Shown one piece after another: positions 1 to 64,000 of a stretch of DNA of 64,000 nucleotides. Each line of letters begins with the position of its first letter. The stretch's first letter is position 1. Origin of the DNA: Desulfovibrio piger (lineage in GTDB: Bacteria; Desulfobacterota; Desulfovibrionia; Desulfovibrionales; Desulfovibrionaceae); contig NZ_OX636706.1 in the NCBI RefSeq assembly GCF_951793255.1, positions 2,102,001-2,166,000 on the forward strand, written 5' to 3'. The notes below the pieces were generated by a model that was not told the DNA's origin, did no database searches, and worked only from the letters and a program-made list of their open reading frames with translations. The position numbers were made by a program, and so were the translations under genes.

Positions 1-1131
<1,131 letters not shown>

Positions 1132-1157
1132 GGCTTTTGTGCAAGAAAAGCCGTTCA

Positions 1158-1190
1158 GGACGCTCCGCTGGCGCGGGGCGTCCTTTTTTT
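1158..1190 (+). terminator. Intrinsic terminator after pyrG
   Basis: An 11-bp stem (GGACGCTCCGC / GCGGGGCGTCC, one G-U pair) with loop TGGC is followed by seven T. It lies 27 bases after the pyrG stop. Confidence 0.9.
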
Positions 1191-1310
1191 ATGCAATGAC
1201 TTGAAATATTCCCTTTTTTGTGCTCCCGGGCCAGCCTCCCTTGCCTATTGGTGCAGCATGTGGCATGGTATTTGAAACGTAGAAAATTTTTACTGACAGG
1301 ATAGCACCCC

Positions 1311-2741
1311 ATGGCATTGGAACTTCGTCAACAACTCAAATTGTCGCAGCAGCTGGTCATGACCCCCCAGCTGCAGCAGGCCATCAAGCTGTTGCAGCTT
1401 TCTCGTGTCGAACTTCTGGAGACCGTCCAGCAGGAATTGCTGGAGAACCCCTTTCTGGAAGAGGCCCCGGCCAATGAGCCCGTGGCTCCGCAGGATCAGG
1501 AGGAGCCGCGGCACGAGAAGCCCCAGGACGAAGTCTATGACGAAGACCTTTCCCGCAATGCCGACTGGGAGGAATATCTCGGCGAATTCGCCAGCACGCC
1601 GCGCACCTCGCAGGGGCGGGAACTGGAGATCGCGGAAGAGATCTCTCCCCTGGAGGCCCGTTACTCGGCCAAGCCCACGCTGGAAGGCCATCTGCTCTGG
1701 CAGCTGCATCTTTCTACCCTGACGGACGAGCAGAAGGAGATCGGCGAGATCATCATCGGCAATCTGGGCTCGTCGGGCTATCTGCGGGCCAGCGTGGAAG
1801 AGATCGCCGAGATGGCGTCCACCACGCCGGAGGCCGTGCAGACCGTGCTGGAGCGCGTACAGCTTTTCGACCCGGTGGGCGTGGCGGCCCGGGATGCCCG
1901 CGAATGTCTGCTGGTGCAGCTGAAGAGCCTGCGCTACGACCGTGACCCCATCCTGCTGGAACTGGTGCAGTCGCATCTGGAAGATCTGGAAGCCCACCGC
2001 TACAAGCCCCTGCTGCGCAAGTTCAAGCTGGATATGGAAGGCCTGCGCGAGTACCTGGACATCATCCAGTCCCTGGAGCCCCTGCCCGGTGCCAGCTTCG
2101 ACGGCAGCGAGCCCACCTATGTAAGCCCTGACGTCTTCGTGTACAGCGTCGGTGACGAGTTCGTCATCCTGCTCAATGAAGATGGTTTGCCGCATCTGCA
2201 GCTCTCCAGCATGTTGCGTGATGGCGTTCCCTCCTGTAATGAAAAAGAGAAGGACTACGTTTCGGAAAAGGTGCGTTCCGCATCCTGGCTCATCCGCAGT
2301 CTGTACCAGCGGCAGCGCACGCTGTATAAAGTGGTGGAGAGCATCGTCAAACATCAGCAGCCCTTTTTCCGTGACGGCGTCACCAAGCTCGCGCCGCTCA
2401 TCCTCAAGGATATCGCCGACGATATCGGGATGCATGAATCCACGGTCAGCCGCATCACCACCAACAAGTATGTGGCGACGCCGCACGGCATCTTCGAACT
2501 GAAATTTTTCTTCAACAGCGGGCTTGAACTGGACGATGGAAGTCAGGTAGGCTCAGAGAGCGTCAAGGCTCTGATCAAAAAGTTCATCGCTGGCGAAGAT
2601 CCCAAATCGCCCCTGAGCGACGAGCGGCTCGGCGAGCTGCTCAAGGAACAGTTGAAGGTCAATATCGCACGGCGCACGGTGGCCAAGTACCGCACGGCGC
2701 TGAACATCCCCTCATCCTCAAAGCGCAAGGAACATTTCTGA
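1311..2741 (+). CDS. rpoN: RNA polymerase sigma-54 factor
   Basis: Sigma-54 directs RNA polymerase to -24/-12 promoters that need an ATP-driven activator. At 476 aa the length is normal. Residues 1-50 form the Gln/Leu-rich region I (QQLKLSQQLVMTPQLQQAI) that contacts activators; an acidic region II follows, then the core-binding and DNA-binding parts. The RpoN box ARRTVAKYR lies near residues 453-461. The next gene, hpf, starts 22 bases downstream, the usual rpoN-hpf linkage. Clients seen in this window are the promoters at 29605 and 63263 and two activator proteins. I see no convincing promoter in the 120 bases upstream. Confidence 0.98.
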   Translation: MALELRQQLKLSQQLVMTPQLQQAIKLLQLSRVELLETVQQELLENPFLEEAPANEPVAPQDQEEPRHEKPQDEVYDEDLSRNADWEEYLGEFASTPRTSQGRELEIAEEISPLEARYSAKPTLEGHLLWQLHLSTLTDEQKEIGEIIIGNLGSSGYLRASVEEIAEMASTTPEAVQTVLERVQLFDPVGVAARDARECLLVQLKSLRYDRDPILLELVQSHLEDLEAHRYKPLLRKFKLDMEGLREYLDIIQSLEPLPGASFDGSEPTYVSPDVFVYSVGDEFVILLNEDGLPHLQLSSMLRDGVPSCNEKEKDYVSEKVRSASWLIRSLYQRQRTLYKVVESIVKHQQPFFRDGVTKLAPLILKDIADDIGMHESTVSRITTNKYVATPHGIFELKFFFNSGLELDDGSQVGSESVKALIKKFIAGEDPKSPLSDERLGELLKEQLKVNIARRTVAKYRTALNIPSSSKRKEHF

Positions 2742-2763
2742 TTCCTGCACCACGGGAGGTTCT

Positions 2764-3303
2764 ATGAACATTGCTTTCACTTTCAAGAACTTCGAGGCCT
2801 CCGATCATCTGAAGAAGTATGCCCGTCGCCGCATGGAGAAGATGGGACGCTTTTTTGGCAAGGCTTCCGGACTGGAAGTCGGTGTTGTGCTTACTGTGGA
2901 CAAGTTCCGGCATCGCTGTGAAGTGACCATCGCCGGCGAGGGGCTGCACCTGAGTGCTTCCGAGCAGTCTTCCGACATGTACGCCGCCATCGACCTTGTG
3001 GTGGACAAGGTCGAGGCCCAGATCAAGAAGCACGTCTCGCGCGTCAAGGAACAGCGCCGTCAGGCCCGCAACGCCAGCGTGGATGTCTTCACCTACAACC
3101 TGGAAGCCGATCCCGATGAAGAACCCGCCGTGGTGGGCACCGAGCGCTTTGCGCCCAAGCCCCTGCATCTGGACGAAGCCCTGATGCAGCTGGAATCCAT
3201 CGGCAGTGAGTTCCTGGTCTTCATCAATGCCGAGACCGACCGCGTCAATGTGGTGTACCGCCGTCGCATCGGCGGCTATGCCGTCATCGACCCCGTCCTG
3301 TAA
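2764..3303 (+). CDS. hpf: Ribosome hibernation-promoting factor, long form
   Basis: This protein binds the 30S subunit decoding region and, in its long form, dimerises ribosomes into inactive 100S particles in stationary phase. The 179 aa fit long HPF: an N-terminal S30AE domain (about 1-100, starting [20 protein letters not shown]), an acidic linker, and a C-terminal dimerisation domain (about 125-179) with [17 protein letters not shown] and [14 protein letters not shown] clear GGGAGG ribosome-binding site precedes the ATG. It sits between rpoN and rapZ in the conserved rpoN-hpf-PTS neighbourhood. Confidence 0.96.
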
Positions 3304-3310
3304 AGACTTC

Positions 3311-3332
3311 GGGGCCCCCGCAAGGGGGCCCC
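3311..3332 (+). other. GC hairpin between hpf and rapZ without a U tract
   Basis: A perfect 9-bp stem GGGGCCCCC-GCAA-GGGGGCCCC lies in the 41-base hpf-rapZ gap. No T run follows, so it is more likely an mRNA processing or stability hairpin than an efficient terminator. Confidence 0.6.
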
Positions 3333-3344
3333 TTCGAGATTGCC

Positions 3345-4247
3345 ATGAGCCAGACACCATCCGAGGGCGCGGCAGCGCCTGTCCAGGTCTGTATAGTCAC
3401 CGGCCTTTCGGGGGCCGGTAAAAGTACGGCGCTGCGGGTCTTTGAAGACCTGCGCTATTTCACTGTGGACGGGTTGCCTGCCGGGCTGGCCGTCGAGATG
3501 GTGGAGATGATGCGGCGCGGATCCATGGAACGCTTCCGGGGCATGGCCCTGGGCATGGACATGCGCCAGCAGGACTTTCTGGAAGAGCTCAATGTGGCCC
3601 TTGCCCAGCTTTCCGAGCACGGGGTCCGGCCCATACTGCTTTTTCTGGAAGCCGGAGCGCAGGAGCTCATGCGCCGTTATGCCACCACCCGCCGGCCCCA
3701 TCCGCTGGAGCGTGAGGGCATGGGCCTTGAGGATGCCCTGCACGAGGAACGCACACGCCTGGCCCCCGTGCGCGAGATGGCGGATCTGGTCATAGATACC
3801 AGCCGTTTTTCCATCCATGACCTGCGCCGCGCCATCCAGAAGCGCTGGAGCAGGATGTCGGGCAAGCTGCGGGCCATCCAGGTCAACGTCATCTCGTTCG
3901 GCTTCAAGTACGGCGTCCCGCGCGAGGCGGATTTCGTCTTTGACCTGCGCTTTTTGCCCAATCCCTATTTTGTAGAAAAATTGCGTCCCCTCAGCGGCAA
4001 GGACAAGGCTGTCCGTGACTATGTCTTTGCCTCCGAGGCCGCGCAGGAATTCGAGAAGAAGCTTTTTGACCTGGTGCGCTTCATGCTGCCGCAGATGGAA
4101 GCGGAAGGCCGCTACCGGGTCGCCATCGCCGTGGGCTGTACCGGTGGCCGCCACCGTTCCGTCGCCACGGCCGAGGCCCTGTTCCAGATGCTGCGCCAGG
4201 CGGATTATCCGGCCAGTATCGAGCACAGGCACCTTGAACTTGGCTAG
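3345..4247 (+). CDS. rapZ: RNase adapter RapZ / P-loop nucleotide-binding protein (YvcJ family)
   Basis: RapZ-family proteins bind nucleotides. In enterobacteria RapZ guides RNase E to small RNAs controlling glucosamine-6-phosphate synthase; the role outside that group is less clear. The 300 aa show a Walker A GLSGAGKS at residues 20-27, [11 protein letters not shown] in the middle, and the C-terminal signature [11 protein letters not shown] around residue 264. The gene is followed 68 bases later by mannose-family PTS genes, the same kind of context as in the enteric rpoN cluster, which suggests a regulatory PTS link. Confidence 0.95.
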
Positions 4248-4315
4248 GAAAGCTGGCACTCTTGGCCTTACGTGCTGCATTTTGCAGAAATTTCAGTTCC
4301 AGCGCGAGGTATGTC

Positions 4316-4759
4316 ATGTCGGAACAGCAATCTTCCACCCAGGTCGGCATCATCGTTGTCGCCCATGCCGACTATGGCTCTGCCATGCTGCGCACGGCGG
4401 AGTTCATCCTTGGTACCCTGAGCGACTGCACCTCCATCAGCGTGGACATCGCCCAGGAAGTGCCTGAGACCGTGCGCCGTCTGGATGATGCCGCCCAGCG
4501 GCTGGACAAGGGCGCCGGGGTCATCATCCTCACCGACATGTTCGGCGGCACCCCCACCAATCTGGCCCTCTCCCTGCTGGGGAGCCATAATGTGGAAGTC
4601 GTCACCGGCGTCAACCTGCCCATGCTGCTCAAGGTCTTCACCTGTCGCGAAAAGCCCCTGGCCGAGCTGGCCAAGCTGGCCGGAGAGGCCGGAACCAAGG
4701 GCATCGTCGTGGCCGGCAGCATGCTGCGTTCCCGGAACAAAGAAAAAACAGGCGATTGA
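4316..4759 (+). CDS. PTS mannose-family EIIA component
   Basis: EIIA of the mannose/sorbose family receives phosphate from HPr on a histidine and passes it to EIIB. I start at ATG 4316 because GAGG sits six bases upstream; an in-frame TTG at 4262 lacks support. The 147-aa product begins MSEQQSSTQVGIIVVAHADYG, with the likely phosphorylated His at residue 17. DMFGGTPTNLA in the middle is typical of the family. It overlaps or abuts the EIIB gene, so translation is probably coupled. The neighbours (rpoN, rapZ) make a regulatory role as plausible as sugar uptake. Confidence 0.93.
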   Translation: MSEQQSSTQVGIIVVAHADYGSAMLRTAEFILGTLSDCTSISVDIAQEVPETVRRLDDAAQRLDKGAGVIILTDMFGGTPTNLALSLLGSHNVEVVTGVNLPMLLKVFTCREKPLAELAKLAGEAGTKGIVVAGSMLRSRNKEKTGD

Positions 4760-4764
4760 TCCGT

Positions 4765-5226
4765 ATGCTCTGGTTCAGAGTGGACAACCGTCTGGTGCAC
4801 GGGCAGGTCATCGAAGGCTGGCTGCCCTATGTGGCCGCCCGGCACCTGATAGTTGCCAATGACGCCATGTCGGCGGACCTTCTGCAGCAGCAGATCGTCT
4901 CCTTGGCCGTGCCGGAGCAGGTGGCCATCCACTTCGTACCGGTGGACGCCCTGCTTGAGACCCTGGCCTGCTGTGGCGAGAGCAGCCTCGTCCTCTTTGC
5001 CGACTGTCAGGATGCCCGCAGGGCCCTGGAGAGCGGCGTCGACATCCGGGCCCTCAATATCGGCAATCTGCACTACGCACCGGGCAAGATCCAGGTCTTT
5101 CCGCATGTGGCCCTTTCCGAACAGGACAGGGAGGACTTGCGGGCCATGCTGCAACAGCAGGTAGAGCTGGATTTCCGCTGTGTGCCTTCCGACAAAATCC
5201 GGGATGCTTATGAGCAGCTTCTCTGA
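4765..5226 (+). CDS. PTS mannose/sorbose-family EIIB component
   Basis: EIIB takes phosphate from EIIA on a histidine and gives it to the incoming sugar through EIIC. The product is about 153 aa and starts MLWFRVDNRLVHGQV, with the active-site His at residue 12 in the family motif RLVHGQV. ATG 4765 is chosen; a TTG at 4756 overlapping the EIIA stop is possible. The 3' end overlaps the presumed EIIC start at 5210 by 17 bases, so the three genes form one coupled unit. Confidence 0.93.
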   Translation: MLWFRVDNRLVHGQVIEGWLPYVAARHLIVANDAMSADLLQQQIVSLAVPEQVAIHFVPVDALLETLACCGESSLVLFADCQDARRALESGVDIRALNIGNLHYAPGKIQVFPHVALSEQDREDLRAMLQQQVELDFRCVPSDKIRDAYEQLL

Positions 5227-5910
5227 TGCCCTCTGGCTGGGCGTGCAATACGCTTTTTTTTTGTCCTCGCGGGGGTAGCCCGTTCCTCTTTTGTCTTCAG
5301 GCTGGCTGACAGGCCCCTGTTCTGGGCCCTGTTGCTGGGCGGCCTTTCCGGCCAGTGGCAGCCCGCGCTCTCGCTGGGGATCGTGGTGGAGCTGCTCTGG
5401 CTCGATGTCATCGCCCTGGGTAGTGTGGTCCCGCCTTTCGGGACCCTGGCCTTCCTGCTGCTTTTCCCCCTGTCCATCATCCCGGGCTGGTCTGAGGCCC
5501 ATCAGTTCCTGGCTCCCCTGATGTTCGCGGTATTCGCGGCTTACGGCGCCAGCTATGCGGAGCGCTACCAGCGGGTGGCCCTCAATCCGTTGGTGGACCT
5601 GGTCACGGCGTGGTTCTCTTCCGGTCGCGGCTGTACGCCGGGGCAGGCCGTGGCGCTGGGGGCCGTGGTGCGCGCTGCCTGGCAGTTCTCGCTCTACATG
5701 CTGTGCTATGTGGCCTTGTGGCTGGCCTGTGATCTGCTGGGAGAGGCGATATTCCTTTTTGAAGGGCAGATGGGCTGGCCCGTACTGTTTGCTGCCAGCA
5801 TGGTGGGCGGCATCCTTTCTTTGCGCACCCGCCGGGCGTATGCCTGCCTTACGGGGATGTTCGTGGCTGTCTGCGGCTTTTTGGCCGTGACCAGACTGGA
5901 CATGTTCTAG
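5210..5910 (+). CDS. PTS mannose-family EIIC component, split by a T9 frameshift tract
   Basis: EIIC is the membrane channel of mannose-family PTS. The natural start is ATG 5210 (MSSFSDALWLGVQYAFF), overlapping EIIB. In the sequence as given this frame runs through nine T (5254-5262) and stops at TAG 5276 after 22 codons. Reading the tract as T10 joins it to the frame open from 5263 to 5910, giving about 233 aa with LAGVARSSFVFRLADRPLFW, then LSLGIVVELLWLDVIALGSVVPP, which matches the EIIC pattern, and several hydrophobic segments. Transcript slippage, a phase-variable tract or a sequencing error could each explain it. No EIID gene follows. Confidence 0.8.
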
Positions 5911-5957
5911 GAGCTGCCGGGCGCTTCCGGGGAACAGATCCTTCATCACCTTGCCAT

Positions 5958-6006
5958 AAAAAAGCTGCGTCCTGCACGGCATTGCCATGCGGACGCAGCT
6001 TTTTTC
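5958..6006. terminator. Bidirectional terminator between EIIC and the rhomboid gene
   Basis: AAGCTGCGTCC pairs with GGACGCAGCTT around an 18-base loop, with A6 on the left and T6 on the right. It can end the plus-strand PTS transcript and the converging minus-strand rhomboid transcript. Confidence 0.88.
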
Positions 6007-6055
6007 GGTCGCCATCCGTGGTGGCGGACAGTGCAGGAGGGAGACGGTTTTGCCG

Positions 6056-7024
6056 TCATCCCTGTTGAAAAGCCTGTATCCAGGCCAGCACGGGCAAGAG
6101 CAGGGCCAGCAGGGCGGACAGCCATTGAGGCAGGCCCGGCCAGCGCCGTCTGGTACGCAGGGCCTCCCAGAAACCGAGGGTCATGCCGGCCACCAGGCCG
6201 CAGATGTGGGCCAGATAGTCCACGTTCCCTTCGCCCATGCCCCACATGGCCAGAATGCCTACGCCGGCCGCCAGCGGCAGGTAGCGCTTGCTTTCATGAT
6301 GCAGGACCATATACCCGGCCAGGGCCCCGATGGCCGCGAAGACAGCCGTGGAAAAGCCCAGGCTGAGGACGAATTCCCGTCGCAGCGCCACGGTGAGCAG
6401 ATTGCCGAGCCCGCCGCCCAGCACGGTCAGCAGCAGGGCCCGTCCCGGACCTGTCAGCCGGGCCAGCAGGGGCAGCATGATGCCGCCCAGCAGGACATTG
6501 CCGCCCAGGTGGGCGGCGTCGGCATGCAGGGTCAGGGCCGTGAACAGGCGTTGCCATTCTCCGTAGATGCGCAGGCGGACGTTGTCCAGCGCTCCGGCCT
6601 GTTCCCAGCCCATTGGGAGGGGCAGCCCGTCGGGCAGCGGCCACCAGCCGCTGCGCAGGCCGTGCCAGAGGACGAGCAGGAGCAGGGGCAGGGCAGCCAG
6701 CCAGCAGCGGGCATGGAGCGCGGGCGGCAGGCCGCGGGGCGCCGGAGGGCGCTGCTTTTCCGCATGGAAGTGCTGCAACTCCTGCCGGGCCAGACCTTCC
6801 AGCAGGGCAGGTACATAGATGTATTCTTTTTGGCGGAAGCGCCAGAGCTGATGGGGCAGACCGCAGGCGCTGAGCACGAGGATCATTTCCTGGCGCTGGC
6901 TGTAGGAGGTGATGCCCTCGGGGCCGGTGAGGGAACGCCAGTGGAACGGCAGGGGGCGCGGGCGGCGCTGGGCGTGCCAGTATCCCGCAAAAGGGGCAGG
7001 CAGACGCAGAAGGCGGGGCTTCAT
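6056..7024 (-). CDS. Rhomboid-family intramembrane serine protease
   Basis: Rhomboids cut transmembrane helices of substrate proteins inside the membrane. The 322-aa protein has a soluble N-terminal part (about 1-105) and six or more hydrophobic segments. Family residues are visible: EWQRLFTALTLHAD (H167), AHLGGN (H172, N176), the nucleophile Ser225 in LGFST, and His273 in AHICGLVAG, giving the Ser-His dyad. The first ATG lies directly behind the T run of the rpmB terminator and has no good ribosome-binding site, so translation may begin farther in (for example Met47). Physiological substrate unknown. Confidence 0.9.
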   Translation of the reverse strand: MKPRLLRLPAPFAGYWHAQRRPRPLPFHWRSLTGPEGITSYSQRQEMILVLSACGLPHQLWRFRQKEYIYVPALLEGLARQELQHFHAEKQRPPAPRGLPPALHARCWLAALPLLLLVLWHGLRSGWWPLPDGLPLPMGWEQAGALDNVRLRIYGEWQRLFTALTLHADAAHLGGNVLLGGIMLPLLARLTGPGRALLLTVLGGGLGNLLTVALRREFVLSLGFSTAVFAAIGALAGYMVLHHESKRYLPLAAGVGILAMWGMGEGNVDYLAHICGLVAGMTLGFWEALRTRRRWPGLPQWLSALLALLLPVLAWIQAFQQG

Positions 7025-7026
7025 AG

Positions 7027-7062
7027 CAAAAAAGCCCCGATTGCAGTGGCAACCGGGGCTTT
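7027..7062 (-). terminator. Terminator after rpmB
   Basis: On the minus strand GCCCCGGTTGC pairs with GCAATCGGGGC (one mismatch) and is followed by T6. It ends only three bases before the rhomboid ATG. Confidence 0.85.
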
Positions 7063-7078
7063 GCGGACAAAAAACAAG

Positions 7079-7291
7079 TTAGTCCTGCTTGGCGCGGGCG
7101 GCGGGCTTGGTCACCACACCGGAGCGCAGGCAACGGGTGCACACGGTCAGGGTGCGCACGGTGCCGTCAGCGAACTGATGACGCACGCGCTGCAGGTTGG
7201 GGTTGAAGCGGCGCTTGGTCTTGATGTTGGAATGGCTGACAAGATTGCCGACCTGGGGCTTTTTGCCGCAGAAATCGCATTCTTTGCTCAT
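7079..7291 (-). CDS. rpmB: 50S ribosomal protein L28
   Basis: L28 is a small protein of the large ribosomal subunit. The start at 7291 gives 70 aa beginning [16 protein letters not shown] and is preceded by a strong GGAGGAC site; the upstream in-frame extension is not L28-like. It is the four-cysteine, zinc-binding form (CDFC near the N terminus and CTRC near the C terminus). In some bacteria the paralogue lacking cysteines is induced by zinc shortage; only this form is present here. It is a single-gene unit closed by its own terminator. Confidence 0.97.
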
Positions 7292-7477
7292 GATGTCCTC
7301 CGTATATGCAGAAAACTGTGTGTATCGTTTATGCGGCAAAGCCGGGTAACAGCGGCCGCGCATTGCGCAGGCAATGAGCCATGCATCCAGCATGGCCGCG
7401 CAAGCAGTTCCTTTACCCAAGCTTTGCCAAAAAGGCAAGCCTTTTTCCGGGAAAAGCCCAAATTTCTTTGCTGCGGG

Positions 7478-7957
7478 CTATTTTTCGGGCGTCAGGCATG
7501 GGCAGAGCATCTGGCGCCGGGGCAGGGCGGCCCCTTCCGGAGGGCGACATCCTGCCTGTCCGGCTTCCTTATGCGACAGCAGGCGGGCATGGACGCGGCA
7601 GCCGATGGCGTAGGGGGGCAGCCACTGCCGCCACTGTGGTGTCGCGGCGTCGATGGCAAGCCGTGCCAGATCCAGGCAGGCGGTGCAGGAAGCACAGGGG
7701 GCATCCGGCAGTTCCAGAACGCAGCAGGCATCCGGGGATTGCTCCAGCGTGGCCATGAGGCTGACGGTGCGGTGGCGCAGATCCAGCTCGGCATCCATGA
7801 CCGTGGCGCAGGCCTCGGCATCATAGCCCAGTTCTTCATAAGCCATCCAGATCACTTCGCCGTTCATGCGCCCGTACAGGGGATGGCTGTTCCGCAGGCG
7901 TTTTTTTTCAGCATCGGGCAGCGTGGCGCTGTCCACCAGGGGAAGGGTGTCGTCCAT
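7478..7957 (-). CDS. Hypothetical protein with CxxC motif
   Basis: I do not recognise a family. The 159-aa protein starts MDDTLPLVDSATLPDAEKK, has a good GGAGG site before the ATG, and contains a cysteine-rich stretch (CCVLELPDAPCASCTACLDLAR, about residues 78-99) that could bind metal or form a disulfide; a second group of Cys lies near the C terminus (CPCLTPEK). No signal peptide or membrane segment is seen. It is separated from the flavoprotein gene upstream by a strong terminator, so it has its own promoter or depends on read-through. Confidence 0.7.
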   Translation of the reverse strand: MDDTLPLVDSATLPDAEKKRLRNSHPLYGRMNGEVIWMAYEELGYDAEACATVMDAELDLRHRTVSLMATLEQSPDACCVLELPDAPCASCTACLDLARLAIDAATPQWRQWLPPYAIGCRVHARLLSHKEAGQAGCRPPEGAALPRRQMLCPCLTPEK

Positions 7958-7971
7958 GGTCCTCCAGAGGC

Positions 7972-7999
7972 AAAAAAAGGGGCCGGCAGGGCCGGCCCC
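7972..7999 (-). terminator. Terminator after the nitronate monooxygenase-like gene
   Basis: A 9-bp perfect stem GGGGCCGGC / GCCGGCCCC with a 3-base loop is followed on the minus strand by T7. Confidence 0.9.
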
Positions 8000-8021
8000 A
8001 GGATGATGGCTGAGGCGGGTG

Positions 8022-9152
8022 TTACTTCAGCAGGCCCTGCAGGGTCTGCTTGCCCTTGCTGATGGTCTGGTCGAATTCCTGCTGCAGGGATTCCATCAGT
8101 TCCTTGACGGAAACGATGCTGTTGACACGGGCCACGTTGGCGCCGCAGAAGGCGAAGCCGCGTTCCAGGTTGCCCTTCATGGCGCTGATGAGGGCCTGGG
8201 CGATGCAGTAGGGCGTCTTTTCCTGGTCGCAGGTATGCACGCAGTGGAAGACGCACTTGAAGGGTTTTTTGTTGCCCTGGCGGGCGGCCTCGATGAAGTC
8301 GTTCTGCAGGGCGCGGCCGGGCATGCCCACCGGGCTCTTGATGATGGTGATGTCTTCCTCGCGGGCAGCAATGTAGCTCTGCTTGAAGCGGTCATCGGCA
8401 TCACATTCCTTGGTGGCCACGAAGCGGGTCCCCATCTGGACGCCGGAAGCGCCGAGGTCGAGGAATTTTTTGATGTCTTCGCCGGTGTAGATGCCGCCGG
8501 CGGCGATGACGGGCACGGCGCGGCCTTTCTGGTCTTCAAGGCGCTTGGCGGCTTCGACCACCTGGGGGACCAGGACTTCCAGGGCGAAGTTCGGGTCGTT
8601 GATCTCTTCACGCTTGAAGCCGAGGTGGCCGCCGGCCTTGGGGCCTTCCACCACGAAGGCGTCGGGCAGGTAGTCGAAGCGGGAGAGCCACTTGCGGGCG
8701 ATCAGGGTCGCCGCGCGGGCGGAAGAGACGATGGGGACCAGCTTGGTCTTGAACTCTTCCTTTTTTTCTTCGCAGGCCTGCAGGAGATGCTTGGGCATCT
8801 CCAGGGGCAGACCGGCACCGGAAAAGATGATGTCGGCACGGTTTTCGATGGCCGTGCGCACCATCTGGCTGAACGTGGTCAGCGCCACCATGATGTTGAC
8901 GCCGATGATGCCCTGGGTCTTTTCCCGGGCCTTGGTCAGCTCCTGGCGCAGGGCGCGCAGGTTGGCTTCGATGGGGTTCTTGGCCACGTCGGGCTCTTTC
9001 ATCCCGATCATGGCTCCGGCGATGACGCCGATGCCGCCCTGATTGGCAACAGCAGAGGCGAGGCCGGAAAGGGAAATGCCAACACCCATGCCGCCTTGGA
9101 CGATGGGCATTTTAGCGGTCAGGTCTCCAATGGACAAAGAAGGAAAAGCCAT
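8022..9152 (-). CDS. Nitronate monooxygenase / 2-nitropropane dioxygenase-family FMN protein
   Basis: Members are FMN-dependent TIM-barrel enzymes; some oxidise nitronates, others are enoyl-ACP reductase-like. The 376-aa protein starts MAFPSLSIGDLTAKMPIVQGGMGVGISLS, the usual N-terminal signature, and has the phosphate-binding part AAGGIYTGEDIKKFLDLGASGVQMGTRF around residues 210-240. A GGAGG site precedes the ATG. In a strict anaerobe an oxygen-using role is doubtful, so a detoxifying or reductase function is possible. It is monocistronic, with its own terminator. Confidence 0.85.
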   Translation of the reverse strand: MAFPSLSIGDLTAKMPIVQGGMGVGISLSGLASAVANQGGIGVIAGAMIGMKEPDVAKNPIEANLRALRQELTKAREKTQGIIGVNIMVALTTFSQMVRTAIENRADIIFSGAGLPLEMPKHLLQACEEKKEEFKTKLVPIVSSARAATLIARKWLSRFDYLPDAFVVEGPKAGGHLGFKREEINDPNFALEVLVPQVVEAAKRLEDQKGRAVPVIAAGGIYTGEDIKKFLDLGASGVQMGTRFVATKECDADDRFKQSYIAAREEDITIIKSPVGMPGRALQNDFIEAARQGNKKPFKCVFHCVHTCDQEKTPYCIAQALISAMKGNLERGFAFCGANVARVNSIVSVKELMESLQQEFDQTISKGKQTLQGLLK

Positions 9153-9265
9153 GATGCAACCTCCAACATGGCGCTATAAGGTAAAGCCCTCGAGGGGCGG
9201 TATTGAAATCAATTTTCGGAAAGCATTACCAGAAAAACCTTATTTTCACAAGGCCGCTGTCTCTG

Positions 9266-12256
9266 TCAGGCATGGCAAAGTGCCTGATAGTCGCACCAGC
9301 GGCAACCTTCGCCCGGACGGCCGGTGAAATCAGGGCCGTGCTCCATATGCCAGAGCAGCAGGGAGAGGACGTCAAAGCATTGACGGATGCGTTCGCCATT
9401 GTCCAGATCCAGCCTGGGCCCGAACAGCCAGTATTCCCGCCCCTTGTCGCGCAGTTCCACCAGGGCGGCGTCGTGCAGATCCTTGAAACCGGCGGCGTGC
9501 AGCATGCACAGGTAGGCGGGCAGCTGGATCATGCGCAGCTTCTCGGCCAGCTGGTCGAAAGCCCCGGCGGCCAGCCGGCGGCGTTCCTCAAGAGGGATCC
9601 CTGCGTCCCGGACCTGCGCCATGTGGACGAACAGGGCTTCGTCATCCCATAAGGCACCGGCAGGACTGTTGATGGTACCGGTCTTGTAATCCACGATGCA
9701 GAGGCCGTCCTCACGCCTGTCCAGTCTGTCCAGGCGTCCCTTGAAGGTATATTCCCGGCCGTTGCAGCTGATGACCTGGGTCAGGGGATATTCCAGTTCC
9801 AGGATGGTGGCTTCCGGCTGATTGCAAAGATATTCCTCCAGACGGCGCGGGGCCGCCATGGAGAACATCATCAGGCTGTCGGGCGGCAGCTGGGTCCGCA
9901 GGTCGTGTCTTTCCATCTGGCGCTGCAGTTCGGCACGCATGACGGCCATGTCGAAGGTCCCGGCATCCACCAGCTTGCCGCGATACGGACGGTAGAGCTG
10001 CTGCAGCACGTCGTGCAGCACGGAGCCCACTTCTGCCGGATCGTCTCTTTCGTTGACCTCCTGGACGGGCCGGAAGCGGCACAGATGTTTCCAGACGAAG
10101 GACAGCGGGCAATGCAGATAGGTATCCAGGGCCGTGGGAGAGATGGGCGCGGCCAGAAAGGCTCGCATGGCATCCTGCAAGGCCTGGTTGCGCTTCAGGG
10201 ACAGCTCGCGGGGCGGCATGGGGGCCACGGCACAGGTGGCCACAGCCAGCGGCGGCGTGCCCGGCTTGAGGATGGCCCCGGTGCGCTGCTCGTGCGCCCA
10301 GATGAGCTGCTCCACAAAACGGCTGCGGGCCTTCTTGCTGTCCATGAGTCCGGAACGGCCCTGGCTCTCCTGCCAGTAAAAATGCACCTCGCGGGCGCAG
10401 GCACACAGGCGGTAGAGGGTGTGGGAGGCCGCCCGTTCCCGGCGGCGGGCATCAGGCAGGCCGAGGATGCGGCGCAGGCTGTCCGGCAGCAGGGGATCCT
10501 GGCCTGGGGTACCGGGCAGGACGTCGTCGGTGGCATCGATGATGAAGATGCGGTCGAACTGGAGCAGACGGCTTTCCAGCATGCCCAGCACCTGCACACC
10601 ACCCAGCGGATCGGCCTCGAAGGGGATGCGCTGCTGTTGCAGCAGCTGGCGAGCCAGACCGTGCAGAAGGCGGGAGTCCATCTCCTCGCCGGACAGGGCA
10701 TTGTGCTGCAGTTCCGGCACGCAGTGGCGTACGAGCCGGTACAGGGCCTCGGCATCCAGGGGGAAGCGTTCCCAGACGGCCTGTCCGTGGCGGGTCAGGA
10801 AGTCGCTCAGGCGCAGCAGGGCGCCGGCCAGGCCGGACAGCGTGGAAACGGCGCCGAAATCCTCCAGCAGCAGGTGCAGCAGTTCTTCCAGCAGCGCGCG
10901 CTCGGGACCGGGGGCAGGGAGGGCACCGTCCGTGGCGTCCTCTCCGGCGGGAGCACCCATGCTTTCTTCGCCTTCGGCCAGGGTGGCCAGCAGATCCTCA
11001 TGGGCCACCAGGCGCCTGCCGCTGCGGATGCGGCGCTCCAGACGGCGGAGCAGGGGGCGCAGGGACTGCCCCGTGCCGGGCTCTTCCCCGGGCGCGGCGG
11101 CCTGGAGCATGCCCAGATAGGGGTGGCGCAGGCAGGCCAGCAGATAGCGCCAGTAGAAAAGCCCGTCCTTGTCCCGTCCTTCATGCAGGCGGAACAGGCT
11201 GTCCAGCAGATGGAAGAGGGGCGAACGATCCAGCGGATAGCCCATGGAGATGTTGACTTCCTTGTCCGGCAGATGGTGCAGCACGGGCAGCAGAAGGTCG
11301 CCGTGGGTCAGGAGGATGGCCGTGGATGCCTCCGAAGGGGCATCCAGATCCTGTTGCAGGGCCTTGAGTTGGGAGTGGAGGTCATAACCCGCGAAATAGT
11401 GCCATTTTTGCGCGTCTTCCACCGGAGAGGGCGCGTCCGCCTCCCAGGGCCGGGCCGTGGCCTGCCAGCGCTGCAGCCACTGGACGTGTTCCTGACAGGC
11501 CCAGTGCACAGGCGGCCGCTCTTCCTCATCATGCCGGGCCAGGGCCGGATCCGTGTGCAGGCAGACACGGGCACCGGCCTGCCAGAGACTGCGGAGCAGG
11601 ATGTCCTCGGTCTCGGTGAGCAGGGAAAAACCGGCCAGCAGCACGGGATGCCCGTCAGCCGGGCGCAGCAGATCGGGGATGTCCTCCGCATGGCGGGCGG
11701 CCAGCCAGAAGTCATGGCCCGGCGTGGTCCAGCCCTTTTGGGCCAGCGCCGCCACATAGGCATCGCGGATGCGCCCCAGAGCCCCCAGCAGGGCCGCGGC
11801 CGGGGGGCTCACCTCGTCGATGAAGGGCAGGTCGTCCGTGACCATGTTCTGGCCCAGCAGTTCTTCCAGCAGATTGGCCAGACGTATGCCCCAGGGCAGG
11901 AAGGCGTCCGGGGACAGTTTGCCGAAGCGTTTTTCCAGCTCGTGGTCTTCGTCGGCCAGATCGAGGACGCAGTCCCGCAACAGGGCCACCCTGTCCAGCA
12001 GGCAGGCCGTACGCAGCGGCACGGGGCTGGCATGCATGCGCCACAGGCGCACCATGTCCGGCAGGGAAAGGACCTTGGGCAGCAGGCCGGTGGTCCCGGC
12101 AGCGGCATAGATGTCCACAAGATAGCGCCACGGACGATTGTGGGGGACGATGGTGACGGCATCACCCGGCCGTCCGTCGCTCCAGAGGTCGGTGGCCTGT
12201 TTCAGGGCAGGTAGGAAGGGCTGCTGCCAGGAAAAGATATGGAAGGGGCTGCTCAT
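9266..12256 (-). CDS. addB: AddB-like nuclease subunit (PD-(D/E)XK, iron-sulfur type)
   Basis: AddB works with AddA to resect double-strand breaks for RecA loading. The 996-aa protein has a degenerate helicase body and a C-terminal nuclease with GSVLHDVLQQLY, GRLDRLD and IVDYKTG near residue 850. Four Cys for a [4Fe-4S] staple are visible: one in TYLHCPLSF (about 715) and three at the end in CRWCDYQALC. The N terminus lacks an obvious Walker A. Its start overlaps the addA stop by 4 bases, showing coupling. A weak short hairpin with T5 lies just past the stop. Confidence 0.88.
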   Translation of the reverse strand: MSSPFHIFSWQQPFLPALKQATDLWSDGRPGDAVTIVPHNRPWRYLVDIYAAAGTTGLLPKVLSLPDMVRLWRMHASPVPLRTACLLDRVALLRDCVLDLADEDHELEKRFGKLSPDAFLPWGIRLANLLEELLGQNMVTDDLPFIDEVSPPAAALLGALGRIRDAYVAALAQKGWTTPGHDFWLAARHAEDIPDLLRPADGHPVLLAGFSLLTETEDILLRSLWQAGARVCLHTDPALARHDEEERPPVHWACQEHVQWLQRWQATARPWEADAPSPVEDAQKWHYFAGYDLHSQLKALQQDLDAPSEASTAILLTHGDLLLPVLHHLPDKEVNISMGYPLDRSPLFHLLDSLFRLHEGRDKDGLFYWRYLLACLRHPYLGMLQAAAPGEEPGTGQSLRPLLRRLERRIRSGRRLVAHEDLLATLAEGEESMGAPAGEDATDGALPAPGPERALLEELLHLLLEDFGAVSTLSGLAGALLRLSDFLTRHGQAVWERFPLDAEALYRLVRHCVPELQHNALSGEEMDSRLLHGLARQLLQQQRIPFEADPLGGVQVLGMLESRLLQFDRIFIIDATDDVLPGTPGQDPLLPDSLRRILGLPDARRRERAASHTLYRLCACAREVHFYWQESQGRSGLMDSKKARSRFVEQLIWAHEQRTGAILKPGTPPLAVATCAVAPMPPRELSLKRNQALQDAMRAFLAAPISPTALDTYLHCPLSFVWKHLCRFRPVQEVNERDDPAEVGSVLHDVLQQLYRPYRGKLVDAGTFDMAVMRAELQRQMERHDLRTQLPPDSLMMFSMAAPRRLEEYLCNQPEATILELEYPLTQVISCNGREYTFKGRLDRLDRREDGLCIVDYKTGTINSPAGALWDDEALFVHMAQVRDAGIPLEERRRLAAGAFDQLAEKLRMIQLPAYLCMLHAAGFKDLHDAALVELRDKGREYWLFGPRLDLDNGERIRQCFDVLSLLLWHMEHGPDFTGRPGEGCRWCDYQALCHA

Positions 12257-15200
12257 GCCTCGTCCTCACAGAAGTAGCGGGGATAGGCCCCAAGATCCGT
12301 AAACAGTTCCGAAGCGCTGTCGGGTTCCACCAGGCGGAAAGACTGCCTGTCCAGATAGATGAGCAGGCCGCGGGCCACGGTGGTGCCGCTCTGTTCCAGA
12401 CAGCGCAGATAGCGCTGCACTTGCCGGACATGCTCGTCCATGACCCTGCCGCTCTTGTAGTCCACCACCAGGGTCCCCCAGGACAGGGGGACGATGAGGT
12501 CGGCACGCAAAAGGTCCCGGCGGGAACCGTCGGCGGCCAGCATGGATTGCTCCGGCACACCGCGCCGCTGCCAGAGGCCGAACTGGGGCAGACGCAACAA
12601 CCAGAGCAGGCAGGATTCCATGTCGGCGGCAACGCTTTCCCTGTCGGGGGCGTCCTGTCCGTCGGCAAGGGGGATGGTGGCGAGCACTTCCCGCACGGCA
12701 GCTCTGATGTTGTCCTCGCTGAGGCCGCCCAGAGGCAGCTGCTCCAGACAGGCATGGAGCAGGGTGCCGCGATCCCGTGCGGAAAAGTGCATCCGTTCCA
12801 GCTGGTTGCGGTAGATCTTGAGCCGGGGCAACCATTGCATGGGACGCCAGTCTTCTTCCGGGTCATGCGGCACTGCCGTCTGTCCGCCGGAGAGCTGGTC
12901 GGGAGTGCTATCGGCTCCTGCGGTTTCTGCTGCCGGGGCCGTATCGTCTTCTCCTTCCTCCGCCACAGCAGGCTGGACCGGATGCAGCACGTCGTCTCCG
13001 CCTTCCAGCAGGTAGGGGACATCGAGTCCGGCCTGCTGCCAGAGGACATCCAGGGCGTGGCTGCCGCAGCCCTTGCGCACGGTGGCGGCGCTGGTACGGA
13101 AGACGAGGAGCTCTTCCCGTGCCCGGGTAAAGGCCACATAGAACTGGTTGAGCAGTTCCATGGCCTGCCGCAACAGGGCTTCGTAGTAGACCCTGCCGCA
13201 ATGCGGGCCGTTCTTGCAGACCATGCGCAGGCCGTCTTCCTCCATGAGCACCGGGTCGCTCGCCTTCAGGGTGGCATCGGTCCAGGGCAGGAGGACCACA
13301 GGAGCCTCGAGGCCCTTGGATTTGTGGACGGTCATGATGCGAACGGCGTCGATGCCCTCAGGCATGGGGACTTTTTCCTCCTCGCCCTTTTCCTGCCAGT
13401 GGGCCAGAAAGTCGGGCAGGGTGGCCAGGCCCTGATCCTCGGCATTCTTGAGCACTTCAAGGAAGCAGCGCAGGAAAACATCGGCATCGGGATAGCGTTC
13501 GAAGACCTGCAGGCGGTCATACCATTCCATGACCGTGTCGTAGGGCGTCATGAGCCCGGCCTGATTGTGGAAAGGCGCCAGGACGGAGGCCCAGAAGCCG
13601 GGGAAGTTCCGTTGCAGATGCTGCACCAGGGGGATGCTGCCCCTGTCCACGCAACTGTCGTGCAAAGCCTGAAGGTCGGGGACAGGCAGGGGGCCCTGCT
13701 GCACCAGACTGCCCGTGACCACGGTCCAGAGGGCCAGCTCGTCTTCCGCGTTGCACAGGAACTGCAGCAGGGCCACGCTCTGGATCACCAGAGGATGGGT
13801 GGACAGCAGCAGGCTGTTCTCCGTGACGATGGGGATGTCGGCCGCTGCCAGATCCTCGGCCACCAGTGCGGCCTGGGCATTGCTGCGCACCAGCACCATG
13901 ATCTCCTGCCAGCGACGGCGCGGGGCCAGTTCCTGCCGGAGCACATGGCGCAGGCGCGCCAATACGGCGGTGTTGAGTTCTTCGCTGCTGTCACCGTCGA
14001 TGGCTTCCACGCGCACAAGGCCGCCGGGAGGCGAGCTGGGCGAAAAATCCTGGGCCGTCCCGGCATAGCCCGCGGCCACACGTTCGGCATAGCTGTCCAG
14101 CAGATCGTCCGGCGTGTCCTGCGGCATCAGGGCGGCAAGGGCCTGCCGGGCTACGGCGGCATCCTCCAGAGGCGAGAACAGGGCATTGTTGTGCGCGATG
14201 ACCTGACGGCAGCTGCGCCAGTTGGCCGTGAGCGTCTCGTGGCGCACATCCGGGGCCAGAAGGCGCAAGGGAGCTTCGATGCCGTCAAAAAGGGCGGCAT
14301 CCCCGCCACGCCAGCCGTAGATGGCCTGCTTGACGTCGCCCACCCAGGTCAGGGAACCGCCCCGGGAAAGGGCCTCTTCCACCAGCGGGCTCAGGGCCTG
14401 CCACTGTTCGCGGCTGGTGTCCTGGAATTCGTCCAGCAGGAAATACTGCAGGCGGCTGCCCAGACGGCACAGGGCCTCGGAGACGCCAAAGCTGCCGCTG
14501 AGCACCAAGGCGGCCATCTCCGGCACCAGGACGGCGGGCAGGGTGCCTTCCTGCTGCTGGTTGGCCCGCATGGCGTGGACCAGCAACGTGGCCAGCTGGA
14601 CGGCCGGGGCAAAATTGCGGGCCGAACGCAGCAGGGCATGACGGCGGCTGAAATCCGGCAGCCAGGACGTCAGTGCCTCCAGTACCGACAGCAGTTCTTC
14701 CGTACGCTTCGTTTTGGCCGTGAGGAATTTGTCGACCTCGGGCTCGGCGATGGACTTGAGCTTGAAGGCCCCTTCGTCCCGCTCCTGAAGGCGCACCAGG
14801 GCCTTGCGGCTCGTGGCATGGAGCTTGGTCTTGGCCTGCTCCTCCGCGTCGAGGACAGCCCGGATCAGGCCGCGCGTCCTGTTCCAGAGCTGCTGGTGGC
14901 GGCTTTCCAGCTCTTCCGGGCTGGCGATATCCGTGAATTCGTCGCGCAGGATGCCATCCAGCAGGGGGCGGATGATGTCGCCCAGCTTTTCCCCCGCATT
15001 GAAGCCCTTGCTCTGCTGCACATGGACGATGGCCCAGTAAAGGTCGCGCAGCAGTTTTTCCATCTTCTCGTTGCCCTGGGAGGCCTGGTTGAGCAGGGTA
15101 TCGAGATAGGGCGTCACGGCATCCATGCTCACGAAGGCGGGCTGGAAATCCGGGGGCAGATCCAGCTGCAGGGCGGCCGAACGCACGATGGCGTGGAGCA

Positions 15201-15543
15201 GGCTGTCGATGGTGCGGATGTTGAGGCTGGCCAGATCTCGCAGGATGACGTCCAGCCAGCGGGCGGCCATGTCGGGCGTCAGGGGGATGCCTTTTTCCGG
15301 CGTGCCCAGGGCGATGGCCTTGAGGCGGCCGATGACGCGGTCGCGCATCTCGCCGGCGGCGGCATTGGTGAAGGTGATGGCCAGGATCTCGTCCCAGCCC
15401 GAGGGGCCGGTGCCCAGCCCGCAGGAGGCGGCAGCGGCCGGTGCCGGGGCCCCGCAGGCCGCCAGCAGACACAAAAAACGCCGGGTCAGGTCATAGGTCT
15501 TGCCTGACCCGGCGGATGCCTTGACTTGATACAGACTAGCCAT
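12253..15543 (-). CDS. addA: AddA-like UvrD/Rep-family helicase-nuclease
   Basis: This is the ATP-driven 3'-5' helicase and nuclease subunit of the recombination exonuclease. Walker A ASAGSGKT is at residues 9-16, followed by superfamily 1 motifs (LDEFQDTSREQW, WVGDVKQAIYGWRGG, MTVHKSKGLEAPVV) and a C-terminal PD-(D/E)XK domain with VVDYKSG near residue 1030. At 1096 aa the length is typical. The start overlaps the end of the phosphofructokinase gene by 8 bases and the end overlaps addB by 4, so the genes share a transcript. Confidence 0.92.
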   Translation of the reverse strand: MASLYQVKASAGSGKTYDLTRRFLCLLAACGAPAPAAAASCGLGTGPSGWDEILAITFTNAAAGEMRDRVIGRLKAIALGTPEKGIPLTPDMAARWLDVILRDLASLNIRTIDSLLHAIVRSAALQLDLPPDFQPAFVSMDAVTPYLDTLLNQASQGNEKMEKLLRDLYWAIVHVQQSKGFNAGEKLGDIIRPLLDGILRDEFTDIASPEELESRHQQLWNRTRGLIRAVLDAEEQAKTKLHATSRKALVRLQERDEGAFKLKSIAEPEVDKFLTAKTKRTEELLSVLEALTSWLPDFSRRHALLRSARNFAPAVQLATLLVHAMRANQQQEGTLPAVLVPEMAALVLSGSFGVSEALCRLGSRLQYFLLDEFQDTSREQWQALSPLVEEALSRGGSLTWVGDVKQAIYGWRGGDAALFDGIEAPLRLLAPDVRHETLTANWRSCRQVIAHNNALFSPLEDAAVARQALAALMPQDTPDDLLDSYAERVAAGYAGTAQDFSPSSPPGGLVRVEAIDGDSSEELNTAVLARLRHVLRQELAPRRRWQEIMVLVRSNAQAALVAEDLAAADIPIVTENSLLLSTHPLVIQSVALLQFLCNAEDELALWTVVTGSLVQQGPLPVPDLQALHDSCVDRGSIPLVQHLQRNFPGFWASVLAPFHNQAGLMTPYDTVMEWYDRLQVFERYPDADVFLRCFLEVLKNAEDQGLATLPDFLAHWQEKGEEEKVPMPEGIDAVRIMTVHKSKGLEAPVVLLPWTDATLKASDPVLMEEDGLRMVCKNGPHCGRVYYEALLRQAMELLNQFYVAFTRAREELLVFRTSAATVRKGCGSHALDVLWQQAGLDVPYLLEGGDDVLHPVQPAVAEEGEDDTAPAAETAGADSTPDQLSGGQTAVPHDPEEDWRPMQWLPRLKIYRNQLERMHFSARDRGTLLHACLEQLPLGGLSEDNIRAAVREVLATIPLADGQDAPDRESVAADMESCLLWLLRLPQFGLWQRRGVPEQSMLAADGSRRDLLRADLIVPLSWGTLVVDYKSGRVMDEHVRQVQRYLRCLEQSGTTVARGLLIYLDRQSFRLVEPDSASELFTDLGAYPRYFCEDEA

Positions 15544-16855
15544 GCGTCTCCTGCTGCGGCAGCATACCGGCCAGCATGCCCTGCCCCGTGGATTCCAGGG
15601 CGGCGCGCCAGAGATCGGAATAGATGTTGAGCTTGCGGCGGCGGCGCGTCACCAGCTCCAGCGGCAGATGCACGTAGCGGTCCTGGATCTTGCCCACCAC
15701 CATGTCGGTGCGCCCGGCCATGGCCGCATGGACGGCGTACTGGCCCAGGAAGCCGCAGTAGACCTTGTCGTTGGCCGTGGCCGGCACGGAGCGGATGATG
15801 TAGCTGGGGTCGATGTACTTGAGCGCGTGGGGGATGCCGCGGGCGTCCATATAACGCTTGATCTCGGAGCGCAGCAGGTCGGCCACGTCGCCCAGCAGCA
15901 GGTTGCCCGAGGCGTCGGTGACGCCGGAACGGTCCAGCAGATGCTGGCCGGCGCCCTCGGCCGCCACGATGACGGCGTGATGGCGGCTTTTCAGGCGTTC
16001 TTCCAGCGCGGGCAGCAGGCCGCCTTCCCCTTCGAGGGTGAAGGGCGCTTCCGGCACCAGGACAAAGTTCACTTCCTTCATGGCCAGCGTGGCCTGGGCG
16101 GCGATGAAGCCCGATTCCCGGCCCATGAGCTTGACCAGGCCGATGCCGTTGGGCATGCCCCGGGCCTCGGTGTGGGCGCATTCGATGGCCTCGGTGGCCT
16201 TGTAGACGGCGGTCTCGAAGCCGAAGGACTGGGGGATGAAGTTGATGTCGTTGTCGATGGTCTTGGGGATGCCGATGACGGCGATCTTGAGGTTGCGCGC
16301 CTGCACTTCGCGGCTGATGCTCAGGGCGGCCTTCATGCTGCCGTCACCACCGATGACGAACAGGATGCTGACGTTGGAGCGTTCCAGGCTGTCCACGATC
16401 TCTTCCGCGGACTGGGGACCGCGCGACGAGCCCAGGATGGTGCCGCCGAAGCGGTGGATGTCGGCCACGCGTTCGGGCGTCAGTTCCATGGGCTGATGCC
16501 CGCAGGCCGGGATGAAGCCTTCCAGCCCGTAGCGGATGCCCATGATGGAGGGCACATGGTAGGCGTGGTGCGCCTCCATGACGATGGCGCGGATGACGTC
16601 ATTGAGCCCCGGGCAAAGGCCACCGCAGGTCACGATGGCGCATTTTGCCCGGCTGGGATCGAAGTAAAGTTTTTTCCGGGGGCCGGCAGCCTCGAAATCC
16701 AGACATACGGGTTCGGTGAACTCGTCGCAGAGTTCCCTGTCCACCTGTATGGGCAGGCGCACGTCATCCACCCAGGTACGGTAGGGCAGCCTGGACGTGA
16801 GTTTGGGGGTGCCGAGAGTACGGATGCTGGTATCGATGGCGCCGGTTTTGGTCAT
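15536..16855 (-). CDS. 6-phosphofructokinase, probably ATP-dependent, PFP-like clade
   Basis: This enzyme phosphorylates fructose 6-phosphate to the 1,6-bisphosphate in glycolysis. The 439-aa protein has an N-terminal extension, then GGLCPGLNDVIR, GGDGSMKAA around residue 170 and PKTIDNDI around residue 195. Glycine rather than aspartate after GGD argues for ATP over pyrophosphate as donor; the PKTIDND motif places it in the long clade that also includes PPi enzymes. GIGLVKLMGRESGFIA is the sugar-phosphate site. It lies between an HD hydrolase and addAB and overlaps addA, an odd operon for a glycolytic gene. Confidence 0.9.
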   Translation of the reverse strand: MTKTGAIDTSIRTLGTPKLTSRLPYRTWVDDVRLPIQVDRELCDEFTEPVCLDFEAAGPRKKLYFDPSRAKCAIVTCGGLCPGLNDVIRAIVMEAHHAYHVPSIMGIRYGLEGFIPACGHQPMELTPERVADIHRFGGTILGSSRGPQSAEEIVDSLERSNVSILFVIGGDGSMKAALSISREVQARNLKIAVIGIPKTIDNDINFIPQSFGFETAVYKATEAIECAHTEARGMPNGIGLVKLMGRESGFIAAQATLAMKEVNFVLVPEAPFTLEGEGGLLPALEERLKSRHHAVIVAAEGAGQHLLDRSGVTDASGNLLLGDVADLLRSEIKRYMDARGIPHALKYIDPSYIIRSVPATANDKVYCGFLGQYAVHAAMAGRTDMVVGKIQDRYVHLPLELVTRRRRKLNIYSDLWRAALESTGQGMLAGMLPQQETHG

Positions 16856-16882
16856 GCTTCACCTCGTGGTGGGATGCTCGGT

Positions 16883-17431
16883 TCAGGCAGGCTGCGAAAA
16901 GCAGTCGCGCATGGCGGCGATGGAAAGGGCCAGGAAGGCATCCAGCGGCAGGCCCGCCTGTTCGCACTGGCGGATGTTGTCGCGGCAGACGCTGGCGGCA
17001 AAGGCCTTGTCCTTCATCTTTTTCTTGATGCTCTTGACTTCCATGCCTTCATAGCCCGTGGGCCGCATCAGGGCGGCGGCGCTGATAAGGCCGGTGATGG
17101 TCTCGCCGCAGCGCAGGGCGAAGTCGAAACGGGTCTGGGGCGCACAGCCGGTCATCTCGCCGTTGTGGGCGCGGATGGCGGTCAGGGCCTCTTCGGGCAG
17201 TTTGCCTTCCAGCAGGCGGGCGCCTTCCAGACCGTGCTTTTCCGGTGTGGCTTCCGTGGCGGGATAGTCCACATCGTGCAGCAGGCCGGTCAGGCCCCAC
17301 AGTTCTTCATCTTCACCAAATTCACGGGCCAGGGCCCGCATGACGGCCTCGGAAGCAATGGAGTGTTGCAGCAGGCCCGCCTGGACATGGTTCTCCGCCA
17401 GCAGGGCCAGCGCTTCGTCTCGTGAGATCAT
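16883..17431 (-). CDS. HD-domain hydrolase
   Basis: HD proteins are metal-dependent phosphohydrolases, often acting on nucleotides. The 182-aa protein has His23, then the HD pair His52-Asp53 in GLLHDVDYP, KHGLEGARLL and an AHNGEMTG stretch, matching the metal ligands of the family. No partner domain is attached. It is the first gene of the minus-strand operon continuing into phosphofructokinase and addAB (27-base gap). Substrate unknown. Confidence 0.88.
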   Translation of the reverse strand: MISRDEALALLAENHVQAGLLQHSIASEAVMRALAREFGEDEELWGLTGLLHDVDYPATEATPEKHGLEGARLLEGKLPEEALTAIRAHNGEMTGCAPQTRFDFALRCGETITGLISAAALMRPTGYEGMEVKSIKKKMKDKAFAASVCRDNIRQCEQAGLPLDAFLALSIAAMRDCFSQPA

Positions 17432-17730
17432 GATGGTATTCTCCTTGCCGTGATTCTAAAACAGGCAGAACTGCATAGCAAGGGAAAGCCCCGCTATCCA
17501 GGGAAGGAAGCATGACGGGGAAAAGAGGGCGAGTGATGCCGTTCCGTTGAGGCTCTTCCTTATATTATGGATACTGCCGGACAGCGGCAGGGCAGGGGCT
17601 TGATGGACGGAGCAGGAAGGGAAAGGCTTTTGCCGGCCTGTGGCGGGCGCGGGGGCTGCCTGTTGACAGCGGCCCGGATATGCCCGATGTAAAGGGATTC
17701 AGATAATCCCCGCAACAAAGATTGGGAACT
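17432..17730. promoter_or_regulatory. Divergent intergenic region between HD hydrolase and ricT
   Basis: This 299-base gap must carry promoters for both directions. On the plus strand a TTGACA lies at 17663-17668 with a poor -10 (ATGTAA or TGTAAA) 18-19 bases on. An AT-rich TATATTAT at 17562 could be part of a minus-strand -10. No operator-like repeat stands out. Confidence 0.35.
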
Positions 17731-18813
17731 ATGCCAATATACGGTTTGCGCTTTCGCGCTTTGGGACAGACCCTGTACCATACGGGCCCTGCCGATCTGG
17801 CCGTGGGCGATCATGTGCTGATCGCGGCCGATCAGGGGCAGGCCCTGGCGCAGGTGGTCTCCGGTCCCTATGATTATGTGGCCGGTGTGGAGCCGGAGAG
17901 CCTGACGCCCATCGAGCGCCGGGCCACGGAAGAAGACCTGGCCGAGGGCCGCACCAACGAGAAACTGGCCCGCGAGGCCACGGAGTTCTGCCGCCAGTGC
18001 ATCCGTGACCGCCGCCTGGACATGAAGCTCGTGGACGTTGAGGTCTTTTTTGACCGCAGCAAGCTCATTTTCTATTTCACGGCGCCGGCCCGCATCGACT
18101 TTCGCGAGCTGGTCAAGGATCTGGTGCGCGAATACCGCGCCCGTATCGAACTGCGCCAGATAGGGGTGCGCCACGAGACCCAGATGGTGGGGGCCGTGGG
18201 CAACTGCGGCATGGTCTGCTGCTGCCGCCGGTACCTGCGCAAGTTCGCTCCCGTGACCATCCGCATGGCCAAGGAGCAGAACCTGTTCCTCAACCCCGCC
18301 AAGATCTCGGGCATCTGCGGCCGTCTGCTCTGCTGCCTTTCCTACGAGCAGGAGAACTACGACCGCTTCCACCACAATTGCCCGCGTCTGGGCAAGAAAT
18401 ACCAGACCACGCAGGGCACTATGAAGGTGCTGCGGGCCAACATGTTCCGCAATTCGCTGTCCGTGCTCAACGAGAACAACGAAGAACAGGAACTGACGCT
18501 GGAAGAATGGCAGGCCCTGGATCCGCATCGTCCCGAGCCCCATCCCAACAATGCCCAGCCTAAACAGGCGCAGCAGCCCCAGAAGGCGGCACAGGGGGAT
18601 GGCCTGCTGGTGGTCTCCGTCACGCCGGAGAACGTGGACGATCCCAACCTGTTCGCCGATGTGCTGCCGCCCGATGCGCCCCTGACCGCCGGGCCGGAAG
18701 TCCAGCCGCAGCAGGCCCAGCCGCAGGCCGAGGCCGCCCCCGCAGAGAACAGCAAAAGTCGCCGCCGCCGTCGCCGCAAGTCGCAGCAACGGCAGGACGG
18801 TGCCGCCGAATAA
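17731..18813 (+). CDS. ricT: RicT / PSP1-domain protein
   Basis: RicT (YaaT) is part of an iron-sulfur complex that in Bacillus speeds RNA processing; in other phyla its role is less defined. I take ATG 17731 (MPIYGLRFRALGQTLYH), 360 aa; a TTG three codons earlier is possible. The PSP1 core contains the conserved Cys clusters GNCGMVCCCRRYL and GICGRLLCCLSYEQENYD, likely Fe-S ligands. The last 100 residues are a low-complexity Pro/Gln/Ala tail ending in an Arg-rich SRRRRRRKSQQR, possibly RNA-binding. metG starts 12 bases after the stop. Confidence 0.9.
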   Translation: MPIYGLRFRALGQTLYHTGPADLAVGDHVLIAADQGQALAQVVSGPYDYVAGVEPESLTPIERRATEEDLAEGRTNEKLAREATEFCRQCIRDRRLDMKLVDVEVFFDRSKLIFYFTAPARIDFRELVKDLVREYRARIELRQIGVRHETQMVGAVGNCGMVCCCRRYLRKFAPVTIRMAKEQNLFLNPAKISGICGRLLCCLSYEQENYDRFHHNCPRLGKKYQTTQGTMKVLRANMFRNSLSVLNENNEEQELTLEEWQALDPHRPEPHPNNAQPKQAQQPQKAAQGDGLLVVSVTPENVDDPNLFADVLPPDAPLTAGPEVQPQQAQPQAEAAPAENSKSRRRRRRKSQQRQDGAAE

Positions 18814-18825
18814 ACGGAGTCAGAC

Positions 18826-20790
18826 GTGAAGAACTTTTATATCACCACCCCCATTTACTATGTGAATGCCAAGCCCCATCTGGGACATGCCTATACCACC
18901 ATCGTGGCCGACTCCCTGTCGCGCTTCCACAAGACCCTGGGCGACAACACCATGTTCCTGACCGGTACGGACGAGCACGGTGACAAGATCGTCAAGGCCG
19001 CCGAAAAGCAGGGCGTCTCCCCCAAGGAATTCGTGGACGGCATCAGCGGCCTGTTCCAGCAGCTGTGGCCGCATCTGGGCATCGAGAACGACGCCTTCGT
19101 GCGTACCACCGACGAAGATCACAAGGCCCGCGTGCAGCGCTTCCTGCAGCAGGTCTATGATGCCGGCGACATCTATTTCGGCGAGTTCGGCGGCCACTAC
19201 TGCTACGGCTGCGAACGCTTCTATACGGAAAAGGAGCTGGAGAACGGCCTGTGCCCCCAGCATCTGACCAAGCCTGAATTCATCAGCGAGAAGAACTACT
19301 TCTTCCGCATGTCCAAGTACCTGCCCTGGCTGCGGGAATACATCGAGAGCCATCCCGACTTCATCCGCCCCGAGCGCTACCGCAACGAAGTGCTGTCCAT
19401 GCTGGAATCGGGCGCGCTGGAAGATCTGTGCATCTCCCGTCCCAAGTCCCGCCTGACCTGGGGCATCGAACTGCCCTTCGACAAGGATTACGTCTGCTAT
19501 GTGTGGTTCGACGCCCTGCTGAACTACATCAGCGCCCTGGGCTGGCCCGACGGTGAAAAGTACAAGACCTTCTGGCCCGGCGAACATCTGGTGGCCAAGG
19601 ACATCCTCAAGCCCCATGCCGTGTTCTGGCCCACCATGCTCAAGGCCGCGGGCCTGCCCGTGTACCAGCACCTGAACGTGCACGGTTACTGGCTGGTGCG
19701 CGATACCAAGATGTCCAAATCCCTGGGCAACGTGGTGGAACCGCTGGAGATGCGCCAGAAGTACGGTCTGGACGCCTTCCGCTATTTCCTGCTGCGCGAG
19801 ATGCATTTCGGTTCCGATGCCTCCTTCAGCGAAGAAGGCATGGTGACCCGCATCAACGCCGACCTGGCCAACGACCTGGGCAACCTGTTCAGCCGCGTGC
19901 TGTCCATGACGGCCAAGTATTTTGAGAGCAAGGTGCCCCAGCCCGGCGAATTCAGCGAAGACGACAAGGCCATCGTCGAGCTGTGCGCCACGGCCATGAC
20001 CAATTACATCCAGCTGTTCGGCAACACCCAGTTCGCCCAGGGCCTGGATTCCCTGTGGGATCTGGTGCGCGCGCTCAACAAATACGTGGATTCGCAGGCG
20101 CCGTGGACCCTGTTCAAGCAGGGCGACACCACGCGTCTGGGCACGGTCATGTACGTGCTGCTGTCGGCCATGCGCAAGGTGGCCCTGTGTCTGTGGGCCG
20201 TCATGCCCGATGCCTCCCGCACCCTGCTGGAGCAGCTGGGCCAGCAGCCCGGCGAAGGCCCTGTGACCACCTCGCTGGAAGCCGAGGCCGGCAACTTTGA
20301 CGGTCTGCAGCCCGGCACCGAAGTGGCGGCCAGCTCCAACCTTTTCCCGCGCATCGACGTCAAGGCCCTGCAGCAGGAAGCTCCGGCCGAAAAGGCCCCC
20401 AAGGCCAAGAAGGAAAAGAAGCAGGAAGCCCCCAAGGTCGCTCCTGCCGCCGAAGGCCAGAGCGGTGAGATCAGCTTCGACCAGTTCAAGGCCGTGGAGA
20501 TGCGCGCCGGGACCGTGGTCGTGGCGGAAAAGCATCCCAATGCCGACCGCATCCTGCGTCTGGAGATCGACTTTGACGAAGGCCAGCCGCGCCAGATCCT
20601 GTCCGGCCTGGCCGACTACTACAAACCCGAGGAGCTGGTGGGCAAGCAGGTCATCGCCGTGCTCAACCTGGCGCCGCGCAAGATCCGTGGCCTCATGTCC
20701 AACGGCATGGTGCTGACCGCGGAAAAGGACGGCAAGCTCTCCGTCCTGACGCCCGCCGCGCCTGTGCCCAACGGCAGCCAGATCGCCTAG
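18826..20790 (+). CDS. metG: Methionyl-tRNA synthetase
   Basis: It charges tRNA-Met with methionine. The 654 aa begin at a GTG, behind CGGAG. Motifs: HLGH (class I HIGH) in NAKPHLGHAY near residue 15, a zinc knuckle with CYGC and CPQH (about 126-145), and KMSKS near residue 295. A C-terminal tRNA-binding domain of EMAP-II type occupies residues 549-654 (ISFDQFKAVEMRAGTVV), linked by a Lys/Ala-rich hinge; this domain also dimerises the enzyme. It is co-transcribed with ricT. Two of its substrate tRNA genes lie 1.6 kb downstream. Confidence 0.97.
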   Translation: MKNFYITTPIYYVNAKPHLGHAYTTIVADSLSRFHKTLGDNTMFLTGTDEHGDKIVKAAEKQGVSPKEFVDGISGLFQQLWPHLGIENDAFVRTTDEDHKARVQRFLQQVYDAGDIYFGEFGGHYCYGCERFYTEKELENGLCPQHLTKPEFISEKNYFFRMSKYLPWLREYIESHPDFIRPERYRNEVLSMLESGALEDLCISRPKSRLTWGIELPFDKDYVCYVWFDALLNYISALGWPDGEKYKTFWPGEHLVAKDILKPHAVFWPTMLKAAGLPVYQHLNVHGYWLVRDTKMSKSLGNVVEPLEMRQKYGLDAFRYFLLREMHFGSDASFSEEGMVTRINADLANDLGNLFSRVLSMTAKYFESKVPQPGEFSEDDKAIVELCATAMTNYIQLFGNTQFAQGLDSLWDLVRALNKYVDSQAPWTLFKQGDTTRLGTVMYVLLSAMRKVALCLWAVMPDASRTLLEQLGQQPGEGPVTTSLEAEAGNFDGLQPGTEVAASSNLFPRIDVKALQQEAPAEKAPKAKKEKKQEAPKVAPAAEGQSGEISFDQFKAVEMRAGTVVVAEKHPNADRILRLEIDFDEGQPRQILSGLADYYKPEELVGKQVIAVLNLAPRKIRGLMSNGMVLTAEKDGKLSVLTPAAPVPNGSQIA

Positions 20791-21200
20791 GATAAATGAT
20801 TCTCGACAAGGGCGGGGAGGGCTTTTTGCCGGCGGCAAGGAGGCCTCCCTTCCCCCTACCTCTTCCTTTTTCGGCGCCCCTCAGAGGGAGCGGGGGAGAG
20901 CAGCGGGGAGCCTCCGGGCAGAGACAAAAAACTCCCCCGCCCGCAAGGGATGGGGGAGACTGGAACAAGGGGAGTACGACCATCAGGCCGCCTTCCCTTT
21001 TTTCATACCTCGCGGCATGATGCGCACGACGGGGATTGCAATGCCCGGCATTTCCGTCTATAGGCTGGCCGCGGGCGCTGCGACCGGGGCGGCAGCCGGG
21101 GATGGACTGCTGCCATCCGGGAAGCGCGCCCCCTGTGGGACCGGGGTCCCGGAGAGGACGGCATGCCCCCTGTGCGGGCTCCGGCCGCTGTCCGGGAAGG
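20791..21200. other. Intergenic stretch after metG, no gene seen
   Basis: These 410 bases hold GC-rich, purine-rich sequence. No plausible small gene with a ribosome-binding site is visible. The only structure I can support is the minus-strand hairpin at 20925-20958. Confidence 0.5.
20925..20958 (-). terminator. Possible minus-strand terminator
   Basis: On the minus strand CTCCCCC pairs with GGGGGAG and T6 follows. It would end transcripts coming from the 64-aa gene, 240 bases away. Confidence 0.5.
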
Positions 21201-21395
21201 CTAGTCGTTTTTTTCCTGCGTCGCGGGATCGAACAGGCGGCCCAGTGCCGCCGCGTCCAGCGGGTTGAGGTTGAAGCGCATCCCGGCTTCGTCCAGAAGG
21301 GCGGCCAGGGATTTTTCGGGATACAGGGCGCGCTGTTCCGCCAGCCAGGCGGCGGCTCGCCGTACCAGTTCCGAAGCGGGCATGATGGTGGCCAT
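21201..21395 (-). CDS. Hypothetical 64-aa protein
   Basis: No family recognised. The protein starts MATIMPASELVRRAAAWLAEQRALYPEKS, is helical and charged, and ends in an acidic tail. A good AAGGAG site precedes the ATG. An upstream in-frame extension is possible but lacks a site. It is divergent from uppP, with 80 bases between the starts. Its size and composition suggest a cytoplasmic accessory or regulatory peptide, but nothing firmer can be said. Confidence 0.65.
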   Translation of the reverse strand: MATIMPASELVRRAAAWLAEQRALYPEKSLAALLDEAGMRFNLNPLDAAALGRLFDPATQEKND

Positions 21396-21475
21396 GGAGT
21401 TCTCCTTTTTGTGGATCACTCTAGCCGAGTCCGTTTCGGGAAACAACGGGTCTTCGGATCCAAAGGACGGCATAT

Positions 21476-22270
21476 ATGGATAATTTGTGGGTTGCGTTCA
21501 TCCTCAGCATCGTGGAAGGGCTGACGGAATACCTGCCGGTCTCGTCCTCGGGCCATCTGGTGCTGGTGGGCGATCTGCTCAATTTCAGCGGTGAAAAAGC
21601 TGCCACCTTCCAGGTGGTCATCCAGCTGGGCGCCATCATGGCGGTGGTCGTCCTCTACTGGGGACGCTTCTGGGGCCTGCTGCGGCCGCAACAGGGCGTG
21701 CCCTTTGCCGGTCTGCGCGGCATCTGGATGCTCTTCCTCACCTGCGTGCCCGCCTGTGTGCTGGGCCTGCTGCTGCACTCCCAGATCAAGAGCCTGTTCA
21801 CGCCGAGCATGGTGCTGATCCCCTTCGTCATCGGCGCCCTGCTGATGATCTTTGTGGAGCGCCGCCAGTTCCATCCCCGTTATGAGACCCTGGACGACAT
21901 GACGCCCGGCCTGGCCTTCGGCATCGGCTGCTTCCAGTGCCTGGCCCTGTTCCCCGGCTTTTCCCGTTCGGCGGCCACCATCATGGGCGGCATGATCCTG
22001 GGGGCCCGCCGTCCGCTGGCGGCCGAATATTCGTTCATCGCCGCCGTGCCCATCATGGTGGCGGCCACGGGCTTTGACCTGCTCAAGAGCCTGCATCTGT
22101 TCACCGCGGCGGACATCCCCTTCTTTGCCGTGGGCATGATCGGCTCCTTTATTTCCGCCCTGATCGCGGTCAAGGCCTTCGTGAGGCTGGTGGGTCATAT
22201 GACCCTGGTGCCCTTTGCCGTGTACCGCCTGCTGCTGGCTCCCTTTATCTGGTATTTCATGGTGCATTAA
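21476..22270 (+). CDS. uppP: Undecaprenyl-diphosphatase
   Basis: UppP (BacA) removes a phosphate from undecaprenyl diphosphate, recycling the lipid carrier for cell-wall synthesis, and confers bacitracin tolerance. The 264-aa membrane protein has both signatures: EGLTEYLPVSSSGHL near residue 13 and PGFSRSAATIMGG near residue 160, with about eight hydrophobic helices. It is probably monocistronic; the tRNA-Met unit begins right after it. Confidence 0.96.
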   Translation: MDNLWVAFILSIVEGLTEYLPVSSSGHLVLVGDLLNFSGEKAATFQVVIQLGAIMAVVVLYWGRFWGLLRPQQGVPFAGLRGIWMLFLTCVPACVLGLLLHSQIKSLFTPSMVLIPFVIGALLMIFVERRQFHPRYETLDDMTPGLAFGIGCFQCLALFPGFSRSAATIMGGMILGARRPLAAEYSFIAAVPIMVAATGFDLLKSLHLFTAADIPFFAVGMIGSFISALIAVKAFVRLVGHMTLVPFAVYRLLLAPFIWYFMVH

Positions 22271-22299
22271 AAAAAATTGGGAAAATCCCCAAAAAATGC

Positions 22300-22328
22300 T
22301 TGCCAAAGGGGAGCAACTTCTGTAGATA
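22300..22328 (+). promoter_or_regulatory. Promoter of first tRNA-Met gene
   Basis: TTGCCA, a 17-base spacer ending in TG, then TAGATA. The tRNA starts 37 bases after the -10. Confidence 0.75.
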
Positions 22329-22364
22329 CATCCCTGCGTTGAGGGGGACACGAAACGCTATCAC

Positions 22365-22441
22365 GGCAAGGTAGCTCAGTTGGTCAGAGCATGCGGTTCA
22401 TACCCGCAGTGTCGGGGGTTCAAATCCCTCCCTTGCTACCA
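22365..22441 (+). tRNA. tRNA-Met (anticodon CAT), copy 1
   Basis: A 77-base cloverleaf with encoded CCA. The anticodon loop is TTCATAC on a TGCGG/CCGCA stem, without the GGG/CCC run of initiators, so it is elongator-like; tRNA-Ile with a modified CAT anticodon cannot be excluded. The first acceptor pair is G1-U72, which is unusual. Confidence 0.95.
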
Positions 22442-22452
22442 GAATATGACAG

Positions 22453-22484
22453 GAAGCCCGGAAATTTTCCGGGCTTCTTTTGTT
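22453..22484 (+). terminator. Terminator after tRNA-Met copy 1
   Basis: GAAGCCCGG pairs with CCGGGCTTC, followed by TTTTGTT. Confidence 0.85.
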
Positions 22485-22761
22485 ATGGACTTTTTTGCCG
22501 CGTGTCCCGAGATGCGGGACAGCGCCCGGCGCGTCCTGCCGGTCCTTCATGGAAGGGCAGGGCGACGGGTGAGGGGATGTCCCGGCCGGGATCGCCTGCT
22601 GGAGGACGTCCGCATACGGCCATTGTTCGGGGATTGCTGCGGTCCCGGGATGGGAAGTCTCCAGGGCCATTTCGCCAGGAGAAACAGCCACGGCCTAGAT
22701 CCTTCAGGCCGGGCCTTTTGCGGGAGTTTTTCTCCTTGCCGGGAGAAAATACAGAAAAAGC
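22485..22761. other. Spacer between the two tRNA-Met units
   Basis: 277 bases without a recognisable gene. Short GC hairpins occur, but no promoter or repeat besides the duplicated promoter at its right end. Confidence 0.5.
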
Positions 22762-22790
22762 TTGCCAAAGGAGAGCAAGTTCTGTAGATG
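22762..22790 (+). promoter_or_regulatory. Promoter of second tRNA-Met gene
   Basis: TTGCCA, 17 bases, TAGATG. The surrounding 44 bases (22760-22803) match the copy-1 promoter block at all but four positions. Confidence 0.75.
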
Positions 22791-22825
22791 CATCTCTGCG
22801 TTGTGGAAAATCCACAAAGCCTTAT

Positions 22826-22902
22826 GGCAAGGTAGCTCAGTTGGTCAGAGCATGCGGTTCATACCCGCAGTGTCGGGGGTTCAAATCCCTCCCTTGCTAC
22901 CA
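22826..22902 (+). tRNA. tRNA-Met (anticodon CAT), copy 2
   Basis: Identical over all 77 bases to the copy at 22365, including the G1-U72 pair and encoded CCA. Confidence 0.95.
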
Positions 22903-22911
22903 GAAATTCAC

Positions 22912-22945
22912 AAGCGGTTCGGGTCTGTCCCGGACCGCTTTTTTT
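22912..22945 (+). terminator. Terminator after tRNA-Met copy 2
   Basis: AAGCGGTTCGGG pairs with CCCGGACCGCTT (one G-U pair) and T7 follows. Sequence differs from the copy-1 terminator. Confidence 0.88.
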
Positions 22946-23332
22946 GTTATGGCTGTATCTGTGAACACTGCGGTGCGAAATGCAGCATCCTCCGCTCTGC
23001 GGGAGTTATTCATTTTTTGCACCTCCCGGCATCCGGAGCGTAGGATGTTGCCGGTAAGGATATCCGCATGCGGCTGTTCTGGCCCGGATCGGAAACAGGG
23101 ATGGGCAGCCCGCACAGGCAAGGCTTATGGGCCCTAGCCGGAAGACAGGGGGGCTCCCTGCAAAGGCCCCTCCATCCCTGAGCATCCCGGGAGGATTTTG
23201 AGCCATATCCGGGCAAATCCCGCAAAAAAGAGGCATTCCTTGACGCCGGGCAAGGCGGTAAGGGAAAACGGACGCTTGTCACCAAAATGTCACCAAAGCG
23301 CCACAGTTCGACAGATCTTTTGAGGAGGAAAC
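22946..23332. promoter_or_regulatory. Leader region of the tct operon
   Basis: 387 bases without a gene. Close to the tctC start are two GTCACCAAA repeats, 11 bases apart. A TTGACG at about 23239 has no good -10, so the promoter is not assigned. Confidence 0.4.
23278..23297 (+). repeat. Direct repeat GTCACCAAA upstream of tctC
   Basis: GTCACCAAA occurs at 23278-23286 and 23289-23297, one helical turn apart and 36 bases before the tctC ATG. The spacing suits a regulator binding as a tandem dimer; the regulator is unknown. Confidence 0.55.
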
Positions 23333-24286
23333 ATGAAAAAGATCCTTGCTTTCCTGGTCATGGCCCTGCTGGCCATGCCGCTGGCAGCTTCTGCGTGGAC
23401 CCCTGACGGCGATGTGACCGTCATCGTGGCTTACAAGGCCGGTTCCGGCACGGATACCGGTGCGCGCCTGCTGGCTTCTCAGGCCGAGAAGTATGTGGGC
23501 AAGACCCTGATCATCAACAACCTGCCCGGCGGCGACGGCAAGATCGGCTGGACCGAGCTGGTCAACTCCAAGCCCGACGGCCGCACCATCGGCTTCATCA
23601 ACCTGCCCACCTTCACCACCCTGGCCGTGCAGCCCGGCTCCACCTTCGCCGTCAGCGACGTGGTGCCCGTCTGCAACCAGCTGAGCGAGACCGGCGTGGT
23701 GGTCGTGCGCGCCAACAGCCCCTGGAAGAGCCTCAAGGAACTGGTGGATGCCTGTAAGGCCAAGGGCAACCTGCGCTGCTCCACCAACGGTGTGGAAGCT
23801 TCCAACCATACCGCCGCCCAGCTGCTGGCCACTTCCGCCGGCTTCGATTACAAGGCCATCCCCTACGGCGGTACCGCCGACCAGCTGCTGGCCCTGCGCC
23901 AGGGCGAAGTGCACTTCTCCTGCGCCAAGGTGGCCGACGTGGCCGCCCTGTGCAGCGGTGACAAGCCCGAACTGCGCATCCTGGGCGTGTTCAACACCGC
24001 CCGTCTGCCCGAATACCCCGACGTGCCCACCCTGGGCGAGCTGGGCTATTACAAGGAATGGTACGGTTCCGCCCGTGCGCTGGTGCTGCCCAAGGGCACC
24101 CCGCAGGAGATCGTGGACTTCTATGTGGAAGCCTTCCGCAAGACCATGCAGGATCCCGCCTGCATCGAGGCTCACCAGAAGGCCGGCATGAGCCTTGATT
24201 TCAAGGACAACAAGCAGCTGGCCGAACTCATCGCCGCGCAGGAGATCTTCTGCCGCGACGTGGTCTCCAAGCTGTACAAGAAGTAA
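23333..24286 (+). CDS. tctC: Tripartite tricarboxylate transporter, periplasmic binding protein
   Basis: TctC-type proteins capture carboxylates in the periplasm and deliver them to the TctAB membrane pair. The 317-aa precursor has a signal peptide (MKKILAFLVMALLAMPLAASA, cut near residue 21). The mature part shows the family pattern VTVIVAYKAGSGTD...ARLLA, NLPGGDGKIGW and PYGGTADQLLALRQGEV. A strong GAGGAGG site precedes the ATG. It is followed by tctB and tctA, a complete system. Substrate (citrate, other carboxylates or aromatic acids) cannot be read from sequence. Confidence 0.93.
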   Translation: MKKILAFLVMALLAMPLAASAWTPDGDVTVIVAYKAGSGTDTGARLLASQAEKYVGKTLIINNLPGGDGKIGWTELVNSKPDGRTIGFINLPTFTTLAVQPGSTFAVSDVVPVCNQLSETGVVVVRANSPWKSLKELVDACKAKGNLRCSTNGVEASNHTAAQLLATSAGFDYKAIPYGGTADQLLALRQGEVHFSCAKVADVAALCSGDKPELRILGVFNTARLPEYPDVPTLGELGYYKEWYGSARALVLPKGTPQEIVDFYVEAFRKTMQDPACIEAHQKAGMSLDFKDNKQLAELIAAQEIFCRDVVSKLYKK

Positions 24287-24349
24287 TCTCTGTCATGTCC
24301 CGGCGGGGAAGGGCGACCTTTCCCGCCGTTTTCCATTCAGGCGGTCCGT

Positions 24350-24799
24350 ATGAAACGATCCGATATCGGCGTGACGGCACTGGTGTATGCCTTCACGCTC
24401 TTTTTTCTGTACATGACCCTGGAACTGCCGCCGGACGCGCAGACCTATCCCCTCTGCCTCATCGCCGGCCTGCTGATCCTGAATACCTGCTATCTGGTGC
24501 GCTGCCTGTGGCAGCTGCGCCGCCAGGCGGGCATCCACAATGATCTGCCCGATCTGTTCGCGGGCTTCCAGTGGAAGCAGTTCGCCTTCATCTGCCTGGG
24601 CTGCGTGGGCTACATGCTGCTCATGCATGTGGCGGGCTTTTATATCGCCAGTATCTGCTATCTTGTGGGCACGCTGGCCTTTTTGCGTGTCCCGCGCTGG
24701 CATATCGTGCTGACGGTAGTGGTCATGGCCGCGCTCATCTACGCGGTGTTCACGCTTTTCCTCAAGGTCCCGCTGCCTGTGGGCCTGCTGTTCAAGTAA
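24350..24799 (+). CDS. tctB: Tripartite tricarboxylate transporter, small membrane subunit
   Basis: The 149-aa protein has four hydrophobic helices, as in TctB, the small subunit of the sodium- or proton-driven carboxylate carrier. It begins MKRSDIGVTALVYAFTLFFL. It lies between tctC (63 bases before) and tctA (10 bases after). The family is poorly conserved in sequence, so the call leans on size, topology and position. Confidence 0.88.
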   Translation: MKRSDIGVTALVYAFTLFFLYMTLELPPDAQTYPLCLIAGLLILNTCYLVRCLWQLRRQAGIHNDLPDLFAGFQWKQFAFICLGCVGYMLLMHVAGFYIASICYLVGTLAFLRVPRWHIVLTVVVMAALIYAVFTLFLKVPLPVGLLFK

Positions 24800-24809
24800 G
24801 GGGATCGTC

Positions 24810-26318
24810 ATGACGGATACTCTGGCTCTCATGGCTGCAGGCTTCATGCATGCCATCTCGCCCATCAATCTGCTGGCCATGCTGGCGTCCACCATCGTGG
24901 GCATCACCATCGGCTGCCTGCCCGGCCTTTCCGCCGCCATGGGCGTGGCCCTGCTGCTGCCCGTCACCTTCGGCATGGATCCGGCCACGGGCCTGATCGT
25001 GCTGGGCGGCATCTACTGCGGTGCCATCTTCGGCGGCTCCATCAGCGCCATCCTCATCCATACGCCCGGCACGCCCGCTTCGGCGGCCACCGCCATCGAA
25101 GGCTATCAGCTCACCCTGCGCGGCAAGGCGGCCAAGGCCCTGTTCACAGCCTGCTTCGCTTCCTTCTGCGGCGGTCTTCTGAGCTGCATTTCGCTGTACT
25201 TCTTCTCCCCGCTGCTGGCGCAGCTGGCCATGAAGTTCAAGAGCCCGGAATATTTCTGGCTCTCGCTCTTCGGCCTGACCATCATCGCGGGCGTATCGTC
25301 CAAGTCCATCCTCAAGGGCCTCATCTCCGGCGGCATCGGCCTGCTCATCTCCACCATCGGCATGGACCCCATGGAAGGGGTGCCGCGTTTCATGTTCGGG
25401 CAGACGACCCTCTATAATGGCGTCAACACCACCTGCGCCCTCATCGGCCTGTTCTCCATGTCGCAGGTGCTCATCCTGGCGGAAAAGCGCATCGTGCAGC
25501 GGCCCAAGGCTTCGGCCATGACCGACCGTTTCGGCCTGAGCAAGGCGGAATACAAGCGCATCACGCCCACCATCATCCGGTCGTGGCTCATCGGCAACAT
25601 CGTGGGCATCCTGCCCGGTGCGGGTGCCTCCATCGCCTGCTTCATGGGCTATAACGAGGCCCGCCGCTTCTCCAAGCACAAGGATGAATTCGGCAAGGGC
25701 TCCATCGAAGGCGTGGCGGGTTCCGAGGCGGCCAACAACGCCGTGACCGGCGGCTCGCTCATCCCCACCCTGACCCTGGGCATCCCCGGCGAGTCCGTGA
25801 CCGCCGTGCTCATGGGCGGCCTCATCATCCACGGCCTGCAGCCCGGACCGGAGCTGTTCACCACCTATGCCGGCATGACCTACACCTTCTTTGCCGGTTT
25901 CGTGCTGGTGCAGTTCTTCATGCTGGGCGTGGGCATGCTGGGCTGCAAGGGCTTTGCCCAGATCTCCCGCCTGTCCGATGCCATCCTCATCCCGTCCATC
26001 TTCCTGCTGTGCGTGGTCGGTTCCTACGCCATCCATAACAACGTGGTGGAAGTGGCCATCATGCTCATCTTTGGTGTCATCGGCTATCTGGCGCGCAAGT
26101 TCGACTTCAATGCCGCCGCCATCGTGCTGGGCCTGATCCTCGGCCCCATCGGCGAACGCGGCCTGCGCCGCTCGCTGCTCATCAGCGACGGGGACCCGTC
26201 CATCCTCTTCTCCACGTCCCTGTGCTGGATCCTGATCGCTTTGTGCGTGCTGGGCGTGCTGTCGCCCCTGCTCATGGAGCGCATGGAGCGCCGTATGCGC
26301 GAAAGCGCCGAAAGCTAG
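24810..26318 (+). CDS. tctA: Tripartite tricarboxylate transporter, large permease subunit
   Basis: TctA is the main permease. The 502-aa protein has about twelve hydrophobic segments and both halves of the internal repeat: GCLPGLSAAMGVALLLPVTFG near residue 35 with YCGAIFGGSISAILIHTPGT, and GILPGAGASIACFMGY with SLIPTLTLGIPGESVTAVLMGG in the second half. It ends the operon; a strong terminator follows. Confidence 0.95.
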   Translation: MTDTLALMAAGFMHAISPINLLAMLASTIVGITIGCLPGLSAAMGVALLLPVTFGMDPATGLIVLGGIYCGAIFGGSISAILIHTPGTPASAATAIEGYQLTLRGKAAKALFTACFASFCGGLLSCISLYFFSPLLAQLAMKFKSPEYFWLSLFGLTIIAGVSSKSILKGLISGGIGLLISTIGMDPMEGVPRFMFGQTTLYNGVNTTCALIGLFSMSQVLILAEKRIVQRPKASAMTDRFGLSKAEYKRITPTIIRSWLIGNIVGILPGAGASIACFMGYNEARRFSKHKDEFGKGSIEGVAGSEAANNAVTGGSLIPTLTLGIPGESVTAVLMGGLIIHGLQPGPELFTTYAGMTYTFFAGFVLVQFFMLGVGMLGCKGFAQISRLSDAILIPSIFLLCVVGSYAIHNNVVEVAIMLIFGVIGYLARKFDFNAAAIVLGLILGPIGERGLRRSLLISDGDPSILFSTSLCWILIALCVLGVLSPLLMERMERRMRESAES

Positions 26319-26369
26319 CGGACGGATGCTTCCCGGCTGTGAAGCCGTGGTGGCGACATGCTGACGATG

Positions 26370-26409
26370 AAGGCCGGCAGATACCGAAAGGTGTCTGCCG
26401 GCCTTTTTT
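26370..26409. terminator. Terminator after tctA
   Basis: A 16-bp stem (AAGGCCGGCAGATACC / GGTGTCTGCCGGCCTT, one G-U) with a GAAA tetraloop, then T6. It sits between the convergent tctA and activator genes. Confidence 0.93.
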
Positions 26410-26424
26410 GCAGGGGGGGAAGGC

Positions 26425-29400
26425 TCAGGCGTTGCGGCTGAGCCCGTACTTGCGGATCTTGGCGTACAGGGCGGAGCGGCTGATCTTGAGGATGGTGAGC
26501 GCGCCGCCCTTGCCGTCGATGCGCCAGGCCGTATGCTCCAGGACAGCCGCGATATGGGCTTTTTCCATCTCTTCCAGAGAGGAGAGCCGCGCCGGTATGG
26601 CGGGCGGTACGGCAGAAGGCGCTTCCTGCGGTACGGCCGGAGGATCGTCGTCCAGGATGTTCTCGTGGAAGAACAAGGTGCGGCCGCCGCTCAGGATCAC
26701 GGACTGTTCCACCACGTTGCGCAGTTCCCGGATATTGCCCGGCCAGGGCCATTGTTCCAGCAGCCGGCGGTTCTCGTCGGAAAAATCCTGCACGCAGGGG
26801 CGGGCATGACGGTTGGCGAAGTAATGCAGATAATAACGGGCCAGCGGCAGGATGTCCTGCCGTCGTTCCCGGAGGGGCGGGATCTTCAGGTAGATGACGG
26901 CGACCCGGTAATAGAGGTCCGCCCGGAACCTGCCCTGGCGCACGGCCTCCTTCATATGGCGGTTGGATGCCGCCACGAGGCGGAAATTGATGTTGATGGG
27001 ATGCGTCCCGCCCACCCGCAGGAACGACCGCTCCTGCAGGACCCGCAAAAGCTTGGCCTGGACCCGCGGGCTGGCTTCCGTCAGTTCGTCGAGGAAAAGC
27101 GTGCCGTTTTCCGCCAGCTCCACCAGACCGATCTTGCTGCTGATGGCGCCGGTGAACGAGCCTTTTTCATGGCCGAAGAATTCGCTCTCGAACAGGTCGT
27201 CCTGAAGGCTGGCCATGTTGATGGTGACAAGCCGCCCGCTGCGACCGCTTTTTTCGTGGATGCGGCGGGCCAGCATCTCCTTGCCTACTCCGGATTCCCC
27301 GTTGAGCAGGATGGAGGCATCCGTTCCGGCCACGGTATCTATGTCTTCAAGAAAACGCCGCATCTCCGGCGAAGCGCAGACCAGTTCCTGATGGCCTTCC
27401 GGCAGGGGGGCATTGCGCAGCACGCTCTGTTCCGTCTCCAGGACCGTGGTGCAGGACCAGGCCAGGATCCTGCCGATGTCCCGCAGAAGATCCTCACTGA
27501 GCATGGGGCGGATCTCTTCCCGGAACGACCCCATGTGACACAGGACATAGATGCCGTAGGGGCGGCAGTCCACGGGGATGCCCGCCAGGATGACACGGGC
27601 ACCGCTGCCGCCGCCCAGATTGTCCAGCAGGAGCGGGGAGCCTTCGGCCACGATGCCTGCGATCTCGTCCAGGGTGGAGGGGATGGAGAGCTCCGGCCCG
27701 ACGGCGGAGCTGTCCTGGCTTGCCAGCTGGCGCAGAGGTGCCGAAGGATGGGATTGCAAGAAGAGGCAGCTGTGCTCCGCTCCCAGGATCTGGGCGGATT
27801 CCGTCAGGAGGATGGGCAGGAAGGATTCGAACGAGGTCCGCAGCCGCTGCGGGGCAAAATGCTCACGATAGGCCGCCAGCAGGGAACGCTCGGAGACGGC
27901 CTGGTCCTGGCCTTCCCGCAGGTAGCGGGGAATGAGCGGGAGCAGGGATTCCGGCCAGAAGTGATGCTTCAGGTAAGGGTAGACCGCCCAGGCTTCATGG
28001 AGCAGCAGGCGGGCCTTGCCTTCATCTTCCGGCAGCAGCAGCTGGGCCAGCAGCAGGCGGCTCTTGCCTGCTTCCAGCGCGTCATGCAGGGCGTCCAGCA
28101 GGGTGATGCTGTGGCGGCAGGCCTCGATGGCCTGGGCCGTCTGTCCCGCCGCGGCCAGCTGCTTGCCGTGCAGGCGCAGGGCCACGCCCCGCAGCAGTCG
28201 GTTGGGACCGTTGAGGCAGCGTTGCAGCTCCTGGGGAAAATCATAGCAGGGCAGGGGAGGAAAGCCCCGGTCATGGAGGGCCTCGAGCAGTTCGAGCACC
28301 ATGCCGTTCAGATAGGTGGGACGCTGGAAACCGCGCTGGGCCGCCTTGTGCAAGACGTTCTGCAACACATGGTAGGCAGCGTCGGCGTGGCCTTCCCGCA
28401 TGTGGTAGCAGGCCAGATGGTGCACCGTGGTGACCATGCTCGTGATGTCCGTCTGCTCCGTGATGTCGGAAAGAGCGATATCCAGCTGCTCCAGGGCCTT
28501 GTCGCTTTTTCCTGTCCGCAGGTACAGGGAGGCCAGCTGGCTGCGGAGGCTGCGGGTCAGGGACATGTCGTTACGGATGGACGACTGGCGCAGGCGGGAG
28601 AGCAGCAGGCTGGCCGCCAGATCGAAGTCGCCGCGGTTGGCCGCGGCAAAACTCCAGTGGCGGACATAGAAAAGTTCGAACAGGTGGCGTTCCTGGGCAC
28701 GCAGCTTGCGGCTGACGCGGGTAAAGATGCTCATGGCCTGATCGTAATCCCCTTCCAGGAAGGCAAGGATGCCCAGGTAGGGGGCCGCGGTCTCGAACAG
28801 GTCGGGCTTGCGCAGGGATTCCAGCTGGCGGCGGCCGCGCAGCATGATGGCATGCAGGCGCGGATCGTTGTGCCGCGGGGTGTTGCAGACATTGAGCGTC
28901 CCGATCAGCAGGTCGAAGAGCGCCATCTCTTCCCTGTCGGCGATGCGGAAGGCCTGTGCCCTGGCCCGGAAGCAGAGGGCGGGAAGTTTCGGGATGAAGT
29001 TGCCCGAACAGGTGATGGTCATATGGAGTTCCCGGCAGAGCCGGAGATAGGGGCGCACGGCATCAGCGGAAGACAGGGGCAGGCGGAGCAGACGTTCCGA
29101 CAGGCAGAGCAGCAGCCCCTTGATGACCCCGGGCCGCAGGCTGTCGATGCGGCGCAGGCAGAGGGCCAGCAGGGCCTCCAGCGCTTCGAGCTCGCGTTCC
29201 TGCCCCAGCAGGGCAAGGATCGGGGGCAGGCCATCCGGCTCCGGCAACCGGCGGAATATCGTCCCGGCGGCAGGGTATGCGTCCAGCAGGTCTTTCAGGG
29301 GAACGAAGTCCGGCTGCGGAGACGCAGCAGGACAGAAAGCCGTTGCTGCCGTTTCCGGGGGCAGGCCCCCCAGCTGTATCAGCAGATCGGGCTGCCAGCA

Positions 29401-29466
29401 TTCCCCCAGCAGGGCATGCAGGAAATTCCCGCAGTCGTGATGTCGGTACCAGTCGTTTCTGTACAT
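26425..29466 (-). CDS. Large sigma-54-dependent activator: TPR-like repeats, GAF-like, AAA+, Fis HTH
   Basis: Such activators hydrolyse ATP to open sigma-54 promoters. I start at ATG 29466 (MYRNDWYRHHDCGNF), preceded by GGAGGGG; an earlier in-frame start at 29517 is possible. The 1013-aa protein has a helical repeat region resembling TPRs (about 180-540), a GAF-like sensor (about 560-690), an AAA+ domain with Walker A GESGVGKE near 722, loop GSFTGA (for GAFTGA), Walker B GTLFLDELTEAS and [12 protein letters not shown], and a C-terminal HTH (ILKISRSALYAKIRKYGL). It is divergent from a sigma-54 promoter 139 bases away, its obvious target. The long TPR part suggests a ligand or protein input unlike two-component activators. 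Confidence 0.9.
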   Translation of the reverse strand: MYRNDWYRHHDCGNFLHALLGECWQPDLLIQLGGLPPETAATAFCPAASPQPDFVPLKDLLDAYPAAGTIFRRLPEPDGLPPILALLGQERELEALEALLALCLRRIDSLRPGVIKGLLLCLSERLLRLPLSSADAVRPYLRLCRELHMTITCSGNFIPKLPALCFRARAQAFRIADREEMALFDLLIGTLNVCNTPRHNDPRLHAIMLRGRRQLESLRKPDLFETAAPYLGILAFLEGDYDQAMSIFTRVSRKLRAQERHLFELFYVRHWSFAAANRGDFDLAASLLLSRLRQSSIRNDMSLTRSLRSQLASLYLRTGKSDKALEQLDIALSDITEQTDITSMVTTVHHLACYHMREGHADAAYHVLQNVLHKAAQRGFQRPTYLNGMVLELLEALHDRGFPPLPCYDFPQELQRCLNGPNRLLRGVALRLHGKQLAAAGQTAQAIEACRHSITLLDALHDALEAGKSRLLLAQLLLPEDEGKARLLLHEAWAVYPYLKHHFWPESLLPLIPRYLREGQDQAVSERSLLAAYREHFAPQRLRTSFESFLPILLTESAQILGAEHSCLFLQSHPSAPLRQLASQDSSAVGPELSIPSTLDEIAGIVAEGSPLLLDNLGGGSGARVILAGIPVDCRPYGIYVLCHMGSFREEIRPMLSEDLLRDIGRILAWSCTTVLETEQSVLRNAPLPEGHQELVCASPEMRRFLEDIDTVAGTDASILLNGESGVGKEMLARRIHEKSGRSGRLVTINMASLQDDLFESEFFGHEKGSFTGAISSKIGLVELAENGTLFLDELTEASPRVQAKLLRVLQERSFLRVGGTHPININFRLVAASNRHMKEAVRQGRFRADLYYRVAVIYLKIPPLRERRQDILPLARYYLHYFANRHARPCVQDFSDENRRLLEQWPWPGNIRELRNVVEQSVILSGGRTLFFHENILDDDPPAVPQEAPSAVPPAIPARLSSLEEMEKAHIAAVLEHTAWRIDGKGGALTILKISRSALYAKIRKYGLSRNA

Positions 29467-29518
29467 AGCTCGGGCCCCTCCACCACGCAGGCTACCTGTC
29501 CTTTTTTCGGAATACAAG

Positions 29519-29532
29519 ATACAAAAATGTAT
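29519..29532. promoter_or_regulatory. Candidate upstream activator site
   Basis: Inverted repeat ATACA-AAAA-TGTAT, 73 bases before the -24 box at 29605, in an AT-rich stretch unlike the surroundings. It is a plausible binding site for the divergent activator; short, so only tentative. Confidence 0.4.
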
Positions 29533-29604
29533 TTTTTAAGCACAAAAAATCACAAGTTAAGATCTATTGTAAAAAATATTCAGTAAAAACAATAAAATAT
29601 ATTT

Positions 29605-29620
29605 TGGTACGCTCCTTGCT
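29605..29620 (+). promoter_or_regulatory. Sigma-54 (-24/-12) promoter
   Basis: TGGTACG-CTCC-TTGCT, with the invariant GG and GC separated by exactly ten bases. It lies 60 bases before the first ATG of the flavoprotein operon. Confidence 0.85.
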
Positions 29621-29679
29621 AATAAAAGGGAAAATTCAGGGGCAGCCCCGTGCTGCACATCCCATGCAAAGGAGCGGTT

Positions 29680-31319
29680 ATGATTCAAAGTATCGATCCC
29701 GCAGCCTGTACCGGTTGCGGCAGCTGCACGAAAACCTGCCCGCTTGACGTATTTCGCCTTGAGACAGCACAGGAGCAGATATCCCCGTGCATGGCGGCCT
29801 GTCCTGCGGGTGTGGATATTCGCGGCAACCATTATCTGATCCAGCAGGGCAACCTGGACGAAGCCGCGCGCAATTATCTGGCTGTCCAGCCGTTCCCGGC
29901 CATCACCGGCCGTGTCTGCTTCCATCCCTGTGAATCCGCATGCGCCCGTGCCCGTGTGGACAGCGCTGTCAATATCAATGCCGTGGAGCATGTGCTCGGC
30001 GACTGGGCCGCGCAGATGCCGCTGGAAAAGCCCGTGCGCCGTCACATCAGCAAGGTGGCCGTGGTGGGTTCCGGTCCGGCCGGTCTTTCCTGCGCCTGGT
30101 TCCTGCCCTCATGGGTTATCCTGTCACGGTCTTCGAAGCCCGTCCGTTCCCCGGCGGCATGCTGCGTTACGGCATCCCCGCCTACCGTCTGCCCGATGAC
30201 GTGGTGGCCACCCAGGTCCGCCGTCTTGAAGAGATCGGCGTGCGTTTCTGCTGCAATACTCGTGTGGGCAAGGGCGCGGACGTCAGCCTGGCCGAACTGA
30301 AGCGCCGCGGCTACAAGGCCATCATGCTGGCCCCCGGTACCTCCGCCAGCCGCCGTCTGGAACTGGAAGGCAGCGATCTGCCCGGCGTGCACTGGGGGCT
30401 GGATTTCCTGAGCGCCTGCCGCAGCGATGAAAAGCCTGTCATCAGCAGTGACGTGGTGGTCGTGGGCGGCGGTGACGTGGCCGTGGACGCGGCCATCACG
30501 GCCCGTCGTCTCGGTGCCGCCCGAGTCCACATGGCCTGCCTGGAAAGCCGGGAAGAGATGCCCGCCTATCCCCACAACCAGAAGGATGCCGAAGACGAAG
30601 GGATCGAGTTCCATTGCGGCTTCGGGCCGGCCCGCCTGCTGCAGGAAGATGGCCGTCTGGTGGGCCTGGAACTGCATGCCTGCACCAGCCTCAAGGACGA
30701 GGAAGGCCGCTTCGCCCCCCGTTTCGACACTTCGTCCACCCTGCGCCTGGCCGCGTCGCACGTTATCTTCGCCATCGGCCAGGTCTCGGAACTGGACGGT
30801 TTCGCCGGTGATGTGAACGTGGAACGCGGCCGCATCGTGGTGGAGGACATCACCCTGGCCACCAGCCAGTGGGGCGTGTTCGCCGCCGGTGACGCGGCCA
30901 CGGGCCCGGCCTCTGTGGTGGCGGCCATCGCCGGTGGCCGTGAGTGCGCCATCTCCATCGACCGCATGCTCAAAGGGGCCGACATCCAGGGCGAGCGCGG
31001 CCGCAAACGTCCCCAGGTTCCCGAGGACCGCCTGCCCGGCCAGGGCATCGGCCAGGAGCCCCGCCATGAGCGCGGCCGTGTGCCCGCCGATCCGCAGGAT
31101 CCCATGGCGGAGAACGTGCGCCCCCTCGATATGGAAGCCTGCTTTGCCGAAGCCCTGCGCTGCATGACCTGCGGCAGCCGTTCGCGTATCGCCTACAATG
31201 ACGACTGTATGACCTGTTTCACCTGTGAGCTGCGTTGTCCTTCCGGGGCCATCTTCGTGCATCCGTTCAAGGAACGGTTTGCCCGGACCCTTGATCAGGT
31301 TGACGTCGTAAAGAGCTAA
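29680..31319 (+). pseudogene. Ferredoxin-GltD-like FAD/NAD(P)H oxidoreductase, frameshifted at about 30106
   Basis: This would be an about 546-aa oxidoreductase moving electrons between NAD(P)H and a partner through FAD and Fe-S centres. ATG 29680 has AAGGAGCG before it. Order: a [4Fe-4S] ferredoxin motif CTGCGSCTKTCP, the GltD-type Cys region (CMAACPAGVDIRGNHY, CFHPCESACARA), FAD site VAVVGSGPAGLSCAWFL, NADPH site VVVVGGGDVAVDAA, and a C-terminal Cys set (CMTCG, CMTCFTCELRCPSGAI). One base, probably G, is missing in CTG(G)CCCTC at 30103-30110, shifting the frame; codons on both sides are otherwise clean. It could be a real null allele or a base-call error. Confidence 0.8.
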
Positions 31320-31334
31320 CTGCCGGAGGACATC

Positions 31335-33053
31335 ATGAAAGAACCCAGAGGATACGAATACACGACGGACCTGCTCGTGGTCGGGTGTGGTTTCAGTGGC
31401 ATGTGGGCGGCCATGCGCGCCAAGGATTTTCTTGACGACGTGCTGGTGGTGGACAAGGGCCCCCGTGACTGGGGCGGCCTTGGCGGCCTTTCGGGCGGCG
31501 ACATGATCGTCAAGCAGCCCGACATGAACCTTGATGACCTGCTGGACGATCTGGTCTATTACTACGATGGCCTGGCCGACCAGAAGCTGCTGGGGCAGAT
31601 CCTGACCCAGTCCTATGACCGCTTCATGGATTTTGAGAACTGGGGCCACAAGTTCGTCCGCAACGACAAGGGCGAGCTGTGCTTCATCCCCCAGCGTGCG
31701 CTGGATTACATGCGCTTCTATTACTACCATCCCTACGGCATGGGCGGCATCGACAAGGCCCGCCTGCTCAAGCGGGAGTGCGAAAAGCGCGGCGTGCGCC
31801 GTCTGGGCCGTGTGGTCATCACCGACGTCATCACCGACGGCGAGCGCGTCACCGGTGCCGTGGGCTTCCACGCCCAGAGCGGCAAGCCCGTCTACATCCG
31901 GGCCCGTGCCGTGCTGCTGGCCACCAATACCGGCGGCTGGAAGCCTTCCTACCATCAGAACACCCCTGCCAGCGAAGGCGTGAGCATCGCCTGGAACGCC
32001 GGCTGCGCCATGCGCAACTTCGAGTTCTGGAAGGTCTGGAACGTGCCGGTGGATTTTGCCTGGGAGGGACAGACCGGTCTGTTGCCCAAGGGGGCCCGCT
32101 TCCTCAACAACAAGGGCGAAGACTTCATGCTCAAGTATTCCCCCAAGTTCGGCGCCAAGGCCGACCCGCATTACAATACGCGCGGCATGATCTGCGAAGT
32201 GCGCGCCGGTAACGGCCCCATCCTTTTCGACTGCAGCAAGATGTCGGCCGAAGACGTGGAGACCATGCGCCCGCGTGCGGGATGGATGGGCCTTAACGAC
32301 AAGAAGCTGCGGGCCATGGGCATGGACTTTTTCGCCCAGAAGCTGGAGTGGATGCCGCAGGTGCGCCATACCTACGGCGGCATCGTGGCCGATCTGGACG
32401 GCGCCACGGCCATCAAGGGCCTGTACGCCGCCGGTCTGGCCCGCAACCCCGACCCCGGTGTCTACATGGGCGGCTGGGCCACCTGCATCACGGCCACCAC
32501 GGGTTATTCCGCCGGTGAGGCCGCGGCCCGTTTCGTGGAAGGCCATGACGCCGTCCCCTTCGACAAGGCCTATGCCGCTGACCGCCTGAACGGCATCCTG
32601 CGTTATCTGGGACGTGACGGCATCGCGCCCAAGGACGTCATCGCCGACATGCGCGAAGTCATGAGCGCGCCCGACGTGGCCCTGATGAAGACGGGGCGCG
32701 GCCTGAGCCGTGGCCTTGATCGTGTGGCCGAAGTGCGGGAAGAGTTCCTGCCCGAGCTGGGGGCCCGCGATGCCCACGAGCTGGCCAAGCTCTTTGAAGC
32801 GACCTCCACCGTGCTGCTGACGGATCTGTGCCTGACCGCGGCCCTGGCCCGCAAGGAATCCCGTGCCGGTCATTACCGCGAGGATTACCCCCAGCGTGAC
32901 AATACCAACTGGCTCAAGTGGATCGAACAGCGGCAGGTGGACGGACGGCATGAGCTGCACACCGTGCCCGTGCCCCTGGATGACTATCCCGTGAAGCCGT
33001 ACCGCTATTACATGGACAACTTCACCTGGCCCGAACCTCCGCGTGCGGACTAG
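31335..33053 (+). CDS. Fumarate-reductase-like FAD-dependent oxidoreductase
   Basis: The 572-aa soluble flavoprotein starts MKEPRGYEYTTDLLVVGCGFSGMWAAMRAKD (FAD Rossmann motif at about 15-28). It carries the succinate dehydrogenase/fumarate reductase/APS reductase type fold, with GGLGGLSGGDM, RHTYGGIVAD (capping-domain His-Thr) and a C-terminal GLYAAG...GGWATCITATTGYSAGEAAA. No signal peptide or haem motif is present, so it works in the cytoplasm. It begins 15 bases after the ferredoxin-GltD-like gene, which likely feeds it electrons. Likely chemistry is reduction of a C=C bond or the reverse, on whatever the downstream permease imports. Substrate unknown. Confidence 0.85.
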   Translation: MKEPRGYEYTTDLLVVGCGFSGMWAAMRAKDFLDDVLVVDKGPRDWGGLGGLSGGDMIVKQPDMNLDDLLDDLVYYYDGLADQKLLGQILTQSYDRFMDFENWGHKFVRNDKGELCFIPQRALDYMRFYYYHPYGMGGIDKARLLKRECEKRGVRRLGRVVITDVITDGERVTGAVGFHAQSGKPVYIRARAVLLATNTGGWKPSYHQNTPASEGVSIAWNAGCAMRNFEFWKVWNVPVDFAWEGQTGLLPKGARFLNNKGEDFMLKYSPKFGAKADPHYNTRGMICEVRAGNGPILFDCSKMSAEDVETMRPRAGWMGLNDKKLRAMGMDFFAQKLEWMPQVRHTYGGIVADLDGATAIKGLYAAGLARNPDPGVYMGGWATCITATTGYSAGEAAARFVEGHDAVPFDKAYAADRLNGILRYLGRDGIAPKDVIADMREVMSAPDVALMKTGRGLSRGLDRVAEVREEFLPELGARDAHELAKLFEATSTVLLTDLCLTAALARKESRAGHYREDYPQRDNTNWLKWIEQRQVDGRHELHTVPVPLDDYPVKPYRYYMDNFTWPEPPRAD

Positions 33054-33213
33054 GCCGACGGCCCGGTGACTGGCCGGTGCCATCCCTTGCGGCATGAGCC
33101 GTGAGCGGTTCCTTCTGTGAGCCGGGGGCGTCTTCTCCCTGCCTCCGGCTCATTCCGTCCGCAACTTCATCCCCGCGCAGGGCCCCGTGCCCGCGCGATT
33201 TACAGGAAACGAT

Positions 33214-34680
33214 ATGTCAGCAACGACCCCGGAGAAGAAAGCTCCCCTGTCTCTTGCCTATTATGTCCACAGCCTCGTCTGTCTGTGCATCATGTTCGGC
33301 TTCGGCCTGCTGGACCCTGTGGAACCCCTGACCCCGCTGGGGATGCGCCTGGTGGGCGTGTTCCTGGGGGTGCTGTACGGCTGGGTGTTCATCGAGATCG
33401 TCTGGCCCAGCCTGGCCGGTCTGCTGGCCATGATGCTGGTGGGCGGCATGAAGCCCGTGACCCTGCTGAACAACAGTTTCGGCCACCCCATCGTGCAGAT
33501 GATGTTCTTCATCTTCGTCTTCTGCGCCACCATCAACCACTACGGTCTGTCGCGCTTCATCTCCCTCTGGTTCATCACGCGCAAATTCGTGGCGGGCAGG
33601 CCGTGGCTGTTCAGCTTCACCTTCCTGGCTTCCATCTTCATCCTGGGGGCGCTGACCAGTGCCTCTCCGGCGGCGCTCATCGGCTGGAGCATCCTGTACG
33701 GCGTGTGCGAGGTCTGCGGCTACAAGAAGGGCGACAGCTATCCGACCATGATGGTCTTCGGCATCGTCTTCGCCGCCCAGATCGGCCAGTCCATGATCCC
33801 CTTCAAGCAGGTGGCCCTGACCGTGTTCAGTGCTTATGAGACCATGTCCGGCATGGGCATCGACTATGCCAAGTACATGCTCATCGCCTGCCTCATCTGC
33901 CTGCTGTGCGCCCTGTTCTTCATCGTGCTCGGCAAGTACATCTTCCGTCCCGACATGAGCAAGCTGCTCAATCTGGAAGCGGACAAGCTGGATACCGACG
34001 GCAGTCTGAACCTGACCGGCGTGCAGAAGACCGTGCTCCTTTTCCTCTTCCTGCTGGTGCTGCTGCTCCTGGCCCCCAACTTCCTGCCTGCGGACTTCTT
34101 CCTGACCCGCTTCCTCAAGGCCATCGGCAATACGGGTATCGTCATCCTGCTGGTGACCGTCATGGCGGCCATCAAGGTGGAAGGCAAGCCCCTGCTGAAT
34201 TTCAAGGTCATGGTGGACTCCGGCGTCACCTGGGGCATCGTGCTGCTGCTGGCCTTCGTGCAGCCCCTGACCATCGCCATGGCGGCCCCGGGCAGCGGCA
34301 TCACGGACTTTCTCATGCAGCTGCTGACGCCTTTCTTCGGCGAGAGCTCTTCCATCACGTTTGCCCTGTTCATCGGCTTCGCCGCCGTGGCCCTGACCCA
34401 GGTCATGAACAACGGCGCCGTGGGCGTGGTGCTCATGCCTGTCATCCACAGCTTCTGCCAGGCCTCCGGTATGGCGCCGGAGCTGCCGCTCATCATGGTG
34501 GTCATGGGCGTCCACTTCGCTTTCCTGACGCCTGCCGCCAGTGCCAGTGCGGCCCTGCTGCACGGCAACGAATGGTGCAATACCAAGGCCATCTGGAAGT
34601 CCTCGCCCCTCGCCATCCTGGGCGCTTACGCGGCCACGGCCATCGTGACCCTGCTGCTGGGCAGCCTGCTGTATTCCTAG
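33214..34680 (+). CDS. DASS/SLC13-family anion permease
   Basis: Members carry di- and tricarboxylates or sulfate-like anions with sodium or by exchange. ATG 33214 follows AGGAAA with good spacing. The 488-aa protein has about eleven hydrophobic helices, two related halves, and the motifs ALTSASPAALIGW and ALTQVMNNGAVGVVLMP, equivalent to the substrate-binding SNT-type loops, here modified. It is the third gene of the sigma-54 operon, 160 bases after the flavoprotein gene. Its modified motifs suggest an unusual anion. Confidence 0.85.
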   Translation: MSATTPEKKAPLSLAYYVHSLVCLCIMFGFGLLDPVEPLTPLGMRLVGVFLGVLYGWVFIEIVWPSLAGLLAMMLVGGMKPVTLLNNSFGHPIVQMMFFIFVFCATINHYGLSRFISLWFITRKFVAGRPWLFSFTFLASIFILGALTSASPAALIGWSILYGVCEVCGYKKGDSYPTMMVFGIVFAAQIGQSMIPFKQVALTVFSAYETMSGMGIDYAKYMLIACLICLLCALFFIVLGKYIFRPDMSKLLNLEADKLDTDGSLNLTGVQKTVLLFLFLLVLLLLAPNFLPADFFLTRFLKAIGNTGIVILLVTVMAAIKVEGKPLLNFKVMVDSGVTWGIVLLLAFVQPLTIAMAAPGSGITDFLMQLLTPFFGESSSITFALFIGFAAVALTQVMNNGAVGVVLMPVIHSFCQASGMAPELPLIMVVMGVHFAFLTPAASASAALLHGNEWCNTKAIWKSSPLAILGAYAATAIVTLLLGSLLYS

Positions 34681-34721
34681 GCATTCCCCCAGGCGGCACG
34701 ACCCGGATGCGTGCCTCCACC

Positions 34722-34748
34722 GGAGCGGCCCTGCTGGAGGGCCGCTCC
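34722..34748 (+). other. GC hairpin after the permease gene
   Basis: Perfect 11-bp stem GGAGCGGCCCT / AGGGCCGCTCC with loop GCTGG, no T tract. It may protect the 3' end of the operon mRNA. Confidence 0.55.
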
Positions 34749-34790
34749 CGCAAAGGGGACGATCGGCAGCCGGTCATCACCGTAATCCAG

Positions 34791-34843
34791 CCATCAAAAA
34801 AGCTCCGCCCGCGCACAAGACGCAGGCGGAGCTTTTTTGATGG
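34791..34843. terminator. Bidirectional terminator between the permease operon and the selenium cluster
   Basis: CCATCAAAAAAGCTCCGCC pairs with GGCGGAGCTTTTTTGATGG around a 15-base loop, giving A6/T6 on either side. It serves both convergent operons. Confidence 0.92.
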
Positions 34844-34913
34844 AGAAAACAGGGACACAGGGCAGGAGCAAGGTCTCGTTCCAGGTCTTGAAGGAACCTG
34901 CCGCAAAGCGGGC

Positions 34914-35813
34914 TCAGGCCCGGCCCAGGGCGAGGATCTCGTCCCTGCTGCGGGGCAGGACCTCGGGCAGGGCGGCGATGAGGCGGCTCACAGGTGTGGA
35001 CGGATCGGGCCGGCAATGGGCGGCCAGCAGGCGGGCCAGACGTGCGGCGGCCAGGGCGGCCGTGGCGGTGGGCAGACCGGCGCACAGCAGGCCGGTGACG
35101 AGGCCGGTCACGATGTCCCCGGTACCGCCGATGCACTCCATGGCCGGGACCGAGGGACTGTCCACCACGGCGTGGAGGCGGCCTTCGTGGATGATATGGT
35201 CGGCCTTGCCCTTGATGATCAGATTGGCCGGGCAGTTGCCGTGCTCCTGTGCCCGGGCCAGCAGCACGGGGATGTTCTGTTCCTCGGCCAGCAGGAAGCC
35301 GCGCGTATAGAAGGGGTGGGGCGCTTTTTCATCCGCCAGGAAGGCCAGTTCGCCCACGTCCGGGGTGAAAAGTTCGTAGGCATCGGCATAGCCGCTCATC
35401 TTGGCCACATACATGAAGCCCGCATCGGCCACCATCAGGGGCGCGTTCTCCAGTTCCCGGACAGCCAGCAGCAGGCGGTTGTGCCAGTCCACGTCGGGAA
35501 AAAGGTAATGGAAGGTCAGGCCGCGCGGGGCCAGGGCGGGCAGGGCTTTTTCCAGCCAGGCATAGAGCCGGCGGCTGCCGGAACCGGAGCCGGTATCCCC
35601 GGCCAGCAGCAGGGCAGGGGGCGTGCAGCCAAGGGCCGCGCAGGTCTGCAGGGCCGTGGCTGCCAGGGCCGCGGTGCCCCGTTCCACGGGCACGGTACGG
35701 CCGTCAGGCAGGTGCAGGCCCGCTTCCGAAAGGCTGGCGCTACGCGGGGCGGGGCCTTCCGGCACCAGCAGAGAAAAATCAGGGTCGGGGATGGTTCCGG
35801 CTATGATCCACAT
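34914..35813 (-). CDS. NAD(P)H-hydrate dehydratase-like ribokinase-fold protein
   Basis: The 299-aa protein resembles the C-terminal dehydratase domain of YjeF/NnrD, which repairs hydrated NAD(P)H with ADP or ATP. Visible: LLLAGDTGSGSGSRRLY, ELFTPDVGELAFLAD and the ribokinase-fold anion hole GGTGDIVTG near residue 240. No epimerase domain is attached. It is the last gene of the yedE operon and overlaps the DUF3343 gene by 13 bases, so a role in that pathway, rather than general metabolite repair, is possible. Confidence 0.75.
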   Translation of the reverse strand: MWIIAGTIPDPDFSLLVPEGPAPRSASLSEAGLHLPDGRTVPVERGTAALAATALQTCAALGCTPPALLLAGDTGSGSGSRRLYAWLEKALPALAPRGLTFHYLFPDVDWHNRLLLAVRELENAPLMVADAGFMYVAKMSGYADAYELFTPDVGELAFLADEKAPHPFYTRGFLLAEEQNIPVLLARAQEHGNCPANLIIKGKADHIIHEGRLHAVVDSPSVPAMECIGGTGDIVTGLVTGLLCAGLPTATAALAAARLARLLAAHCRPDPSTPVSRLIAALPEVLPRSRDEILALGRA

Positions 35814-36397
35814 GCGAGCTGTCTCCGTATCTCCTCAAAGGCTTTTTGCAGGCTGTAGCAGCACAGGGTCTGCCCCATGCTCAGCGGTTCGGGGGCCGTA
35901 TCCAGCGTTTTGCCGCACAGGCAGTGGGCCAGCCAGGGCACGTCCGGGCAGCCGCCGCCGGAGATGTTGACGATGCGCCGGTCGCGGCAGTCCACCGTGA
36001 TCTTCATGTTGGCCGCGCGTACCATGAGCCAGTGTTCCAGACGGCTGGTCTGGAACAGGGACACGGGCTCCAGCAGCACGTCATGGGCGCTGACCACCTG
36101 TTCCGGCTCCAGATCGGCCGTTTTCAGGCTGGCCAGCACTGCGGCCTGGCGGATGAGCGGGAAGACCACCACCATGTCGCAGCCGGTACGCATCTGCGGG
36201 GGCGGGCCCTTGACGTCTACGTCAAAGCCCTGCTGCCGCAGCAGGCGTTCGGCCCGGATGACGTCGCCCGTATGGGAAAAAGCCAGCAGGCCCCGGTCGG
36301 AAAGGGCGCGGGGGCCTGCATCGGGAGCGGACTCTTTTTTGAACAGGCCGCCCAGACGGCGACCGAGAGAGGAAAAAAGGGAATGCTTCGAGGTCAT
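35801..36397 (-). CDS. DUF3343-containing protein of a selenium cluster
   Basis: DUF3343 proteins are small thiol-bearing proteins often encoded beside YedE/YedF-type selenium genes. I start at ATG 36397 (MTSKHSLFSSLGRRLGG) because AGGAAA precedes it; 198 aa. The DUF3343 core is LLAFSHTGDVIRAERLLRQQG...MVVVFPLI (about 38-90). A second part carries Cys residues in SGGGCPDVPWLAHCLCGK, possible selenium or sulfur carriers. The gene overlaps the kinase-like gene and follows the TusA-like gene after a 47-base gap. Confidence 0.78.
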   Translation of the reverse strand: MTSKHSLFSSLGRRLGGLFKKESAPDAGPRALSDRGLLAFSHTGDVIRAERLLRQQGFDVDVKGPPPQMRTGCDMVVVFPLIRQAAVLASLKTADLEPEQVVSAHDVLLEPVSLFQTSRLEHWLMVRAANMKITVDCRDRRIVNISGGGCPDVPWLAHCLCGKTLDTAPEPLSMGQTLCCYSLQKAFEEIRRQLACGS

Positions 36398-36406
36398 GCG
36401 TTTCCT

Positions 36407-36431
36407 GAAAAGGGGCGGCCGGAGCCGCCCT
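36407..36431 (-). other. Hairpin between the TusA-like and DUF3343 genes
   Basis: On the minus strand GGGCGGC-TCCG-GCCGCCC is followed by CTTTTC. The weak T run suggests partial termination or mRNA processing inside the operon. Confidence 0.5.
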
Positions 36432-36444
36432 TGCATGGATTTTT

Positions 36445-36663
36445 TTAGGCCTGACGGCTGATCTCCAGCCGCCAGATGCCGTTCTCTTCACTTTCCGTCA
36501 CATCGAAGCCGCTGTTGCGGGCCGCGCGGGTCACGTTCTCGAGGCTGGCCTCATTGTCCACCAGGACGGAGAAAGGACCTTCGGGCTGCTTCTTGGCAGC
36601 GGTCAGGAACATCAGGACAGGCTGGGGGCAGGAGAGCCCGCAAGTATCGATAAGGGTCGCCAT
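36445..36663 (-). CDS. yedF: TusA/YedF-like sulfurtransferase
   Basis: TusA-fold proteins carry persulfide or, in YedF-type, probably selenium. The 72-aa protein begins MATLIDTCGLSCPQPVLMFLTAAKK, with the CPxP motif whose Cys is the carrier residue. The ATG overlaps the yedE stop codon by one base (TAATG), so the two are translationally coupled. The C-terminal DUF3343 part found in fused YedF proteins is here a separate neighbouring gene. Confidence 0.85.
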   Translation of the reverse strand: MATLIDTCGLSCPQPVLMFLTAAKKQPEGPFSVLVDNEASLENVTRAARNSGFDVTESEENGIWRLEISRQA

Positions 36664-37757
36664 TACGCACCTCGCTTGCAATTGAAGAAACCGATGAGCA
36701 GGCAGACGGCCAGGCCGCCCAGGGCGCCCAGCATGCCGTTGGGACCGATCCCCGCCGTGCTGGAGGCCATGCCGAAGTTATGGGCGCAGGCCGCGCCCAC
36801 GATGAGACCGACCACGAACACGGCCGCGTCGTTGTCGCCTTCACCGGCCATGAAGAGCTGGCGGCCGGGGCAGCCGCCGGCCAGGGCAAAGGCCAGACCG
36901 GCCGTCACCATGCCCAGGAAGTTCCACAGGCCGTCGGTATGGGCCACGGGCTGGCCTTCAAAACCGGGATGGAAGCCGCCGATGGCCAGATTGGCCACCA
37001 GCGCGGCGGCCAGCATGGCCAGGAAACCCAGGGCCAGATGCCACTGGTTGAACAACAGGACGTCACGCACGGCGCCCATGGTGCAGAAGCGGCTGCGCTG
37101 GGCCAGGAAGCCCACCAGCAGACCGGCACCGAGCGAGAGCAGGAAGGGGGCGTGCATGGAGCCGGGGCCCTTGAGGGAGTAGAAGAGGACGCCGTTCTGG
37201 GCCTGTCCTTCCATGGGCGGGTTGAACAGATAGACGGCGACCAGGGCGAGCATGATGCCGGGCAGGATCAGGCCGGATGCCTTGCTCTGGCTCTGGCTGC
37301 GGCCCAGGGAGAAGCCCATGCGGAAGAAGACCGTGCCCAGACCGATGCCGACCACCAGGCCGGCCAGGCCGAACAGGGCGTTGGCGTCGCCGCCGGCCAG
37401 ACGCATGATGACGCGCCAGGGGCAGCCCAGGAAGACCAGGGCGCCGATGGCTGCGATGACGCCCAGCAGGAAGCGGACGGCCGGAGCGGAGCCGCCGCGG
37501 GCGCGGTATTCGCCAAAGCAGAGGGCAGCGGCCAGAGAGCCCAGCACCATGCCCATGATCTCGGGACGCAGGTACTGGACGATGGGCGCGCGGTGCAGGC
37601 CCACGGCCCCTGCGATGTCGCGGTTGAAGCAGACCACGCAGATGCCCATGTTGCCGGGGTTGCCGGAGAACTGCAAAAAGACGGCGATCAGGCCCAGGAT
37701 AAGGCCCGTGACCACGATGCCCGTGGTGGACGAGAAGAAATTGAAGCTGTTTTTCAT
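36663..37757 (-). CDS. yedE: YedE/YeeE-family membrane protein linked to selenium metabolism
   Basis: YeeE/YedE proteins are channels for thiosulfate or, with YedF, presumed selenium compounds. ATG 37757 (MKNSFNFFSSTTGIVV) gives 364 aa, with about ten hydrophobic helices and the paired Cys motifs of the family: FLGCPWR near residue 110, AQRSRFCTMGAVRD near 230 and AGGCPGRQLFMAGEGDND near 300. It leads an operon of yedE, yedF, DUF3343 and an NAD(P)HX-dehydratase-like gene. A nearby selenoprotein gene (39762) supports the selenium reading. Confidence 0.87.
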   Translation of the reverse strand: MKNSFNFFSSTTGIVVTGLILGLIAVFLQFSGNPGNMGICVVCFNRDIAGAVGLHRAPIVQYLRPEIMGMVLGSLAAALCFGEYRARGGSAPAVRFLLGVIAAIGALVFLGCPWRVIMRLAGGDANALFGLAGLVVGIGLGTVFFRMGFSLGRSQSQSKASGLILPGIMLALVAVYLFNPPMEGQAQNGVLFYSLKGPGSMHAPFLLSLGAGLLVGFLAQRSRFCTMGAVRDVLLFNQWHLALGFLAMLAAALVANLAIGGFHPGFEGQPVAHTDGLWNFLGMVTAGLAFALAGGCPGRQLFMAGEGDNDAAVFVVGLIVGAACAHNFGMASSTAGIGPNGMLGALGGLAVCLLIGFFNCKRGA

Positions 37758-38070
37758 GCGACCCCCCAAAAGACGGGATGCGGCAAAAGTTGAAAAAATG
37801 CGCGCAGATCCGTGACGGACCTAGGGGATGGGGGACCGTGATATGGCGAAGGTCAAGGAACCAGGACATGCCGTCGGCGCGACCACCCCGCTGCGCTCCA
37901 CACCGTGAAGCCGGTGGTGTTGCGTCAGGTATGGTGCATGGGCATGGACGTGCTCCTTGGATCAGACGGGTCGTGATGGATAAGGGCAGCCTAGGAAAAG
38001 AACAGGGACGGGTCAAGTTCTTTCGGGAAAAAAGGGGACAGGCGGCTGGACCGGGAGCAGGGCGGGCATG
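37758..38070. other. Gap between yedE and the pyrR terminator
   Basis: About 310 bases with no gene I can support. It must hold the yedE promoter on the minus strand; I see neither a clean sigma-70 nor a sigma-54 match. No strong repeat. Confidence 0.4.
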
Positions 38071-38097
38071 AAAAAAGGGGCATCCGGCGGATGCCCC
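38071..38097 (-). terminator. Terminator after pyrR
   Basis: GGGGCATCC / GGATGCCCC 9-bp stem with 3-base loop, then T6 on the minus strand. Confidence 0.92.
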
Positions 38098-38103
38098 TGC
38101 AGG

Positions 38104-38640
38104 TCAGTTCTTGGCGGTCAGCAGGACTTCATCCCGTCCGTCCCGTTCTTCCAGCAGGACGTCCACCTGCTCCTGCGGGCGGGTGTCCACGCTGCGGCCG
38201 ATGTAGTCGGCCTGGATGGGCAGTTCGCGGTGGCCGCGGTCCACGAGCACCAGCAGCTCCACCTTGCGGGGACGGCCGTAATCCAGCAGGGCCTCCAGGG
38301 CGGCACGGATGGTGCGTCCGCTGAACAGCACGTCATCTATAAGGATGATCTCCGCGTTGTCCACCGGGGCGGTGATGCGCGACTGGCCGATGTGGGGCTT
38401 GCCTTCCAGGCTGGTCCAGTCGTCACGGTACAGGTTGATGTCCAGCGTGCCCAGGGGCAGGGGGCGCTGCAGCTTCTGCTGCATCAGGGCGCCCAGGCGG
38501 CGGGCCAGGTCGGCGCCGCGGCGTTCGATGCCCACCAGCATGACGCGCTCGCACTGCCCGTGCCGTTCCAGCACTTCGCAGGCAAGACGTTCCAGAATAC
38601 GGGTCATTTCCTCTTTGTCCAGCAGCAATGTCGTGGGCAT
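38104..38640 (-). CDS. pyrR: Bifunctional pyrimidine regulator / uracil phosphoribosyltransferase
   Basis: PyrR makes UMP from uracil and PRPP and in Gram-positives regulates pyr attenuation. ATG 38640 (MPTTLLLDKEEMTRIL) follows GGAGGAA; 178 aa. The PRPP loop IILIDDVLFSGRTIRAAL lies near residue 100, with GIERRGADLARRL near residue 40. It is a single-gene unit with its own terminator, sitting between two selenium-related groups without obvious relation to them. Confidence 0.95.
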   Translation of the reverse strand: MPTTLLLDKEEMTRILERLACEVLERHGQCERVMLVGIERRGADLARRLGALMQQKLQRPLPLGTLDINLYRDDWTSLEGKPHIGQSRITAPVDNAEIILIDDVLFSGRTIRAALEALLDYGRPRKVELLVLVDRGHRELPIQADYIGRSVDTRPQEQVDVLLEERDGRDEVLLTAKN

Positions 38641-38705
38641 AATTCCTCCAGAAGTGATGTCTTTCCATACGCCTTTTTGGCAGCGGAGAAAAGCCCCGCG
38701 AGCGA

Positions 38706-38733
38706 TTGACAATCTTTGGGGCTGACCTTACAT
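38706..38733 (+). promoter_or_regulatory. Candidate promoter of the HesB-like array
   Basis: TTGACA, 16 bases, TTACAT, ending 28 bases before the first HesB-like ATG. The -35 is perfect, the -10 moderate. Confidence 0.5.
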
Positions 38734-38760
38734 GTTACGGGCAACACTGGAGGTAGTGCC

Positions 38761-39087
38761 ATGCTTACGTTGACCGATGCCGCCCAGAAGGAACTGGAAG
38801 GTTTTTTTGCCGACAGGGAAAAAGCGACCGTTCGCATCTACCTTGCCCCCGGCGGCTGCTCCGGCCCGCGCCTTGCTCTGGCGCTGGACGAAGCCGGTGA
38901 GAACGATACCTGGATCGAACAGGGCGGTTTTGCCTTCTGCATCAACAATGAACTTTTGCAGCAGGTGAAAAGCGTCAGTATCGATGCCAACTACCTTGGC
39001 TTTCTGGTGACCCCCGAAGTGCCCCTGCCGTCGTCGGGCGGCAGCGCCTGCGGCGGTTGCTGCGGTGCCTGCGGCAGCCACCAGTAG
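38761..39087 (+). CDS. HesB/IscA-like protein, cysteine form 1
   Basis: IscA/HesB-type proteins bind iron or Fe-S clusters through three Cys. ATG 38761 follows GGAGG; 108 aa (MLTLTDAAQKELEGFFADREK). The first conserved Cys is in LAPGGCSGPRLAL (near residue 38) and the others in the C-terminal tail SACGGCCGACGSHQ, longer and richer in Cys/Gly than classical IscA. It is the first of three tandem paralogues. Its host pathway is not shown by neighbours; the third copy carries selenocysteine at the first Cys position. Confidence 0.85.
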   Translation: MLTLTDAAQKELEGFFADREKATVRIYLAPGGCSGPRLALALDEAGENDTWIEQGGFAFCINNELLQQVKSVSIDANYLGFLVTPEVPLPSSGGSACGGCCGACGSHQ

Positions 39088-39258
39088 CCTTTGACGGGAA
39101 GGCGCAGCATGTTCCTTCCCGCGTCATCCCTGCTCTGACGATACCTGTCACCTCCTGCGTCAACAGTTGCCGCACCGGCAACGGGCGCTGCCCTGAACGG
39201 CGCCTCTTCCCCTGCGGGATACGGGAAGTCCGGGACGCGGCATCGTCAAGGAGAAGGA

Positions 39259-39585
39259 ATGATCACTTTGTCTGAAAATGCCCGCAAAGAGCTGGAAGCC
39301 TATTTTGCGGACAAGGAACGCCAGACCATCCGTGTGTATCTCGCTCCCGGCGGCTGCTCCGGCCCCCGGCTCGTCCTGGCTCTGGACGAACCCGGAGACG
39401 AGGACGCCAGGTTCGAACAGGACGGCTTTGCGTTCTGCATCAACAAGGAATTGCTGCAACAGGTGAAGAGCGTCAGCATAGACTTGAGCTATCTGGGCTT
39501 CACCGTGACCCCCGAAGTGCCCCTGCCTTCGTCGGGCGGCAGTTCCTGCGGCGGTTGCTGCGGCAGCTGCGGCAGTCATCAGTAG
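39259..39585 (+). CDS. HesB/IscA-like protein, cysteine form 2
   Basis: 108 aa, starting MITLSENARKELEAYFADKE after GGAGAAGGA. The motif LAPGGCSGPRLVLALDEPG and the tail SSCGGCCGSCGSHQ match copy 1. It is closer to copy 3 than to copy 1: the first 20 residues of copies 2 and 3 are identical. A 171-base gap separates it from copy 1, and 176 bases from copy 3. Role presumably Fe-S or metal binding; no experimental function can be claimed. Confidence 0.85.
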   Translation: MITLSENARKELEAYFADKERQTIRVYLAPGGCSGPRLVLALDEPGDEDARFEQDGFAFCINKELLQQVKSVSIDLSYLGFTVTPEVPLPSSGGSSCGGCCGSCGSHQ

Positions 39586-39761
39586 TCCCTGTCCGGTGGG
39601 GCCGGCTGTCCCGGCCCGGCCGGTTTTGTCATAACAGAAGGTCCCGTCTTCTGTTTCCATCAACTGCCGTTACCGGCGGAGAGGGCCTGTTGCCCCAGGG
39701 CATCGGTCCCGGTTCCTGACGGGCAGGACGCTCCGCAGATACGGCCCAGAGAGGAATAGGA

Positions 39762-40082
39762 ATGATCACTCTGTCTGAAAACGCTCGTAAAGAGCTGGAA
39801 GCCTACTTCGCGGACAAGGAACGCCAGTCCATCCGCGTGTTTCTTGCCCCCGGCGGCTGAAGCGGCCCGCGTCTCGCCCTGGCTCTGGATGAGCCTAACG
39901 CACAGGACAGCACCGAGGAAGTTGACGGTTTCACCTTCTGCATGGCCACCGACCTGGTGGCGCAGATCAAGGGCGTCAAGATTGATATGACCTACATGGG
40001 ATTCACCGTGGATCCCGAGGTGCCGCTGGCCTCTTCCGGCAGCAGCTGCGGCAGTTGCGGCAGCAGCTGCGGCAGTCACTAG
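39762..40082 (+). CDS. HesB/IscA-like selenoprotein (in-frame TGA at 39858-39860 read as Sec)
   Basis: Reading TGA as selenocysteine gives 106 aa: MITLSENARKELEAYFADK..., LAPGG-U-SGPRLALALDEP, ending SSCGSCGSSCGSH before TAG. Sec33 aligns exactly with the first conserved Cys of both upstream paralogues. The frame and similarity continue without change after the TGA, which rules out simple decay. A SECIS-like hairpin lies 20 bases downstream. HesB-like selenoproteins are a known prokaryotic family. GAGAGGAATAGGA precedes the ATG. An automatic gene caller would stop at codon 32 or start inside. The yedE operon 2 kb away supplies selenium context. Confidence 0.88.
39881..39895 (+). promoter_or_regulatory. 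SECIS-like hairpin
   Basis: GGCTC-TGGAT-GAGCC, a 5-bp stem with a G-containing 5-base loop, 20 bases after the TGA, inside the distance range of bacterial SECIS elements. Copy 2 has GGCTC TGGAC GAACC here, which breaks the stem; the changes in copy 3 (GAC to GAT, GAA to GAG) are synonymous. Confidence 0.7.
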
Positions 40083-40207
40083 GCGGATCGTGATCCGTCG
40101 GCTGTCCGTGCGGGGAAATGTTCCCACACCGCCCGGGATGTGCATGCACGCATCCCCCCGGGTCGCTTGAAGCATGGCCCCCGACAGCTACAGATAAGAG
40201 ATCCCGC

Positions 40208-40233
40208 AAGGCGGCCTTCGGGCCGCCTTTTTT
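40208..40233 (+). terminator. Terminator after the HesB-like array
   Basis: AAGGCGGCC-TTCG-GGCCGCCTT, a 9-bp stem with UUCG loop, then a T run. It separates the array from mfd. Confidence 0.93.
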
Positions 40234-40294
40234 GAACCCTTTCCCAGGATTCGGCGTCGTTGGTGGCGTCGTTTTTGCTTTTCCGGCGGACAGT

Positions 40295-43200
40295 ATGGCA
40301 GATATCCTTTCCCTGCTCTCAGGGCCGGCCGAGGCCCGACACTGGCAGCGCAGCGGCATGGCGTCCTGTTGCCGTCTTGCCTGCGCCGCGCTGGCCCAGG
40401 GACGCAGCAGCGTCATCCTGGTGCGCGACCGTGAGGAATACACGGCGGCGCGCGCACTGCTGACCCTTTTTTCTCCTTCGCTTTCCCTGGCTGACATGGC
40501 CCCTGATGTCCCTGCCTGGAAACTGCCCTTTGCCGCGCTCCCTGCCGGCCTTTTGCTGCGCCGTGACCGGGATTCGTGGGCAGGACGGCTGGCGGCCCTG
40601 TACGGCCTTGCCCAGGGCGGGCCCCGCTGCCTCATCCTGAGCACGGAAGCGCTGCTGCTGCGCCATGTGCCCCGCGATTTTTTTGCCGAGCATACGCTCG
40701 ATCTGACGCGGGGCAGCGACTATCCGCCGGAGCTGATCCTCGATCAGGCCGTGGAGTGGGGCTACGAACGTGTCCCCCTGGTGACCCGGCCGGGGCAGAT
40801 GGCCCGGCGCGGCGACATCTTCGACATCTTCCCGTCCGGCTATCCGCGTCCTGTACGCATGGAGTTTTTTGGCGATACGCTGGAAGAGCTGCGCCTGTTC
40901 GATGCCGAGAGCCAGCGCTCCCTGCAGGGGCTGGACGAGCTGACCCTGCTGCCGGCCCTGCCTTTCGTGCTGGATGCGCAGGGCCTGGCCGCGGCCCGCA
41001 AGCGCATGGATGCCCTGTTCGCCGGGGCGCGCATCAGCGAGAACGACTGCTACACCTTCAAGAAGACCCTGGATGCCGGCGGTCTGGGCCTGCTGCCGGG
41101 CGTGGTGCACGAAAATGCCAGCACCATCGCGGACTGGCTGCCCGAGGAGCCGCTCTGGTTCCTGCCCGGACAGGCGGACTGCGATGCGGCCCTGCACGGG
41201 ACGGCCATGCAGTTGCGCGACCAGCTGGAAGAAGATGATGCGCCCCTGCCGCAGCCGTCCGCCCTGTGCCTGTACGGCAGCCTGCAGGATCTGCCCTGGG
41301 GAAAGGCCCGCCGTTTTTATCTGGAGCCCCTGGTCATGGGCGTGGACGCCGTGGGGGACGACGTACAGGAACGTCCGCTCCATGCCTTTACGGATCTTTT
41401 CCCCGTCCCCGGCGCGGCCGACCGTCCGTGGCAGCATCTGTCTGCCGGTCTGAAGGAATGGCAGAACCGGCGCCGTCAGGTGGTGCTGAGCTTCTCCTCG
41501 CAGCGCAGCCGGGCCAAGTTCCTCAAACTGGCCGAGCAGGAAGGCATCACGCCTGCCTTGCGTTATGCGCCGGAACAGCGCGGACTGTTCGCCCTGGTCT
41601 CCCCCTGGCGTTCGGGTGCGGAGCTGGTCTGGGACGATGTGCTCGTGCTGGGCGAGGACATCCTCTATCCGCGTGCGGAAAAGAAGGCCCGCGCCTCCTC
41701 GCGTGCGTTCAAGGGACTGGACAGCTTCGATGACCTCAAGGCCGGGGACCTGCTCGTCCACCGGGATTACGGCATCGGCCGTTTTGCCGGTCTGCACCAT
41801 CTGGTGCAGGGAGGACAGGGCAATGACTTCCTTCTGGTGGAATACTCCGGGCAGGACAGGCTCTATGTGCCGGTGGACCGCCTGGGGCTCATCCAGCGCT
41901 TCAAAGGTGGCGAGGGTGAGGAACCGGCCCTTGACCGTCTGGGCGGCGCCAGCTGGAGTTCCGGCAAGGAGAAGGTCCGCAAGGCCATCGAAAAGATTGC
42001 GGCCGACCTGGTGGAGATGTACGCCTACCGCAAGGTGGCCAAGGGCTTCCGCTACGACCCGCCGGGCGAGCTGTACCACGAGTTCGAGGCGACCTTCGGC
42101 TTTGAGGAGACCCCGGATCAGGCCCGGGCCATCGAGGACGTTTTGGCCGACATGGACAAGTCCGAGCCCATGGACCGTCTGGTCTGTGGTGACGTGGGCT
42201 TCGGCAAGACCGAAGTGGCCCTGCGCGCCGCCTTCCGCGCGGCCAGCGAGGGGCGTCAGGTGGCCCTGCTGTGTCCCACTACGGTGCTGGCCGAGCAGCA
42301 TTACCAGACCTTCCGGGCCCGTCTGGCCGGTTTCCCGGTCACGGTGGGTCTGCTGAGCCGTTTCGTGCCCCGTGCCCGGCAAAAGGAAGTCCTCAAGGCC
42401 GCGGCCGAGGGGCAGATCGACATCCTGCTGGGCACGCACCGCCTGCTGTCGTCGGACGTGTCCCTGCCCAACCTCTCCTTGCTCATCCTGGACGAGGAAC
42501 AGCGCTTCGGTGTGCGGCACAAGGAAAAGCTCAAGGCCCTGAAAAAGAACGTGGACGTGCTGACTCTGACGGCCACGCCCATCCCGCGCACCCTGCAACT
42601 TTCCATGTCCGGCATCCGCGATCTTTCGGTCATCGAGACCGCGCCGCAGGACCGCAAGCCTGTGGCCACGGCCGTGCTGCGGCGTGACGATGCCACCCTG
42701 CGCACGGTCCTGGAACGCGAGCTGGCGCGGGAAGGGCAGGTGTTCTGGGTCTACAACCGTGTCCAGGGGCTGGAGCGCGTGGCCGAATATGTGCGCAAGC
42801 TGGTACCCACCGCCCGGGTGGGCATGGCGCACGGCCAGATGTCGGAAAGCGAGCTGGAAAGCAACATGCACAAATTCTGGCACGGCGAGCTGGATGTGCT
42901 GGTCTGTACGGCCATCGTCGAGTCGGGCCTGGACTTTCCCCGCGCCAATACCCTGGTGGTGGACCAGGCCCAGCTCTTCGGCCTTGGCCAGCTCTATCAG
43001 CTGCGGGGCCGGGTGGGCCGCAGTGACCGTCAGGCCTACGCCTTCTTCGTGGTGCCCGATACGGAGCATCTGAGCGAAGTGGCCGAGGAGCGGTTGCGCA
43101 TCATCATGGACATGGACTATCTGGGTGCCGGTTTCCAGGTGGCCATGGAAGACCTGCGCCTGCGCGGTGCGGGCAACATCCTGGGCGAGGTGCAGTCCGG

Positions 43201-43753
43201 CCATATGGGCCGGGTGGGGCTCGACCTGTATCTGGAGATGCTGGAAGAGGCCGTGGCCCGCCTCAAGGGCACGCCCGTCACCCAGGACGTGGAGACGGAG
43301 CTCAACCTCGGTCTGCCTGCCCATATCCCCCAGTCCTACATCGAGGATGGCCGGGAACGCCTGCGCTGCTACAAGGCGCTCACGTCGGCCACCAGCGGCG
43401 CGGCCCGCGAGGAAGTGGCCCTTTCCATGCGCGACCGTTTCGGCAGCTTCCCGCAGGAACTGGTCAACTTCATCGCCGTGCTCGATTTCAAGCAGTTCCT
43501 GAGCCATTTGCAGGTCCAGCGTGCGGACATCTATCTGGATCATGTCCGTCTGGTGTGGGGCGACGGCCAGACCGCCGTGCAGCCGGAGCGCATCCTGCAA
43601 CTGGTGGCTTCCATGAAGGGCGCCCGGATGCTGCCGCCGGCGTCGCTCATGCTGCCCCTGCCTGCGGACAAGGATTTTGCCCAGGGACTGCAGGGGCTGC
43701 GGCAGGCCCTGGAAAACATCCGCACGCCGGAAGCTCCGGGCGGCACGGCCTAG
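40295..43753 (+). CDS. mfd: Transcription-repair coupling factor
   Basis: Mfd displaces stalled RNA polymerase and recruits UvrA. The start ATG 40295 (MADILSLLSGPAEARHW) is chosen since any earlier start would lie across the upstream terminator; 1152 aa. Visible order: UvrB-homology part, RNA polymerase-interaction domain (GDLLVHRDYGIGRFAGL), then the translocase with Walker A GDVGFGKTEVALRAA near residue 632, DEEQRFGVRHKEKLK near 733 and TATPIPRTLQLS, and the TRCF C-terminal domain. Probably first gene of the run mfd-surA-like-rodZ-like-recO. Confidence 0.97.
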   Translation: MADILSLLSGPAEARHWQRSGMASCCRLACAALAQGRSSVILVRDREEYTAARALLTLFSPSLSLADMAPDVPAWKLPFAALPAGLLLRRDRDSWAGRLAALYGLAQGGPRCLILSTEALLLRHVPRDFFAEHTLDLTRGSDYPPELILDQAVEWGYERVPLVTRPGQMARRGDIFDIFPSGYPRPVRMEFFGDTLEELRLFDAESQRSLQGLDELTLLPALPFVLDAQGLAAARKRMDALFAGARISENDCYTFKKTLDAGGLGLLPGVVHENASTIADWLPEEPLWFLPGQADCDAALHGTAMQLRDQLEEDDAPLPQPSALCLYGSLQDLPWGKARRFYLEPLVMGVDAVGDDVQERPLHAFTDLFPVPGAADRPWQHLSAGLKEWQNRRRQVVLSFSSQRSRAKFLKLAEQEGITPALRYAPEQRGLFALVSPWRSGAELVWDDVLVLGEDILYPRAEKKARASSRAFKGLDSFDDLKAGDLLVHRDYGIGRFAGLHHLVQGGQGNDFLLVEYSGQDRLYVPVDRLGLIQRFKGGEGEEPALDRLGGASWSSGKEKVRKAIEKIAADLVEMYAYRKVAKGFRYDPPGELYHEFEATFGFEETPDQARAIEDVLADMDKSEPMDRLVCGDVGFGKTEVALRAAFRAASEGRQVALLCPTTVLAEQHYQTFRARLAGFPVTVGLLSRFVPRARQKEVLKAAAEGQIDILLGTHRLLSSDVSLPNLSLLILDEEQRFGVRHKEKLKALKKNVDVLTLTATPIPRTLQLSMSGIRDLSVIETAPQDRKPVATAVLRRDDATLRTVLERELAREGQVFWVYNRVQGLERVAEYVRKLVPTARVGMAHGQMSESELESNMHKFWHGELDVLVCTAIVESGLDFPRANTLVVDQAQLFGLGQLYQLRGRVGRSDRQAYAFFVVPDTEHLSEVAEERLRIIMDMDYLGAGFQVAMEDLRLRGAGNILGEVQSGHMGRVGLDLYLEMLEEAVARLKGTPVTQDVETELNLGLPAHIPQSYIEDGRERLRCYKALTSATSGAAREEVALSMRDRFGSFPQELVNFIAVLDFKQFLSHLQVQRADIYLDHVRLVWGDGQTAVQPERILQLVASMKGARMLPPASLMLPLPADKDFAQGLQGLRQALENIRTPEAPGGTA

Positions 43754-43810
43754 GCCGCGGCGATTGCCAAAGAGGGAAATATTGGCTATTTTCGGCTGCT
43801 ACTACAGCCT

Positions 43811-44773
43811 ATGCGCATAATGGGAGAATTTGCCTTGAAAAAATATGCCCTTCTGATCCTGATGGCATGGCTCTGCCTGGCCTGCACGGCCCAGGCTGCC
43901 CAGCTCAACAAAATTGCCGCGGTGGTCAACGGCCAGGTCATCACCATGTTCGACCTGCAAAAGGCCGCGCTGCCTGAACTGGGGCGTGCCCGTCTCAATC
44001 CCAATGACCCCAAGCAGGCCGACAAGGTCAATGTGGTCTTCCGCAAGGTGATGGATTCCATGATCATGGACATCCTGCTGGAACAGGAGGCCAAGCGCCT
44101 GAGCATCACGGTCTCCGACAGCGAGATCGATCAGGAACTGACCAAGATGATGAAGATGCGCCGCCTGAACCGCGCCCAGTTCGAAGCCGAGCTGAAGAAG
44201 CAGGGCATGAGCGTGGATGAGCTGCGCAAGAGCATGAAGACCAATATGCTGCGTCAGCGTGTCATGGGGGCCGAAGTGGGCCGCCGCGTTGTGGTGACCG
44301 ATGACGAGATCCGTGCCTACTATGAAAAGCACAAGGACACCATGTATGACCGCAACGGTCTGCATATGGGCCTGATCGTCTACAATCCCAATGTCAATGC
44401 CAGGAGCATCGCGGCGCAGATCGCTTCCGGAGCCCTTTCGTTCGAAGAGGCCGCCCGCAAGTATTCCATCGCCCCCAATCGCGAAAAGGGCGGCGACATG
44501 GGCCCGGTGGAGTGGGGTCGCCTCAATCCCGAGTGGGAGACCCGCCTGAACAAGATGAAGCCCGGCGATGTGACCGACATCTTCACCGTGCAGGGCCACA
44601 AGGCCCAGGTGCATCTGTTCCGTCCCGGACAGAGCGGTCCCGGCCGTCCCATGACCTTTGAGGAAGCCCGGCCCGTCATCGACAATATCCTGCGCCAGCC
44701 CAAGGCCATGGAGCGTTTTGACGAATACTCCCAGCAGCTGCGCAGCAAGGCCGTCATCGATATCCGTCTGTAA
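43811..44773 (+). CDS. SurA-like periplasmic chaperone / peptidyl-prolyl isomerase
   Basis: SurA-type proteins help outer-membrane proteins fold. The longest frame starts at ATG 43811, but TTG 43835 has GGGAG nine bases upstream and yields a canonical signal peptide (KKYALLILMAWLCLACTAQA), so it may be the true start. The N-terminal SurA part contains LNKIAAVVNGQVITMFDLQ; a single parvulin domain lies at about 175-275 (YSIAPNREKGGDMGPVEWGRL). About 310-320 aa, shorter than enteric SurA with its two parvulin domains. Confidence 0.88.
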   Translation: MRIMGEFALKKYALLILMAWLCLACTAQAAQLNKIAAVVNGQVITMFDLQKAALPELGRARLNPNDPKQADKVNVVFRKVMDSMIMDILLEQEAKRLSITVSDSEIDQELTKMMKMRRLNRAQFEAELKKQGMSVDELRKSMKTNMLRQRVMGAEVGRRVVVTDDEIRAYYEKHKDTMYDRNGLHMGLIVYNPNVNARSIAAQIASGALSFEEAARKYSIAPNREKGGDMGPVEWGRLNPEWETRLNKMKPGDVTDIFTVQGHKAQVHLFRPGQSGPGRPMTFEEARPVIDNILRQPKAMERFDEYSQQLRSKAVIDIRL

Positions 44774-44848
44774 GATACAGCCTTCCGGCCGGAACCAGAC
44801 GGGGAGACCCGGCCGGCAGATACCCGCTTTCCCCGTATCGAGGTTTGC

Positions 44849-45844
44849 ATGACTTTTGAAGAACTGGGTGCGGCGCTGTGCGCGGAGCGCGAACGCCGTG
44901 GCCTGAGCCTTGATGATGTGGCCGCCCACCTGAAGATCAGCACGCGGCTCATCCAGGCCCTGGAGAGCGGGGATCTTTCCGCCTTGCCCCATCCTGCCTA
45001 TACCAAGGGCTTTTTGCGGGCCTATGCCTCGTACATGGCCCTGGATCCCGAAGCCGTGGCGGAAGTGGCGCACGCCCTGCAGCCCGCGGCGGCCACGGAA
45101 TGCACCGTCATGGGGGGCGACGAGGACCTGCGCAGCAATCCCGCCATCTTGCGTCACGGCGCCCGTCAGGGCATCGCGGGCTGGCTGCGTGTCTTCATCC
45201 TGCTCATCCTGGTGGTGGCGCTGGCCGGTGGCGGCTGGATGTTGTGGCAGCGGGGCGTATTCAAGGACCTGACCGGCAGCAAGGAACAGAGCCTGCCGAC
45301 TGCAGAGCCTGCAGCCGTGGCTCCTGCCCCTGAGCCGGTGGCTCCGGCACCGGCTGCCACGACGCCTGCGGCGCCTGCTCCGGCCGGAGCCCAGACTGCC
45401 CCGGCTCCCCAGGGAAATGGCGGTGCGGCAGCTCCTGCCGGCGGTGTGGCGCCTGTGCCCGGTACCGCACAGCCTGAACGCAGTGCCGCGCCCGCGTACA
45501 CGGGCATGATGGATACCCGGCCTGCGGAGCTGACCTGGGGCCAGACGGCCAATGCCGCCACGGTCCAGGATACGGCCGCCCAGGATCCGTCCCTGCCTGC
45601 TGGCATGCACCGTGTGGTGGTGACCGGTATCGGCGAATGCTGGATGCGGGCCACCGTGGACGGGGAAGTGCGCCAGTTCTCGGTGCGCAAGGGCGACATC
45701 ATCACTCTGGAATTTGCCAAGGCCCTGGAGGTAAAACTGGGCAACGCCGGTGGGGTCCAGGTCTCGTATGACGGGACGGAACTGCCGGCTCCCGGTCAGG
45801 CCGGTCAGGTGAAGACCCTGGTCTTCCCGCCTGCCGCCAACTGA
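44849..45844 (+). CDS. RodZ-like helix-turn-helix membrane protein
   Basis: RodZ links MreB to the membrane in rod-shaped cells. The 331-aa protein has an N-terminal HTH (MTFEELGAALCAERERRGLSLDDVAAHLKIS, about 1-75), one membrane helix (VFILLILVVALAGGGWML, about 113-130), a long Pro/Ala-rich linker and a C-terminal beta domain of DUF4115 type (MHRVVVTGIGECWMRATVDG). It overlaps recO by one base (TGATG). A regulatory rather than shape role cannot be excluded. Confidence 0.87.
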   Translation: MTFEELGAALCAERERRGLSLDDVAAHLKISTRLIQALESGDLSALPHPAYTKGFLRAYASYMALDPEAVAEVAHALQPAAATECTVMGGDEDLRSNPAILRHGARQGIAGWLRVFILLILVVALAGGGWMLWQRGVFKDLTGSKEQSLPTAEPAAVAPAPEPVAPAPAATTPAAPAPAGAQTAPAPQGNGGAAAPAGGVAPVPGTAQPERSAAPAYTGMMDTRPAELTWGQTANAATVQDTAAQDPSLPAGMHRVVVTGIGECWMRATVDGEVRQFSVRKGDIITLEFAKALEVKLGNAGGVQVSYDGTELPAPGQAGQVKTLVFPPAAN

Positions 45845-46596
45845 TGGAATGGACCGACCAGGCCCTCGTGCTGCGCATGGGGGCTTTTCGTGAGTCGGAT
45901 CTCTGGCTCAAGCTGTTGTGCCGTGAACATGGCCTGCTGACGCTGTTCGCCTTTGGCGGCAGCCGCAGCAGGCGACGCTTTTGCGGCTGTCTGGATGTGC
46001 TGAACAGCCTGCAGTGCCGTGTCCGTTCCTCAAAGGACGGGCGTTTCCTCAATCTTGAGGAGGCGGCCTTGCTGCAGGGGCCGCGCCTGCTGCGGCGCAA
46101 CTGGCAGCGCATGGGGCTGGCGGCCAACTGTCTGCGCTTTGTGGAAGCCATGGGCGTAGGGGAGGACGCCGCGACGGAAGCCTTCCTGCTGGTGGAGGAT
46201 CTGCGCGCGGTACTGGAGGCGGAAAAGGCCCCGCCTGTGCTCCTGCCCCTGTATTTCCGCCTGCGTCTGGCCGGGGCCCTGGGCTTTGCCCCCAACCTGG
46301 GGCAGTGCGGCCGGTGCGGCCGGACCATCAGCGAGGACGCGCTCTTCGTGGTCGATGAAGGCCAGCTGCGCTGTTCCTCCTGTCGCAGCAGCCGCTTCGA
46401 ACTGGAGCGTTATGGCGTGGAGATCCCCGCACAGGGGCTTGACCTTCTGCGCCATGTACAGCAAAGTTTCCCGTCCGGGTGGCCGGACGGCGAGCTGCCG
46501 CCCCCGGTGCGGCGGGCCTGTGCCCGGGCCATCGATGGTTTTGTCCAGTACCATTTGGGGCTGGCCTGGGAAGGGAACTATTTTCGTCGGGTTTGA
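45844..46596 (+). CDS. recO: DNA repair protein RecO
   Basis: RecO binds single-stranded DNA with RecR and loads RecA in gap repair. The 250 aa show the N-terminal OB fold (MEWTDQALVLRMGAFRESDLWLKLL), a helical domain and a zinc finger with four Cys (CGRCGRTIS and CSSC, about 157-180). Translation is coupled to the RodZ-like gene by a TGATG overlap. The product of addAB at the other end of the window serves the alternative, double-strand break route. Confidence 0.93.
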   Translation: MEWTDQALVLRMGAFRESDLWLKLLCREHGLLTLFAFGGSRSRRRFCGCLDVLNSLQCRVRSSKDGRFLNLEEAALLQGPRLLRRNWQRMGLAANCLRFVEAMGVGEDAATEAFLLVEDLRAVLEAEKAPPVLLPLYFRLRLAGALGFAPNLGQCGRCGRTISEDALFVVDEGQLRCSSCRSSRFELERYGVEIPAQGLDLLRHVQQSFPSGWPDGELPPPVRRACARAIDGFVQYHLGLAWEGNYFRRV

Positions 46597-46712
46597 GTCT
46601 GCCCGTCCCGTCTGCGGGACAAAAGACGAACGAAGGGGACGCGTCGGACTGGCGGCGCCGTAGCTGACGCGAGCGTCGCGTCGTGCCGAAATGTGTTAAA
46701 AAAGGACTGCAC

Positions 46713-47591
46713 ATGTATTTTCAGGATGTCATCCTTACCCTGCAACGCTACTGGGCGGAGCAGGGCTGTGTCGTGGAACAGCCTTCAGGCGTGGAATGCG
46801 GGGCGGGGACGTTCAACCCCAACACCTTCCTGCGCGTGCTGGGCCCCGAACCCTGGAGCGTGGCCTATGTGGAACCCAGCCGTCGTCCCACTGACGGCCG
46901 CTACGGGGAAAACCCCAACCGCCTGCAGCGCTACTTCCAGTTCCAGGTCATCATGAAGCCTTCTCCTGCCAATGTGCAGGAACTGTACCTGGAAAGCCTG
47001 AACGCCCTGGGCATCAATCCCGCCCAGCACGATATCCGCTTTGTGGAAGACGACTGGGAATCGCCCACCCTGGGCGCCTGGGGCCTGGGCTGGGAAGTGT
47101 GGCTCAACGGCATGGAAGTGAGCCAGTTCACCTACTTCCAGCAGGTGGGCGGCATCGACCTGCATCCCATCAGCGTGGAGCTGACCTATGGTCTGGAACG
47201 TCTGACCATGTATCTGCAGGGCGTGGAATCCGTCTACGACCTGAAGTGGAACAAGAACGTGACCTACGGCCACATCTACCACCAGAACGAAGTGGAGCAG
47301 TCCAAGCACAATTTCGAGGCCAGCAACCCCGAGATGCTGCTGCGTCATTTCAATGATTTTGAAGGCCAGTGCAAGGCCATGCTGGAGCAGAACCTGCCCT
47401 GGCCCGCCTATGACTACTGCCTCAAATGTTCCCACACCTTCAACCTGCTGGATGCGCGCGGCGCCATCTCCATCACGGAACGCGCCGGCTATATCGGCCG
47501 TGTGCGCGCTCTGGCTGCAGGCGTGGCCAAACTGTATGTGGCCCAGCGTGAAGAGCTGGGGTATCCGATGCTCAACACCGAGGCGAGGTAA
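46713..47591 (+). CDS. glyQ: Glycyl-tRNA synthetase alpha subunit
   Basis: The alpha subunit holds the class II active site and works as an alpha2beta2 enzyme. ATG 46713 ([19 protein letters not shown]) follows AAAGGA; 292 aa. Signatures: [38 protein letters not shown] and [16 protein letters not shown]. glyS begins three bases after the stop, giving equal expression. Confidence 0.97.
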
Positions 47592-47594
47592 GGC

Positions 47595-49685
47595 ATGGCG
47601 ACCTTTGTGCTTGAAATTGGCAGCGAAGAACTGCCTGCCCGTTTTTTGGCCGGCGAAGAAGCCGAACTGGCCGCCCGTTTTACGGCGGCCCTGCAGGAAG
47701 CCAGTGTGGAACACGGCGCCCTGCGTACTATGAGCACGCCGCGTCGTGCCATCGTCATCATCGAGGACGTGAACCCCGTGCAGCAGGAGCGCGAGGAAGA
47801 AGTGGCCGGCCCGCCGGTGCGTGTGGCCTTTGCCGCTGACGGCAAGCCCACCAAGGCCCTGGAAGGCTTTGCCCGCACCAACGGCGTGAGCGTGGACGAC
47901 GTGTACCGCATCACCACCGAAAAGGGCGAATACGTGGCCGTGCGCAAACGCATCGGCGGCGCTGCCGTTGCCGATCTGCTGGCCGAGATCTGCCCCGCCG
48001 TCATCACCTCCCTGCCGTTCGGCAAGCGCATGCGCTGGGGCAGCAATACCCTGGCCTATGCCCGTCCGCTGCGCTGGATCGTGGCCCTGCTGGATGACGC
48101 CGTGGTGCCCTTCACCGTGGGCCCCGTGGCTTCCGGTCGCGAGACCATGGGCCACCGCATCCACGGTCATGGCCCCTTCAGCGTGGCCCATGCCAATGAG
48201 CTGCTGGCCGTGCTGGCTGACAAGGGCGGCCTGACGCCCGATGCCGCCGACCGCCGCAAGGTCATCGTGGAAGGCGGTGACGCCCAGGCTGCCGCCATCG
48301 GCGGCAAGGTGCTGTGGCGTGAGGGCCTGCTGGACGAGGTGCAGGGCCTGACCGAACATCCCGTGCCCCTGCTGGCCGACTTCGATCCTTCCTATCTGGA
48401 AGTGCCCCGCGAAGTGCTGCTCACCAGCATGGAAAGTCATCAGAAGAGCTTTGGTATCGAGGCTGCCGACGGTACCCTGATGCCGCACTTCCTGACCGTG
48501 CTCAACATCTCCCCCGAGGACATGAGCCTGGTCAAGCACGGCTGGGAACGCGTGCTGCGTGCCCGCCTGGAAGATGCCCGTTTCTTCTGGCATGCCGACC
48601 TGCGTGACAATTTCGACTACTGGCTGGAAAAGCTGGATCACGTCATCTTCATCGGCCGTCTGGGCACCATGGGCGAAAAGACCCGCCGTCTGGAAGCCCT
48701 GTGCCGCTGGCTGGCCGAGAACGTGGCCCAGGGCAAGGTCAGCGCCGAGGACGCCGCCCGTGCCGGCCGCCTGTCCAAGGCCGACCTGGTGACCGGCATG
48801 GTGGGCGAGTTCGATACCCTGCAGGGCATCATGGGCGGCATCTACGCCGAACGCAAGGGCGAAACCCCGGTGGTGGCCCAGGCCCTGCGCGAACAGTATC
48901 TGCCCGCCGGCCCCGACAGCCCCGTGCCTGCCAGCCTGTGCGGCGCGCTGCTGTCCATGGCCGACAAGGCCGATACCCTGGTGGGCTGCTTCGGCCTGGG
49001 CATGATCCCCACCGGTGCCGCCGACCCCAATGCCCTGCGCCGTTGCGCTCTGGGCATCATCCGTATCGCTCTGGAGTTCGACCTGCACTTCGACATCCGT
49101 CAGCTGTTCGCCCGTGCTCACGAACTCTATGGTGACCGCCAGTGGAAGCTGGCTCCGCAGGAAGCCCTGGACAAGCTGCTGGACTTCTTTGCGGGCCGTG
49201 TGCGCAATTACTGGCAGAACCGTGGCGAAGACAGCCTGCTGGTGGATGCCGCTCTGGGCGCCGGTGTGGCTGATGTCTGCCAGTGCGGGGCCCGTCTGGC
49301 CGCCCTTGCCCAGTTCAGCAAGGAAGCCGGTTATGCCGAGGCCGTGCAGACCTTCAAGCGTGTGGCCAACATCGTCCGCAAGCAGGGCGCGGCTGAACAG
49401 CTTGCCGCTGCCTGGCAGGCTGACCTGCTGCAGGAAGATGCCGAAAAGGCCCTGGCCGCCACGCTGGACGATCTGCTGCCGCGTCTGGACAGCCTGTGGG
49501 AGGCCGGTGACCATACCGCCGCCCTCAAAACGCTGCTGGAAGTCCGTCCTGTGGTGGATGCCTTCTTCGACGGCGTCATGGTCATGTGCGATGATGCGGC
49601 GCTGCGCGCCAACCGCCTGGCCATGCTCAATGCCCTGGGCACCCGGTTTGCTCGGCTGGCGGATTTTGCCGCCCTGCAGATCTAA
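47595..49685 (+). CDS. glyS: Glycyl-tRNA synthetase beta subunit
   Basis: The beta subunit binds tRNA-Gly. The 696 aa begin MATFVLEIGSEELPARFLAGEE, the usual GSEELPA signature, with GKRMRWGSNTLAYARPLRWIVALL near residue 140 and HQKSFGI near 290. The C-terminal anticodon-binding, DALR-like part ends FARLADFAALQI. Codon use is strongly biased, as in other highly expressed genes here. A stable hairpin follows the stop. Confidence 0.97.
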   Translation: MATFVLEIGSEELPARFLAGEEAELAARFTAALQEASVEHGALRTMSTPRRAIVIIEDVNPVQQEREEEVAGPPVRVAFAADGKPTKALEGFARTNGVSVDDVYRITTEKGEYVAVRKRIGGAAVADLLAEICPAVITSLPFGKRMRWGSNTLAYARPLRWIVALLDDAVVPFTVGPVASGRETMGHRIHGHGPFSVAHANELLAVLADKGGLTPDAADRRKVIVEGGDAQAAAIGGKVLWREGLLDEVQGLTEHPVPLLADFDPSYLEVPREVLLTSMESHQKSFGIEAADGTLMPHFLTVLNISPEDMSLVKHGWERVLRARLEDARFFWHADLRDNFDYWLEKLDHVIFIGRLGTMGEKTRRLEALCRWLAENVAQGKVSAEDAARAGRLSKADLVTGMVGEFDTLQGIMGGIYAERKGETPVVAQALREQYLPAGPDSPVPASLCGALLSMADKADTLVGCFGLGMIPTGAADPNALRRCALGIIRIALEFDLHFDIRQLFARAHELYGDRQWKLAPQEALDKLLDFFAGRVRNYWQNRGEDSLLVDAALGAGVADVCQCGARLAALAQFSKEAGYAEAVQTFKRVANIVRKQGAAEQLAAAWQADLLQEDAEKALAATLDDLLPRLDSLWEAGDHTAALKTLLEVRPVVDAFFDGVMVMCDDAALRANRLAMLNALGTRFARLADFAALQI

Positions 49686-49691
49686 AATGTG

Positions 49692-49712
49692 GCAAGGGGC
49701 ACTGCCCCTTGC
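49692..49712 (+). terminator. Hairpin after glyS, possible terminator
   Basis: Perfect 9-bp stem GCAAGGGGC-ACT-GCCCCTTGC, but no T run follows, so termination is uncertain. Confidence 0.5.
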
Positions 49713-49741
49713 ATGAAAATGCGCCAATATGGCCGCAGAGC

Positions 49742-49770
49742 TTGACAGATATGCCATGCTCTGCTAAGAA
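49742..49770 (+). promoter_or_regulatory. Promoter of rpsT
   Basis: Perfect TTGACA, 17 bases ending TGC, then TAAGAA (extended -10). The GTG start lies 59 bases downstream. Confidence 0.75.
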
Positions 49771-49829
49771 TCCGTCTTCACACGAAGGCACTATACCTGC
49801 ATTGCAGGCCAAAATATCGGAGGAATACC

Positions 49830-50099
49830 GTGGCTAACCATAAGTCTGCCATCAAGCGTCATAAGCAGAGCCTGAAACACGCCGCCCGCAACCGCGCTGC
49901 CCGTACCCGCGTGAAGAACGCCGTCAAGGCTGTGCGCGCCGCCATCACCGGCAACGACAAGGAACAGGCCAGCAGCGCTCTGACTGTTGCCGCTTCCGTG
50001 CTGGCCAAGGCCGCCGGCAAGGGCGCCATGCACTGGAAGAAGGCTGCCCGCAAGCTGTCCCGCCTGTCTCGCGCCGTCAACGCTATCGACGCTCAGTAG
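49830..50099 (+). CDS. rpsT: 30S ribosomal protein S20
   Basis: S20 is a primary 16S rRNA-binding protein. The 89-aa, Lys/Arg/Ala-rich protein ([20 protein letters not shown]) begins at a GTG behind GGAGGA. GTG or TTG starts are common for rpsT and, in E. coli, take part in autoregulation; the same may hold here. It has its own strong promoter. Confidence 0.97.
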
Positions 50100-50129
50100 T
50101 GCGGCTGCACCGGTCACCGTCGTTTTTGC

Positions 50130-50158
50130 TTGACGGAGACGGCCGGGTAACGTAATAT
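50130..50158 (+). promoter_or_regulatory. Promoter of tRNA-Arg
   Basis: TTGACG, 17 bases, TAATAT; the tRNA begins ten bases after the -10, so almost no leader is transcribed. Confidence 0.82.
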
Positions 50159-50167
50159 TTCAAACAT

Positions 50168-50244
50168 GCGCTCGTAGCTCAGCTGGATAGAGCAACAGGC
50201 TACGAACCTGTAGGCCAGGAGTTCGAATCTCTTCGGGCGCACCA
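50168..50244 (+). tRNA. tRNA-Arg (anticodon ACG)
   Basis: 77-base cloverleaf with encoded CCA. Acceptor GCGCTCG/CGGGCGC (one U-G), anticodon loop CTACGAA on ACAGG/CCTGT, T loop TTCGAAT. A34 is expected to be deaminated to inosine by TadA. Confidence 0.96.
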
Positions 50245-50255
50245 TCACAAAAATA

Positions 50256-50288
50256 AGCGGTTGGCTGTTATGGCTGGCCGCTTTTTTT
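50256..50288 (+). terminator. Terminator after tRNA-Arg
   Basis: AGCGGTTGGC pairs with GCTGGCCGCT region (several G-U pairs), then T7. Confidence 0.75.
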
Positions 50289-50560
50289 GTATTTTCAATG
50301 CCTTGTTTCAGGGCCCCGGGATGCCACGGGCCGGTATCTTTCGGGGTTCTGCCCGTACTGCCGCATCATTCCCGGTACGGACATCTTTCCCGCATGGCTC
50401 CGGTGTGTCCTCTTCCATGACATGGAGCGCAGGCCCCTTGGGTATCCTGTTTTGTGTGCCGCTTCCGGTGCCGGATGCCGGGAAAGGAGAGATGGCCGAT
50501 CTCCAAAAGCTGGAGGCGTGCCGGGATGTCCGCAGGCAGCCGGAAAGGGGAGCCCTGCGC
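50289..50560. other. Leader of the NifA-type activator gene
   Basis: 272 bases, GC-rich, in frame with the activator but without activator-like sequence. An ATG at 50492 has AGGAG only two bases upstream, too close to be convincing. No clear promoter. Confidence 0.4.
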
Positions 50561-52228
50561 ATGAAACGACACCAAGAGACGCCATCGACGGATCCTTCCG
50601 CCCCTGATCAGAAAGGGGCGGCTCCCTCCACATCTCCTGTGCTGCCGTCGCATCGGCAGCGCGTACGTGAAACGGTCAGCGAGCTGCGGCTGCTGTTCGA
50701 CCTTTCCCAGGTCATCGACCATTCCCGCGACATCAGCCACAGCCTGGAGGCGACGCTCTCTCTGATGGCGCAGCACCTGCACATGATGCGGGGCATGATC
50801 ACCCTCGTGTCTCCCCATACCGGCGAGATCCGCATCGAGGTGGCCCACGGTCTGAATCCCGCCGAGCAGCGGCGGGGCCATTATGCGCTGGGTGAGGGCG
50901 TCACGGGGCGCGTCATCCAGAGCGGCCAGCCCATGGTCGTTTCCAATGTTTCGGCCAGCCCCATCTTTTTGAACCGTACCCGTTCCCGTGACCTGCAAAA
51001 GGATACCATCGCCTTCATCTGTGTGCCCATCAAGTTCGAGGACGAGGTCCTGGGCGCCCTTTCCGTGGACCGTGTCTTTGCGGATGCCGTGACGCTGGAA
51101 GAAGACGAGCGCATCCTGACCATCATCGCGTCCATGATCGCCCATGCGGCCAGGGCGCGGCAGAACGTCATGGACGAGCGCGTTGCGGCCATCGAAGAGA
51201 ACATGCGCCTGCGCAATGCGCTGTCCGCGCCGCTGCGTCCGCACGGTTTTGTCGGCAATTCCGATGCCATGCGCCTTGTCTATGAGCAGATCTCGCAGGT
51301 GGCGCCTTCCACGACGACGGTGCTGCTGTACGGCGAGAGCGGCACAGGCAAGGAGCTGGCCGCCCATGCCATCCATTCCGCCGGCAAGCGGAGCAAGGGG
51401 CCGTTCATCTCGCTGAACTGTGCGGCCTTGCCGGAAAACCTCATCGAAAGCGAACTGTTCGGCCATGAGAAGGGAGCTTTTACCGGTGCTTCGGGCATAC
51501 GCAAGGGACGCTTCGAGCTGGCGGATGGCGGGACGCTCTTTCTTGATGAAGTGGGGGAACTTTCCCTGCTGACGCAGGCCAAGCTGCTGCGTGTCCTGCA
51601 GGAGCGCTGTTTCGAGCGTCTGGGCGGTACGGAGAGCCTGTCCGTGGACGTGCGCATCATCACGGCCACCAACAGGGATCTGGCCCGCATGGTGGAGGAG
51701 GGCACGTTCCGCCGCGACCTCTATTACCGTCTGAATGTGTTCCCCATCCACATGCCGCCCCTGCGCGAACGGCAGAACGACATCCAGCCGCTGGCGGCCT
51801 ATTTTGTAGACAAGTACGCTGCGGCCAACGGACGCTCAGGCATCCGCATCTCGCTGGCCGTCATGGACATGCTGCAACGTTATTCCTGGCCCGGCAATAT
51901 CCGTGAGCTGGAGAACGTCATGGAGCGGGCCGTGCTCCTGGTCGGTCAGGATGGCCTGATCCTGCCCCAGCATCTGCCGCGTGAACTGCACAGTACGCAT
52001 TGCCCGTTCGGCCCGGAGGCGCACAAGGGGGCTGTGGAGCCCTATACGGCTTCCGGCACCTTGCAGGATCGTCTCGACGAGCTGGAGCGCGCCTGCATCA
52101 CCGATGCCCTTGCCCGGCACAAGGGGCACATGGGGCATGCGGCCCAGGCCCTAGGGCTCACGGAGCGCGTCATGGCCCTGCGTATGAAGAAACATGGCAT
52201 CAGCTACAAGGATTTCCGCCAGCACTGA
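50561..52228 (+). CDS. Sigma-54-dependent activator, NifA type (GAF-AAA+-HTH)
   Basis: ATG 50561 ([19 protein letters not shown]) with GGGGAG upstream gives 555 aa. A GAF domain (about 50-200) precedes the AAA+ domain with GESGTGKE near residue 258, intact GAFTGA near 306, [33 protein letters not shown] and the C-terminal HTH ([21 protein letters not shown]). This NifA/NorR-like layout senses a small ligand, not a kinase. No nif genes lie nearby and no sigma-54 promoter is adjacent, so its targets are elsewhere; amtB with its upstream palindromes is one candidate. Confidence 0.92.
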
Positions 52229-52307
52229 TGCAAGGATTTGCTTGGGAAGGGCGGAGGCTGTCCCCATCCGTGATGGCCGCAGCGTCCGCTCTTTGCCTGT
52301 TACAGCA

Positions 52308-52345
52308 CGAAAAAGGCCCGCCGGAGTCATGCTCTGGCGGGCCTT
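52308..52345 (-). terminator. Terminator for dapL (minus), hairpin shared with the activator gene
   Basis: A 14-bp stem AAGGCCCGCCGGAG / CTCTGGCGGGCCTT with one G-U; T5 follows only on the minus strand. It lies 80 bases past the activator stop, so it may also shape that 3' end. Confidence 0.75.
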
Positions 52346-52487
52346 ATGCATAAGGGAGCGCTTCGTGCCTTCCCCGCGCTCCGGTATGCCCTTGGGGAAA
52401 AGAGTGTCTGTCCTTCCAAAAGAAGACAAAAGTGTGGCGGAAGGGCCCTGCCGCTTTGCTGGCAAGGGCCCCTCCCCCGAATGAGAT

Positions 52488-53723
52488 TTACAAGCTCAGT
52501 CCCTGCAAACGTTCCAGGGCCTCGGTGGTGTCCTCCTCACTGCCGAAAACGGTGAAGCGTACATAGCCTTCGCCGCTGGGCCCAAAGCCCGCACCGGGGG
52601 TGCAGACCAGGGAAGTGCGGGAGAGCAGAAAGTCGAAGAACTCCCAGGAACCCATGCCGTCAGGCGTCTTCACCCAGATATAGGGGGCATGGATGCCGCC
52701 GTAGCAGGAAAGGCCCATGCCCTCGATGCCGGAACGGATACGGGCCGCATTGGCCATGTAGGCCGCGATGGTGGCGCGGACCTGTTCCTGCCCCTCTGGG
52801 CTGTAGACGGCCTCGGCGGCACGCTGCACGATGTAGGGACAGCCGTTGTACTTGGTGCTCTGGCGGCGCTTCCACATGTCCTGCAGACGGACGCGGGAAC
52901 CGTCCGGGCCGGGGATGGTCACCGCGGCCGGGATGGTGGTGAAGGCGCAGCGCAGGCCCGTGAATCCCGCCGTCTTGGAGAAGGAGCGGCACTCCACGGC
53001 CACTTCTTCGGCGCCGGGGATCTCGAAGATGCTGTGCGGCACCTCGCTGTCCGTATCCTTGATGAAGGCTTCGTAGGCCGCATCATAGATGATGAGGGCC
53101 CCGTGGCGGCGGGCATAGTCCACCCAGGCAGCCAGAGCATCCCTGTGCAGCACCGTGCCCGTGGGATTGTTGGGATAGCAAAGATAGATGATGTCGGGTA
53201 CCGCGTCGGGGAAGTCCGGCACGAAGTCGTTGGCTTCCGTGCAGGGCAGGTAGATGAGGTCGCTCCAGCGCTCGCCCGTCCACCGGCCCGCGCGGCCTGC
53301 CATGGCATTGGAATCCACATAGACGGGATAGACGGGGTCGGTGACCGCCACGCGGCAGGACAGGGAGAACAGTTCCTGGATGTTGGCCACGTCGCACTTG
53401 GAACCGTCGCTGATGAAGATGTCCGCGGCGTCCATCTGCACACCGTGGGCTCGGTAGTCATGCGCAGCGATGGCCTCGCGCAGGAAATCATAGCCCTGTT
53501 CCGGGCCGTACCCCTTGAAGGAGGCGGACGAGGCCATCTCGTCCACTGCCGAATGCAGGGCCGTGATGACGGCGGGCGGCAGGGGGCGGGTCACGTCGCC
53601 GATACCCAGGCTGATGACAGGCAGGGCGGGATGCTGTTCCCGGTGCGCGCGGACCCTGGTGGCCACCGTGGCGAAAAGATAGGCGCCGGGCAGTCCGGCG
53701 TAATGTTCGTTGCTGCGGATCAT
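52488..53723 (-). CDS. dapL: LL-diaminopimelate aminotransferase
   Basis: DapL converts tetrahydrodipicolinate directly to LL-diaminopimelate with glutamate as amino donor, for lysine and peptidoglycan. The 411-aa PLP enzyme has [43 protein letters not shown] and the Schiff-base Lys in [12 protein letters not shown] near residue 246. It is followed upstream in the operon by dapF (2 bases) and gltB, linking it to its amino donor and to the next enzyme. Confidence 0.95.
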
Positions 53724-53725
53724 GG

Positions 53726-54625
53726 CTAGTCCTCCTGTCCCTGGGCAGGGCTGTATTCTCCAGAAAAAACGGTGCGGGCCGGGCCGGTCATCAGGACGTG
53801 TCCCGTCCGTTCATCCCAGCGGATGTCCAGCGTGCCGCCGCGCAACTGCACCGCCACTTCCCTTCCCGTACGTCCGGTCAGATGGCAGGCCACGGCCACG
53901 GCACAGGCGCCGGTACCGCAGGCCAGGGTCTCTCCGGCACCCCGTTCCCAGACGCGCATGCGTACATGTCCCGCGTCCATGAGCTGCACGAATTCGGTAT
54001 TGGTGCGGCTGGGGAACCAGGGGTGGTGTTCGAAGGCCGGGCCCACCACAGGCAGATCCAGACTGTCTACATCGTCCACGAAGACCACGGCATGAGGATT
54101 GCCCATGGACACGCAGGTCACGGCCCATTCACGATCCAGCACCCGGATGGGCTGGCCGATGCACGGGCTTTCGGGATCCGATGTCGTGTCGGGGCGGACG
54201 GGGATGCGCTGCCGGGCCAGTTCCGGCGTGCCCATGTCCACACAGACACGGGAGGGGCAGCCTCCGGCATCGTCCACCCGCTGCAGGAGCTTGACCCCGG
54301 CCAGGGTCTCCAGGCGGATGACGGGCCTGTCGGTCAGGGCATGCTCCCAGGCAAAGCGTCCTACGCAGCGGGAAGCGTTGCCGCACATCTCGGCTTCACT
54401 GCCGTCGGCATTGAACATGCGCATGCGCAGGTCGGCACTGTCCGGTGAGGTGGGCGGCAGGATGAGCACCAGCCCGTCGGAGCCCACGCCGTAATGCCTG
54501 TCGCTGACGGCACGGGCCAGCGAGGGGATGTCCCCTTCCGCGAGCCGCAGATCTTCCGAGAATCCGTCAAGATAGACGTAATCGTTGCCGCAGCCTTCCA
54601 TCTTGGTGAAGGCGATCTTACGCAT
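53726..54625 (-). CDS. dapF: Diaminopimelate epimerase
   Basis: DapF turns LL- into meso-diaminopimelate. ATG 54625 ([21 protein letters not shown]) follows GGAGAG; 299 aa. The two catalytic Cys are in [12 protein letters not shown] (about 80) and [13 protein letters not shown] (about 230). It overlaps the gltB end by 8 bases and the dapL start follows after 2, so gltB, dapF and dapL are translated from one message. Confidence 0.96.
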
Positions 54626-57600
54626 GGTCGTTCTCTCCTCGTGCATGGAACACTTCTTCGGTGGCGGAGGCGGTCTCCGCGTCGTGGGCGGCTTCCGCCT
54701 GACGGCGGAGCACGTTCTTGTAATCCAGCGGCATGACCTTGACGAAGAGCGGCAGGGCGGCATCCCAGTTGGCCAGCAGGGACGCTGCCTTGGCGCTGCC
54801 GGTGCAGGCCGCGTGCCGTTCCACCAGGCGGCGCAGCAGGGCCTGATCCTCTTCCTGCCAGACGGATTCCAGATCCACGCTTTCGATGTTGCAGCGGTTC
54901 TGGAAATGCTCGTCCAGATCGTAGACGAAGGCCGTGCCGCCGCTCATGCCTGCGGCGAAGTTGTAGCCGGTGCGTCCCAGGACGACGACGGTACCGCCGG
55001 TCATGTATTCGCAGCCGTGGTCGCCCACACCTTCCACCACGGCGCAGGCACCGGAGTTGCGCACGGCAAAACGTTCCCCGGCCTGGCCGCAGAAGTAGGC
55101 CTCCCCGGCGGTGGCGCCGTACAGGGCCACGTTGCCGGCCACGGCCTGTTCCGCCGCCACGAAGCGGGCCCCGGCATCGGGGTGGACCACGATGGTGCCG
55201 CCGGCAAGGCCCTTGCCCGCGTAGTCATTGACGCTGCCTTCCACCTCAAGGGTCACGCCGGGGGCCAGGAAGGCCCCGAGGCTTTGCCCGGCCTGACCGT
55301 GGAAGTGGAGGTGCAGGCTGTCCTGGGGCAGACCGGCGGCCCCGTGACGCAGGACGATGCTGCCGGAAAGGCGCGCGCCCACGGCACGGTCCACATTGCG
55401 GATGGTCCGCTCGATGCGCAGATAGTCGCACTGGCCCGCCAGTACGGGTTCGGCGGCCTGATCGAGGTCCTGTTCCAGGGCCGTGGGTTCACAGACCCGG
55501 GGGAAGCCCCCGGCATGGTGTTCGCAGGCCGCGTCAGGCGTCCAGAGCAGGCGCGAGAGGTCGAGGGAGGCCGCCCGGCCCGTGATGTCCGTACGCTGTG
55601 CCAGCAGATCGGCATGGCCGACGGCTTCGTTCAGGGAGCGGAAGCCCAGGGCGGCCAGTTCGCGGCGCACGTCCCCGGCCAGCAGGCGCAGGAAACGTTC
55701 CACATATTCGGGGCGGCCCTTGAAGCGGGCACGCAGCTTTTCGTCCTGGGTGGCGATGCCCGCCGGGCAGCGGCCCTTCATGCAGTTGCGGCACATGACG
55801 CAGCCCATGCTGACCATCAGCGCCGTCCCGAAGGCGAATTCCTCGGCGCCCAGCAGGGCAGCCACGAGCACGTCGCGTCCGGTGCGCAGCAGACCGTCGG
55901 TCTGGAGGGACACCCGCCGGCGCATGCCGCAGGTCACCAGCGCCTGATGCGCCTCGGCCAGACCGGATTCCCACGGCAGGCCCACATAGTGGATGGCGGA
56001 ATGGGGGCTGGCACCGGTGCCGCCGTCATGGCCGGAGATGACCACGCAGTCCGCACCGGCCTTGGCCACACCCACCGCGATGGTCCCGACACCGCTTTCG
56101 GCCACCAGCTTGACGGAGATGCGGGCCGAAGGATTGAGGTGACGGAGGTCGTAGATGAGCTGCGCCAGATCCTCGATGGAGTAGATGTCGTGATGCGGCG
56201 GCGGGGAGACCAGGGAGACCCCGGGCATGGTGGCACGGACACGGGCGATGTCCACCGTGACCTTGTAGGCGGGCAACTGGCCGCCTTCACCGGGCTTGGC
56301 ACCCTGGGCCGCCTTGATCTGGATCTCTTCCGCATGGGCAAGATATTCCGCCGTGACGCCAAAGCGGCCCGAAGCGATCTGGCGGATGCGGGAGCGCGCG
56401 TCATGACGACGGCCGTCCGCGTCCGTCCGGGGCGTGTTGCGGGCCGGATCCTCGCCGCCTTCACCGCAGTTGGAGGGCACGCCGCAGGCATTGCAGCCTT
56501 CGGCCAGGGTGCGGTGGGCTTCGTCACTGATGGCGCCATAGGAGATGGCCGCACCGACGAAGTGCCGCAGGATGGCCTCTTCCGGCTCAACATCGTCCAG
56601 AGGGACGGGGGCGCGGGCCGGGTCGGGCGCGATCTCCAGCAGGGAGCGCAGCGTGAAGCCCTGGGCTTCCTGTTCGTTGCAAAGGCTGGAGAAGGTCTGC
56701 CAGGCCGGGGAGGGAGCCTGTCCGTCCGTGTCTTCATTGACGGCCGTATGCAGGGCGCGCACGGTACGGGGGCTCCAGAGACGCGCCGCAGGGGCGGCAG
56801 CGGTGGTATCGGTATCGTCCCAGGCCTGCGCGTGACGCAGGGCGGCATCGCGGGCCAGGGTCTCCAGACCGATGCCGCTGATGGAGCAGGGCGTGCCCGT
56901 GAAATAGCGGTCGATGACATCCTGTGACAGCCCCAGGGCCTCGAAGGGCTGCGAGCCGCGGAAAGATCGCAGGGTGGAGATGCCCAGACGGGCAAAGGCC
57001 TTGAGCAGGCCCTTCTTCAGGGCGTTGATATAGCGTTCCTGCGCGTCTTCTTCGTCAAGAGGCCCGGCGTCCGTGCTCAGGCGACCTTCCCGTGCCATGC
57101 GGCGGACGGCATCCAGGGCCGCGTGCGGGCAGACGGCATTGACGCCGTAGCCGATGAGCTGCGCCATGTGGATGACCTCGCAGGCTTCGCCGCTTTCCGC
57201 GATGATGCCGCAGGCATGGCGAAGCCCGGCACGGATGAGATGATGGTGCAGGCCCGCGCAGGCCAGCAGGGCGGGGATGGGCGCCTTGTCCGCCGTCATG
57301 GCCGTATCGCTCACCACCAGGATGGTGGCCCCTTGGGCGATGGCAGCCTCGGCGTCAGCGAACAGGCGATCGAGGGCCGCGCGCAGGGCTTCCCCGTCGC
57401 CGTGGGCCGGGAAAGTGGCGTCAAGGGTGACGGCCCGGACGGCGGGACGCCGCGAGGCCCGGATCCGGCGCATGTCGTCCGTGGTGAGGAAAGGATGGGG
57501 CAGGCGCAGGACAGCGCAGCTTTCGGGGCCCGGTTCCAGGATGTTGCCCGCACGTCCGGCATGGCCCATGAGCGACATGGACAGCTGTTCCCGGTAGGGG

Positions 57601-59198
57601 TCGATGGGCGGGTTGGTCACCTGGGCGAAACGCTGCTTGAACCAGCGGAACAGGGATTGCGGCTCGTCGCTGAGGCAGGGCAGGGGCTTGTCCGTCCCCA
57701 TGGAGCAGACGGGCTCCTGGGCGTTCTCGGCCATGGGCACGAGGACCTGACGCTGCCATGTGCTGTCGCAACCAGCCTGACGCAGACGGCGGTCCAGCGG
57801 CGGCAGGGCGTGCGCGGCATCGCTTTCTTCGCCCATGCCGTTCAGGGTCTCAAGGCGCACGGCGTGCTTCTGGAGCCAGCGGCGCCAGGGCTGGGAGCGG
57901 ATGACCTGCCCCTTGATTTCCGCATCAGGCGCGATGCGGTGGTGTTCCACGTCCGCCAGGATCATGCGCCGGGACTGGAGCTGGCCGCGCTGGATGATGT
58001 CCTCTTCAGGCACGTCCACAAGGCCGCTTTCCGAGCCGAGCACCATCAGGCCGTCCCGGGAGACGCTCCAGCGGCAGGGGCGCAGGCCGTTGCGGTCGAG
58101 CATGGCGCCCACGCGCCGCCAGCCATCGGTGAAGACGAGGCAGGTGGGGCCGTCCCAGGGTTCCATGAGGGACGAGTGATATTCGTAGAAGGCTCGCTTG
58201 TTGTCGCCCATGACGAAGGTGGGCCCGAAGGGTTCGGGGACCATCATCATCAGGGCGTGGGGCAGGGTGTAGCCCGCGCGGACCAGCAGCTCCAGCACGT
58301 TGTCCAGGGTCCCGGAATCCGAGGTATCGGGATTGATGACCGGCAGGGCGTCCTTCAGATGTGCTCCCAGCAGGGGCGAGGCGAGCACGGCCTCGCGCAC
58401 GCCCATGTGGGCCGCGTTGCCGCGCAGGGTGTTGATCTCGCCGTTATGGGCGGCCAGACGGAAGGGCTGGGCCAGGGGCCACGAAGGCAGGGTGTTGGTG
58501 GAAAAACGTTCGTGGAACACGGCAAAAGGCGCGGCGCAGTCCTCGTCCGTCAGATCGGTATAGAACTCGCCCAGCCGGGAGCCGGGGAGCATGCCCTTGT
58601 AGACGATGCTCCGGCAGGAGCAGCTGGCCACATAGAAGAGGCGGGTGTCCTGTCCCTGCCGGCGCAGTTCCTTCCAGATCAGGTTCTCGGCCATGTGCCG
58701 GGCAAGGAACAGGCGGCGTTCAAGGGCTTCGGGATCATGGAGCTCGGCGGCTTCGGAGGAGCTGGTATCCGGCAGGACGAGCAGCTGCAAAAAGCCGGGC
58801 ATGGTCTGACGGGCGGCGGGAGCCAGCACGTCTTCGCGCACGGGGACGTCGCGCTCGTCTTCCACGCGCAGGCCGCAGGCCGTGAAGATCTCGCGGAAGC
58901 GCTGCAGACACAGTGCCCGCAGCGCCGTATCCCGGGGCAGGAAAAGCTGGGCCACGGCCCAGGGGGCGGCGCAGACCGACAACGCGGGCCACTGGCGCAG
59001 GAAGAAATCGCGCGGCAGAGGGAAGAGGATGCCGGCGCCGTCACCGTTCTTACCGTCACCGCCGCCACGATGGGCCATGCGGGTCATGGCACCCAGGGCC
59101 ATGTGCATCACGTCATGACGGCTCTGGCCGTCCAGATAGGCAACAAAACCCACACCGCAGGCATCATGCTCCCGGCGGGGATCGAAAAGACCGTTCAT
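54618..59198 (-). CDS. gltB: Glutamate synthase, large subunit
   Basis: GltB makes glutamate from glutamine and 2-oxoglutarate. The 1526 aa show an N-terminal amidotransferase with Cys in EHDACGVGF (a short propeptide precedes it), the central linker, the FMN site around SVKLVAESGVGTIAVGVAKAGAD, the 3Fe-4S ligands in CVMCRNCMKGRCPAG, and a C-terminal beta-helix (GGTIVVHPDAGARF, GCEYMTGGTVVVLGRTGYNF). No gltD lies beside it; the small subunit or a ferredoxin must act from elsewhere. Overlaps dapF; glnA lies just upstream. Confidence 0.96.
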   Translation of the reverse strand: MNGLFDPRREHDACGVGFVAYLDGQSRHDVMHMALGAMTRMAHRGGGDGKNGDGAGILFPLPRDFFLRQWPALSVCAAPWAVAQLFLPRDTALRALCLQRFREIFTACGLRVEDERDVPVREDVLAPAARQTMPGFLQLLVLPDTSSSEAAELHDPEALERRLFLARHMAENLIWKELRRQGQDTRLFYVASCSCRSIVYKGMLPGSRLGEFYTDLTDEDCAAPFAVFHERFSTNTLPSWPLAQPFRLAAHNGEINTLRGNAAHMGVREAVLASPLLGAHLKDALPVINPDTSDSGTLDNVLELLVRAGYTLPHALMMMVPEPFGPTFVMGDNKRAFYEYHSSLMEPWDGPTCLVFTDGWRRVGAMLDRNGLRPCRWSVSRDGLMVLGSESGLVDVPEEDIIQRGQLQSRRMILADVEHHRIAPDAEIKGQVIRSQPWRRWLQKHAVRLETLNGMGEESDAAHALPPLDRRLRQAGCDSTWQRQVLVPMAENAQEPVCSMGTDKPLPCLSDEPQSLFRWFKQRFAQVTNPPIDPYREQLSMSLMGHAGRAGNILEPGPESCAVLRLPHPFLTTDDMRRIRASRRPAVRAVTLDATFPAHGDGEALRAALDRLFADAEAAIAQGATILVVSDTAMTADKAPIPALLACAGLHHHLIRAGLRHACGIIAESGEACEVIHMAQLIGYGVNAVCPHAALDAVRRMAREGRLSTDAGPLDEEDAQERYINALKKGLLKAFARLGISTLRSFRGSQPFEALGLSQDVIDRYFTGTPCSISGIGLETLARDAALRHAQAWDDTDTTAAAPAARLWSPRTVRALHTAVNEDTDGQAPSPAWQTFSSLCNEQEAQGFTLRSLLEIAPDPARAPVPLDDVEPEEAILRHFVGAAISYGAISDEAHRTLAEGCNACGVPSNCGEGGEDPARNTPRTDADGRRHDARSRIRQIASGRFGVTAEYLAHAEEIQIKAAQGAKPGEGGQLPAYKVTVDIARVRATMPGVSLVSPPPHHDIYSIEDLAQLIYDLRHLNPSARISVKLVAESGVGTIAVGVAKAGADCVVISGHDGGTGASPHSAIHYVGLPWESGLAEAHQALVTCGMRRRVSLQTDGLLRTGRDVLVAALLGAEEFAFGTALMVSMGCVMCRNCMKGRCPAGIATQDEKLRARFKGRPEYVERFLRLLAGDVRRELAALGFRSLNEAVGHADLLAQRTDITGRAASLDLSRLLWTPDAACEHHAGGFPRVCEPTALEQDLDQAAEPVLAGQCDYLRIERTIRNVDRAVGARLSGSIVLRHGAAGLPQDSLHLHFHGQAGQSLGAFLAPGVTLEVEGSVNDYAGKGLAGGTIVVHPDAGARFVAAEQAVAGNVALYGATAGEAYFCGQAGERFAVRNSGACAVVEGVGDHGCEYMTGGTVVVLGRTGYNFAAGMSGGTAFVYDLDEHFQNRCNIESVDLESVWQEEDQALLRRLVERHAACTGSAKAASLLANWDAALPLFVKVMPLDYKNVLRRQAEAAHDAETASATEEVFHARGENDHA

Positions 59199-59239
59199 AT
59201 GTCACTCCTGGGAAGGCTGGGGGAGTGGAGGGAAAACGT

Positions 59240-59272
59240 CCCCGGGCGGGGATGGTCATGCCCGGCCCGGGG
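59240..59272 (-). other. Hairpin in the glnA-gltB gap
   Basis: CCCCGGGC pairs with GCCCGGGG around a 17-base loop that can pair further. No T run, so partial attenuation or processing between glnA and gltB is more likely than termination. Confidence 0.45.
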
Positions 59273-59295
59273 AGACAAAGGGACCAGTTCGGGGA

Positions 59296-61452
<2,157 letters not shown>

Positions 61453-61561
61453 GGGGAGACTCCTTGGATCTCTTTTTTCAGGCGCGCCGGAAAGGAGAGG
61501 GTGACACCTTTCACGGCGGCCTGATGGGGAGGAAAACGGAAAAACTTTGGGTAGCGGATCC

Positions 61562-61915
<354 letters not shown>

Positions 61916-61943
61916 CTAGTGACAGGTGGAGATGTCTCGGCAG

Positions 61944-63152
61944 TTACAGGGTGTAGCCGCGTTCGTTGTGCAGGCTGAGGTCCAGACCCCGGGTCTCGGA
62001 GGCGGGATCCACACGCAGGCCCACCAGGGCATCCGTCAGCTTCAGCAGGATGCGGCTGACCAGGTAAACAAAGCCCCAGGTGGCGACGATGGAGATGATC
62101 TGAACCACAAGCTGCCACGGATTGCCGTAGAACAGGCCGTTGACACCGTTGATGCCGGCGGAGGCGAACAGACCGGTGGCAAAGGCGCCCCAAGTGCCGC
62201 CTACACCGTGGATGCCTACCACGTCGAGGGCGTCGTCATAGCCCAGGCGGTTCTTGAGCAGGATGCCACCGTAGCAGATCATGCCGCCGGCAAAGCCGAT
62301 GGCCAAAGCAGGCATGACTCCCACGAAACCGGCTGCGGGCGTGATGGAGACGAGGCCCGCCAGCGCACCGGAGATGGCACCCAGGGTCGTGGCCTTGCCG
62401 AAGCGCAGGTATTCAAGGAGCATCCAGCCGAAGATGCCGCCGGCCGTGGCCAGATGGGTGGTGACCAGGGCGTGGCCCGCAAGGGCGTTGGCAGCCAGAG
62501 CACTGCCGGCATTGAAGCCGAACCAGCCGAACCAGAGCAGGCCGCCGCCAAAGAGCGTCATGGGCAGATTATTGGGGATCATGGGCGTCTTGCCGAGATC
62601 AGCGCGGGGCCCCACCGCATGGGCGCAGGCCAGGGCAGCTGCGGCGGAAGCCATATGCACTACGGCACCACCAGCAAAGTCCACGGCGCCCAGCTTGGCC
62701 ATCCAGCCACCGCCCCAGACCCAGTGTGCCATGGGGCAATAGGCAAAGACCGTCCAGAGTGCGGAAAAGACCAGCATGGCCGAGAAACGGATGCGTTCGG
62801 CATAGGCACCGGAAATGAGCGCCACGGTAAGGGCTGCGAACATGCACTGGAAGGCCATGAAGACATTATGCGGCAGATTGGCTGCGGGGCCGTTGGCTTC
62901 GCCCCCCACGCCCATGAGGAACACATGGTCAAGGTTGCCGATAAGGCCGGAGATATCGCCGCTGAAGGCAAGGGAATAGCCGAACAGGGCCCAGATGATG
63001 GAAACCATCCCCAAGGAGGCATAGCTGTGCATGCATGTGGAGAGGATGTTCTTTGACCGGACGAGCCCGCCGTAGAATAAGGCCAGAGCCGGGGTCATGA
63101 GCATGACGAACGTGGCGCAAAGGATGATGAACGCGGTGTCTGCAGGATTCAT
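61944..63152 (-). CDS. amtB: Ammonium transporter
   Basis: AmtB conducts ammonia through the inner membrane. The 402-aa protein has eleven hydrophobic helices and the family signature MTPALALFYGGLVRSKN near residue 18, DFAGGAVVHMASAAAALA near 165 (first twin His) and DALDVVGIHGVGGTWGAFATG near 310 (second). The gene is read from a sigma-54 promoter 110 bases upstream, and glnK follows after 46 bases, as in nitrogen-regulated operons of other phyla. Confidence 0.96.
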   Translation of the reverse strand: MNPADTAFIILCATFVMLMTPALALFYGGLVRSKNILSTCMHSYASLGMVSIIWALFGYSLAFSGDISGLIGNLDHVFLMGVGGEANGPAANLPHNVFMAFQCMFAALTVALISGAYAERIRFSAMLVFSALWTVFAYCPMAHWVWGGGWMAKLGAVDFAGGAVVHMASAAAALACAHAVGPRADLGKTPMIPNNLPMTLFGGGLLWFGWFGFNAGSALAANALAGHALVTTHLATAGGIFGWMLLEYLRFGKATTLGAISGALAGLVSITPAAGFVGVMPALAIGFAGGMICYGGILLKNRLGYDDALDVVGIHGVGGTWGAFATGLFASAGINGVNGLFYGNPWQLVVQIISIVATWGFVYLVSRILLKLTDALVGLRVDPASETRGLDLSLHNERGYTL

Positions 63153-63262
63153 GGAAAACCTTCCTGTGGTCTGGCGGTGCGACAGGTATCGGGCCTGTGC
63201 ACTGCGGAAAATATGATTGCCGTTTTCTCAGACAGCGAGCAGCGGCAGACGGCACAGGACAA

Positions 63263-63278
63263 AGCAATCCTTGTGCCA
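63263..63278 (-). promoter_or_regulatory. Sigma-54 promoter of amtB
   Basis: On the minus strand TGGCACA-AGGA-TTGCT, matching the -24/-12 consensus with ten bases between GG and GC. It lies 110 bases before the amtB ATG. Confidence 0.88.
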
Positions 63279-63394
63279 GAAGCAGATATGAGGAAGGTTT
63301 GTTGATGTAATAAGCTAAAATTATTTATAAAAAATTTATATTTAACGAAAGCGCACCATAATGCAGAAGAAAAAGAGTCCTTGGGAAAGGTATA

Positions 63395-63414
63395 TTTCTA
63401 CCAAATGGTAGAAA
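63395..63414. repeat. 20-bp palindrome, site 1
   Basis: TTTCTACC-AAAT-GGTAGAAA, a perfect 8-bp inverted repeat, 117 bases upstream of the amtB -24 box. Confidence 0.75.
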
Positions 63415-63507
63415 TGTGCCGAATGTACGAACATGCGCTTTACGGCACAAACGGGATTTGAGGTTGATAATCTTTATAAATCAACTAGATATGAAGATAT
63501 TTTTATT

Positions 63508-63527
63508 TTTCTACCAGAATGTAGAAA
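63508..63527. repeat. 20-bp palindrome, site 2
   Basis: TTTCTAC-CAGAAT-GTAGAAA, same layout as site 1, 113 bases farther. Confidence 0.7.
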
Positions 63528-63608
63528 GTGGATGCGCTCTGCATTGATTGAACACCCAATCACTGAAAATTGAAATATATCATATTGATATAATTATATT
63601 TTTTTAAT

Positions 63609-63628
63609 TTTATACCAAAATGTGGACA
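63609..63628. repeat. 20-bp palindrome, degenerate site 3
   Basis: TTTATACC-AAAA-TGTGGACA, three or four changes from sites 1 and 2, 101 bases after site 2. Confidence 0.45.
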
Positions 63629-63907
63629 AAGCGGAGCCGCAGGTCCGGACGGACAGACGCTATGTTACGAAGCGTTGTTTTGTGCCGGATAGTTCCCTGC
63701 GGACCAAGACAACAAGGGCGGAAAGATATGCCCTGGACAGGATCTGTGCAAAGGCGAAGCTGGCCTGCCTGCATGGTGAGGAATCCATCCTGCTTCTTGC
63801 CGGGAAAAGATGGTTTTCGTGCGCCCGCACACGGAATCCCGGGCGTGATGCGGGTATCTCCCTGTGGAACAAGAGGATGACCTTCAAACACAGACAAGGA
63901 GATCAGG

Positions 63908-64000
63908 ATGCCCGGACAAGCATGGTTGGCAGGAAGGGGCGCAAGTGCTCTCAAGGTAGGGCGTGCCTGGCTGGGGAGCTGCTGCGGCCTGTTACTGGTG
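63908..64000 (+). CDS. Start of an unidentified gene (3' truncated by window edge)
   Basis: ATG 63908 follows AAGGAGATCAGG, a good ribosome-binding site. The 31 visible codons (MPGQAWLAGRGASALKVGRA, then WLGSCCGLLLV) end in what looks like the beginning of a membrane helix. Too short to name; an ABC-exporter-like membrane protein would fit but is not shown. Confidence 0.5.
   Translation, partial: MPGQAWLAGRGASALKVGRAWLGSCCGLLLV

Follow-up and report, generated by a model that had tools for sequence, protein, structure and literature searches.

The locus described here raises the question of whether a TGA within a HesB/IscA-like reading frame of Desulfovibrio piger ends the protein or is read as selenocysteine (Sec) and, if the latter, what a protein with a selenolate at that place would do. 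We analyzed a window of 64,000 nucleotides, the whole stretch of DNA presented, together with its host genome (a single contig of 3.08 Mb). The hesB-like gene occupies positions 39762-40082 of the plus strand, with an ATG at 39762, a TAG at 40080-40082 and a single TGA inside, at 39858-39860; judged by its frame and its family match it would encode a selenoprotein of 106 aa with Sec (U) at residue 33, the residue encoded by the TGA, and a Cys-rich tail. An earlier sequence-only reading had proposed a TGA-interrupted HesB/IscA-like frame here, and its coordinates are exact to the base. That reading also held that the TGA replaces a Cys of two adjacent paralogues, and the two tandem copies on the same strand do have TGC at that position: one, at 39259-39585, is 74% identical to the Sec copy, the other, at 38761-39087, is 58% identical, and each encodes 108 aa.

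The frame remains recognizable as a HesB-like protein beyond the TGA. The Sec copy passes the family model NF038090 IscA_HesB_Se with 104.5 bits against a cut-off of 85 over nearly its whole length; with the TGA translated as a residue, the model aligns to residues 1-98, so homology is found on both flanks of the TGA, and the proposal that the frame stays open and similar to its end holds. The UxGP Sec site is present as USGP (residues 33-36), and the protein is 99% identical to its nearest named record, the counterpart in Desulfovibrio piger ATCC 29098. Codon use was scanned with a model learnt from mfd at the 348 in-frame TGA sites of the window that had at least 20 open codons before and at least 40 after them. 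The hesB TGA was the sole site with a score of at least 0.2 on both flanks, and it ranked 4th of the 348 by advantage over the other reading frames, each of the three sites above it having one poor flank; a first scan of the window, using other settings, flagged no site, the hesB TGA included. Two further sites, at 56925 (plus strand) and 2553 (minus strand), were the only others with both flanks above zero, with signals much weaker than that of hesB and probably due to chance. The stretch after the TGA (residues 34-92) gave dN/dS values of 0.23-0.42 against the Sec copies of seven relatives, an eighth comparison being without synonymous change and hence without a ratio; the reference row was the locus L032, whose aligned Sec coding sequence (CDS) is identical to that of the window. 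The same TGA-bearing CDS is found in two further assemblies (L031 and L032), so the TGA cannot be put down to a sequencing error in this one genome, which bears on the earlier reading's refuting condition that the reads might show TGC.

The host genome holds selA (585 bits), selB, selD (310 bits) and a tRNA-Sec (85.2 bits) with the anticodon TCA. The selD gene (G000:C1:3069594-3070538, locus L021) carries an in-frame TGA of its own, and the host selenophosphate synthetase is probably itself a selenoprotein, selenocysteine-containing enzymes of this kind being a known type. Among the 79 genomes of the genus surveyed, the HesB-like family was found in 70 and selA scored above its cut-off in 58. 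TGA copies were counted only at 50 bits or more, so that G149, with only a 26-bit TGA match, was scored as without. Under this rule, 43 of the 58 selA-bearing genomes had a TGA copy, as against none of the 21 genomes that lack selA (Fisher p = 7e-10), 8 of these 21 being less than 90% complete; for the 55 genomes with a completeness of at least 90%, the counts were 35/42 and 0/13 (p = 5e-8), both p-values overstating independence because the surveyed genomes share ancestry. Seventeen of the 21 selA-less genomes had a family match without TGA, and all 14 loci fetched from these 17 genomes had Cys at the site. In ten selA-bearing genomes the family was matched, yet no TGA copy passed the 50-bit rule. 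Away from the main locus, divergent HesB-like matches of 22-26 bits with in-frame TGA were observed in G146 (C69:37313-37859, two side by side) and G149 (C101:44383-44601, one); these are possibly a second, distant Sec-bearing branch.

In the family as a whole, U or C occupied the site in 147 of 154 hits. The seven others (L121, L122, L127, L152, L153, L156 and L157) have neither Cys nor Sec there while the rest of the protein is recognizable (one is cut by a contig end), and they stand as no-ligand paralogues beside others that have the ligand. They were excluded from the 147-row tables, in which merging identical CDSs left 61 Sec and 84 Cys copies.

The consensus for bacterial SECIS elements is a hairpin just after the UGA whose small apical loop has a G among its first bases. 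In our own test against this consensus, the Sec copy fits the bacterial rule: a core of GGCTC (39881-39885), the loop TGGAT and GAGCC (39891-39895), together 39881-39895 on the plus strand, starts 20 nt after the TGA and corresponds in RNA to a hairpin GGCUC-UGGAY-GAGCC with a 5-bp stem and the loop UGGAY. The core, NTGGCTCTGGAYGAG, was found at one fixed place, its stem starting 20 nt after the TGA, in 58 of the 61 distinct Sec copies. L123 is one Sec copy without the exact core. Two others, L124 (G167) and L125 (G108), have one codon fewer after the UGA and an intact core at 17 nt instead of 20, and thereby offer a natural test of SECIS spacing. For a pairing test, identical 54-nt segments were merged, and L124, L125 and segments that contained N or were too short were excluded, leaving 51 Sec and 78 Cys segments. 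All five stem pairs were formed in 50 of the 51 Sec segments versus 9 of the 78 Cys segments, and each of six versions of the stem with one side slid by 1-3 bases in either direction was formed in none of the 51. Likewise, the four inner pairs of the core had an average pairing probability of 0.74 across 60 Sec copies, versus 0.14 across 30 Cys copies that encode the same residues. These residues, Ala-Leu-Asp-Glu, used GCT, CTG and GAG in 60/60 Sec copies each, versus 13/30, 23/30 and 10/30, respectively, in the Cys copies; GCT makes up 85 of the 455 Ala codons elsewhere in Sec genes. As the hairpin codons are fixed in Sec but not in Cys copies, we read this pattern as selection on the RNA.

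Folding energy was dropped as proof of the hairpin: the isolated 66-nt segment folded no better than its shuffles (z 0.44), its best fold containing the stem all the same, and mean folding energies were equal for Sec and Cys genes. As overall fold stability gives no signal, the case for the hairpin rests on the fixed pairs and codons. Covariation was slight (a change from G-C to G-U at one pair in 6 of the 51 Sec segments), because the stem hardly varies, and an Rfam search of positions 38000-41000 returned one chance-level match only.

Taken together, the family match, the Sec machinery, the genus survey and the hairpin make this very probably a translated selenoprotein gene of the HesB/IscA-like family. 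The UGA at codon 33 would almost certainly be decoded as selenocysteine, by SelB and tRNA-Sec(UCA) guided by the hairpin from 20 nt downstream. The sequence-only reading is thus supported by those of its proposed checks that sequence data can answer, namely a bacterial SECIS-type hairpin, which our own pairing and codon test found, homologues carrying either U or C there (the 147 hits above) and Sec genes in the genome, all four of which are present. That the TGA is instead a real stop, in a duplicate decaying next to two intact Cys copies, or a sequencing error, is extremely improbable: the adjoining intact paralogues and the loss of the site residue in 7 of 154 family copies, by which degenerate copies do exist, speak for it, but we rejected it on the genus survey (all 43 genus genomes with TGA copies also have selA), the constraint downstream of the TGA and the recurrence of the identical CDS in two further assemblies; the invariant codons of the hairpin stand against it as well.

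The surroundings of the gene bear on its function. On the minus strand of the window lie a gene for a protein with a putative Se/S carrier domain (35801-36436; PF11823, 49 bits, cut-off 25; no NCBIfam match), called DUF3343 in PMC5322559, a gene for a YedF-like TusA-domain protein (36445-36681; PF01206, 56 bits; TIGR03527, 45.9 bits, below the cut-off of 110) and one for a YedE family putative selenium transporter (36663-37769; TIGR04112, 458 bits, cut-off 200). They are followed on the same strand by pyrR (38104-38640, with an ATG start; NF003549, 222 bits, cut-off 138, searched from residue 4), a divergent neighbor whose synteny is kept in many relatives. The yedF-like gene encodes a single TusA domain of 78 residues and stays under the YedF cut-off, though it lies directly behind yedE. 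Between the Sec gene and mfd, a terminator-like GC-rich hairpin with a T run (40210-40233, plus strand) was noted by eye; it is absent from the output of the promoter and terminator scan, which gave nothing usable. The order Se/S-carrier-like gene, yedF-like gene, yedE and pyrR, all on the minus strand, then the hesB copies, mfd and surA, recurs in the genus.

In its main text, PMC5322559 connects YedE, YedF and DUF3343 with the use of selenium, HesB going unmentioned there. A role of the Sec protein in selenium handling, in which it would act with YedE, YedF and the Se/S-carrier-like protein to carry, store or report selenium in reduced form, could be read from the presence of yedE within the fetched stretch at 25 of the 33 Sec loci of the genus that have 3.5 kb upstream, versus none of 16 Cys-only loci. 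We consider this role quite unlikely, as the block is on the opposite strand with pyrR in between, the yedE association may simply follow selA, and the block did not lie nearby in other genera, where yedE was found at 0/18 and pyrR at 14/18 hand-picked Sec loci. The loci from outside the genus (L150-L169, 20 in all) were picked by hand among the matches listed, and counts based on them are not a sample. A yedE neighborhood as a general feature of the family was accordingly discarded, having been seen in the genus Desulfovibrio only.

More direct indications come from the protein itself. It did not reach the cut-offs of the equivalog models for IscA, SufA and ErpA (TIGR02011, 27.2 of 150.6 bits; TIGR01997, 26.1 of 136.2; NF010147, 22.9 of 117), and by score it is none of these three. 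With C scored for U, it fell just under the gathering score of PF01521 Fe-S_biosyn (25.8 vs 26.3), which the Cys twins pass (28.2 and 32). A search of the genome with P0001 recovered the three tandem copies and no others, and one with PF01521 found one of these three and nothing else. Because the latter recovered just one of three copies, a very divergent relative could be missed, whereas a standard IscA, SufA or ErpA would have been expected to turn up. The genome also encodes one NifU_N protein and one SufB/D core protein. The structural model predicted for the Sec protein (alignment of 60 copies) had a mean pLDDT of 85.9, its tail being disordered from residue 93 on, and displays the IscA fold: its best Foldseek matches were IscA and SufA, with an E value of 6.6e-07 to 1x0g and TM scores of 0.69 and 0.75 to 1s98. 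In the two alignments examined, to the solved relatives 1nwb and 2apn, residue 33 aligned with the Cys of the GGCSG motif, and the last 20 aligned residues contained 2 or 3 Cys in 61/61 distinct Sec copies. The residue-33 site and the tail Cys correspond to the ligand positions of A-type carriers. The protein thus shares predicted fold and Cys positions with IscA, SufA and ErpA (PDB 1x0g, 1s98 and 2d2a), but differs from them in that Sec replaces the first Cys, the tail is rich in Cys, Gly and Ser, and the scores lie far below the cut-offs.

Two functions may be weighed against this background. The protein could be a redox enzyme, whose selenol at position 33 would form a thiol-disulfide or peroxide-reducing center with Cys60 or a tail Cys. 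For most prokaryotic selenoproteins that await characterization, a redox role is considered likely (PMC13188914), and Cys60 is present in 55 of the 61 Sec and 78 of the 84 Cys copies. We nevertheless regard a redox enzyme as rather unlikely, given that position 60 is V, A or L in six Sec copies, that the nearest folds are IscA and SufA, and that the site is UxGP and not UxxC or CxxU. Cys60 as an obligatory partner of Sec33 was rejected outright, since those six of the 61 Sec copies do without it. The other function, a selenolate-liganded carrier of an Fe-S cluster or metal, is favored because of the IscA/SufA-like fold, the U or C at the site and the tail Cys in all Sec copies. With the A-type carrier (IscA/SufA) fold of the predicted model, selenocysteine at the first ligand position and more Cys in the flexible tail, the protein would bind an Fe-S cluster or metal and hand it on, the selenolate being one ligand. 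Judging from the position of the residue and the predicted fold, this carrier role is our best guess, and we give it about even chances.

Selenoproteins of this kind are already known in the organism group. In 2006, 11 HesB-like selenoproteins were counted, including those of D. vulgaris and D. desulfuricans (Table 3 of PMC1794560), and PMC1914089 lists D. vulgaris DVU_1382 with its TGA; searching the openly licensed literature for D. vulgaris locus tags led to PMC1914089 only. By these published listings, the Desulfovibrio proteins share with ours the family name and a Sec encoded by TGA, while the entries themselves do not describe the tandem Cys twins present here. A 2026 review gives UxGP as the motif of the HesB-like family in its Table 1 and counts this family among those identified mostly by bioinformatics (PMC13188914); this review and PMC9312934 cite TIGR01911 for HesB-like selenoproteins. 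The Sec copy scored 36.7 bits with TIGR01911 HesB_rel_seleno, under the cut-off of 66.35, so that this related family is a different branch, whereas NF038090 is its own family, with no notable difference. The loss of such genes by standard annotation, expected by the sequence-only reading, is doubtful in the case of NCBI, which has this dedicated model. A further HesB-like member, that of Methanococcus maripaludis, is archaeal, and the SECIS arrangement of this archaeon differs from the bacterial one. It is described as distantly related to IscA, and its identification came from mutagenesis and 75Se labelling; nitrogen fixation persisted in the mutant, according to an unpublished observation cited in the same paper (PMC11097638).

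The tandem arrangement of Sec and Cys copies, on the other hand, recurs. A Cys copy adjoins the Sec copy at 48 of 63 Sec loci, 36/43 in the genus and 12/20 outside it, where the set consists of 19 hand-picked loci plus L030, and some contigs end near the locus. In a tree of 145 copies, 15 Sec/Cys changes were needed, at least 11 of them on well-supported branches, although the tree has few columns and long branches and does not fix the direction of the changes; on this basis, the pairing of Sec and Cys copies seems to have evolved on more than one occasion. Among the 84 distinct Cys copies, five still have the hairpin core in its exact form. Three of them (L142, L144 and L146) belong to the selA-less genomes G145, G148 and G152, and those selA-less genomes whose loci were read have the Cys form only. 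Because these three hairpin remnants occur without selA, they read most simply as Sec having given way to Cys at about the time the machinery was lost. Of the two others, L126 is in a genome with selA (G128) and L163 adjoins a Sec copy. Remnants of this type are not new: for this family, PMC1794560 reports two Sec-to-Cys events as well as SECIS-like structures in a HesB-like gene of Desulfitobacterium hafniense that encodes Cys. In the titles and abstract openings of the openly licensed literature (supplements lying outside this scope), no description of tandem Sec/Cys HesB pairs in Desulfovibrio was found among the matches listed. We have not seen in print the Cys copy at 48 of 63 Sec loci, the hairpin remnants in three selA-less genomes or the nearby yedE-yedF block in the genus.

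Altogether, what these results add is the strength of the sequence case, in that the split of 43/58 versus 0/21 genomes and the fixed hairpin codons argue strongly for Sec decoding, and the recurrence of the Sec/Cys twins. The Cys twins would do the job of the Sec protein with sulfur. It is tempting to speculate, although we hold it to be on balance improbable, that selection maintains the tandem twins as a working pair, perhaps as mixed Sec/Cys oligomers or as two forms of a single Fe-S or metal carrier, one suited to high and the other to low selenium, and that they may be the sole IscA-fold proteins of these sulfate reducers. The fossil hairpins allow the change from Sec to Cys to be traced inside one genus. 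If the site holds a cluster or metal, it would represent a natural selenolate ligand of a cluster that is handed on, with matched Cys twins as controls in the same cell. If the twins are indeed a working pair, they would constitute a repeatedly evolved natural experiment that compares selenolate with thiolate as the ligand of a transferable cluster, in which the hairpin fossils would mark the lineages that went back to Cys upon loss of selA.
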